From assembly GCA_017624835.1 (NCBI GenBank), contig JAGAMG010000014.1:1-37453 (forward strand): a stretch of DNA of 37,453 bases, read 5' to 3'. This document shows, piece by piece, positions 1 to 37,453 of the stretch (the stretch's first letter is position 1; each line of letters starts with the position of its first letter). Position numbers and translations under genes: made by a program. The notes under the pieces are model-generated. The model was not told the origin of the DNA. It made no database searches and was given only the letters and a program-made list of their open reading frames with translations. The DNA is from Lachnospiraceae bacterium (GTDB lineage Bacteria; Bacillota; Clostridia; Lachnospirales; Lachnospiraceae).

Positions 1-240
1 AGTCCATACATATCGGCTACACGGACGCTTACTTTGTTCACTTTGGCAAAATCAAACGCGGTGCAAACGAAAGGGCAGTTTTTCTATATTTAAAGACTGC
101 TTTTTCGTTTACGCCGCTATTGATTGTAGCCTAAAGAATTTTACCAAGTGATTTGGACGAAAAATTGGGGTATGTGGTAGGATACCTGAATCCTGACGGC
201 AGTTGGGGTGTTCGATAGCACCACTTCATGTCCTCTGCTT
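1..240 (+). other. Left-edge region with possible gene remnant
   Basis: No intact gene is visible. On the plus strand one frame reads open from the window edge to a TAA at about 132-134. After that stop, the same frame stays open for about 28 codons and ends LNPDGSWGVR-stop at about 226. This could be the tail of an upstream gene interrupted by one stop, or chance. I do not recognise the peptide. A plus-strand terminator lies inside the first open segment, which argues that the real upstream gene ends before or near the window edge. Low confidence. Confidence 0.2.
75..105 (+). terminator. Rho-independent terminator, plus strand
   Basis: A hairpin with arms GCAGTTTTT (75-83) and AAAGACTGC (92-100), including one T-G wobble, is followed directly by five T residues (101-105). 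It would end transcription of a plus-strand gene lying mostly or wholly to the left of the window. Confidence 0.6.
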
Positions 241-263
241 TCCCAAAAAAACAAAATAAATAA

Positions 264-302
264 TGCCCCCAAAAACAGGTCTATTTCCTGATTTTGGGGG
301 CA
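264..302. terminator. Bidirectional terminator after the DUF368 gene
   Basis: Arms TGCCCCCAAAAACAGG (264-279) and CCTGATTTTGGGGGCA (287-302) pair over 16 bases with one mismatch. T-rich sequence follows on both strands: TTTTT at 306-310 on plus, and T tracts opposite 241-260 on minus. It lies 38 bases past the stop of the DUF368 gene and should end that minus-strand transcript. Confidence 0.8.
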
Positions 303-339
303 CATCTTTTTCATTCCAATAAGTAATTCAAATAAGTAA

Positions 340-1182
340 TTATTCTACCGCATATTTCTGATTGAACTTATCTAATAACAATGCTGCTACAATACCAACC
401 ACCAGACAAATCACATTAATCAGACAACCGGATACAGATACGGTAAAGCTTGCAACAGGGATAATCATAATGGTTGCTGCAATTACCACACCCACAATTG
501 CATGGAATGCAACGGAGTAATGCTTCTTAAATAACATATCCACTGCTTTTGCAAATAAGATAACGGTTGCCAGCGCACCGATTCCACCGGGAACCAAAAC
601 AGCAAAATCAAAATCACCGATACCTGCCACAAAAGGCTCATAAAGTCCTAAAGGCATCAGGGTAGTGGAAAAACTCATACCCGGTGCAATGACACTCAAT
701 GCCAGACATACACCACAGAAAATATACCAGCCAAAGTTGGGGGTAATTTCCACCTCAAGCACCTTAAGGCTGATTAACATGGCAAATACCAGCACCATGG
801 CAATAACCATAGCTACGTAGGATTTCTTGCTTCTGCCCTGTTCTCCTGCTTCCCTAAAAAGGGAAGGTAACATACCTGCAATCAAACCGATAAACAGGCA
901 AACGGAAGGATTTTCATATCTTTCCAGGAAAAAGCCCAACAGCTTTGCCACCCCGATAAAACCAATCACACCACCAATACCAATGGGCAAAAGCTTGGGG
1001 AAATGAGTCTTCAACTTACGGAAAGGGTCTGCCAGAAATTCCATGATAATGGTATAAATACCAAATACCACACAAAGCACACCACCGGAAATACCGGGCA
1101 ACACCGCTCCCAGACCAACCAACGCTCCCTGGAATACTCTAAGTACAAAATTAGATACGGAAAAGTTCTTTTCTTGATTCAT
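340..1182 (-). CDS. popT: DUF368 family membrane protein (PopT-type undecaprenyl phosphate transporter)
   Basis: This is a 281-residue polytopic membrane protein of the DUF368 family. Seen: two copies of the family signature, GLGAVLPGISGG near residues 22-34 and APGMS in the second half, plus about eight hydrophobic segments. Known: DUF368 (PopT) proteins, like DedA/UptA, have been shown to help return undecaprenyl phosphate across the cytoplasmic membrane for reuse in wall and surface-polymer synthesis. The ATG at 1182 is chosen because GTGAGG sits 6 bases upstream. A GTG 12 bases further out would overlap that ribosome binding site. The gene is monocistronic, lying between the tRNA terminator and its own terminator. 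The family call is firm. The transport role is by family only. Confidence 0.88.
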   Translation of the reverse strand: MNQEKNFSVSNFVLRVFQGALVGLGAVLPGISGGVLCVVFGIYTIIMEFLADPFRKLKTHFPKLLPIGIGGVIGFIGVAKLLGFFLERYENPSVCLFIGLIAGMLPSLFREAGEQGRSKKSYVAMVIAMVLVFAMLISLKVLEVEITPNFGWYIFCGVCLALSVIAPGMSFSTTLMPLGLYEPFVAGIGDFDFAVLVPGGIGALATVILFAKAVDMLFKKHYSVAFHAIVGVVIAATIMIIPVASFTVSVSGCLINVICLVVGIVAALLLDKFNQKYAVE

Positions 1183-1231
1183 ACTATACCTCACATATTT
1201 TATTTATATTTTCCGAATACTGCATATATGC

Positions 1232-1268
1232 AAAAAAAATGAAAGTGCCTAATGCTAAACACTTTCAT
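1232..1268 (-). terminator. Terminator of the tRNA operon
   Basis: ATGAAAGTG (1239-1247) and CACTTTCAT (1260-1268) form a perfect 9-bp stem. On the minus strand it is followed by a run of eight T residues (opposite 1232-1239). It lies 11 bases past the tRNA-Met 3' end and separates the tRNAs from the DUF368 gene. Confidence 0.9.
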
Positions 1269-1279
1269 CATTTTGCTAA

Positions 1280-1353
1280 TAGCGAGAGGGGGATTCGAAC
1301 CCTCGACACTACGGGTATGAACCGTATGCTCTAGCCAACTGAGCTATCTCGCC
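1280..1353 (-). tRNA. tRNA-Met (anticodon CAT, elongator type)
   Basis: This is a complete 74-base cloverleaf without an encoded CCA. The acceptor stem is GGCGAGA paired with TCTCGCT plus discriminator A. The anticodon stem is TACGG/CCGTA with loop TTCATAC, giving anticodon CAT. The T arm carries GGTTCGAAT. The three consecutive G-C pairs typical of the initiator anticodon stem and the 1-72 mismatch are absent, and the sequence resembles elongator tRNA-Met of Firmicutes. A tRNA-Ile read by lysidine-modified CAT is the alternative but fits the acceptor stem less well. Confidence 0.93.
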
Positions 1354-1378
1354 ATATCTATACCAACCGAAGTTGGAG

Positions 1379-1451
1379 TGGAACCTATAGGGCTCGAACC
1401 TATGACCCTCTGCTTGTAAGGCAGATGCTCTCCCAGCTGAGCTAAGATTCC
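1379..1451 (-). tRNA. tRNA-Val (anticodon TAC)
   Basis: This is a 73-base cloverleaf without an encoded CCA. The acceptor stem is GGAATCT paired with AGGTTCC (one wobble) plus discriminator A. The anticodon stem is TCTGC/GCAGA with loop CTTACAA, so the anticodon is TAC. The T loop carries GGTTCGAGC. It is co-transcribed with the tRNA-Met 25 bases downstream from the promoter at 1484-1512. Confidence 0.94.
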
Positions 1452-1483
1452 ATTTGTTAGCTGCTGACGCAACCGACTTTGTT

Positions 1484-1557
1484 AGTATACAATGGCTTTT
1501 CGATTTTGTCAACAGCTTTTTCTAATTTTTTGCATTTTATTGCAAAAATTAGAAAAA
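1484..1557 (-). promoter_or_regulatory. Strong tRNA promoter with UP-like A-tracts
   Basis: Reading the minus strand, a perfect -35 TTGACA (1507-1512) and -10 TATACT (1484-1489) are separated by 17 bases, placing the start of transcription about 25 bases before tRNA-Val. Directly upstream of the -35, positions 1517-1557 hold a near-perfect AT palindrome that presents A-tracts in the position of an UP element, as expected for stable-RNA promoters. The hexamers are seen directly. The UP role is inferred. Confidence 0.85.
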
Positions 1558-1574
1558 CAATCACAATAACGATG

Positions 1575-1654
1575 ACAGCTCAGCACATACATATGACGCA
1601 AGTAAAAACCATGCAAGCATGTTTTTACTCACACCATAAGTATGGCTGAACTGT
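1575..1654. repeat. Nested inverted repeat downstream of argS, possible terminator
   Basis: The outer arms ACAGCTCAGC (1575-1584) and GCTGAACTGT (1645-1654) pair with one wobble. They continue with CATAC (1586-1590) against GTATG (1640-1644). Inside, AGTAAAAACCATG (1601-1613) pairs with CATGTTTTTACT (1618-1629) around a CAAG loop with one bulge. The whole lies 4 bases past the argS stop. It lacks a T tract directly after the stem, so it is either an imperfect terminator/processing structure or a small interspersed palindromic element. Confidence 0.55.
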
Positions 1655-1658
1655 TGCA

Positions 1659-3440
1659 CTACATTCTTTCAGGTGCATCAAATCCTAATATATCAATACA
1701 GGTTTCCAATACATCTCTGGTCAATGCCAGCAATGCAATCCAGCCTTCCTTCTTCACTGCATCCTCTTCATTCAGGATAGGTGTTTCATGATAGAAGCGG
1801 TTGAACTGATTTGCCAGATCATAAATATAAGCACAAATCTTATTGGGTGCGCATTCCTCATAGGCAGCTTCCATTATGGAATTAAACTTTGCAAGCTCCA
1901 TTACCAATGCCTTCTCTGAGTCATTCTGAACCGACTGTAAGCTCGCAGCATTTACATCACCGCCCTGCTCGGCATACTTTCCAAGAATGGACTTAATACG
2001 CACGATGGTATATAACACATAGGGACCGGTATCTCCTTCAAAGGAGGTAAAGCGATCTACGTCAAACACATAATCCTTTGCAGGCTGATTGGACAAATCA
2101 CCATATTTGATTGCTGCCAAACCTACAATTTTAGCGGTCTTGGCTGCTTCCTCTTCGTCAACAGCATAACCCTTAGTCTCACTGTTCTCCTTAATCTTAC
2201 GAAGCATTTCTTCATTAATCTCCGCAATGAGATTTTCCAACCTGGGGACACCACCCTGACGGGTCTTATAGGGCTTACCATCCTTACCATTCATGGTACC
2301 AAAGCCGATATGGAAAAGCTCTGTCTCGGGCTTAACCAGCTTGGTCTTCTTGGCACAGCGGAATACCTGCTCAAAATATAAATCCTGACGCTTGTCAGTA
2401 AGATAAATCATCTTATCCGGCTGATATTCCTCCATACGCATCTGAATGGTTGCCAAATCCGTGGTATTATACAAGGCAGCGCCATCGGATTTTAAAATCA
2501 TACAAGGTGGAATCTCCTTTGTGTCCGTCTCTTCCTTTACATCCACCACCAGCGCACCGTCACTGATGTAGGCATAGCCCCCATCCTTCATGTATTTTAC
2601 CATGCCGGGAATTACATCATGGGCATCGGATTCGCCCTTCCACAGGTCAAATTCCACATTCAAATTATCATAATTTCTCTTAAGATCTGCTACGGACACC
2701 TTGATAATATGATTCCAAAGAGCACGATGACCTCTCACACCGCTTTGCAGCTTAAAGGTAGCCTCCATCGCCTTTTCCTTGTACTCCGGATTTTCCTTGG
2801 ACTTTCCGCTGGCAGTAGGGTAAATTTCCTCTAATTCTGCAATGGTAACTGGTGCTTCCTCAGGATACTCACCCGTAAAGCTTTCATCAAAATAAGGTAA
2901 ATCGGGATAGCGTAACTGCAACTCATGAATAATCAATCCCATAGGTTGTCCCCAATCTCCCAAATGAATATCACCGATAACCTCATGTCCGGCAAATCGT
3001 GCAATTCTCTTTACGCTTTCACCGATAATGGCTGAACGAAGATGTCCTACATGTAAAGCCTTAGCCACATTGGGTCCGCCATAATCCACAATAATCTTCT
3101 TAGGATTTTCCGGCATGTCCATACCAAATTTTTTATCCGCTCTCATGCCCTGTGTATATTCCAGCAAAAACTCCTCAGAAACCTTTAAATTCAGGAAACC
3201 GGGAGCTACTGCTACCGCTTCCTTGAACACCTTACTGTCAGCCAGCTTTTCTGCCACATCGTTAGCAATCATTATAGGAGCTTTCTTGTACTGCTTTGCA
3301 CCAGCCATAGCACCGTTACACTGATATTCACACAAATCAGGACGATTGGATATGGTCACTCTTCCCAATGTCCCTTCATAACCAGCAGCCGCAAATGCCT
3401 GCTGCATTTCCTCTGTCAGCATATCTAAAATCTTCTTCAT
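1659..3440 (-). CDS. argS: Arginyl-tRNA synthetase
   Basis: This class I cytoplasmic aminoacyl-tRNA synthetase attaches arginine to tRNA-Arg. The protein of 593 residues has the N-terminal tRNA-recognition (Arg_tRNA_synt_N) region with the DLCEYQCNGAMA segment typical of clostridial enzymes. The HIGH-type motif is HVGHLRSAIIGE. The degenerate KMSK-type region is KTRQGG, as is usual in ArgRS. A C-terminal DALR anticodon-binding helical domain runs from about residue 470 to the normal end PERM. The start at 3440 (MKKILDML) matches the family. An in-frame ATG 33 bases upstream lacks a good ribosome binding site. The site for 3440 is itself weak (AGG 7 bases away). A promoter is visible at 3512-3540. 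Confidence 0.95.
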   Translation of the reverse strand: MKKILDMLTEEMQQAFAAAGYEGTLGRVTISNRPDLCEYQCNGAMAGAKQYKKAPIMIANDVAEKLADSKVFKEAVAVAPGFLNLKVSEEFLLEYTQGMRADKKFGMDMPENPKKIIVDYGGPNVAKALHVGHLRSAIIGESVKRIARFAGHEVIGDIHLGDWGQPMGLIIHELQLRYPDLPYFDESFTGEYPEEAPVTIAELEEIYPTASGKSKENPEYKEKAMEATFKLQSGVRGHRALWNHIIKVSVADLKRNYDNLNVEFDLWKGESDAHDVIPGMVKYMKDGGYAYISDGALVVDVKEETDTKEIPPCMILKSDGAALYNTTDLATIQMRMEEYQPDKMIYLTDKRQDLYFEQVFRCAKKTKLVKPETELFHIGFGTMNGKDGKPYKTRQGGVPRLENLIAEINEEMLRKIKENSETKGYAVDEEEAAKTAKIVGLAAIKYGDLSNQPAKDYVFDVDRFTSFEGDTGPYVLYTIVRIKSILGKYAEQGGDVNAASLQSVQNDSEKALVMELAKFNSIMEAAYEECAPNKICAYIYDLANQFNRFYHETPILNEEDAVKKEGWIALLALTRDVLETCIDILGFDAPERM

Positions 3441-3511
3441 GTTACAACCTAAGCCTTTCCGTACCACGCCCATAGCTTAATTCCATGGACGGCATTTCAA
3501 TTACTCTAATT

Positions 3512-3540
3512 ACTATAACTTAATTTCCAAAATACCGCAA
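3512..3540 (-). promoter_or_regulatory. Probable argS promoter
   Basis: On the minus strand, TTGCGG (3535-3540) and TATAGT (3512-3517) are spaced by 17 bases, 72 bases before the argS ATG. No T-box leader (specifier stem, T-box sequence or antiterminator) could be fitted in the short upstream region. Confidence 0.55.
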
Positions 3541-3581
3541 TATGTAAATCTATTTTACCCTGCGGAAAGAATGCATACGCC

Positions 3582-4229
3582 CTACTGTCTGCTCTTCTCC
3601 CGCTCCACCTTGGAAAAAGCACAGCCACAGTAATCCTGTCGATACAAATCATACTCAGCCGAAAGCTCTATGGAACGCTTATAGCCATTTTTCTTTTTAA
3701 AATCCGAGGGAAGCCAATTCACTCCATATTCTTTACTTAATTGCTGACCGATTTCATTAATTTTTGCAGCATTTTTTAAGGGACTGATGGTAAGGGTGGT
3801 TGCAAAATAATCATACTTTCCCCTTTTTGCCTCTTCTACGGTACGACGCAAGCGCAAATCAAAGCATTTAAAACATCGTTCTCCGCCCTCCGGGCATTCC
3901 TCATATCCCTTTGCCATCTCAAAAAAGCAAGCCGGCTCATAATCCCCCTCTACAATCGAAATGGGATATCCCTTTTGTTCCTGATTGTATGCTGAAATCA
4001 GCCGTTTCTGCTCCTCCACTCGCTTTAAATATTCCTGTGAAGCGGAAATGTTAGGATTGTAATAAAACACTGTAATGGAAAAATACTTACACAAATACTC
4101 AAGACAATAGCTGCTGCAGGGGGCGCAGCAGCTATGCAAGAACAGAGTCGGTGGTGCCTCACTTCCATCCAACATCTGTAAACCATTTAAAATTTTTTCC
4201 AATTCTTTCTGATAATTTATCTGATTCAT
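3582..4229 (-). CDS. queH: Epoxyqueuosine reductase QueH
   Basis: The 215-residue DUF208-type QueH reduces epoxyqueuosine to queuosine, the last step in building this modified base at the wobble position of GUN tRNAs. It is the non-cobalamin alternative to QueG. Seen: the paired cysteines HSCCAPC at residues 33-38, CxxC at 119-122 after ECPEGGER, and the late YCGC cysteines, which in the family hold an Fe-S cluster and an adjacent metal. Also typical are FATTLTISPLKN and the DFKKKNGYKRS segment. The ATG at 4229 has AAGGA 7 bases upstream. The gene starts 17 bases after the sod stop, so the two form an operon. Confidence 0.93.
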   Translation of the reverse strand: MNQINYQKELEKILNGLQMLDGSEAPPTLFLHSCCAPCSSYCLEYLCKYFSITVFYYNPNISASQEYLKRVEEQKRLISAYNQEQKGYPISIVEGDYEPACFFEMAKGYEECPEGGERCFKCFDLRLRRTVEEAKRGKYDYFATTLTISPLKNAAKINEIGQQLSKEYGVNWLPSDFKKKNGYKRSIELSAEYDLYRQDYCGCAFSKVEREKSRQ

Positions 4230-4246
4230 TTTCTTTCCTTCTGTAT

Positions 4247-4876
4247 CTACAAACTTCTTTCCTCGTAACGCTTCTGAGCCTTGCGCCAATTAATCAGACT
4301 AAACCAGCCATCCACATAATCGGCTCTGCGATTCTGATACTGCAAATAATAAGCATGCTCCCACACATCCACTAAAAAGATGGGGGTATACTCCAGGAAA
4401 TCCGGCACATCCTGATTGGCAGTCTGTACAATGGACAGCTTGCCTGCTTTATCCGAAAGAAGCCACGCCCAGCCGGAACCGAATTTACTGACAGCAGCCT
4501 GCTTCATCTGCTCCTGCCACTGTTTATAGGAACCAAAATCCCTGTTTATTGCCTCCGCCAAATCTCCTACGGGCTCCTGTCCTGCCGGACTTTTCATAGC
4601 ATCAAAATACAATTCATGGTTATAAACGCCTCCACCATTATTACGAATCCCCACTCTTGCCGCCATGGGAAGCTCCTCCAGCTGTGTCAAAAGCTCCTGA
4701 AGACTCTTTTGCTGCAATTCCGGATAATCTGCCAAAATATTATTTAAATTATCCACATAGGTTTTATAATGCTTATCATGATGGAATTCCAATGTGGTCT
4801 CATCCAACACAGGCATCAACGCATCATACTCATAAGGAAGTGGTCGTACTACAAAGGGATAAATTTCTGCTTTCAT
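4247..4876 (-). CDS. sodA: Superoxide dismutase (Fe/Mn family)
   Basis: This 209-residue cytoplasmic enzyme converts superoxide to oxygen and hydrogen peroxide. The metal ligands expected for the Fe/Mn family are visible: His32 in EFHHDKHY, His87 in GGGVYNHE, and Asp170 and His174 in DVWEHAYY. GSGWAWL is present. The second-ligand region reads VYNHELYFDAM rather than the classical HWNHSFFW, a variant I associate with clostridial enzymes. Fe versus Mn cannot be decided by eye. It is first in an operon with queH. The upstream 95 bases contain a TATACT-like -10 but no convincing -35. Confidence 0.94.
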   Translation of the reverse strand: MKAEIYPFVVRPLPYEYDALMPVLDETTLEFHHDKHYKTYVDNLNNILADYPELQQKSLQELLTQLEELPMAARVGIRNNGGGVYNHELYFDAMKSPAGQEPVGDLAEAINRDFGSYKQWQEQMKQAAVSKFGSGWAWLLSDKAGKLSIVQTANQDVPDFLEYTPIFLVDVWEHAYYLQYQNRRADYVDGWFSLINWRKAQKRYEERSL

Positions 4877-4971
4877 ATAAAGTTCCTTTCTGCCATAGTT
4901 TCTGCACTATTCTTTTCATATTACGATATAGTATATGCAATAAATTATAAGAATAATCCGAAAGGAATCCT

Positions 4972-6630
4972 TTATTCCACAAAAGCACAAACCCTGTCAG
5001 CAAGTGCAATGGTGGAAGGTCTATGGGCTATCATAATGATATTCTTACCATCCTTCATTCCCTTCAAGGACTCATTTACCAAAAGCTCGGACTCATTATC
5101 CAGCGCAGAGGTAGCTTCATCCAAAAGGACAATAGGCGCATTCTTTAAAATAGCTCTGGCTATGGCAATACGCTGTCTTTGACCGCCGGACAATCTGTTG
5201 CCCCGCTCTCCCACATTGGTATCATAGCCTTCCTCCAGCTTTTCTATAAATTCATGAGCATTTGCTGCTTTGGCAGCCTCTATCACTTCCTCATCCGTTG
5301 CCTTTAAATTTCCCATGCGGATATTTTCTTTAATAGAAAGATTAAACAAATAGGGTTCCTGTGGTACATAGGCAATTTTTTCCCGAATCTCCCTGTTACG
5401 CATTTCCAGATAGGAATTACCGTCCACCACAATATCTCCACTCTTTAACGGATATAATCCTAAAAGCAGCTTGGAAAGAGTTGACTTGCCACAGCCGGAA
5501 GGACCGGTAACTGCAATGCTTTCTCCCTTCTCAATCCCAAGGGAATAATCTCTGATAAGTGGCTTGTCCTCACGATAATCAAAGGTAATATTGCGGATAT
5601 CTATAAAGTTTTTATCCTCTCCGCTTCTGCCGACTTCCGCCACAGCCCTGTCATACCAGCATTCCGGCTCCTCTTCCTCCTCCAGAAAATCAAAAATATT
5701 CTGAGCATTGGTAAGACATCCGATTAATTCCGGAATATATCTGCCTAATTGCAGGAATTGGAAGGAAAAGCTGCCGTACAAAGAATAGATTGCAGTAAGT
5801 GCCCCCAAGGTAGTAATCCCCTCTGATACAAAGTATACTCCCAACAGCAAAAACATCAAAATACACAGCATACGAAATCCACTGTTACAGCTTTCCAAAC
5901 AAGCGGTAAGGAAAATCTTTTTATTATTTTGCTTTTCATAAACCTCCGTTTCAGAAACAAACTGTTCCACTGTGGATTTGCCGGAAGCATACATTCTTGC
6001 CTGCTCCATACCCTGCAACAAATTGGACAGCTTTTCCGTCATTTTGCCATTGGTGGCAGAAAGCTGCTTACTTACCTTTCGCATAGGATTTATCATTGCC
6101 CCATTGATAGCTAACATTACCAGATTTACCCCAATCAGACAAAGGGTAATCTGCCAGCTTAAAATCAACATGGGAATCAAAAACACAATTACATGAAGCA
6201 GTGGTGCTACTGTCCTTCGAAAACGGGAGCCATAGATACTGCCCATTTTTTCCAAATCATAGGAAAGCTTGGACATAAAATCCCCACTGTGGTGATTTTC
6301 ATAATAGCTGTAGGGCAATCTTACCTCATGATGAAACAGCATTTTACTGATGGTTCCATAAGCACGCTTTGCCTCCACATTATAAGCAATTGCCGCCCTC
6401 CGATAAATCAAAAGGGAAAGGATACCACCCACCACATTTACTACTATAATCATCAGCATATGTCCGGTTTCCCCGGTCTGTGCTGCATCAACCACGTTTT
6501 TCATAAGCAGGGATGCCATAACCGAAAAGGCTGCCCAGCCGGTACTCATAAAAAAGATTCCCGCCAGATAAACCTTGCAATGCTTTCCCATCACCTTCAT
6601 GGTACGAAGAAATAATTTCCAGGTTTTCAT
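4972..6630 (-). CDS. ABC exporter half-transporter, ATPase plus permease (second subunit)
   Basis: This is a 552-residue half-transporter with an N-terminal six-helix membrane domain (about 1-310) and an ATPase domain. Seen: Walker A GPSGCGKST, Q-loop YVPQEPYLF, signature LSGGQRQR, Walker B IVLLDEATSALD and the H-loop AHRPS, so the ATPase looks active. The chain stops at DRVCAFVE, soon after the H-loop, about 20-30 residues earlier than most relatives. The ATG at 6630 has AGGAGG 9 bases upstream. Only one base separates it from the stop of the preceding half-transporter, so the two very likely form a heterodimeric exporter. The substrate is unknown; drugs, peptides or lipids are possible. Confidence 0.88.
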   Translation of the reverse strand: MKTWKLFLRTMKVMGKHCKVYLAGIFFMSTGWAAFSVMASLLMKNVVDAAQTGETGHMLMIIVVNVVGGILSLLIYRRAAIAYNVEAKRAYGTISKMLFHHEVRLPYSYYENHHSGDFMSKLSYDLEKMGSIYGSRFRRTVAPLLHVIVFLIPMLILSWQITLCLIGVNLVMLAINGAMINPMRKVSKQLSATNGKMTEKLSNLLQGMEQARMYASGKSTVEQFVSETEVYEKQNNKKIFLTACLESCNSGFRMLCILMFLLLGVYFVSEGITTLGALTAIYSLYGSFSFQFLQLGRYIPELIGCLTNAQNIFDFLEEEEEPECWYDRAVAEVGRSGEDKNFIDIRNITFDYREDKPLIRDYSLGIEKGESIAVTGPSGCGKSTLSKLLLGLYPLKSGDIVVDGNSYLEMRNREIREKIAYVPQEPYLFNLSIKENIRMGNLKATDEEVIEAAKAANAHEFIEKLEEGYDTNVGERGNRLSGGQRQRIAIARAILKNAPIVLLDEATSALDNESELLVNESLKGMKDGKNIIMIAHRPSTIALADRVCAFVE

Positions 6631-6631
6631 T

Positions 6632-8338
6632 CTACTGCGCCTCCTTTCCGTACATTCCTGCGTAAACTCCATCACTGTTTAATAGTTCTTCATGAGAGCC
6701 CTGTTCCACAATCAAACCATCCTTCAATACCATAATAGTGTCCACATTACGAATTGTCGAAAGTCTGTGGGCTATGGTTATGCAGGTTCTGCTCTTGGAA
6801 AGACCATCAATCGCTTCCTGAATCAACTTTTCCGTTTCCACATCCACCGCAGAAGTAGGCTCATCCAAAAGAAGGATGGGCGCATTTTTTAAGAAAGCTC
6901 TGGCTATGGAAATTCGCTGTCTTTCTCCACCGGACAGCAAAATGCCACGCTCTCCCACAATGGTGTCATACCCCTCCGGCAAACTCATAATAAAATCATG
7001 GATTCTGGCATTTTTGCAGGCTTCCACAATATCCTCATCGGTTGCCTGTTCATTACCATATCTGACATTTTCCCGAATACTGGTGGGGAACAGAAATACA
7101 TTCTGGGACACCAATGCCATTTTCTCTCTGGCAGCCTCCACATTCCAATCCGTAAAGGTTCGCCCATAAAGAGCATACTTTCCCGACATTACAGGATAAA
7201 AGCCACATAAAATATGGAAAATAGTACTTTTTCCACCACCCGATTCCCCCACAAATGCTACACTGCTTCCGGTTTTTACCGCAAAGGACACACCCTTTAA
7301 TACCTTGGCATTCTCTACATATTGGAAGCTTACATCGGTAAAGGAAATGGCAATGTCTTTATCCACTCCTGCGTTTTCCGTTCCGCTCACTTCATCCTTT
7401 TCATTCAAAATCTGCTCCACACGCTTCACACACACCATTCGCTCTCTGGCATCTACAAAGCAAAAGGGCAGTCCCACAAAGGCTCCCACAAAGGGCTCCA
7501 AAATAATAATAAATGCCAGCAGCTCGCCCACACTCAAATTGCCCTGTCTTACCAGCACATAGGCATACACGGCACATATGATATTGGGCAACCACTGTAG
7601 CACCTTACGAACTATAATGGCATTGTTGGAAACTCTGGTTCGTTTTTCCTCATTTTCTACCAAAGCCTCCGTAGCTTCCTCCAATTTTCCCTGAAAATAG
7701 TCCTCCGCTCCAAAGGAACGAAGCACCAAAATACCGCTGACACAGTCCTGGGCAATCTCGGTAATGGAATCCGTCTTTTGCCGAAACACCTTGCGCAGGC
7801 TGGTAAGCTTCTTTGCCACATAATTGGTAAAGGCAAGGACAATGGGGTAGGTAATCAGCATTACCAATAAGAGCTTCCAGCTAAGAGTACCAATATAAAC
7901 CGCATAGGTTATCAATTCCACCGCACAGGTGCAAATTTCTGACAACGTCTCCTGCAGCAGCATGTCTATCTCTGCAATATCTGCATTCATTTTATTGATA
8001 ACCGCTGCCGAACCATTGGCATCAAAATATTTGTATTCCAAACGATACAGCTTTTTTGCCACCAGCTTTTTGTATGTAGTCTGCACCTTGATACTGAATT
8101 TGGAATTTAATACACTCTTGAAAAAAGAGGCTGCAAAGCCAATGACCGTTAAGATTACAAACAAACCTATAAATTCCTGAAATTGTACTTTTGCACCTGA
8201 AAGCATGGTGTCCACAGCCTGTCCAATCACCGTATTGCCCCGTACCGTAATCCTCGCCAACAGATAGGACAATAGCAGTGCCGCCAGAAAATAAACACCG
8301 TACCGCAAGCTGCATCTTACGAAATAGTTTTTTCTCAT
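6632..8338 (-). CDS. ABC exporter half-transporter, ATPase plus permease (first subunit)
   Basis: This 568-residue partner of the downstream gene has six predicted membrane helices (about 1-300). Its ATPase domain carries Walker A GESGGGKST, Q-loop ALVSQNVFLF, signature LSGGERQR, Walker B ILLLDEPTSAVD and the H-loop AHRLS. Unlike many heterodimers, neither subunit shows an obviously dead catalytic glutamate. The C-terminus is full length (MVLKDGLIVEQGSHEELL). The ATG at 8338 is preceded by GGGGAGAG. Transcription probably starts at the extended -10 at 8373-8381. It is divergent from the alaX-like gene, with a shared intergenic region of about 176 bases. Confidence 0.88.
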   Translation of the reverse strand: MRKNYFVRCSLRYGVYFLAALLLSYLLARITVRGNTVIGQAVDTMLSGAKVQFQEFIGLFVILTVIGFAASFFKSVLNSKFSIKVQTTYKKLVAKKLYRLEYKYFDANGSAAVINKMNADIAEIDMLLQETLSEICTCAVELITYAVYIGTLSWKLLLVMLITYPIVLAFTNYVAKKLTSLRKVFRQKTDSITEIAQDCVSGILVLRSFGAEDYFQGKLEEATEALVENEEKRTRVSNNAIIVRKVLQWLPNIICAVYAYVLVRQGNLSVGELLAFIIILEPFVGAFVGLPFCFVDARERMVCVKRVEQILNEKDEVSGTENAGVDKDIAISFTDVSFQYVENAKVLKGVSFAVKTGSSVAFVGESGGGKSTIFHILCGFYPVMSGKYALYGRTFTDWNVEAAREKMALVSQNVFLFPTSIRENVRYGNEQATDEDIVEACKNARIHDFIMSLPEGYDTIVGERGILLSGGERQRISIARAFLKNAPILLLDEPTSAVDVETEKLIQEAIDGLSKSRTCITIAHRLSTIRNVDTIMVLKDGLIVEQGSHEELLNSDGVYAGMYGKEAQ

Positions 8339-8372
8339 AATCTCTCCCCGTTCCTCGAAAATATTTTCAACC

Positions 8373-8381
8373 ATTTTATCA
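8373..8381 (-). promoter_or_regulatory. Extended -10 promoter for the ABC exporter operon
   Basis: On the minus strand the sequence TGATAAAAT fits an extended -10 (TG-N-TAAAAT). No good -35 is visible, which is common with extended -10 sites. It lies 35 bases before the ATG at 8338. Confidence 0.4.
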
Positions 8382-8417
8382 CATATTCCATGTTAAAACT
8401 AGTCCACCCTGTTTTCT

Positions 8418-8446
8418 TTGCCAAATTCTCCTATCTGTTGTAAAAT
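8418..8446 (+). promoter_or_regulatory. Promoter of the alaX-like gene
   Basis: TTGCCA (8418-8423) and TAAAAT (8441-8446) are 17 bases apart. Transcription should start near 8453, at the foot of the hairpin at 8450-8497. Confidence 0.65.
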
Positions 8447-8449
8447 ATA

Positions 8450-8497
8450 CGCGAATAGAAAATCAAGCGGTGCAAAGGGACATTGATTTTCACTGCG
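8450..8497 (+). repeat. Hairpin in the 5' leader of the alaX-like gene
   Basis: GAAAATCAA (8458-8466) pairs perfectly with TTGATTTTC (8483-8491) across a 16-base loop that starts GCGGTGC. The stem is extended by CGC (8450-8452) against GCG (8495-8497). It ends 4 bases before the AAGGAG ribosome binding site. Its core, AAAATCAAGCG with TTGATTTT and CAC following, recurs in the leader at 33294-33348, so it may be a copy of the same repeat or RNA element. Confidence 0.5.
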
Positions 8498-8514
8498 AAA
8501 AGGAGATATTGCCA

Positions 8515-9675
8515 ATGGAAAAATTATTTTATAAGGATATACATATCACAAATTTTGAAGCAACCGTTACTGACTGCATTTATGATGAACAGAAAAAGCT
8601 CTATGAAGTCATATTAGACCGCACCGCTTTTTTCCCGGAAGAAGGCGGGCAGGTTGCCGATAAGGGAAGCCTTGCCGGGCAGGAGATTTGCGATGTACAA
8701 ATTAAAAATGACATTATTTCCCACTATGTAAAAGAAGCACTGGAACCGGGTACAGTGGTACATGGACAGGTGGATTGGGCACAGCGTTTTGACTTTATGC
8801 AGCAGCACTCCGGAGAGCATATGATATCCGGTTTGGTCAATAAGCACTTTGGACTAGATAATGTAGGGTTTCATTTAGGACTTTCAGAAGTCACCTTGGA
8901 TTTTAACGGAGAATTGACCTTAGAGCAGCTGCGAATAATTGAATCAGAGGCAAATGTAGCTGTATGGCAGAATCTTCCCATTGAAATCAGCTATCCTGAC
9001 AGCACTACATTAACTACCCTTTCCTACCGTAGCAAATTGGACTTAACAGAAAATGTACGCATTGTAACCATTCCGGGAATTGATACCTGCGCCTGTTGTG
9101 CTCCCCATTGTGATACCACCGGACAAATCGGCTTAATTAAGATTACCAATGTGCAAAATCACCGTGGCGGTGTCAGAGTGAATATCCTATGCGGCGGTCG
9201 AGCTGTTGCAGACTATACAGAAAAACAAAACAGCGTCAGCAATATTTCTGTACAGCTTTCTGCAAAACAAAATGCGGTGGCAGATGCCGTTTCCCGACTT
9301 AAAGAAGAAAATTTGCGTTTAAAGGAGTTGGGAAACACATTACAGGCACAGCTTTTGGATTATGCCGTACAAAGCCTTCCCCAGCCCAACCAATCCCAGC
9401 ATGCAATTCTCTTTGTGGAAATCATGAATGAAATTGCTATCCGAAATGTAATAAATGAGTTAACCACAAAATATAACGGCTATTGCGCAGCCTTCGCCGG
9501 AAATGATGGGGATGGATACCGTTTCATCATCGGAAGCAGCAGCAAGGACTGTCGGGAACTTGCTACGCTCCTTCGCCAGAATTTCCAAGCAAAGGGGGGT
9601 GGAACAGCTCCTATGATTCAGGGAACCATTATTGCATCCCATATCACCTTGAAAGCATTCCTTGAACAACAATAG
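8515..9675 (+). CDS. AlaX-like alanyl-tRNA editing protein with DHHA1 domain
   Basis: This 386-residue free-standing relative of the AlaRS editing domain is expected to remove serine or glycine wrongly attached to tRNA-Ala. Seen: an N-terminal second-domain-like barrel with FFPEEGGQ (about 40-46), the zinc-site HxxxH (His98, His102 in QQHSGEH), and the second half-site Cys194 and His198 in CCAPH. A coiled segment follows at about 250-285, then a C-terminal DHHA1-like RNA-binding region with KGGGTAPMIQG. The ATG at 8515 is set by AAGGAG 9 bases upstream. A longer in-frame start at 8470 would include the leader hairpin. It is monocistronic, ending at the terminator 9715-9757. Confidence 0.88.
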   Translation: MEKLFYKDIHITNFEATVTDCIYDEQKKLYEVILDRTAFFPEEGGQVADKGSLAGQEICDVQIKNDIISHYVKEALEPGTVVHGQVDWAQRFDFMQQHSGEHMISGLVNKHFGLDNVGFHLGLSEVTLDFNGELTLEQLRIIESEANVAVWQNLPIEISYPDSTTLTTLSYRSKLDLTENVRIVTIPGIDTCACCAPHCDTTGQIGLIKITNVQNHRGGVRVNILCGGRAVADYTEKQNSVSNISVQLSAKQNAVADAVSRLKEENLRLKELGNTLQAQLLDYAVQSLPQPNQSQHAILFVEIMNEIAIRNVINELTTKYNGYCAAFAGNDGDGYRFIIGSSSKDCRELATLLRQNFQAKGGGTAPMIQGTIIASHITLKAFLEQQ

Positions 9676-9714
9676 AAACAATCGCATATTCCAAATATAA
9701 ACGCACATAACTGC

Positions 9715-9757
9715 AAAAGGCAGGACATTGTTGAATGAAAACAACGTCCTGCCTTTT
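9715..9757. terminator. Bidirectional terminator between alaX-like gene and NhaC
   Basis: AAAAGGCAGGAC pairs with GTCCTGCCTTTT, extended by TTGTT/AACAA across an A/C mismatch. The A and T flanks supply T tracts in both directions. It serves the two convergent genes. Confidence 0.9.
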
Positions 9758-9772
9758 ATCTATAATACGCTA

Positions 9773-11254
9773 CTACGATGCAACCTTCTCATCATTCATC
9801 TTAACCAACAACAAAAGTCCCAGCACCATAGCCATACCTATCGGCAAGCAAATCAATGCACTCTTACAGAAACCGGCTATAATATACACTACAAAGGAAA
9901 TCACTGCCACTGTAATGGCATAGGGCAACTGTGTGGATACATGACTTACATGCTCACAATCCGCACCTGCCGATGCCATAATGGTGGTATCGGATATGGG
10001 GGAACAATGATCTCCACAAACAGCACCTGCCATACATGCAGAAATAGAAATAATCATTAAGGTAGGGTCTGTTTCCTGGAACACTGCTACTACAATAGGA
10101 ATCAGGATACCAAAGGTTCCCCAACTGGTGCCGGATGCAAATGCAAGCAAGCAGGCAACCACAAAAATAACTGCAGGCAAAAAGCTCATTAGCCCTTCTG
10201 CACAGCCTTCCATTACACCTTCTACAAATTCTGCCGCTCCCAGACTATCCGTCATTGCCTTTAATGTCCATGCAAAGGTCAAAATCAAAATAGCAGGCAC
10301 CATTGCCTTAAAGCCCTCCGGCATACATTCCATACATTCCTTCAAGCTCATGGATCTGCGAAGGAGATAATAAATAATCGTAATCATTAACGCAAAGAAG
10401 CTTCCCAGCATTAATCCTACAGAAGCATCACTGTCCGAAAATGCATCAATGATATTTGCTCCCTCAAAGAATCCTCCTGTGTAAATCATACCGATAATAC
10501 AGCAGACAATTAAAGAAAAAATGGGAACTATTAAATCCAAAACCTTACCATCCTTTTCAGACTCCTTTGCCTCGGCAGCCTTCTTCTGAAGTGCCTGCAT
10601 AGCATCTTCCTTTGCCTTCATAGGACCAAATTCTACTTTCAATATCACTGCCATAGCTACAAAAAAGAGAGTAAATATTGCGTAGAAATTATAAGGAATC
10701 GCTCTTAAAAATAATGTAAATCCATCTTCTCCCTCAACAAAGCCGGATACCGCTGCTGCCCAGGAAGAAATAGGTGCAATAATACAAACCGGAGCCGCTG
10801 TGGAATCAATCAAATATGCCAGCTTTTCCCGGGATACCTTATGCTTGTCCGTTACAGGCTTCATAACACTTCCTACCGTAAGACAGTTAAAATAATCATC
10901 AACAAAAATAAGAACACCCAACAAAACTGTGGCTAACTGTGCTCCTGTTTTGGACTTAATCTTCTCTCCCGCAAATTTGCCAAACGCAGCAGAACCTCCT
11001 GCCTTATTCATAAGAGATACCAATACACCCAAAATCACCAGGAAAATAAGAATACCTACGTTCCAGGAATCTGACAGTACACTTACAAATCCATCATTAA
11101 AAATATGAAGAACTGTGGCTTCCGGTGCAAAGCCTGCATAAAAAAGTCCTCCAATTAAAATTCCAACAAAAAGAGAACTATATACCTCTTTTGTTATCAA
11201 TGCCAATAAAATTGCTACTATAGGGGGCACCAATGCCCAAAATGTTCCGTACAT
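9773..11254 (-). CDS. NhaC-family Na+/H+ antiporter
   Basis: This 493-residue membrane protein has about 11-13 hydrophobic segments. It fits the NhaC ion-antiporter family (exchange of Na+ for H+, or in relatives malate/lactate-coupled exchange). Recognisable stretches are the conserved DDYFNCLTVG, the APISSWAAAVSG helix, FASGTSWGTFGILIP and GDHCSPISDTTI. A charged cytoplasmic loop (about 225-250, rich in Lys and Glu) splits the two halves. The ATG at 11254 has GAGGAG 10 bases upstream. It is monocistronic, ending at the shared terminator. The exact substrate cannot be told from sequence alone. Confidence 0.88.
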   Translation of the reverse strand: MYGTFWALVPPIVAILLALITKEVYSSLFVGILIGGLFYAGFAPEATVLHIFNDGFVSVLSDSWNVGILIFLVILGVLVSLMNKAGGSAAFGKFAGEKIKSKTGAQLATVLLGVLIFVDDYFNCLTVGSVMKPVTDKHKVSREKLAYLIDSTAAPVCIIAPISSWAAAVSGFVEGEDGFTLFLRAIPYNFYAIFTLFFVAMAVILKVEFGPMKAKEDAMQALQKKAAEAKESEKDGKVLDLIVPIFSLIVCCIIGMIYTGGFFEGANIIDAFSDSDASVGLMLGSFFALMITIIYYLLRRSMSLKECMECMPEGFKAMVPAILILTFAWTLKAMTDSLGAAEFVEGVMEGCAEGLMSFLPAVIFVVACLLAFASGTSWGTFGILIPIVVAVFQETDPTLMIISISACMAGAVCGDHCSPISDTTIMASAGADCEHVSHVSTQLPYAITVAVISFVVYIIAGFCKSALICLPIGMAMVLGLLLLVKMNDEKVAS

Positions 11255-11314
11255 TATACACTGTCTCCTCTCTAGCAAAAAATCTTTCTTCGTTAAAAGA
11301 TATCATAAATTAGC

Positions 11315-11343
11315 AAAAAGCACAAGGGAATCCCTTGTGCTTT
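11315..11343 (-). terminator. Terminator of the aquaporin-like / EAL-HDOD operon
   Basis: AAAGCACAAGG and CCTTGTGCTTT form an 11-bp stem with a GAATC loop. On the minus strand it ends in GCTTTTTGC. It lies 28 bases past the stop at 11371. Confidence 0.85.
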
Positions 11344-11370
11344 CCTGCTTTTTCCTTATTTTTCTACTTT

Positions 11371-12597
11371 TTACAATCTTAAACATAAAAGTCTGTACCA
11401 TACAAGGGAATCCATATATGCAGCAGAAATCTTTGCCTCATCCAATCCCTGTAAAATCATCAATCTGGAAACCTCCGGCCAATTAGCGGTTTCATATTGT
11501 ACCATAAACTCATACAGCGGAGCCAGCTTTCCTTTATTATAAAGCAATGCATCTGAAATTTCCTTAGATACGGTTACCATCTTCAAAGCCTCTTCCATGG
11601 GCTTTTCCAAAATAACATCCAATACGGAGAAAAGTCCCATTAGGAATAACTCTTCCTTCTTAACAGCCAAATCAAACGCCGATGCCAAATTTTCTGCGAA
11701 CTTTGCACGCAAAAGAGAAAGTCTGGTAATTTCATTGGGCTTATCTGCATACAAAGCATTTACTACTGCGGTATTAATCCATTTCTTTAATTCCCGCTGC
11801 CCCAACATTGCTGCCGCATGTCTGATGCTACTGATACCGGAATTCAGACTCATACTATTTACCATCTTTAAAAGTGAAATGGTAAGTGCAGTATCCCGTC
11901 CGATAATATCCGCAGCCTTGGTCAATTCAAAATTATCATCATTTACCGTGTTCAGCAATTCAATATAATTAACCTTTAAGGGCGCAACTTCATTTTGTCC
12001 CTTTGTAATCGGAACACGATAGAAAACACCTTCATAAAACTGATAACCACCATTTGCCCGCAGTTTTTCATAAATCTCCATATTGTCAATATTACCGGCA
12101 CAAAGCTTTACATTGGGAAACAGCTTTCCAAAATAAATTTTTGCCTTGTCAATTGCAATCTTACGATTATTTAAAAACACGTAATCCACCAGCTTCAGCA
12201 CTTCCCGATAGCTTTCAAATTCACTTACAGCCAGCTTACGAATCGCTAATTTAAATCCGCTTTCCTTTAATTCCCGCAATCTGTTTACATACATTTCAAT
12301 GGGAGGTATGGTATTATCAATCAATAAAGCAATCCGTTCGTGAGGCACATTGCATTGTCCCTCAATATCTGCAAAAACATTGATATTGCTGATTGGTATA
12401 AACACCTCTTTATCCTCGGACAAGGTCTCAATTCCCATACTCTGTATCAATTCTAAGCCTGCAATATTAGCTGCTCCGTCATATTGTCCCGTTCCCAGCA
12501 TTAAGGGATTCAAAAGATAATTATTTTTTTGTGTAAACACCGAATACGCGCGTACTGCCATATTCTCATCAAATAAGGGCACCAATGCCACCAGCAT
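11371..12597 (-). CDS. EAL-HDOD signalling protein (YuxH-like)
   Basis: This 408-residue cytoplasmic protein has an N-terminal EAL-like half (about 1-190, starting LVALVPLFDENMAVRAY). The half lacks the ExL and other catalytic residues of c-di-GMP phosphodiesterases. A C-terminal HDOD domain (about 200-390) follows, with IGRDTALTISLLKMVNS. Known: this architecture occurs in CdgJ/YuxH-type proteins that regulate motility or other behaviour without c-di-GMP hydrolysis. The ATG at 12597 is my choice, with GGTGG 5 bases upstream. GTG 12609 and TTG 12612 are in frame. A small hairpin (CGACG/CGTCG, 12612-12628) lies just before the start, next to an AAAGGA sequence. It is second gene after the aquaporin-like gene, so a membrane-stress or motility-linked role is possible. 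Confidence 0.82.
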   Translation of the reverse strand: MLVALVPLFDENMAVRAYSVFTQKNNYLLNPLMLGTGQYDGAANIAGLELIQSMGIETLSEDKEVFIPISNINVFADIEGQCNVPHERIALLIDNTIPPIEMYVNRLRELKESGFKLAIRKLAVSEFESYREVLKLVDYVFLNNRKIAIDKAKIYFGKLFPNVKLCAGNIDNMEIYEKLRANGGYQFYEGVFYRVPITKGQNEVAPLKVNYIELLNTVNDDNFELTKAADIIGRDTALTISLLKMVNSMSLNSGISSIRHAAAMLGQRELKKWINTAVVNALYADKPNEITRLSLLRAKFAENLASAFDLAVKKEELFLMGLFSVLDVILEKPMEEALKMVTVSKEISDALLYNKGKLAPLYEFMVQYETANWPEVSRLMILQGLDEAKISAAYMDSLVWYRLLCLRL

Positions 12598-12653
12598 ATC
12601 TTCCACCAATCCGACGTAATAACCGTCGTCCTTTCTTTACTACTTATTCTGTC

Positions 12654-13373
12654 TTATACTGCGCCTGCGATGATAGAAGTCACAATCACTGCCAAAATAC
12701 CACCGATACTTGAGCCAACCAAATTAACAATTAACTGATATTGCCAATCAACCTTTTCCTTCCCTTTATTCGGAATAGGCAAAATAGTAAACCATACACT
12801 ACTAAATACAGAACGCATTGCATTCATACTAAATCCGGTACTGTTTAAGGACAATGCTATAAGTGCCACTGCTGCAAAACCAACCAATCCGATTACAATA
12901 GGATTGCCATTTGCATATATAATACCCACAAATACCAAAAATAAGAATACAAAGGTTGCAATCATTTCCTGCACAAAGTTAAGCACCATATTCTTTTCAA
13001 CAGGGTAGGCAGAAAAAATACCTCTCTTAGGTAAATCCTTGCTTTCCTTAAAGGAATCCCAAAAGAAAATCATACAAATAAGCACTGCGGCTCCTGCTGC
13101 CAAAAATTCCATCAACAGGTATATCAATGCATCGGTGATTGCCATGCTATTCCATATCACCTGACCCAAAACCACACCGGGATTCAATAGTGCCGGACCA
13201 CCCATGGTTGCTGCAATGCCAAGTCCAAAACCTACAGCCAAAGCCCATGCTACTACTAACTCAATGTAATTTAAGCTTCCTACTAACGTTTTCTTTAAGG
13301 ATACATTGCACATATATGCATATCCGCATAAAAGAAAAATGAATGAGCCACAAAATTCAGATAGATAGTTCAT
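12654..13373 (-). CDS. Aquaporin/glycerol-facilitator-like protein with altered NPA motifs
   Basis: The 239-residue, six-helix protein aligns by eye with the MIP family. The N-terminus NYLSEFCGSFIF resembles glycerol facilitators. The first half-helix motif is LLNPGV (N64-P65-G66) where NPA is usual, and the second is SMNAMRS (N184-A185-M186-R187) where NPAR is usual. The two Asn and the selectivity Arg are kept, but Ala/Pro are replaced. Such changes can alter selectivity. The ATG at 13373 has the strong site GAGGTGAT. The promoter is at 13421-13449, and the EAL-HDOD gene lies 56 bases downstream in the same transcript. The solute is unknown. Confidence 0.78.
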   Translation of the reverse strand: MNYLSEFCGSFIFLLCGYAYMCNVSLKKTLVGSLNYIELVVAWALAVGFGLGIAATMGGPALLNPGVVLGQVIWNSMAITDALIYLLMEFLAAGAAVLICMIFFWDSFKESKDLPKRGIFSAYPVEKNMVLNFVQEMIATFVFLFLVFVGIIYANGNPIVIGLVGFAAVALIALSLNSTGFSMNAMRSVFSSVWFTILPIPNKGKEKVDWQYQLIVNLVGSSIGGILAVIVTSIIAGAV

Positions 13374-13420
13374 AGTCATCACCTCATATATGTATTTTGC
13401 AATTCTTTTGTAACAAGAAT

Positions 13421-13449
13421 ATTATACATCCAAATACCATTTTTTACAA
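13421..13449 (-). promoter_or_regulatory. Promoter of the aquaporin-like operon
   Basis: TTGTAA (13444-13449) and TATAAT (13421-13426) are spaced by 17 bases on the minus strand, 48 bases before the ATG. The upstream DegV-kinase gene ends 58 bases away. Between them, the only structure is GAAAATTC/GAATTTTC around a long loop, which is a poor terminator. Confidence 0.8.
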
Positions 13450-13506
13450 GATTTCTGACTGAAAATTCGTCATTTTCTTCTGTTTTTATTTGAATTTTCC
13501 AACAAC

Positions 13507-16182
13507 TTACCAATTACTGTAATAAGAAATACCTATTGTATGCATACCGGAATTACAGGCATTGGAAAAAGAAGATTTCTGCACAATCACATAATCAAAG
13601 GGAACACGTTTCAACACCTCTGCCTTTACCCATTCAATTTGCTTTACCGTACAGCCTACATGGGTAATAAAGACAACATCTTTATTTACCTTTCGCTTAT
13701 TTCTCAAATGCCACCGAATCCCCTGTCTCCATGCAGCTTCCAGATTTCCTGCCAACAAGCCCACCAATACAACCTTCTTTTGTCGCACTCCTGCAAAAGG
13801 ATGGAGATTAAATAATCTGCACACCTTGGCAGTTATAGCTCTGGTTCGTCCGTTTTGGAAGAAGATATCAGCTCCGGGCATGATGAACCTTGTTTGAATA
13901 CGTCCCATCATCTCTTCCAACGCCTGACAAATTGTATCCGTACTCTTTCCTTCCATGGCAAGCTTTGCCGCATACAATACAATCAAACCCTGTCCACAGG
14001 ATATTTGTCCCGAATCAATTACCCTTACATGGTCAAATCCCTTCGCTGCGGTCACGGCAATACCATAGCTTCTTGCCGATTTTGAAGTTACCGATATATG
14101 TATGACTCGTTCTGCCTCTGTCAAAGTTTCCGCAAAAAATTCCTCATACTCCTCCACCGTTACACTGTCAGCGTAGGCAGTACTGCTTTCTGCAGAAATA
14201 TACTGTGTAAGACTGTCAGAGTCAATCTCTCTGGTATCTGCAAATCGTCCGTGTGGAGTCTTAATATACAAATACATCAGCTTAATGTCATATTTCTCCA
14301 ACAATTCCGGTGGAACATCACAAACACAATCTGCAGTAATATAAATCTTCTTGCGCTTCTTTCGGGTAAGCTTCTGTATCTGGTTATCATTTTCCACCTC
14401 CACAGTTCCCGTTTCCAGATATTCTATAATATCCGAAGGCAAAACCTGAAGCAGTTCCATTTCCAAAAGCTTTCCTTCAATGGGCTTCTCCACATAACCG
14501 TCAAAACCCTCCTCCATATACATTTGTCTTGCGCCGGATTGAGCATTACCGGTTAAAACAATGATTGCTGCTTCTCTGCACAGACCATTTTCCTGGGTTC
14601 GGATTTTTTTTAGTGTTTCTGCCCCATCCATATCGGGCATCATATAATCCACCAAAATAGCATGATAAAATTTCTTTCTGGTAAGCTCCAGACATTCTTC
14701 CCCACTCTGCGCAACATTCACCTGCACCTTTGTGGCAGAAAGCAGGCTGCTTGCCACCAAAGAATTCATTTTATTATCATCCACCACCAGAATCCTTGCT
14801 TCCGGTGCTTCAAATAAAGGACGATAAAACTGCTCTTCATTTCTTTCCCTTTTTACAGCATTTACATTACCTACCGGCTCACTATCCACAATTTTTTGTT
14901 TCAGTATCACGGTAAATATTGTACCCTTAGTATAAATACTGTCTACGGTTATCTCACCGCCCATCAAATCAACTAACTGCTTGGTAATGGCAAGTCCCAA
15001 ACCGCTTCCTACAATTTTAGCGTTACGAATCTCATCCGCTCTGTTAAAAGAATCGTAAAGATATTCTATATCCTCCTTTCGTATACCCATTCCGGTATCC
15101 GCAATTTTAATCTTAAGAATCATTTCACCTGTACTGCTCTCTTCCCCTTGAGCAGACATGGTTACAGAGCCCTCCTCCGTATATTTTACTGCGTTATCCA
15201 ATATATTAAGAAGCACCTGCTTAATTCTTTTTTCATCACCGTATAAAACAGACGGAATATTTTTATCAATATCCAGATAGAATTCCAAACTCTTTTTTTC
15301 CATTTGGGCACGCATAAGCTCTGCCAATTCCCCAAACAGGATGTCAGTCCGATACTGCACCGGCACAATCTTCATCTTGTGCATCTCCATCTGAGATAAA
15401 TCCAAAATATCATTTACCTGATTCAACAGCATTTTACTTGCCACTTGAATATCCTTCGCATATTCCCGGATTTCATCCGTAGGATTACTTCTCATAATCA
15501 TTTCATCCAAACCAATAATGGCATTGATAGGAGTTCTGATTTCATGACTCATATGAGCAAAAAAGGTACTCTTATTACCGCTACTCTTTTCAAGCGCCTG
15601 CTTTTGCTCCTCATTTTGCCGATGCTCTTCCTCAAACACACACATATGTTCCTTTAAAATTCCACCGGCTACGATTCCTACTACTATTACGGAAAAAAAG
15701 GAATCCACATGTGCCCGGCCACTATTAAGCATTGGTACAATAAAGTCCGGCTCCCAGAATGTAACAAAATAAGTAACTCCATAGGATACAATGCACAACC
15801 CTAAAAAGAACAACAGCTTTTTACCAGAAAACATAACAAATATGTACAATAGCCCCAATGCCATCCATACCGGAGCTCCGCCTTCCAATCCCCCACTCAA
15901 ACAAAACATGATGGGAAATACAAAAATAATAATCACAATCCCCAAAAGCATTGCTGCCAAATCAATTTTCCGATATTTGAAGGTAGCAATCAGACTGCCT
16001 GCCATAACAGTAAACAGCAATGCCAAAAAAGGAAGTAATACCTTGGTTATCTCCATTACCAGAAAGATTTCTCCCACGCCGATAACAGACGCAACTGCGG
16101 CAATCAGGATAATGATGCGGAACATTCTTTCTCTTAATTCGCAGCCTTCACCGGATATCTGACGGATTATTTTCTTCCACAT
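13507..16182 (-). CDS. Membrane hybrid histidine kinase fused to a C-terminal DegV-like domain
   Basis: The 891-residue chain has, in order, six hydrophobic segments (about 20-180) and a HisKA region with His213 in FFAHMSHEIRTP. An ATPase region follows, with DNAVKYT (N box), DTGMGI, and GSGLGLAIT (G2 box). Next come a receiver domain at about 463-580 with Asp512 in VDYMMPDMDG and Lys566, then a Lys/Arg-rich linker (604-612). The last domain is DegV-like (612-889), with IYITADCVCDVPPELLEKY, VIHISVTS, VIDSGQISCGQGL and NGRT. DegV proteins bind fatty acids. Here the TSQPS and LSGTY contact motifs read TAYADS and KSARSY, so ligand binding may differ. There is no HPt domain. The start ATG overlaps the stop of the previous hybrid kinase by one base (TAATG), so the two are translationally coupled. 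Confidence 0.88.
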   Translation of the reverse strand: MWKKIIRQISGEGCELRERMFRIIILIAAVASVIGVGEIFLVMEITKVLLPFLALLFTVMAGSLIATFKYRKIDLAAMLLGIVIIIFVFPIMFCLSGGLEGGAPVWMALGLLYIFVMFSGKKLLFFLGLCIVSYGVTYFVTFWEPDFIVPMLNSGRAHVDSFFSVIVVGIVAGGILKEHMCVFEEEHRQNEEQKQALEKSSGNKSTFFAHMSHEIRTPINAIIGLDEMIMRSNPTDEIREYAKDIQVASKMLLNQVNDILDLSQMEMHKMKIVPVQYRTDILFGELAELMRAQMEKKSLEFYLDIDKNIPSVLYGDEKRIKQVLLNILDNAVKYTEEGSVTMSAQGEESSTGEMILKIKIADTGMGIRKEDIEYLYDSFNRADEIRNAKIVGSGLGLAITKQLVDLMGGEITVDSIYTKGTIFTVILKQKIVDSEPVGNVNAVKRERNEEQFYRPLFEAPEARILVVDDNKMNSLVASSLLSATKVQVNVAQSGEECLELTRKKFYHAILVDYMMPDMDGAETLKKIRTQENGLCREAAIIVLTGNAQSGARQMYMEEGFDGYVEKPIEGKLLEMELLQVLPSDIIEYLETGTVEVENDNQIQKLTRKKRKKIYITADCVCDVPPELLEKYDIKLMYLYIKTPHGRFADTREIDSDSLTQYISAESSTAYADSVTVEEYEEFFAETLTEAERVIHISVTSKSARSYGIAVTAAKGFDHVRVIDSGQISCGQGLIVLYAAKLAMEGKSTDTICQALEEMMGRIQTRFIMPGADIFFQNGRTRAITAKVCRLFNLHPFAGVRQKKVVLVGLLAGNLEAAWRQGIRWHLRNKRKVNKDVVFITHVGCTVKQIEWVKAEVLKRVPFDYVIVQKSSFSNACNSGMHTIGISYYSNW

Positions 16183-18995
16183 TATGCCCTTACCTCCTTA
16201 CCGTCCAGTCCGTTTTTAAACCGCACCACCATTTCTACAGCGGATACATAGTCCGACATTTCCACTTTTCTTCTAACCGGTGTACATACGGTATTTAACG
16301 CCACTCCGTAATATTGGTAATTTTCCAACTCTGTCAGAATTGCAAGCAAGCATTCTTCATCCAGAGAATACATGGCATCTTCCATTCTTTCAATTATCTG
16401 GTCAAAGTTTTTGCTCTCCAGTACCGGAAGATTACATTCCGTATCACTATTTGTTTCACTTTCCTTTTGAGGACAAATCCATTCCTTCCTGCGTAATCTT
16501 TCAAAAAGGGCTTTGTATTCTTCCAGCAATTCCTGATGATGCTCCCTGATATAATCAATACGTTCTTCTCTGCCTGCCACCTCCAGTTTTCTGGCAATTT
16601 CTGAAATGCCGATAGCACCTATGCTACGCATGGCACTTTTCATACCATGCACTGCAATTACATAGTTTTTCCAATCCTCCTTTAAGAATAACTGCTCCGC
16701 AAGGATTCCCGAGTCATCACAATCCTCGCAATAGCCCTGCAATACTTTAATATATTGCTCCTTACCGTTACAGTACAGGATACCCTTTTGTACATCCAGC
16801 CCTTCTGCCGCAAGCTCCTTTTCAATATTGGGTTCCTTGTCGATATTCTTCTCTTCCTGTATATCTTCAACAATCTGCTCTGGTACCACCGGTTCAATCT
16901 TATTATCAACAGGAGCATTATTCCTTTCCTTAAAAATAATCTTGTCAGCCGGAAGATTACGCTTTAATACACGTTCCAAAACAGATCTCTCAACAGGCTT
17001 CTCCAAAAAATCATCAAAGCCCTCCTTTAGCAGCATTTCACGGGTGCCTGCCACAGCATTTGCAGTCAGGGCGATAATGGGCACCTTCTGATAATAGGTT
17101 CCCACCTTATGCCTGATTCTGTGGAAGGTTTCCACCCCATCCATCTCCGGCATCATATGATCCATAAATACAAAATCATAATCCGCAGAAGTAATCTTTT
17201 CCAATGCCATCTGTCCGCTGGTTGCAATGCTGACTTTTATATTATAATTAGCAAGCAGCCCCTCAATGACACGAATATTCATACGATTATCATCCACCAC
17301 CAACACATGTGCATCTCTTGTTACGAATTTTTCAGTATTGGCAATATACCGACCACCCTGTTCATCATTCAATCCATTTAATACGGATACAATGGTTAAT
17401 ATATAAAAAGGCTTATAGATTTTGAGAAGCTGTGGATTGGTAATCGTTTTTTCCTCCGCCCGTTCCAATACAATAATCACATTTGTTTTCTGTGCCAGCT
17501 TGTCAAAATATGCCGTATTTTCCCGATATTCCACTATACTGATAAAAACATGGGAAAAATGCTCCTTTTCCTGTCTTCTTTGTAACTCCGCTAAATTTCT
17601 GCATATATGGCATTTCCCCTTAAGCTGCTCCACCATATGCAAAATCATACTGGAATATTCGTCACGAATTGCCAGCATATCAAACTGTTCCATATCAATA
17701 TAAGTTGCCACATTTATATTATCTTTTTGCTGAATGGATGCAATAGGAGCCTCATCCAATACCTTCTGGGGCACTACAAACTTTACAATACTTCCCTTGC
17801 CAAGCTTGCTTCTGACCGTAATGGCACCTCCCATTTTCTTTACCAGTGCCTGGGAAATCGCAAGTCCCAGACCCACTCCGCCTTCCATGCGGTTACTGCT
17901 GGTATCCACCTGACTAAATCCGGCAAAAAGCTTTTCTACACTTTCCTCTGCCATACCGATTCCGGTATCCTTAACCGTAATCACCAGATTGATTCCATAG
18001 GATTCCCTGCGAAATCCCACCACAATGGTTACACAACCATCCTCTGTAAATTTGATGGCATTATCCACCAGATTCATAATTACCCTTCGAAGCTTTTTTT
18101 CGTCTCCTAATAGTGCACAGGGTATATTGGCATCACAATCCACAATCAACTCAATTTTTTTCTCATTTTTACGTGCTAATGTCATATTTATGACATCATT
18201 AATGGTGGAGGTGATATTATACGCTTCCTCCTCCAATTCTATTTTACCGGACTGTAACTCCGAAAAATCCAAGATATCACTTACAACTGACATCAAATTT
18301 CTTCCGGCAATCTGAATATTCAGTATATTCTCCTTGGTTTTTACAGGCAATTCCTCTCTAAGCACCAACTCACTCATACCACAGATGGTGTTAATAGGCG
18401 TTCTGATTTCATGGCTTACATTTGCCAAAAATTCATCCTTACTGTTTTCTACTATTTTTAATTCTTCTATGGCGTCTAAAAGCTGACGGCTGCCTTCGCT
18501 ATTCCTCTTTGTCCAGATATACACCACATATTCCAATAACAGTACATTTCCAAGCTGGGCAAGTGCCGTCATAGCTTCACTCATGGTATTATAGGGAATA
18601 CTACCGATAATAACGCCGTGATAGAAATAGATAAACACACCGGCAATCACAGAATAATAAGTAATTTCCGGAATTCCATACAATCCCATAAACACAGCGA
18701 ATGCCAAAAACACAGGAATTACCGCCGAAACATCCTTCAGATGTATGGCATAAAGTACCATACTTCCCTGCATCATTATCGCTGCAAATTTTGCTCTGAA
18801 CTCATAATTTTTCCATTTACTGATAGATACTATCCAGCAGGCCGCCAGCATTACAACCAAAAAAAGACCTACCCAGCTGTCCCACTCTTCCTTCACAGCG
18901 ATTACAATTACATTCAAATTGTAAATACTATAGATAAGCAATAAAAATCTTTCTATTTTCTTTTGATTGTTTCCTTCATAAGTTAAATGCTCCAT
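16182..18995 (-). CDS. Membrane hybrid histidine kinase with receiver and HPt domains
   Basis: The 937-residue sensor kinase has about six hydrophobic segments (15-162). The HisKA domain has His195 in ANVSHEIRTP, and the ATPase domain has DNAIKFT, DTGIGM and GGVGLGLAIS. At about 435-545 lies a receiver-like segment with no phospho-acceptor Asp. A true receiver follows at 562-680, with Asp612 in MDHMMPEMDG and Lys666. An acidic linker leads to an HPt domain with His783 in AVHGMKSAMRSIGA, then about 100 further residues. This permits an internal His-Asp-His phosphorelay. GGGAGG precedes the ATG. A terminator lies just upstream and no promoter is visible, so expression probably depends on read-through from the che operon. 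Confidence 0.9.
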   Translation of the reverse strand: MEHLTYEGNNQKKIERFLLLIYSIYNLNVIVIAVKEEWDSWVGLFLVVMLAACWIVSISKWKNYEFRAKFAAIMMQGSMVLYAIHLKDVSAVIPVFLAFAVFMGLYGIPEITYYSVIAGVFIYFYHGVIIGSIPYNTMSEAMTALAQLGNVLLLEYVVYIWTKRNSEGSRQLLDAIEELKIVENSKDEFLANVSHEIRTPINTICGMSELVLREELPVKTKENILNIQIAGRNLMSVVSDILDFSELQSGKIELEEEAYNITSTINDVINMTLARKNEKKIELIVDCDANIPCALLGDEKKLRRVIMNLVDNAIKFTEDGCVTIVVGFRRESYGINLVITVKDTGIGMAEESVEKLFAGFSQVDTSSNRMEGGVGLGLAISQALVKKMGGAITVRSKLGKGSIVKFVVPQKVLDEAPIASIQQKDNINVATYIDMEQFDMLAIRDEYSSMILHMVEQLKGKCHICRNLAELQRRQEKEHFSHVFISIVEYRENTAYFDKLAQKTNVIIVLERAEEKTITNPQLLKIYKPFYILTIVSVLNGLNDEQGGRYIANTEKFVTRDAHVLVVDDNRMNIRVIEGLLANYNIKVSIATSGQMALEKITSADYDFVFMDHMMPEMDGVETFHRIRHKVGTYYQKVPIIALTANAVAGTREMLLKEGFDDFLEKPVERSVLERVLKRNLPADKIIFKERNNAPVDNKIEPVVPEQIVEDIQEEKNIDKEPNIEKELAAEGLDVQKGILYCNGKEQYIKVLQGYCEDCDDSGILAEQLFLKEDWKNYVIAVHGMKSAMRSIGAIGISEIARKLEVAGREERIDYIREHHQELLEEYKALFERLRRKEWICPQKESETNSDTECNLPVLESKNFDQIIERMEDAMYSLDEECLLAILTELENYQYYGVALNTVCTPVRRKVEMSDYVSAVEMVVRFKNGLDGKEVRA

Positions 18996-19022
18996 ATGTA
19001 ACCTCCCGGAAATTTTGCAAAA

Positions 19023-19061
19023 AGCATACTAACACCCGGGACTTCCGGGCGCTAGTATGCT
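19023..19061 (-). terminator. Terminator between the chemoreceptor and the hybrid kinases
   Basis: AGCATACTA (19023-19031) pairs with TAGTATGCT (19053-19061). An inner CCCGG/CCGGG stem closes over GACTT. The minus strand continues GCTTTTTGC. It falls within an otherwise collinear gene series and has no visible promoter after it, so it may act as a partial terminator that sets a lower level for the two hybrid kinases. Confidence 0.8.
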
Positions 19062-19078
19062 CTTATTTTCATTCTGCC

Positions 19079-20428
19079 TTAGTATTTACCAAAGCTTCCC
19101 TTCAAAGAAATAATCTGCTCATTTCTGTCTGAATGGTTATCATAATGACGGGCTACCGGTTCTCCCATTCCCATCTGAGAATGTCCGTTCAATTTATAAA
19201 CAGAAAGCATTTCCTTCACACGATTAACCTGATTGGACAATTCTACGCTGGCTGCTGCGCACTCCTGACTGGTTGCAGAATTCGTCTGTACCACCTGTGA
19301 CACTTGTTCAATGGCCTGATCAATCTGAGCAATAGCAGTTGCCTGATAATTAGAGGATTCTGCAATTTCATTGATAATTGTTTCACTCTTCTGTACTACA
19401 TCGGTAATTTTTTCCAACGCCAATGCTGTCCCATTTGCAATCTTGGAACCGGCTTCTACCTTTTCTATGGAATCTTCAATCATTTCTGCCGTTTCCGCTG
19501 CTGCCTGCGCACTCTTTGCTGCCAGATTTCTTACTTCCTCCGCTACTACTGCAAAGCCTTTTCCTGCCTCGCCCGCTCTTGCAGCCTCTACAGCTGCGTT
19601 TAATGCAAGGATATTGGTCTGGAATGCAATATCATCAATTACCTTGATAATCTTGGAAATGCTTTCGGATGCCTTATTGATATCCTGCATTGCCACTACC
19701 ATTTCCTGCATCTCCGCATTGCCCTTCTTTACATCTTCAATTGCCTGTCCCATTAAATCTGTTGCCACATTTGCCTGTTCTGCATTCTGCTTGGTCTTTT
19801 CTGCCACATCATCAATGGAAGCGGTAATCTCTTCAATGGCACTTGCCTGCTCTGTAGAGCCCTGTGCCAACGCTTCACTGGCACTTGCTACCTGAGACGC
19901 ACTTGTAGAAACCTGACTTGCAGAATCTATTACACTACTTATTGCATGATGATTTTGATATACCAACTTTTTCATTGCATGTCCCATCACATCATCATCG
20001 GACTTAGGACGAACTTCTACAGTCAAATTTCCGGTTGACACTTCCTGAGCAATCTGCGCCTGATACTGAATATTGTCAATTACCTTCTGCATATCATCCA
20101 GCATCATACCAAATTCATCATTGCCGGTCTTTTCGATTTTAATGTCAGTTTTTCCCTCTGCCAATGCCTCTGAAACCTTGGTAACCTCTGCCAATGCCTT
20201 TTTGATTTTTCTGACCATAGTCACAGCAACGCCGGTGGTTACAACCATCATCAAAATAAATTCCACTGCTGTAAAGGTACCATAGCTACTCAAATAATGG
20301 GTCTGATCCTCCACTGTAATAATCTGAGCCGCAGTGGTATAACCAAAGTATAATGATAAAATCAGGATTGCTTCCATTATCAAAAATCCAATTGTCAATT
20401 GTGTCGATATTTTCATATTTTTTCCCAT
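19079..20428 (-). CDS. Methyl-accepting chemotaxis protein with minimal external loop
   Basis: The 449-residue receptor has membrane helix 1 at about 10-34 and helix 2 at 53-74. Only about 18 residues lie between them, so there is no room for an extracellular ligand domain. A HAMP region (75-127) follows, then the methyl-accepting signalling domain with the conserved tip [14 protein letters not shown]. Gln- and Glu-rich helices offer methylation sites. No NWETF-like CheR tether is at the C-terminus. AAGGAG lies 9 bases before the ATG at 20428, which is 4 bases after the cheW stop. It probably senses membrane or cytoplasmic state, or works with the membrane hybrid kinases nearby (inference). 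Confidence 0.9.
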
Positions 20429-20432
20429 GATG

Positions 20433-20930
20433 TTATTCTCCTTCTTCCATAGTATCTTTACTTGCCAATTCCAACATTGCCAAATCATCATCCTTCAGCA
20501 AAAGCTCCGGATCCAAAAGCAATTTCACACCATCGCCAACCTTGCCAACACCGTAAACATATTTATTCTGGCATTTTTCGTCATTCCCAACAGTGGGGGT
20601 AGAAAGAATATTTTCATTCTTTATCTCCACTACTTCGGCAATCTTTTCTACAATCAGTCCTACCACAGTATCCTTTACATTAATGACAATAATGCAGGTT
20701 CTGTCATTATATTCAATGGGTTCCTGTCTAAAACGAATCCTTACATCAATTACGGGAATAATTTTTCCTCTCAGGTTAATCAATCCCTTAATGTAATCCT
20801 CACTCTCGGGAATCTGCGTAATCTCCTGAAAAACAATGATTTCGTTCACATATTGTATTTTCAATCCAAAATACTCATTTCCCGATTTGAAGGTTACATA
20901 TTTATCCTGCTGTGTATCCTGCACGCTCAT
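20433..20930 (-). CDS. cheW: Chemotaxis coupling protein CheW
   Basis: The 165-residue CheW-fold adaptor links chemoreceptors to CheA in the polar array. Seen: [16 protein letters not shown] at the N-terminus, the [31 protein letters not shown] core, and [15 protein letters not shown]. Length is slightly above the usual 150-160. GGAAGAGG precedes the ATG. It sits 21 bases after cheA and 4 bases before the receptor gene, making cheA-cheW-mcp a tight unit. Confidence 0.95.
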
Positions 20931-20951
20931 ATGTACCTCTTCCTTTCTATT

Positions 20952-23123
20952 TTATTCAATTAATCCCACTGCATCCAAAATCAAAGCAATACTTCCGTCT
21001 CCTAATTGGGTACAACCTGATAAACCTTTTACCTTCTTGATATAATCAGGAATGGGTTTTACTACAATTTCCTGTTTGCCAATCAACCGATCCACCAAAA
21101 GACAGATTGTCTGATCCTCTACCTCAACAAGCACCAGCATTCCATCCTCTGCATCCGCTTGATAACCATCAATCTGATAACGTTCACCAATGCGTAATAC
21201 AGGATAGCCTTCTCCACGAATCATTACAAATTCTTCTCCGCTGGGGTTCTTAATGAGTCTGTTTTCCCGCATTCCCACAAACTCTTTTACCATACCTGTT
21301 TCAATGACAAAGGAGGACTTGCCCACTTCCATGACAATACCATCAATAATCGCAAGAGTCAGAGGAATTTTTAAGTTCATAACACTTCCCTGTCCGGGAG
21401 TACTTTCGATTTCCAAACTTCCACCGATGGATTGAAGATTGGAGACTACCACATCCATACCGACGCCTCGACCGGAATATTCCGTTACCTTCTCATTGGT
21501 AGAGAATCCGGGTAGGGTAATAAACTGATAGACTTCCTTATCCGCATATTCGCTGTCAGGCTTCATGTAGTCAAGTAAGCCCTGTTTTCTTGCCTTTGCA
21601 ATAATCTTTTCACGGTTCAGTCCCCTTCCGTTGTCCTTTACGCTAATCCAAACCTTGCCGGATTCCGTCTTAGCAGAAAGAGTTACCTTGCCCTTTTCCG
21701 TCTTACCTGCCTTCTCACGCTCCTCAATGGTTTCTATACCATGATCCACTGCATTTCTTACCAAATGCATCAAAGGGTCAGAGATATGCTCGATAATATT
21801 CTTATCCACCTCTGTATGCTCGCCTACCATCTCAAACTCAATATCCTTGCCCAGCTTTCTGGATACATCAAAGACAATACGATTCATCTTCTGGAAGGTA
21901 TTGGTCAGGGGTACCATTCGCATACTCATAATTACATTCTGCAAGTCTGTGGATATCTTAGTCATTTGACCTGCTGCCTTATTAAAGTTATCAAGTCGAA
22001 GTCCCGGTATCTTCAAATCCGGATTCTGAAGTACTACAGATTCAGCAATAACAAGCTCACCAATTAAATCCATGAGCATGTCCATCTTATGTACATCCAC
22101 ACTGATAAAAGCTGCTTTTTCCTGCTTTTTAGGCTTATCCTTGGCAAGCTTCTTTCCTTTACCGGGCTCCTTGGATTCAATAACGAAATCACCGGGAGCA
22201 ATTTTCTGTTTTTCCTGTGCCGCAGGCTGAGAAGCCGGTGCAATATACATTTCCCCGGGCTGAATTCCCTCTGCCTTAGCCTGAATTTCTTCCACCGAAG
22301 ATTCCAAATCGATTCGGATTTCCGTACCAAAGCTGTCAAAGCCCTGCTGGAATTCTTTGGCAGTACATTCATAAATGTCTACCTTCTTTAGCTCGTAGCC
22401 CTCTTTAATAAGTCCCTTTAATTCTTCTTCACTGCACTGTGCCTGCAACAAAATTTTGAAACCATTCTCCAAAATTTCATCCGCACTTCCCTCATCGGAA
22501 ATAATATCCTCGGGATAATGCAGTAAATCCTCTGCAATTTCTTTTAAGGAATATACAATCTTGTACGCATGCACATTGGCAAGCATAACATCCGGATGAA
22601 AGGTCAGATATATCTTATAAAAACGACTGGCACTGGTAGCCATAGGGGCAATATAAAACTGCTGCGGCTCCTCATGTACATTTTCCTTGATATCCTTTGT
22701 TTTTTCACCTTCACCGTTTTTAATTGCATTTAAAAATTTATCAATGGCCGCCACCTTTTCTGTAGCATCTCCGTCCGCAGACTCACCATTTTGAATTTTT
22801 TCCATTTCTGCTGTAATAAAATCAGCCACCTCTAAAACATGTTCTACCAGTTCCAGGTGGGGAACATTATCCGGCTTGGACTCTCTCAGATAAAAGAACA
22901 CATCCTCCAGCTTGTGAGATATCTTCGTAATCTCATCAAACATCATAACACCGGAGGAACCCTTAATGGTATGCATGGTTCGGAATATCTCATTGATACT
23001 ATCCTCATCAAAGCATTCTTCATCCTTTTGTTCCAACACAATCTCTTGAAGCCGTTCCAGCAGTTGTCCGTTCTCAAACAGGTACATGTCCAGCATGCCC
23101 TGTATACTAAAGTCTTCTGCCAT
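20952..23123 (-). CDS. cheA: Chemotaxis histidine kinase CheA
   Basis: The 723-residue kinase reads the receptor array and phosphorylates CheY and CheB. Domains in order: P1/HPt (about 1-125) with His51 in RTMHTIKGSSGVM; a P2-like CheY/CheB-binding domain (about 155-255, starting FYIAPMATSASRFYKIYLTF); and a charged linker with PGKGKKLAKDKPKK. Next are the P3 dimer helices (VDVHKMDMLMDLIGELVIAES) and the P4 ATPase with HLVRNAVDHGIE, DNGRGL and GRGVGMDVV. The C-terminal P5 CheW-like domain ends in LGDGSIALILD. All key motifs are present. AAAGGAG precedes the ATG. It sits third from the end of the che operon. Confidence 0.96.
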   Translation of the reverse strand: MAEDFSIQGMLDMYLFENGQLLERLQEIVLEQKDEECFDEDSINEIFRTMHTIKGSSGVMMFDEITKISHKLEDVFFYLRESKPDNVPHLELVEHVLEVADFITAEMEKIQNGESADGDATEKVAAIDKFLNAIKNGEGEKTKDIKENVHEEPQQFYIAPMATSASRFYKIYLTFHPDVMLANVHAYKIVYSLKEIAEDLLHYPEDIISDEGSADEILENGFKILLQAQCSEEELKGLIKEGYELKKVDIYECTAKEFQQGFDSFGTEIRIDLESSVEEIQAKAEGIQPGEMYIAPASQPAAQEKQKIAPGDFVIESKEPGKGKKLAKDKPKKQEKAAFISVDVHKMDMLMDLIGELVIAESVVLQNPDLKIPGLRLDNFNKAAGQMTKISTDLQNVIMSMRMVPLTNTFQKMNRIVFDVSRKLGKDIEFEMVGEHTEVDKNIIEHISDPLMHLVRNAVDHGIETIEEREKAGKTEKGKVTLSAKTESGKVWISVKDNGRGLNREKIIAKARKQGLLDYMKPDSEYADKEVYQFITLPGFSTNEKVTEYSGRGVGMDVVVSNLQSIGGSLEIESTPGQGSVMNLKIPLTLAIIDGIVMEVGKSSFVIETGMVKEFVGMRENRLIKNPSGEEFVMIRGEGYPVLRIGERYQIDGYQADAEDGMLVLVEVEDQTICLLVDRLIGKQEIVVKPIPDYIKKVKGLSGCTQLGDGSIALILDAVGLIE

Positions 23124-23147
23124 TTAGCGCTCCTTTCTGCTGTGAAT

Positions 23148-23540
23148 CTATATCAGCCCCAGCTTTTTTAATGCCTGTTCAAACCTTTCCTGGTCAATGG
23201 GCTTTCCTGAATAAATGGTACATCCCAACTCAAATGCCATTTTTACATTTTTCTCTTCATTTAATGCGGTGGTCATAATAATCTTTGCCGCCTTTTCCTT
23301 AGGAATATTCCGTTCCTTTTCCAGATTACGGATTCCCATAAGTGCCTGATAGCCATCCATAACCGGCATCATAATATCCAGACACACCAAATCATAAGGC
23401 TCCTCATCCTCCAATGCCATCATGAACGCATCCACCGCTTCCATTCCATCAACGGTTACATCGCACTCTCCATATTTTGACAAGAAACTTGTCATTGATT
23501 TTCTTGTTACAAAATCGTCTTCTGCTAGTAAAATCTTCAT
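23148..23540 (-). CDS. cheY: CheY-type single-domain response regulator
   Basis: The 130-residue receiver has acidic pocket ED at 7-8, Asp55 in LVCLDIMMPVMDG, a Thr in the TTALNEE region and Lys in GKPID. It has no output domain, and it lies directly between cheB and cheA, so it is the likely CheA target. The wording of the N-terminus (MKILLAEDDFVTRKSM) is closer to stand-alone regulators of hybrid systems than to flagellar CheY of the B. subtilis type. It may act on a partner other than the flagellar switch. Confidence 0.88.
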   Translation of the reverse strand: MKILLAEDDFVTRKSMTSFLSKYGECDVTVDGMEAVDAFMMALEDEEPYDLVCLDIMMPVMDGYQALMGIRNLEKERNIPKEKAAKIIMTTALNEEKNVKMAFELGCTIYSGKPIDQERFEQALKKLGLI

Positions 23541-23560
23541 AAGTCTTTCCTTTCTGCCTG

Positions 23561-24589
23561 TTACATTTTGCTGAGTAACGAATACGTCCTTTTAGCAATA
23601 TCCGGCAATTTTTCCTGATATTCTACTGCTCCCAGTTCATATGCCACCTTGGGCATTCCATAGACAACGCATGTGGATTCGTCCTGGCCAATTGTCCTTG
23701 CTCCTGCCTGTTTCATTGCAAGAAGACCTTTTGCACCATCGCCTCCCATTCCCGTCAGGATAATTCCTACCGCTCTGTCTCCTGCCACCTCTGCCACGGA
23801 CTGAAATAACACATCCACTGAGGGACAATGCCCGTTTACCCTGGGACCTCTCTTTATTACTACCTGATAGGCTCCATTCACCTTTACCAGTTGCATATGG
23901 GCGTCCCCTCCCGGTGCAATTAAAACCTGCCCGGGAACCACCAAATCTCCTGTTTTTGCCTCCTTTACGGCAACCTGACACCGCTCATTCAGCCTTTTGG
24001 CATACATATCCGTAAATCCCGGCGGCATGTGCTGTACAATAACTACACCGGGAATATCCGAACCGAATTCCTTAATTACCGAAGCAATTGCTTCCGTTCC
24101 TCCTGTGGAGGCTCCAATTGCAACTACCATATCATTTCTGTTCGCCGCCAGCGGTTGATCCGGTGTTGCCATGGGCGTTTTCTTCCAACTGCCTACCTTG
24201 GCAACGGATGCTACTTTAATCTTAACCTGTAATTCCTTTTTGATGAACTCTTCTATCTGTGCTCTGGTAGCTCCTGAGGGCTTTGCCACAAAGTCCACCG
24301 CTCCGGCATTTAAGGCATCAAATACCCTTTCACTTAAGGAACTGATTACAACTACCGGAAGCGGATATTGAGGCATCAGCTTTCTCAAAAACTCTATCCC
24401 GCTCATCCGGGGCAGCTCTATATCCAAGGTCATAACATCCGGCTTATACTCTACAATTGCATCCCTTGCCTCAAAAGGATCCCTGGCTGTTGCCACCACT
24501 TTTATGGCTGGATCCTTATTCAGATTCTGTACCAGAAGTTCTCGAAATACCAGAGAATCTTCTACCACCAATACCCTTATCTGACGCAT
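23561..24589 (-). CDS. cheB: Receptor methylesterase/deamidase CheB
   Basis: The 342-residue enzyme removes methyl groups from, and deamidates, chemoreceptors for adaptation. The N-terminal receiver has Asp56 in LDIELPRMSG and Lys103 (AKPSG). A linker with TPMATPDQPL leads to the catalytic domain with Ser161 in IGASTGG, His187 in QHMPPGFT and Asp284 in TGMGGDGA. Length is normal. It lies between cheR and cheY, 17 bases after cheR. Confidence 0.95.
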   Translation of the reverse strand: MRQIRVLVVEDSLVFRELLVQNLNKDPAIKVVATARDPFEARDAIVEYKPDVMTLDIELPRMSGIEFLRKLMPQYPLPVVVISSLSERVFDALNAGAVDFVAKPSGATRAQIEEFIKKELQVKIKVASVAKVGSWKKTPMATPDQPLAANRNDMVVAIGASTGGTEAIASVIKEFGSDIPGVVIVQHMPPGFTDMYAKRLNERCQVAVKEAKTGDLVVPGQVLIAPGGDAHMQLVKVNGAYQVVIKRGPRVNGHCPSVDVLFQSVAEVAGDRAVGIILTGMGGDGAKGLLAMKQAGARTIGQDESTCVVYGMPKVAYELGAVEYQEKLPDIAKRTYSLLSKM

Positions 24590-24606
24590 ATTTATTTCGT
24601 CCCTTC

Positions 24607-25410
24607 TTATTTTCGGAAAATAGATGGCTGTATCAATTGGAAGGGAGTCTGACTTCTGTCAATGGTTTCCGTTCTTCCGATAAAAAGATATCCTCCCGGT
24701 TCCATCACATCATATACTTTCTGAATTAATTGATTCTTTGTTTCTTTATCAAAATAAATCATTACATTTCGTAAAAATACAATATGCATTTTTCGCTTAA
24801 ACGGAAATACATCCATTAAATTAAACTGTCTGAAAATAATTTCATCCTTGATTTCCCGGGTAACCTCATAGGTCTGCCCGCCGTCCATGGAACGTAAAAA
24901 CCTACGTTTCCAATGCTCCGGCAGGGAAGCAATCTGTTCTCTGTCATATCTGCCGGTCATGGCCTGCTTTAATACCTCTGTGGAAATATCCGTTGCTAAC
25001 ACCTTGGTATCCCACAAATCATGCTCCAATCCAAAAAAGTCCTTTAATAGCATTGCCAGCATATAGGGCTCCTGTCCGCTGGAAGCTGCTCCGCACCAAA
25101 TACACAAATCCTTTGTGCTCTCTTCACTTCGCCTAAGCCCCGGCAAAACCTCCTGCCTCAGAAAATCAAAATGTTCAAACTCCCTCATAAAAAAAGTATG
25201 ATTGGTGGTCAGGATATTTACCAGCTCCCGTTCTCTTTGTCCGGTAAAATCCACTTCCACTGCATTCATAAAATCATGATAATCCACAAATCCGTTGGTA
25301 TGTATGTAATTGGTAAGTCTTCCCTCTATAATTTCCTTCTTACCATCCAAATCAATACCATACCGACTTTTCATAAAACAATAAATTCTGAGAAATTCCT
25401 CGTCCTTCAT
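24607..25410 (-). CDS. cheR: Chemoreceptor methyltransferase CheR
   Basis: The 267-residue S-adenosylmethionine-dependent enzyme methylates receptor glutamates. The N-terminal helical domain (about 1-75) is followed by the methyltransferase domain with CIWCGAASSGQEPYMLAM (SAM loop), LATDIS and the NLMDVFPF and FLRNVMIYF segments. ATG 25410 has AAGGA 7 bases upstream. A TTG 6 bases earlier is in frame but too close to that site. The local receptor has no pentapeptide tether, which fits a CheR that binds the receptor body directly. Confidence 0.94.
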   Translation of the reverse strand: MKDEEFLRIYCFMKSRYGIDLDGKKEIIEGRLTNYIHTNGFVDYHDFMNAVEVDFTGQRERELVNILTTNHTFFMREFEHFDFLRQEVLPGLRRSEESTKDLCIWCGAASSGQEPYMLAMLLKDFFGLEHDLWDTKVLATDISTEVLKQAMTGRYDREQIASLPEHWKRRFLRSMDGGQTYEVTREIKDEIIFRQFNLMDVFPFKRKMHIVFLRNVMIYFDKETKNQLIQKVYDVMEPGGYLFIGRTETIDRSQTPFQLIQPSIFRK

Positions 25411-25446
25411 TTTCAAGTCCTTCCCATCTCAGTTTTTACAATTCTT

Positions 25447-26520
25447 CTAATGAAGCTGACGCACTATCTTTTTTAATATCCAGAAGATATCCGGATTAAA
25501 TTTATTTTGGGCATCCTCTTCCATAATTTCAAAAGCACGCTCCTGACTAAAAGCATCTCTATAGGTACGTTTCTCTGTTAACGCACAATAGGCACTTACT
25601 ACTGACACAATCTGTGCCGCAAGGGGAATCTCCTCTCCTGACTTTCCTTCAGGATAACCGCTGCCATCCCAATTCTCATGGTGATAATTGGCAATATCTA
25701 TGGCCATACGAATAAAGCTGTTGTCATTTCCTATTTCTCCGATATCTCTTAAAATTCTGGCACCAATGGTTGTATGAGTACGCATAATTGCATTTTCTCC
25801 CGGTGTTAGTGCTCCCTGCTTTTGTAAAATATTGGTAGGAATTGCCATATTTCCCAAATCACATAGAGGCGCTGCCAATTCAATGGTATCAATATAGCTG
25901 TCCGATATCAAATGTCCATACTGTGCCGACAATTGCATTGCCTCTGTCAAAATCCGGCAATTATGACTCAGACGTTCCATATAGTCCTCATCATAGCAGG
26001 CATTCTCTCTAGCCACACGAATCAAAGCATACAACACGCTTCTACGCTCCATCTCAATCTGCCTTAATTGTTCATTAATGGATGCCTGCAGCTGCCTGTT
26101 CATTTCGGAAATATTCCTGTTTGCCTCCGACAGCTTTAAGTGCATTCCTACTCGCACTTTGACTACTTCGGGGATAAAGGGCTTGGTTATGTAATCTTCG
26201 CCCCCCAGATTAAATCCCTTAACGATATCTGCCGGATCATCAAATGCTGATATAAAAATAATTGGGATTTCCCTAGTAGAGGCATCCGCCTTTATTTGCT
26301 GACACACCTCATAACCATCCATTTCAGGCATTGCAATGTCCAAAATAATCAACTGTGGCTTAATTCGCTGTACCATTCTGAGTGCCTGCATGCCATTTTC
26401 TGTTAATATGGGCTGATATCCCATATCCACTATAATATCTCTTAAAACAAATCGATTAGCCTCAACATCATCCACTATCAGTATCCGGGGAATTTCTTTA
26501 CTTGTTTTGACTTCTGCCAT
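25447..26520 (-). CDS. Response regulator with a degenerate HD-GYP domain
   Basis: The 357-residue protein has a receiver (about 11-130) with Asp61 in ILDIAMPEMDG and Lys113. A coiled-coil linker (130-160) and an HD-GYP-like domain (165-357) follow. In the second part HHENWDGSGYP (280-290) is intact, but the HDIGK signature reads CDLGN (Cys220-Asp221). The later DxxDALT-type motif reads SAYCALT. Loss of metal ligands suggests little or no c-di-GMP hydrolysis, and perhaps binding only. GGAGG precedes the ATG at 26520, which lies 17 bases after the histidine kinase stop. Phosphorylation by that kinase is the simplest model. Confidence 0.86.
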   Translation of the reverse strand: MAEVKTSKEIPRILIVDDVEANRFVLRDIIVDMGYQPILTENGMQALRMVQRIKPQLIILDIAMPEMDGYEVCQQIKADASTREIPIIFISAFDDPADIVKGFNLGGEDYITKPFIPEVVKVRVGMHLKLSEANRNISEMNRQLQASINEQLRQIEMERRSVLYALIRVARENACYDEDYMERLSHNCRILTEAMQLSAQYGHLISDSYIDTIELAAPLCDLGNMAIPTNILQKQGALTPGENAIMRTHTTIGARILRDIGEIGNDNSFIRMAIDIANYHHENWDGSGYPEGKSGEEIPLAAQIVSVVSAYCALTEKRTYRDAFSQERAFEIMEEDAQNKFNPDIFWILKKIVRQLH

Positions 26521-26537
26521 ATCGTTCCTCCGTGACA

Positions 26538-27977
26538 TCAAATCATCTTTTGTAATACCTCAAAGGCAACCGCTGCCTTTTCATAATTTCCTCTCTGCAC
26601 CGCCATTTTTAGCCTCAGCGCTGCGCTTTTTACTTCTCTGGGAGCATCCTCCGTTAATTGCTTTACAGACTCCGCAAACATCTCTGCTTTTTCCCAATTT
26701 TCCATTTCCACACTGAGAATCAGCTTGGACATTTTCTTTTCCAATTCCGCTTTATTCTCCGTCGTACCATATTTCCAAATATTTTCACTGACACTATTCT
26801 CTGTCAGACTTTGCAGCTTATGCAGCAATTCCTTTTCATCCCTGCGGACTGTGTACTCCTTATCTGCCTCACAATCCTCCGGAAGCTCCACCCAGATATG
26901 AAAGGAAAAAGTAGTTCCCTTTCCTTCATTGCTCTCCACATGGATATTACCTCCCATCAGTTCCACCAGCTGCTTACATATATTTAATCCCAAGCCCGTT
27001 CCGCCGTATTTTCTGGAAATAGAAGCATCTACCTGCGAAAAGCTTTTAAACAGCTTGTCCTGATCCTGCTTGGCAATACCGATTCCCGAATCAATTATCA
27101 TAAAGAACAATTCGACCATCTTACCTGCCTGAGCCGTTTTTACTACCTCCACATGAATCCCACCCACGGAGGTAAATTTGTAGGCGTTGGAGATAAGATT
27201 ATTTAGAATCTGCACAATTCTAAGTTCATCGCTTATAACATTTTCCGGTATTTCCGGGGAAACATTTACCGAAAAATCCAACCCTTTTTCAATAATTCTA
27301 TTGCTGTGATTTCCCTTCACATAATCTATCATATTACGGAAATGAAAGACCCTTGGCTCCAAAGAAAACTTTCCCGCTTCCAGCTTGGAGAAATCCAGAA
27401 TATTATTAATAATGGCATTCATATCCCGGCAACCACGTTCTACCAGATGAAGAAGCTTCAGTTTTTCTTCATCCGTTTCAATTCCCAGAAGCTCACGGGT
27501 ATTACCTAAAATTCCATTTACAGGGGTGCGAAGCTCGTGAGTAACATTTGCTACGAACTCTGTCTTAACCTTCTGTGCCTGCTCCGCTTCCTGCCCCGCC
27601 TGGCTTGCCTTTTTTTCAAAAAAGCTCTCCGCAGAAGCATCATAGGCCGTACAAATATAACGCCTAGGCTCCTTTCCATGCCCATCCTCATAAACAAGGA
27701 TTCTGGCTTTCACCGGAAAACAGGTCTTATTCTTACGATAAGCCATGAGACTTTGGAAAGGCTCTTCTGTATTTACATTTAATATCATTTCATTATTTTC
27801 TATTTCAAATGTTCCCGGAAAAACATCCGTTATCAGACTTCTGCATAGCTCATCATTATACTCCAGCAGTTTTCCTGCCATCTGATTTGCATATTGAATT
27901 TTTCCGTTTTCATCAAAAATAAGTATCATTTCCAATGCATTGTCTATAGAAAATTGAAATAAGCCGTTCTGCTCCAT
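26538..27977 (-). CDS. Soluble PAS-domain histidine kinase
   Basis: The 479-residue cytoplasmic kinase has no membrane segment. A PAS domain (about 8-118, MILIFDENGKIQYANQMAG) is followed by HisKA with His147 in FVANVTHELRTPVNG. The ATPase domain carries NNLISNAYKFT, DSGIGI and GGTGLGLNI. A C-terminal alpha-helical tail (about 385-479, rich in Glu, Lys and Ala) is not a receiver or HPt and looks like helical repeats. GGAGGAAAG precedes the ATG. It is the first gene of the che operon, behind the promoter at 28008-28036, and its product probably phosphorylates the regulator encoded next. Confidence 0.9.
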   Translation of the reverse strand: MEQNGLFQFSIDNALEMILIFDENGKIQYANQMAGKLLEYNDELCRSLITDVFPGTFEIENNEMILNVNTEEPFQSLMAYRKNKTCFPVKARILVYEDGHGKEPRRYICTAYDASAESFFEKKASQAGQEAEQAQKVKTEFVANVTHELRTPVNGILGNTRELLGIETDEEKLKLLHLVERGCRDMNAIINNILDFSKLEAGKFSLEPRVFHFRNMIDYVKGNHSNRIIEKGLDFSVNVSPEIPENVISDELRIVQILNNLISNAYKFTSVGGIHVEVVKTAQAGKMVELFFMIIDSGIGIAKQDQDKLFKSFSQVDASISRKYGGTGLGLNICKQLVELMGGNIHVESNEGKGTTFSFHIWVELPEDCEADKEYTVRRDEKELLHKLQSLTENSVSENIWKYGTTENKAELEKKMSKLILSVEMENWEKAEMFAESVKQLTEDAPREVKSAALRLKMAVQRGNYEKAAVAFEVLQKMI

Positions 27978-28007
27978 CCGCTTTCCTCCAAAACACTAGA
28001 TACTAAA

Positions 28008-28036
28008 ATTATAGTAAATAGGTACCGAATATACAA
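28008..28036 (-). promoter_or_regulatory. Main promoter of the chemosensory operon
   Basis: TTGTAT (28031-28036) and TATAAT (28008-28013) are spaced by 17 bases on the minus strand, 31 bases before the histidine kinase start. The 130 bases upstream are very A/T-rich, with a small perfect 6-bp inverted repeat (TCAAAC/GTTTGA, about 28092-28111). I saw no c-di-GMP riboswitch core. Confidence 0.8.
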
Positions 28037-28174
28037 GAGTATTTTTCAAAAAAATTATTTTTTTCTGATTCTTTTTATCACATTTGTTTCTCAAACCCTG
28101 AATTGTTTGAATTTCTCATCGTTTTTATTTCTTTTCTCATATATTTATACACCATTTCGCAGCATTATCAATTC

Positions 28175-28214
28175 AAAAAAGGCCCTCAAACGAGAGGTTT
28201 TTCTCATTTGAGGG
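28175..28214 (-). terminator. purL terminator
   Basis: CCCTCAAACGAGA (28183-28195) and TCTCATTTGAGGG (28202-28214) pair with one mismatch. The minus strand then runs into six T residues (opposite 28175-28180). It insulates the che operon promoter from purL transcription. Confidence 0.9.
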
Positions 28215-28262
28215 TCTAAATAACATTATTTATTTAATTTTACATACTTTTTACACAATTTT

Positions 28263-31200
28263 TTACTTAAAGTAAGCAACACCGGACTCAAAGATCTTCA
28301 TATCCTGCTCACCATAAATATTCATTGCTACTGCCTCATCACATCTCTCGGAGTGAGCCATCTTACCAAAGCATCTGCCGTCAGGCGAGGTAATACCCTC
28401 GATTGCACAGTAGGAACCATTGATATTGTACTCTTCATCCATGGATACATTACCGTTCTGGTCAGCATACTGAGTTGCAACCTGTCCGTTTGCAAAGAGC
28501 TTGTCAAGCCACTCCTTAGGAGCAACGAAACGTCCTTCACCATGGGATGCAGGATTACAATAGGTTGCACCAAGCTCTGCTCCCTGCAGCCAAGGAGACT
28601 TGTTAGATACCACCTTGGTGTAAACCATCTTGGAAATGTGACGGTTAATGGTGTTGAAGGTAAGTGTAGGAGAATCCTCTGTCTGTCCTACAATTTCACC
28701 ATAAGGAACAAGTCCTAACTTAATCAACGCCTGGAAACCATTACAGATACCAAGTGCCAAACCATCTCTTTCATTCAAAAGCTTCATAACCGCTTCCTTC
28801 ATTTTTTCATTCTGGAACGCAGTTGCAAAGAATTTCGCACTACCATCGGGCTCATCACCGGCAGAGAAACCACCGGGGAACATGATAATCTGCGCCTGTC
28901 CGATTGCCTTTTCAAATTCAGCTACGGAATCACGGATATCCTCTGCGCTTAAGTTCTTAAATACCTTAGTAATTACATTGGCACCTGCACGTTCAAACGC
29001 CTTGGTACTGTCGTATTCACAGTTGGTACCGGGGAATACGGGAATAAATACGGTGGGCTTTGCAATCTTATTCTTGCATACATAAATGCTGTCCGCCTTG
29101 TAAACATCACTTGCCACTGCCTCAGTACCCTTCACTGCCTTGGTAGGGAATACCTTCTCCAGCTTAGAGGTCCATGCCTTAAGAGCTTCGTCCATGGTAA
29201 TCTTTACATCACCGTAAACAAATACAGATTCCTCAGTTACCGTACCGATTACAGTACAGTCATATTCGGATGCGGTAAGCACCTCCAGCTTGGAAGGCAC
29301 TACTTCTACTAAAATATCACCTATTGCATTTTCAAAGAGGTCGTTTACAGTCACATTACTTTCTACAGCTACACCAAGCTTATTACCGAATGCCATCTTG
29401 GAGATTGCAGCAGCCGCACCCTTTGCATCTAATGCATAAGCAGATACCACCATCTTTTCATTCATCAAATGATGAATAAAATCATACAATTCTGCCACCG
29501 CATCATACTTAGGAATATCAAATTCATCCTTCTCAATAGAGAAGCGTACTAACTTATTGCCTGCCGCCTTCAATTCAGGAGTTACTACCTCTCCATGCTT
29601 TGCAATATCCACTGCAAAGGAAACCAAAGTAGGAGGTACATCAATATCATTGAAGGTACCGGACATACTGTCCTTACCACCGATGGAAGGAAGACCAAAG
29701 CCAATCTGTGCATCATAAGCACCAAGCAGTGCTGCAAAAGGCTGACTCCAACGGCTGGGGTCACCGGTCATTCTGCGGAAGTATTCCTGGAAGGTGAAAC
29801 GAATCTTGTTAAAATCACCACCGGCAGCCACAATCTTAGCCATGGACTCTACCACTGCATAAACCGCACCGTGATAAGGGCTCCAGGATGACAGATAAGG
29901 ATCAAAGCCATAGCTCATCATGGTTACGGTATCAGTCTTGCCCTTGAGTACAGGCAATTTAGCAATCATGGACTGGGTCTCAGTCAACTGATGCTTTCCA
30001 CCGTAAGGCATCAATACGCTGCCTGCACCGATGGAGGAGTCAAACATTTCCACAAGTCCCTTCTGGGAACAAACATTCAAATCATTTAACAGGGTCAGCC
30101 ATGCAGCCTTTACGTCCCCTGCTTCCAGCTTCTCGCCCACTGCAGGAACTGCCCATTTTTCAAAATAATTCTCTTCCTTCACAGGAATATCTACTTTTAC
30201 GGTTGTCTCCTGATGAGCACCGTTGGTATCCAGAAAAGCACGTTTCAAATCAACGATTTTCTTGCCTCGCCAATTCAGTACCAGTCTGGGCTCTTCGGTA
30301 ACTACAGCCACCTCAACAGCCTCCAGGTTTTCCTCAGCAGCATAGCCCAAAAATTCTGATACGTCTTTCGCATCTACCACTACTGCCATACGCTCCTGGG
30401 ATTCGGAAATAGCAAGCTCGGTACCATCAAGACCTGCATACTTCTTAGGCACCTTATCCAAATCAACACTGAGACCGTCAGCCAATTCACCGATTGCTAC
30501 GGATACACCACCTGCACCAAAGTCATTACATTTCTTAATGAGGCGGCTAACTTCCTCACGACGGAACAATCTCTGAATCTTACGCTCGGTAGGCGCATTA
30601 CCCTTCTGTACCTCAGCACCGCAGGTTTCAATGGAAGCCTCGGTATGTACCTTAGAAGAACCGGTAGCACCGCCACAGCCATCTCTACCGGTACGTCCGC
30701 CAAGGAGGATGATTACGTCGCCGGGATCGGAGGTCTCACGGATAACATTCTTTCTGGGAGCAGCGCCCATTACGGCACCAATCTCCATTCTTTTAGCCAC
30801 ATAATTAGGATGATAAATTTCTTTTACAAAGCCGGTTGCAAGACCAATCTGGTTACCATAGGAAGAATAACCGTCTGCTGCACCGCGCACAAGCTTCTTC
30901 TGAGATAATTTACCCTTTAAGGTATCTGCAACAGGAACGGTAGGATCTGCCGCGCCGGTTACACGCATTGCCTGATATACATAGCCACGGCCGGAAAGGG
31001 GATCACGGATAGCACCACCAAGACAGGTTGCTGCACCACCGAAGGGCTCAATCTCGGTAGGATGGTTGTGAGTCTCATTCTTAAAGAATACCAACCACTC
31101 CTCTGTTACAGTCTCCCCATCGTATTCCATCTCCACAGGTACTACAACGGAGCAGGCATTGATTTCATCGGATTCCTCCATGTCATCCAGCTTACCTTCT

Positions 31201-32060
31201 TTTTTCAGCTTTCTCATAGCCATGGTAGCCAAATCCATCAGGCAGACAAACTTGTCATCCCTGCCCTTAAAAATCTCTGCTCTGGTATCCAGATAGCTCT
31301 GGTAGGTTGTCTCCAAGGGAGAACGATAATAGCCATCACCAAACTCTACATCAGTAAGTTCGGTAGAGAAGGTGGTATGACGACAGTGGTCGGACCAATA
31401 GGTATCCAACACACGGATTTCTGTCATGGAAGGATTTCTTAGCTCATCGTCACGGAAATAGTTCTGAATATGCTGAAAATCCTTAAAGGTCATTGCCAGA
31501 CCTAAAGAATCATACAGTTCACGAAGCTTCTCCTCGCTCATGTCCTTAAATCCGTCAAAAACAGCTACATCTGCAGGGTCATCAAATACAGTAATCAAAG
31601 TATCCGGCTTCACCATATCGGTTTCTCTGGAATCCACAGGGTTAATACAGTAGGATTTAATCTTTGCAAAATCCTCCTCAGATATATTACCCTCAATCAT
31701 ATAAGTAACTGCGGTTTTAATCACAGGCTCCTCGTTCTCATTTAAGAATTTCACACACTGTACTGCGGAATCCGCTCTCTGGTCAAACTGTCCGGGTAAA
31801 AATTCTACAGAGAATACCTTACCCCTTGCAGGAATCTCAATACTTTCCTCATACAAATCATCCACAGGGGGCTCCGAAAATACGGTCTTACATGCTCTCT
31901 CAAAAACCTCGTCCGAGATGTTTTCCACATCATAACGAATAAATACACGGACATTTTCCACATCAATGTCCAAATAATTCTTCAGTTCCTCATGCAGTTC
32001 CTTTGCCTTTACTGCAAAAGGCTCTTTCTTTTCCACATAGATACGTCTTACGTTACTCAT
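28263..32060 (-). CDS. purL: Phosphoribosylformylglycinamidine synthase, single-chain
   Basis: The 1265-residue enzyme catalyses the fourth step of purine synthesis, using ATP and glutamine to turn FGAR into FGAM. Seen: an N-terminal PurS-like region; the synthetase body with SDHCRHTTF, FKNETHNHPTEIEPFGGAAT, GGRTGRDGCGGATG and SIGGKDSMSG; and a C-terminal glutaminase domain with PGTNCEYD, MFPGGFSAGDEPDG and Cys1106 in LGICNGFQAL. The catalytic His and Glu lie in MAHSER (about 1236-1238). The all-in-one form replaces separate PurS, PurL and PurQ. GGAGGAG precedes the ATG. A TATAAT at 32075-32080 could be its -10, although no good -35 is seen. No guanine riboswitch or PurR site was recognised. 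Confidence 0.96.
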   Translation of the reverse strand: MSNVRRIYVEKKEPFAVKAKELHEELKNYLDIDVENVRVFIRYDVENISDEVFERACKTVFSEPPVDDLYEESIEIPARGKVFSVEFLPGQFDQRADSAVQCVKFLNENEEPVIKTAVTYMIEGNISEEDFAKIKSYCINPVDSRETDMVKPDTLITVFDDPADVAVFDGFKDMSEEKLRELYDSLGLAMTFKDFQHIQNYFRDDELRNPSMTEIRVLDTYWSDHCRHTTFSTELTDVEFGDGYYRSPLETTYQSYLDTRAEIFKGRDDKFVCLMDLATMAMRKLKKEGKLDDMEESDEINACSVVVPVEMEYDGETVTEEWLVFFKNETHNHPTEIEPFGGAATCLGGAIRDPLSGRGYVYQAMRVTGAADPTVPVADTLKGKLSQKKLVRGAADGYSSYGNQIGLATGFVKEIYHPNYVAKRMEIGAVMGAAPRKNVIRETSDPGDVIILLGGRTGRDGCGGATGSSKVHTEASIETCGAEVQKGNAPTERKIQRLFRREEVSRLIKKCNDFGAGGVSVAIGELADGLSVDLDKVPKKYAGLDGTELAISESQERMAVVVDAKDVSEFLGYAAEENLEAVEVAVVTEEPRLVLNWRGKKIVDLKRAFLDTNGAHQETTVKVDIPVKEENYFEKWAVPAVGEKLEAGDVKAAWLTLLNDLNVCSQKGLVEMFDSSIGAGSVLMPYGGKHQLTETQSMIAKLPVLKGKTDTVTMMSYGFDPYLSSWSPYHGAVYAVVESMAKIVAAGGDFNKIRFTFQEYFRRMTGDPSRWSQPFAALLGAYDAQIGFGLPSIGGKDSMSGTFNDIDVPPTLVSFAVDIAKHGEVVTPELKAAGNKLVRFSIEKDEFDIPKYDAVAELYDFIHHLMNEKMVVSAYALDAKGAAAAISKMAFGNKLGVAVESNVTVNDLFENAIGDILVEVVPSKLEVLTASEYDCTVIGTVTEESVFVYGDVKITMDEALKAWTSKLEKVFPTKAVKGTEAVASDVYKADSIYVCKNKIAKPTVFIPVFPGTNCEYDSTKAFERAGANVITKVFKNLSAEDIRDSVAEFEKAIGQAQIIMFPGGFSAGDEPDGSAKFFATAFQNEKMKEAVMKLLNERDGLALGICNGFQALIKLGLVPYGEIVGQTEDSPTLTFNTINRHISKMVYTKVVSNKSPWLQGAELGATYCNPASHGEGRFVAPKEWLDKLFANGQVATQYADQNGNVSMDEEYNINGSYCAIEGITSPDGRCFGKMAHSERCDEAVAMNIYGEQDMKIFESGVAYFK

Positions 32061-32105
32061 TTTTCTCCTCCGAAATTATATTATTAAGCTTTGTGTATGC
32101 TTTTT

Positions 32106-32693
32106 CTACACTTCTTCTACATCCAAGCCCTTTAGGATATATACAATTTCCCTGTCCACAGCTTCTTCGGTAATCCCAATGGTCTGGGCGGATATCTTTA
32201 GTCCCTCCAGCACAAACATAATGTTTCTGGCTGTGCCCTTACAATCCTCACAATAAAACTCGCCGTTTTCCACACCGGTTTCAATCAGCTTTTCCATAAT
32301 CTTCACCGCGGAATCAAACTGCTTCTTCAAAATATTGTCCTTTTTGGGGAGATTATTTTCAAAATAAAACTCATAGGTAGCCTGAGTCAGGGTATCATTC
32401 TTACGAAGTAATTCTTTTTTTTGCTCCTTCAAAAACAAAACCAAAATATCTGCTGCGGTGGCATCCTCACTAATGCTGTCGGAAAACACATCATCCGCTT
32501 CCTGAGTCTCCATTTTTAGAACCTCAAGAAAAATTTGTGCTGTATTTTCAAAATACAGATAAAGACCACCCCGGCTAATATCACATGCCTCTACAATATC
32601 CTTCATGGTAACCTTTTTAAATCCCTTTTCCATGAACACCTTTCGGGCAGTCTCTACGATATACTTCTTTTTTTGTGTTGATTTTTCACCCAT
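32106..32693 (-). CDS. TetR-family transcriptional regulator
   Basis: The 195-residue protein has a typical N-terminal helix-turn-helix (about 10-57: IVETARKVFMEKGFKKVTMKDIVEACDISRGGLYLYFENTAQIF, split here only by family knowledge). A variable ligand-binding helical domain follows. Start choice is uncertain: ATG 32693 is 11 bases from AAAGG, while an in-frame TTG at 32699 is 5 bases from it. It follows the uncharacterised gene at 32724-33188 by about 30 bases and precedes purL by 45 bases. It probably controls its own operon or the divergent 762-residue gene. The ligand is unknown. Confidence 0.86.
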   Translation of the reverse strand: MGEKSTQKKKYIVETARKVFMEKGFKKVTMKDIVEACDISRGGLYLYFENTAQIFLEVLKMETQEADDVFSDSISEDATAADILVLFLKEQKKELLRKNDTLTQATYEFYFENNLPKKDNILKKQFDSAVKIMEKLIETGVENGEFYCEDCKGTARNIMFVLEGLKISAQTIGITEEAVDREIVYILKGLDVEEV

Positions 32694-32723
32694 CTTCAAT
32701 CGTACCTTTCAATCCCCAAACTC

Positions 32724-33188
32724 TTATCGCAAATTCATCGGTTTATCATAAAACTCAATAATTTCCCGCATCTGCTTTAACACCAGATAAAAAATTTGCT
32801 CAGAAACGGCCTCGCTCCAAAGCACACCCTTTACTCTGCCCTCCAATACATACTTGGACAAAATTCCGCAAAGGACATCCCATTCCCGCCAGCCTGCTGC
32901 TTTTATAATTCTTCGTTCATCATCATGATTATGAATACGATTGCGGGTATATATATATTTGTAATTTTTATCCATAAGAGGACTCTTAGCAGCCTCTTTG
33001 ACAAAATTCATCAGTGTCCCATCATAAACAGGAAAGGAAAGAGAATGTGTCATGTCCTGTCCGCTGTATAATGTACTCATATTTTTACCCATTGTCTGTT
33101 CCAGCCATGGCAAATAACGCAACAAAGGCATCACATTTTGTTTGTATTCCTGCACCAGTTGTTGTCTGAATTCGATATTCTGCTCCAT
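32724..33188 (-). CDS. Uncharacterised small protein co-transcribed with a TetR regulator
   Basis: I cannot assign a function to this 154-residue soluble protein. It has no signal peptide or membrane helix, and is rich in aromatic and charged residues. Segments such as LLRYLPWLEQ, SLSFPVYDGTLMNFVKEA, YIYTRNRI, WDVLCGILSKYVLEGRVKGVLWSEAV and FYDKPMNLR look like a conserved family fold. I have an uncertain recollection of a DUF6508-type domain of this pattern in Lachnospiraceae. GGAGGG lies 7 bases before the ATG at 33188. An extended -10 is present at 33231-33239. It forms an operon with the TetR gene and is divergent from the cNMP-like protein. Confidence 0.75.
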   Translation of the reverse strand: MEQNIEFRQQLVQEYKQNVMPLLRYLPWLEQTMGKNMSTLYSGQDMTHSLSFPVYDGTLMNFVKEAAKSPLMDKNYKYIYTRNRIHNHDDERRIIKAAGWREWDVLCGILSKYVLEGRVKGVLWSEAVSEQIFYLVLKQMREIIEFYDKPMNLR

Positions 33189-33230
33189 GAAATTCCCTCC
33201 TGCTTCAAAAAATGACACATATGTATTTTT

Positions 33231-33239
33231 ATTTTATCA
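33231..33239 (-). promoter_or_regulatory. Extended -10 promoter for the TetR operon
   Basis: TGATAAAAT on the minus strand fits an extended -10, the same form as at 8373-8381. It is about 43 bases before the ATG at 33188. The plus-strand -10 candidates at 33272-33277 and 33284-33289 (both TATACT) lie beside it, so the two divergent promoters nearly touch and one regulator could act on both. Confidence 0.4.
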
Positions 33240-33293
33240 CATTTTTATTAAAAGTACAGTAGAAAATTTCCTATACTTTGGTGTATACTATGT

Positions 33294-33402
33294 AATAGGT
33301 GGAAAAAATCAAGCGACGCCGAAGGCGGCATTTGATTTTTCACCTATTGCAACGAGCAAACCGTCTGCGCAGCAGACACAAAGCACGAAGTGCGGGGTTG
33401 CG
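33294..33402 (+). ncRNA. Structured leader or repeat-like RNA upstream of the 762-residue gene
   Basis: Stem 1 pairs AATAGGTG (33294-33301) with CACCTATT (33341-33348) and continues AAAAATCAA with TTGATTTTT, with a two-base bulge. Inside it CGCC-GAA-GGCG forms a triloop hairpin. Stem 2 pairs GCAAC (33349-33353) with GTTGC (33397-33401) and encloses two hairpins: GTCTGC-GCA-GCAGAC (33363-33377) and GCAC-GAA-GTGC (33383-33393). A TATACT at 33284-33289 would start transcription right at stem 1. It ends about 30 bases before the GAGGTGA ribosome binding site. No T tract follows. It could be a regulatory leader or an interspersed repeat. No known riboswitch class was recognised. Confidence 0.55.
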
Positions 33403-33444
33403 AGTCTGGCAGAAGTATATATGATTACAACAACGAGGTGACTT

Positions 33445-35733
33445 ATGGCAGGAAATACTTTAGAAAAAGGAAAAGCAATTTACACATATGGGCAGCCCAT
33501 GACCGCTGTTCATCTGATTACCGGCGGTAAAGTAGATGTCCGCTATCCCGGTGGCTCCTATCAGATCGGAAAAGGAGACATTATCGGCATCTGCGAAATC
33601 TGTTCTGAAATCCATTATCTGGAATACACCGCTGCAGAGGATACCGCTATCCTCACCTATCCCCTTGCAAATATGAACGCTTTGGAGGATATCCTCAAAA
33701 AGCATCCTGATGTTGCAAGACTGTTCTTACTTTCTCTTTTTAAGCAATATAGTTTATTACAGGGACGTTATTCCATTTCCGAGTTAAATTATAGCAGCCT
33801 TTACCAGAGTCTTACTGAGGATTATGACAAATATACCGCTCTATGTCAGCGTTACCGCCTTCCTGTCCGTTCCCTGGACAAGCTACAGGATTTGGAAGAA
33901 TACCTCAATGAGGATGCTCCCGATGTATGGTTAAATGCATATTATCAGGGTCTTTCCCATATTTATGCCTCCGAAAATTACAAAAGCTTTGTAATGGAAT
34001 CCGCGGTTTCCATAGGTATGCTCCGAAAGGGCAGTCTGGATTTCCGCAGAACCTACCAAAGTATTGATGACTTATATACCTATCAAAAAGAATTGGCACA
34101 ATTTTACTTTGATGAATCCGGCAATGACCTTTTTGATTTCTACACCGCCCTTTATTATAAGCTGGGACAGGATAATGAGGATGCCGGCGAGCTTCTTACA
34201 GATATTAATCGCATGATTCGTCAGATCAAGGAATCCGGCGCAGTAGAGCCAAAGCTTTTTGCCAAACGTGTACAGGCCTTCCAAAGCAATCTTGCCTCCT
34301 TAAACGAGGCTCCCGCCGTAACACAGGAAGTTACCGAAGTGGATTCTGCTATTGTAACTGCTCTGACAGGCTCCTTAAATACCATTTTAGACTATGCCGG
34401 TCATAGCTTTGAAAAGGCAGATGCTTTCCGCAAACACATTACCGAATACAAGGCATTACCAGACCGTTCCGCTGTAGACGACAAAACCAATGCCCTGCGC
34501 AGACGTCTCACAGACGAATTTAATTCACTTTACTCCATACTGTTTAAGCGCACTCTGGAAATGCCCGAAATCCCCATGCCGGTAAAATTATTTTTATATT
34601 TCGGTTATGTGGATGAAGAATTGGCAGGCATGGGCAATGCTGCCACCCTTTACAATATTGCCAACTCCATTACCGATTACAGCGATTCCGGAGTTTACAC
34701 CTTCTATCATTGGCTGATGGCGATTTTCACAGGTGCCAAGGAACCCAGCCGAAACGAATTTGAACAGGATTATTTTGATTACATTCACAGACTGAAAGCT
34801 TCCAATAATCTTTCCGATCTGGAATATAAGGAAATGGAAAATGATGCCATGGCCAAAATTGACTATGAACTGCAAAACATGTTCCCTTCCGTAAACAAAG
34901 TAACCTTCGGACGTATTACAACCTTCTGTCCGATATTTACCTCAGATAATGTATTGAAGGATTTAAATGAGGCCTATGTAACCGCAACTAAATTAGGAAA
35001 AATCATTCAATTTATTCGCCAGGTTGACTATACCGCTTATTATCGTGAAAGTCTCGATACGGAGCATATGGATGTAATGGGCAAAGAAACCATACATAAA
35101 GAATACCTGCCCGATATTATTCTGACCCCCAATGTAGGTATCCGTGGTGTTATGTGGCAGGAAATCGAAGGTAAGAGACGAAACAGCTCCAGCCGTATGT
35201 GCTTCTCCATCTTCCATCTGGAAGACCTAAAGACCTCTCTGATTCGTCTTACCGGCGAATTCCGTTGGGAAATGTGTAAGCGCATACAGGGTGCCCGTTG
35301 GAATGATGTAAGTGAAAGCTCCCTGACCAGTGAATACTTTGATTATGTACAGTTCTATCGCAAGAACCATGACTTAACTCCGGAAGCCAAGGAAAAGGTA
35401 CGCACCAGCCTACAGCGTGCTAAAAACAGCTTCAAGGAAATGTTTGTTCGTGATTATATTGTGTGGGTATTATTTGAAGGTAACGGCTCTCCCAGATTAA
35501 ATAAGGTTGCAAGAAGGATTCTGTTTATTCACTGTCCTTTCCCCGATAATATCTGTGAGGATTTAACACAAAACCCTCTGTACACAGAATTATTAAACCG
35601 CCGCAAAATTGTCACCGCACAGCGCGTGCATCATTTAAATATGCTGTTACAGAAAATCAGAAATGGTCGCGGTCGGGTACCGGACACCTTGGAAAGCGAA
35701 ATTATTTATGCACAGGGCAAGGTACAAAATTAA
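33445..35733 (+). CDS. Large uncharacterised protein with N-terminal cyclic-nucleotide-binding-like fold
   Basis: I do not recognise this 762-residue protein as a whole. Residues about 5-85 resemble a cNMP-binding beta barrel (GKAIYTYGQPMTAVHLITGGKVDV, then YQIGKGDIIGICEI, then AEDTAIL). The Glu and Arg of the phosphate cassette are not where a true cAMP binder would have them. No DNA-binding helix-turn-helix follows. The rest (about 100-762) is alpha-helical, acidic and aromatic-rich, with no signal peptide or membrane segment. Conserved-looking blocks include ITTFCPIFTSDN, NVGIRGVMWQEIEGKRRNSSSR, GEFRWEMCKRIQGARW and SPRLNKVARRILFIHCPFP. GAGGTGA precedes the ATG. It is monocistronic, ending at the terminator 35777-35830, and divergent from the TetR operon. 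Confidence 0.8.
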   Translation: MAGNTLEKGKAIYTYGQPMTAVHLITGGKVDVRYPGGSYQIGKGDIIGICEICSEIHYLEYTAAEDTAILTYPLANMNALEDILKKHPDVARLFLLSLFKQYSLLQGRYSISELNYSSLYQSLTEDYDKYTALCQRYRLPVRSLDKLQDLEEYLNEDAPDVWLNAYYQGLSHIYASENYKSFVMESAVSIGMLRKGSLDFRRTYQSIDDLYTYQKELAQFYFDESGNDLFDFYTALYYKLGQDNEDAGELLTDINRMIRQIKESGAVEPKLFAKRVQAFQSNLASLNEAPAVTQEVTEVDSAIVTALTGSLNTILDYAGHSFEKADAFRKHITEYKALPDRSAVDDKTNALRRRLTDEFNSLYSILFKRTLEMPEIPMPVKLFLYFGYVDEELAGMGNAATLYNIANSITDYSDSGVYTFYHWLMAIFTGAKEPSRNEFEQDYFDYIHRLKASNNLSDLEYKEMENDAMAKIDYELQNMFPSVNKVTFGRITTFCPIFTSDNVLKDLNEAYVTATKLGKIIQFIRQVDYTAYYRESLDTEHMDVMGKETIHKEYLPDIILTPNVGIRGVMWQEIEGKRRNSSSRMCFSIFHLEDLKTSLIRLTGEFRWEMCKRIQGARWNDVSESSLTSEYFDYVQFYRKNHDLTPEAKEKVRTSLQRAKNSFKEMFVRDYIVWVLFEGNGSPRLNKVARRILFIHCPFPDNICEDLTQNPLYTELLNRRKIVTAQRVHHLNMLLQKIRNGRGRVPDTLESEIIYAQGKVQN

Positions 35734-35776
35734 TTTACTCAATGTGAATAAAATCTAGCATTTCTGCTGGAATTAT

Positions 35777-35830
35777 AAAAGGGATGTCCCTCGCTATGAT
35801 AAAAATCATATAGCAAGGGACATCCTTTTT
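35777..35830. terminator. Bidirectional terminator between the 762-residue gene and the MFS gene
   Basis: AAAAGGGATGTCCCT and AGGGACATCCTTTTT form the outer stem. It continues with GCTATGAT against ATCATATAGC around an A-rich loop, with small mismatches. T tracts end the structure on both strands. It serves two convergent genes. Confidence 0.9.
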
Positions 35831-35858
35831 ATCTCTTCTATAATAATTATTTTTTTAC

Positions 35859-37208
35859 TTAGTGCACATCTACAGCTTCGCCAGCTTCAGAAGGCTTAAC
35901 CATAAACATGGATACCAATAATGCAATGATATACAATGCAATGGTTGCATACAATACATACTGATAACCGGAAGGATTTACAGTAATCATTTCACCATGG
36001 CTTTCAATCTGAACCTCTTCACCAAAGGTCTTTACAATCCATGCTGCCATTTGGTTACCGGTAAGTCCTGCAAACGCCCATGCAGAAAGGGTAATACCAT
36101 GAATTGCACTGATACTTCCCATTCCATAATGATCAGAAAGCAAAGTAGGTACATTGGAGAAACCGCCACCGTAGCCTGCATTTACCATAAAAATTAATGC
36201 TAATACGAGAATTGCAAGTACAATATTGCTGCTTCCGTTCTTGATACCGCCTGTTACCAATACAATACCTGTTAATACGATAGAAATCACAAAAATCATT
36301 TTGTATACAGTATTTCTATCTTTCATTTTATCCGCCCATGCAGAGAAACCAAGACGTCCGCCTGCATTGAAGATAGCAGATACAGTGGAAATAACACCTA
36401 CCGCACCGGCAAGACCGATACATTTTACAATCATCTTCTCCTGAGAGATTAATGCAAGTCCACAAGTAATGTTAATGTAGAACATCAACCAAATACCAAT
36501 ATAGTTTACCATAGGTCTGGTCTTTAATACATCCATGATACCCTGACCCTTTTCCTTCTTAGCAGGCTCATGCCAGCCTTCAGGTTTCTTCAATAATAAA
36601 TGTCCTACAAACATCATTACAAAATAAACTACAGCCAAGATAAAGAACATTTTGTAGATACCGCCATCACCTAAGCCACCTAACAATGCCTGCATAATAG
36701 GGCTGGCAATTGCCTTTGCAGCACCAAAGCCTGCAACCGCAAGTCCGGTAGCAAGACCTTTTCTGTCACTGAACCAAAGCATCAGAGTCTTTACAGGGGA
36801 CAGATAACCGGTTCCAAGACCGATACCCATAATCAGACCATAGCACAAATAAATACCAATCAGCGCAAGTACACTTCCGGGATTCTGACCGCCATACCAG
36901 ATAAAGAAACCGGTACCTGCCATACCACCTGCGAAGCAGATAGTTGCAATCAGAGAGGATTTATGTATATCCTTTTCTACTACATTTCCAAGGAACGCTG
37001 CAGACATGCCCAGGAAAAAGATTGCAAAGCTGAATGCCCATTCAGTTGCACCCTTTGTATGTCCAATATAATCAGCAATTTCCTGACTAAAAATTGACCA
37101 ACAATAAACCGTACCAATACTGCAGTGTAATAACAGAGCAGGGATTGCAGCACGGAACCACTTGTTACTGCGCCATCCAGACGCTTTCTTTTCGCTCACT
37201 TCTCCCAT
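35859..37208 (-). CDS. OFA-family MFS transporter
   Basis: The 449-residue, 12-helix transporter belongs to the oxalate/formate antiporter (OFA) branch of the major facilitator superfamily. Members move small carboxylates such as oxalate, formate, lactate or pyruvate. Seen: an N-terminal helix with LLLHCSIGTVYCWSIFSQEI, the GLIMGIGLGTGYLSPVKTLMLWFSDRKGLATGLAVAGFG-type region of the family (about 125-165), and a charged central loop with EGWHEPAKKEKGQ. The second half has NAGGRLGFSAWADKM and VNAGYGGGFSNVPTLLSDHYG. AAGGAG lies 8 bases before the ATG. A strong promoter lies at 37273-37301. It is monocistronic. Lactate or pyruvate export would suit a fermenter, but this is not shown. Confidence 0.9.
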   Translation of the reverse strand: MGEVSEKKASGWRSNKWFRAAIPALLLHCSIGTVYCWSIFSQEIADYIGHTKGATEWAFSFAIFFLGMSAAFLGNVVEKDIHKSSLIATICFAGGMAGTGFFIWYGGQNPGSVLALIGIYLCYGLIMGIGLGTGYLSPVKTLMLWFSDRKGLATGLAVAGFGAAKAIASPIMQALLGGLGDGGIYKMFFILAVVYFVMMFVGHLLLKKPEGWHEPAKKEKGQGIMDVLKTRPMVNYIGIWLMFYINITCGLALISQEKMIVKCIGLAGAVGVISTVSAIFNAGGRLGFSAWADKMKDRNTVYKMIFVISIVLTGIVLVTGGIKNGSSNIVLAILVLALIFMVNAGYGGGFSNVPTLLSDHYGMGSISAIHGITLSAWAFAGLTGNQMAAWIVKTFGEEVQIESHGEMITVNPSGYQYVLYATIALYIIALLVSMFMVKPSEAGEAVDVH

Positions 37209-37272
37209 TTTCTTTCTCCTTTTTTAAGTGTTAATCCTTTGATTTCTACTTACCCAGAAAACAAACATATGC

Positions 37273-37301
37273 ATTATACACCTTTTTTTCACAGGTTTCA
37301 A
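37273..37301 (-). promoter_or_regulatory. Strong promoter of the MFS gene
   Basis: TTGAAA (37296-37301) and TATAAT (37273-37278) are spaced by 17 bases on the minus strand, 65 bases before the start codon. Confidence 0.85.
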
Positions 37302-37329
37302 CATAAAAGATACTTGAGTTTCCGCAGTT

Positions 37330-37449
37330 TTATCCACAGAACCCTGTTTTTATGAACTTCACTATAAACATCTTTCAAAAAACACCCAAAATATAAGGAA
37401 TCTCATTCCTTTTTGATGTAAAATAAAGTCACCACAACAATTATCCACT
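37330..37449. other. Right-edge region with two DnaA-box-like sites
   Basis: TTATCCACA at 37330-37338 matches the DnaA-box consensus in all nine positions. TTATCCACT at 37441-37449, at the window edge, matches in eight. Between them are A/T-rich sequence and a small hairpin AAGGAAT-CTC-ATTCCTT followed by T residues (37395-37414), which could end a plus-strand transcript. Two sites on one strand are not enough to call an origin. Confidence 0.3.
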
Positions 37450-37453
37450 AAAC

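Follow-up and report, generated by a model that had tools for sequence, protein, structure and literature searches.

We know of no ligand for many DegV proteins outside the Fak pathways, nor of an input for most hybrid kinases of gut bacteria. In Staphylococcus aureus FakB1, according to excerpts of PMC8892158, the carboxylate of the fatty acid is held by Thr62, Ser95, Ser171, and His270, Arg173 is required for the kinase reaction, and Arg205 is a key residue for both FakA binding and membrane docking. The Fak system and the free fatty acid pool of S. aureus influence the two-component system SaeRS, as stated in excerpts of PMC5539427. The DegV that appears in excerpts of PMC12688256 is a separate gene, unrelated to the fusion analyzed here. 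In our literature search, which covered open-access papers, no title that fits a kinase-DegV fusion appeared among those listed. The fusion may well be in databases, where it would be visible to any Pfam scan, and it is the surrounding system that appears undescribed.

The window, i.e. the whole stretch of 37,453 nucleotides that was analyzed, encodes such a fusion. All the features described below lie on its minus strand. One uninterrupted frame (13507..16182) encodes a hybrid histidine kinase of 891 aa with a C-terminal DegV domain. Six hydrophobic, putative transmembrane segments revealed by a hydropathy scan (residues 16-176, 15655..16137) are followed by a HisKA domain (PF00512, residues 204-266, 15385..15573) with the predicted phospho-acceptor His213, a HATPase_c domain (PF02518, residues 315-429, 14896..15240), a receiver (PF00072, residues 464-573, 14464..14793) with the predicted phospho-acceptor Asp512, a linker (residues 591-607, 14362..14412), and the DegV domain (residues 612-889, 13516..14349). 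The His of HisKA, the N and G boxes of the ATPase, and the Asp, Thr, and Lys of the receiver are all present, and in an alignment of 38 proteins at least 35 keep the hybrid-kinase catalytic residue at every one of ten sites. Judged by these residues, the catalytic parts of the protein are those of a typical hybrid kinase.

The DegV assignment is based on two profiles and on structure comparison. The domain scores 121.8 bits with PF02645 (curated cut-off 27) and 124.3 bits with TIGR00762 (curated cut-off 99.7). Its predicted structure displays a FakB-like fold (pLDDT 90), with 277 residues aligned to FakB1 (5uto), and the two-part DegV fold covers the domain along its entire length. In an AlphaFold2 model of receiver plus DegV, both domains are confident, the linker is of low confidence (pLDDT <50), and the pTM is 0.64; no fixed contact between receiver and DegV is therefore predicted in the monomer. 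Predicted fold and profile scores identify the domain as a DegV, but two of the features tested for a FakB are missing. The initial annotation had read the protein as a hybrid kinase with a full DegV domain after its receiver, which is confirmed by the 891-aa frame, His213, Asp512, and residues 612-889, and the structure modeling that it had proposed for the C-terminal region returned the DegV fold.

The same architecture recurs well beyond the window. In a sample of 150 genomes of the same family, a DegV domain lies inside an open frame of at least 700 aa in 28 genomes, the window's included. There were 39 such matches, of which the window's and 37 of the 38 others were used; G011:C10, on a 4.5-kb contig, was left out. 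In addition, genome contigs were searched with a consensus-type alignment. The best 80 (L121-L200) of the 518 relatives retrieved were examined, and counts from these 80 lean to the consensus type and are not independent. According to their titles, all of these best 80 of 518 come from metagenome-assembled genomes, most of them of Lachnospiraceae or other Clostridia and two of Treponema (L195 and L197). Record titles are fallible, since L121 is titled Bacteroides yet duplicates L049 from the window's family. After removal of six duplicate loci, and with the unfused L064 kept apart, 112 distinct fused loci were examined, including the window's and the two Treponema loci. These loci were found through the DegV domain, so kinases that have lost it would escape detection, and the search models for kinase, receiver, DegV, and Hpt were built from the alignments of this analysis. 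The DegV stretch measures at least 281 residues in all 112 loci except L169 and L188, both of which end at a contig edge, and the kinase parts are interrupted in a few relatives (L146, L155, and L157), which are breaks rather than joins.

Outside the family, among the matches listed, the fused form ranks near the top and occurs in G388, which belongs to another family of the order (sample of 295 genomes), and in G564, G731, and G490, all from a single other family of the class (sample of 391 genomes); the order kinase, receiver, DegV was confirmed in all four. In the phylum sample of 398 genomes, searched at E <= 1e-75, only standalone DegVs were found outside the window's family. Confinement of the system to one family is ruled out by these four genomes together with the two Treponema genomes. 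FlaA is a spirochete protein. In the L195 genome, FlaA genes lie on the same contig as the fused gene, at a distance of 50 kb, and the FlaA search gave no match in any of 14 control genomes, so this case looks like genuine horizontal transfer and not misbinning. Binning is less sure for L197, because its fused gene lies on a 3.8-kb contig that carries no FlaA.

We then compared the fused domains with standalone DegVs in a tree of 80 domains, consisting of 42 of the 112 fused domains, three unfused operonic DegVs, and 35 standalone DegVs. The 45 signaling DegVs (fused and unfused operonic) are separated from the 35 standalone ones by a long stem with a split support of 100/100, which places them in a separate clade within this comparison. 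Within it, the fused group has a support of 85/86, and seen from the standalone side the three unfused DegVs (L076, L064, and L075) branch earlier; L075 is from the window's own genome. Counted from the first possible start codon, their frames overlap the upstream kinase by up to 4, 13, and 17 bases, respectively. The simplest history suggested by this tree would be recruitment of a DegV beside the kinase followed by one fusion, with moderate support for a single event. A two-component neighborhood alone does not make a signaling-type DegV, because two of the 35 standalone DegVs (L090 and L097) adjoin two-component genes and yet keep FakB-type residues.

The fused gene has a nearly constant companion. 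In the window, the gene of a partner hybrid kinase (16182..18995) shares one base with that of the DegV kinase; the partner has, as identified by Pfam and our own Hpt model, a hydrophobic N terminus, HisKA (His195), an ATPase, a receiver, and an Hpt-like stretch (His783). This last stretch displays an HxxKS motif and scores 22.0 bits with Pfam Hpt, below the 24.6 cut-off, and it is also detected by the Hpt model built here. Of the 112 loci, 12 have less than 2.6 kb upstream and were set aside; in 89 of the 100 evaluable ones, the gene immediately upstream, on the same strand, encodes a hybrid kinase with receiver and Hpt and commonly lies within a few bases of the fused gene or overlaps it. 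Five DegV kinases (L065, L070, L071, L072, and L068) have a C-terminal Hpt of their own, which Pfam confirms in L065 and L068, and in all five the direct neighbor kinase is without Hpt. Because these own-Hpt forms fall in two places of the tree (L065/L070/L071/L072 and L068), few events stand behind the complementarity. Nor is the one-Hpt rule strict beyond the direct neighbor, since in L065 and L070 another Hpt kinase lies one or two genes upstream. The other exceptions are L066, where the Hpt is a separate adjoining gene, L199, where it lies one gene further, L129 and L144, which are second tandem copies, and L073 and L074, which have no adjacent partner kinase. As read from gene order and predicted domains, the fused gene comes second in a conserved pair of kinase genes, with one Hpt per adjacent pair in nearly all evaluable loci.

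A candidate output is often encoded nearby. Among the best 80 of 518 relatives, 17 of the 80 named loci have less than 4.2 kb upstream and were not used, and 52 of the 63 evaluable named loci have an HD-GYP gene, of the c-di-GMP phosphodiesterase type, upstream on the same strand. The HD, HHE, and GYP motifs are intact in all 52 upstream HD-GYP proteins longer than 300 aa in these 80 loci, and a receiver precedes HD-GYP in the proteins scanned with Pfam (L132 and L075). In the same set, identified with Pfam, a family-3 solute-binding protein lies downstream in 30/73 named loci and a GGDEF protein in 15/67. Receiver-GGDEF proteins are found in L050 and L068, a receiver-GGDEF-receiver-HD-GYP protein in L057, and a receiver-EAL-GGDEF protein in L047.

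In the window, ten genes follow one another on the same strand, and the kinase pair makes up the last two. The first gene of this presumed operon encodes a PAS histidine kinase (26538..27977), followed by a receiver plus HD-GYP protein (25447..26541), CheR (24607..25416), CheB (23561..24589), a single-domain, CheY-like receiver (23148..23540), CheA (20952..23123), CheW (20433..20930), a methyl-accepting chemotaxis protein with HAMP and MCPsignal domains in a domain scan (19079..20491), the Hpt kinase, and the DegV kinase as the last gene. A consensus scan places a terminator-like hairpin of 13 pairs with a T run ahead of the run (28183..28214); this is the longest stem listed in a scan that found 13 sites against 10.5 expected in shuffles, and a promoter scan was near chance (55 found, 43.5 expected). 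Where the operon ends is uncertain, because a same-strand MIP channel gene follows the DegV kinase after 124 bases. CheA, CheW, and a methyl-accepting chemotaxis protein also precede the kinase pair in 7 of the 37 other fused family loci (L037-L042 and L046); of the eight loci nearest to the window in the tree, these make up seven. In the HD-GYP protein of the window, the HD motif is replaced by CDLGN, whereas HHE and GYP are present, and without the catalytic HD a c-di-GMP output is doubtful there. The genome has FlhA and thus probably flagella.

Taken together, we favor, with a probability of about one half, a conserved phosphorelay of two kinases. In this reading, a FakB-type DegV first came to lie beside a membrane hybrid kinase and later became part of it by fusion, so as to serve as a captive, FakA-independent ligand-sensing domain. 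Both kinases would phosphorylate their own receivers, and the receiver of the DegV kinase, having no Hpt of its own, would exchange phosphate with the Hpt of the partner. From there, phosphate would be relayed to an output receiver, that of HD-GYP in most systems and possibly the CheY-like receiver, CheB, or the degenerate HD-GYP receiver in the window. The DegV, on its flexible linker, would bind a hydrophobic or acyl-type cytoplasmic ligand and keep it captive, and occupancy would shift either the kinase/phosphatase balance or docking between the two kinases. The initial annotation, which is supported in part, had offered a DegV that acts on the receiver as a cytoplasmic sensor, and of its options this is still the one that we prefer; its structural side is supported by the full fold and the conserved architecture, and the sensing itself is something that we infer. 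Our analysis adds to it the partner kinase with the distribution of the Hpt, the c-di-GMP and chemotaxis surroundings, the His-to-Asn and Lys/Arg changes across the clade, and the unfused operonic forms.

The residues of the domain bear directly on what it might bind. In FakB1 numbering, the window has Ala671 for Thr62, Ala703 for Ser95, Asn777 for Ser171, Arg779 for Arg173, Ala811 for Arg205, and Asn877 for His270. The carboxylate network is thus absent (Ala671, Ala703, Asn777, and Asn877), and the FakA/membrane-docking Arg205 is replaced by Ala811, next to an invariant Gly. By contrast, the equivalent of Arg173 is retained, as Arg779 in the window and as Arg in 92/112 fused domains. The position of His270 is Asn in 107/112 fused domains, Asn in 0/35 standalone ones, and still His in 3/112 (L060 and the second tandem copies L129 and L144). 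Arg205 is Arg in 1/112 fused domains versus 35/35 standalone ones, and Lys203 is Lys in 0/112 versus 35/35, with Ile, Val, or Leu in 98/112. All 35 standalone DegVs also have Thr62, Ser95, and Arg173, and 34 have His270; this control set (order- and class-sample profile matches, one family-sample match, and four from the window's own genome) is biased toward similarity because it was chosen among high-scoring profile matches. Within the window clade, Thr62 has become Ala, Ser, or Gly, Ser95 has become Gly, Ala, or Arg, and the position of Arg173 is Tyr or His in 5 of 9 members, an erosion to be expected if the ligand were lost or had greatly changed. The unusual ligand site suggested initially is supported, with Thr62 and Ser95 lost in the window (as Ala671 and Ala703) and His270 changed to Asn in nearly all of the clade.

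The same losses feed the strongest rival, in which the DegV is a ligand-free pseudo-FakB that acts as a docking module, pairing the two kinases or recruiting the output. His270 and Lys203/Arg205 are gone in nearly all 112 domains, Thr62 and Ser95 as well in the window clade, the former FakA-docking face is now mostly aliphatic, and the partner kinase is conserved. However, Ser/Thr62, Ser95, and Arg173 occur jointly in 82/112 fused domains, which would be odd for an unused pocket and suggests that the polar end of the ligand is still used by most members, and the full-length fold is kept with a gap fraction of 0.01 over 38 aligned proteins. We consider a docking module less probable than the captive sensor overall, and most plausible for the window's own clade. 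A captive sensor could also make use of the aliphatic face, which may serve as a new interface with kinase or receiver.

That the DegV has simply been carried along, as a neutral passenger, since an old fusion, with kinase and receiver doing all the signaling, is improbable. Mean pairwise identity is indeed lower in DegV (0.36) than in the receiver (0.51) and HisKA (0.65), with 0.24 for the membrane part, and this faster divergence is what a passenger would show. Nevertheless, apart from the two loci cut by a contig edge, no fused domain falls below 281 residues, near-invariant residues specific to the clade exist (such as the Asn at the position of Asn877), and in three unfused operons the DegV is kept as a separate, overlapping gene.

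Very improbable is a FakB-like activity that hands fatty acid to FakA and is gated by phosphorylation of the receiver, which is how the other initial option, a receiver that gates lipid handling, would read if FakB-type. The fold is that of DegV/FakB, the window's genome has FakA, and Arg173, required for the kinase reaction in excerpts of PMC8892158, is retained in the window. However, Arg205 and His270 are lost in all but 1 and 3 of the 112 fused domains, respectively, and in both Treponema genomes, whose completeness is unreported, the fused protein is the only DegV match and FakA gave no match at E <= 0.001, in searches that yielded matches in 6 of 14 control genomes. On the strength of these losses and genomes, we reject FakA delivery as the main role. 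Since the window's genome has FakA and, ∼2 kb away, a standalone DegV, ordinary fatty-acid activation and uptake are served by genes of their own. Finally, an assembly error or frameshift joining two genes, raised initially as a caveat, can be dismissed, because nothing in the window points to it, its frame is uninterrupted over 891 aa, and the same fusion recurs in 28/150 genomes and 112 distinct loci.

Returning to the captive sensor, we tentatively extend it, at somewhat lower confidence, to phosphorelays of a new family that would sense lipids or acyl compounds in the cytoplasm. In these, a FakB-type carrier would have been tamed by removal of its FakA/membrane-docking face and by the His-to-Asn change in its carboxylate site, would set c-di-GMP ancestrally and chemotaxis in the window lineage via a two-kinase, one-Hpt relay, and would also have moved into rumen spirochetes. 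With a DegV hard-wired to a phosphorelay whose genes neighbor those for c-di-GMP and chemotaxis, the questions of DegV ligands and of kinase inputs become testable together, and the residue changes predict no coupling to FakA and an altered ligand head group. If the ligand were an acyl compound, gut Lachnospiraceae would be deciding between motile and sessile life with the help of a sensor that reads lipid directly in the cytoplasm. More generally, the recurring fused gene suggests an undescribed route by which a cell-internal, possibly lipid, signal reaches decisions on bacterial lifestyle and movement.

How does this locus compare with known systems? One of the closest is DhaQ (2iu4 and 2iu6), a co-activator relative of the dihydroxyacetone kinase subunit DhaK, which works with a transcription factor, not with a histidine kinase. 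The Fak/SaeRS case of S. aureus shares the link from fatty acids to a two-component system and differs by the absence of a fusion, FakB and SaeS being separate proteins. With the DegV/FakB family, represented by S. aureus FakB1 and T. thermophilus 2dt8, the window domain shares the same full-length two-part fold; unlike both, it sits fused behind a receiver, and unlike FakB, the fused DegV occurs in genomes with no FakA match. With hybrid kinases of the BarA/ArcB/TorS type, the window kinase shares the order HisKA-HATPase-receiver and the catalytic residues. Unlike that type, the fused kinases have a C-terminal DegV instead of, or ahead of, an Hpt, and the Hpt of the DegV system is mostly found on the tandem partner kinase.

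The genome to which the window belongs also encodes a second version of the system, in which DegV is not fused to the kinase (L075, contig C38, 8504-15621, minus strand). This locus encodes an Hpt kinase, a receiver-HD-GYP protein with intact motifs, and a 708-aa kinase-receiver protein; DegV has a gene of its own there, which overlaps the kinase gene before it by up to 17 bases. In the window, the receiver-HD-GYP protein (25447-26541, minus strand) has a degenerate HD motif (CDLGN) and intact HHE and GYP motifs, and is possibly a c-di-GMP binder without catalysis. A MIP/aquaporin-type channel (12654-13382, minus strand) lies 124 bases after the DegV kinase; of the NCBIfam models, it matches that of the lactic acid transporter LarD best, with a score under that model's cut-off. 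The 762-aa ORF at 33445-35733 (plus strand) has no Pfam match at E 0.001.

Among relatives, a single Hpt kinase is followed by a tandem of two DegV kinases in L129 and L144, the second copies of which retain the FakB-type His at position 270. In many loci, a family-3 solute-binding protein, which might provide extracellular input, and a receiver-GGDEF gene follow the kinase pair (e.g. L132, 8886-11104, and L136, 8919-11193). The kinase-DegV fusion is also present in two genomes titled Treponema (L195 and L197), searches of which returned no match for FakA or for a further DegV. Its presence there is an apparent horizontal transfer.

As for other DegV proteins, a standalone one in the window's own genome (L002, contig C1) has Tyr at the FakB1 His270 position. 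DegV domains within open frames of ∼600 aa (G329:C1:4779166, G270:C1:2805020, and G545:C71:19377) are, because of that length, perhaps other DegV fusions. Finally, standalone DegV proteins with the residues of the fatty-acid carrier FakB are encoded by genes overlapping a kinase-like gene in L090 (1498-3422, minus strand) and a receiver-bearing gene in L097 (1507-3040, plus strand), which are perhaps independent associations of DegV with two-component proteins.
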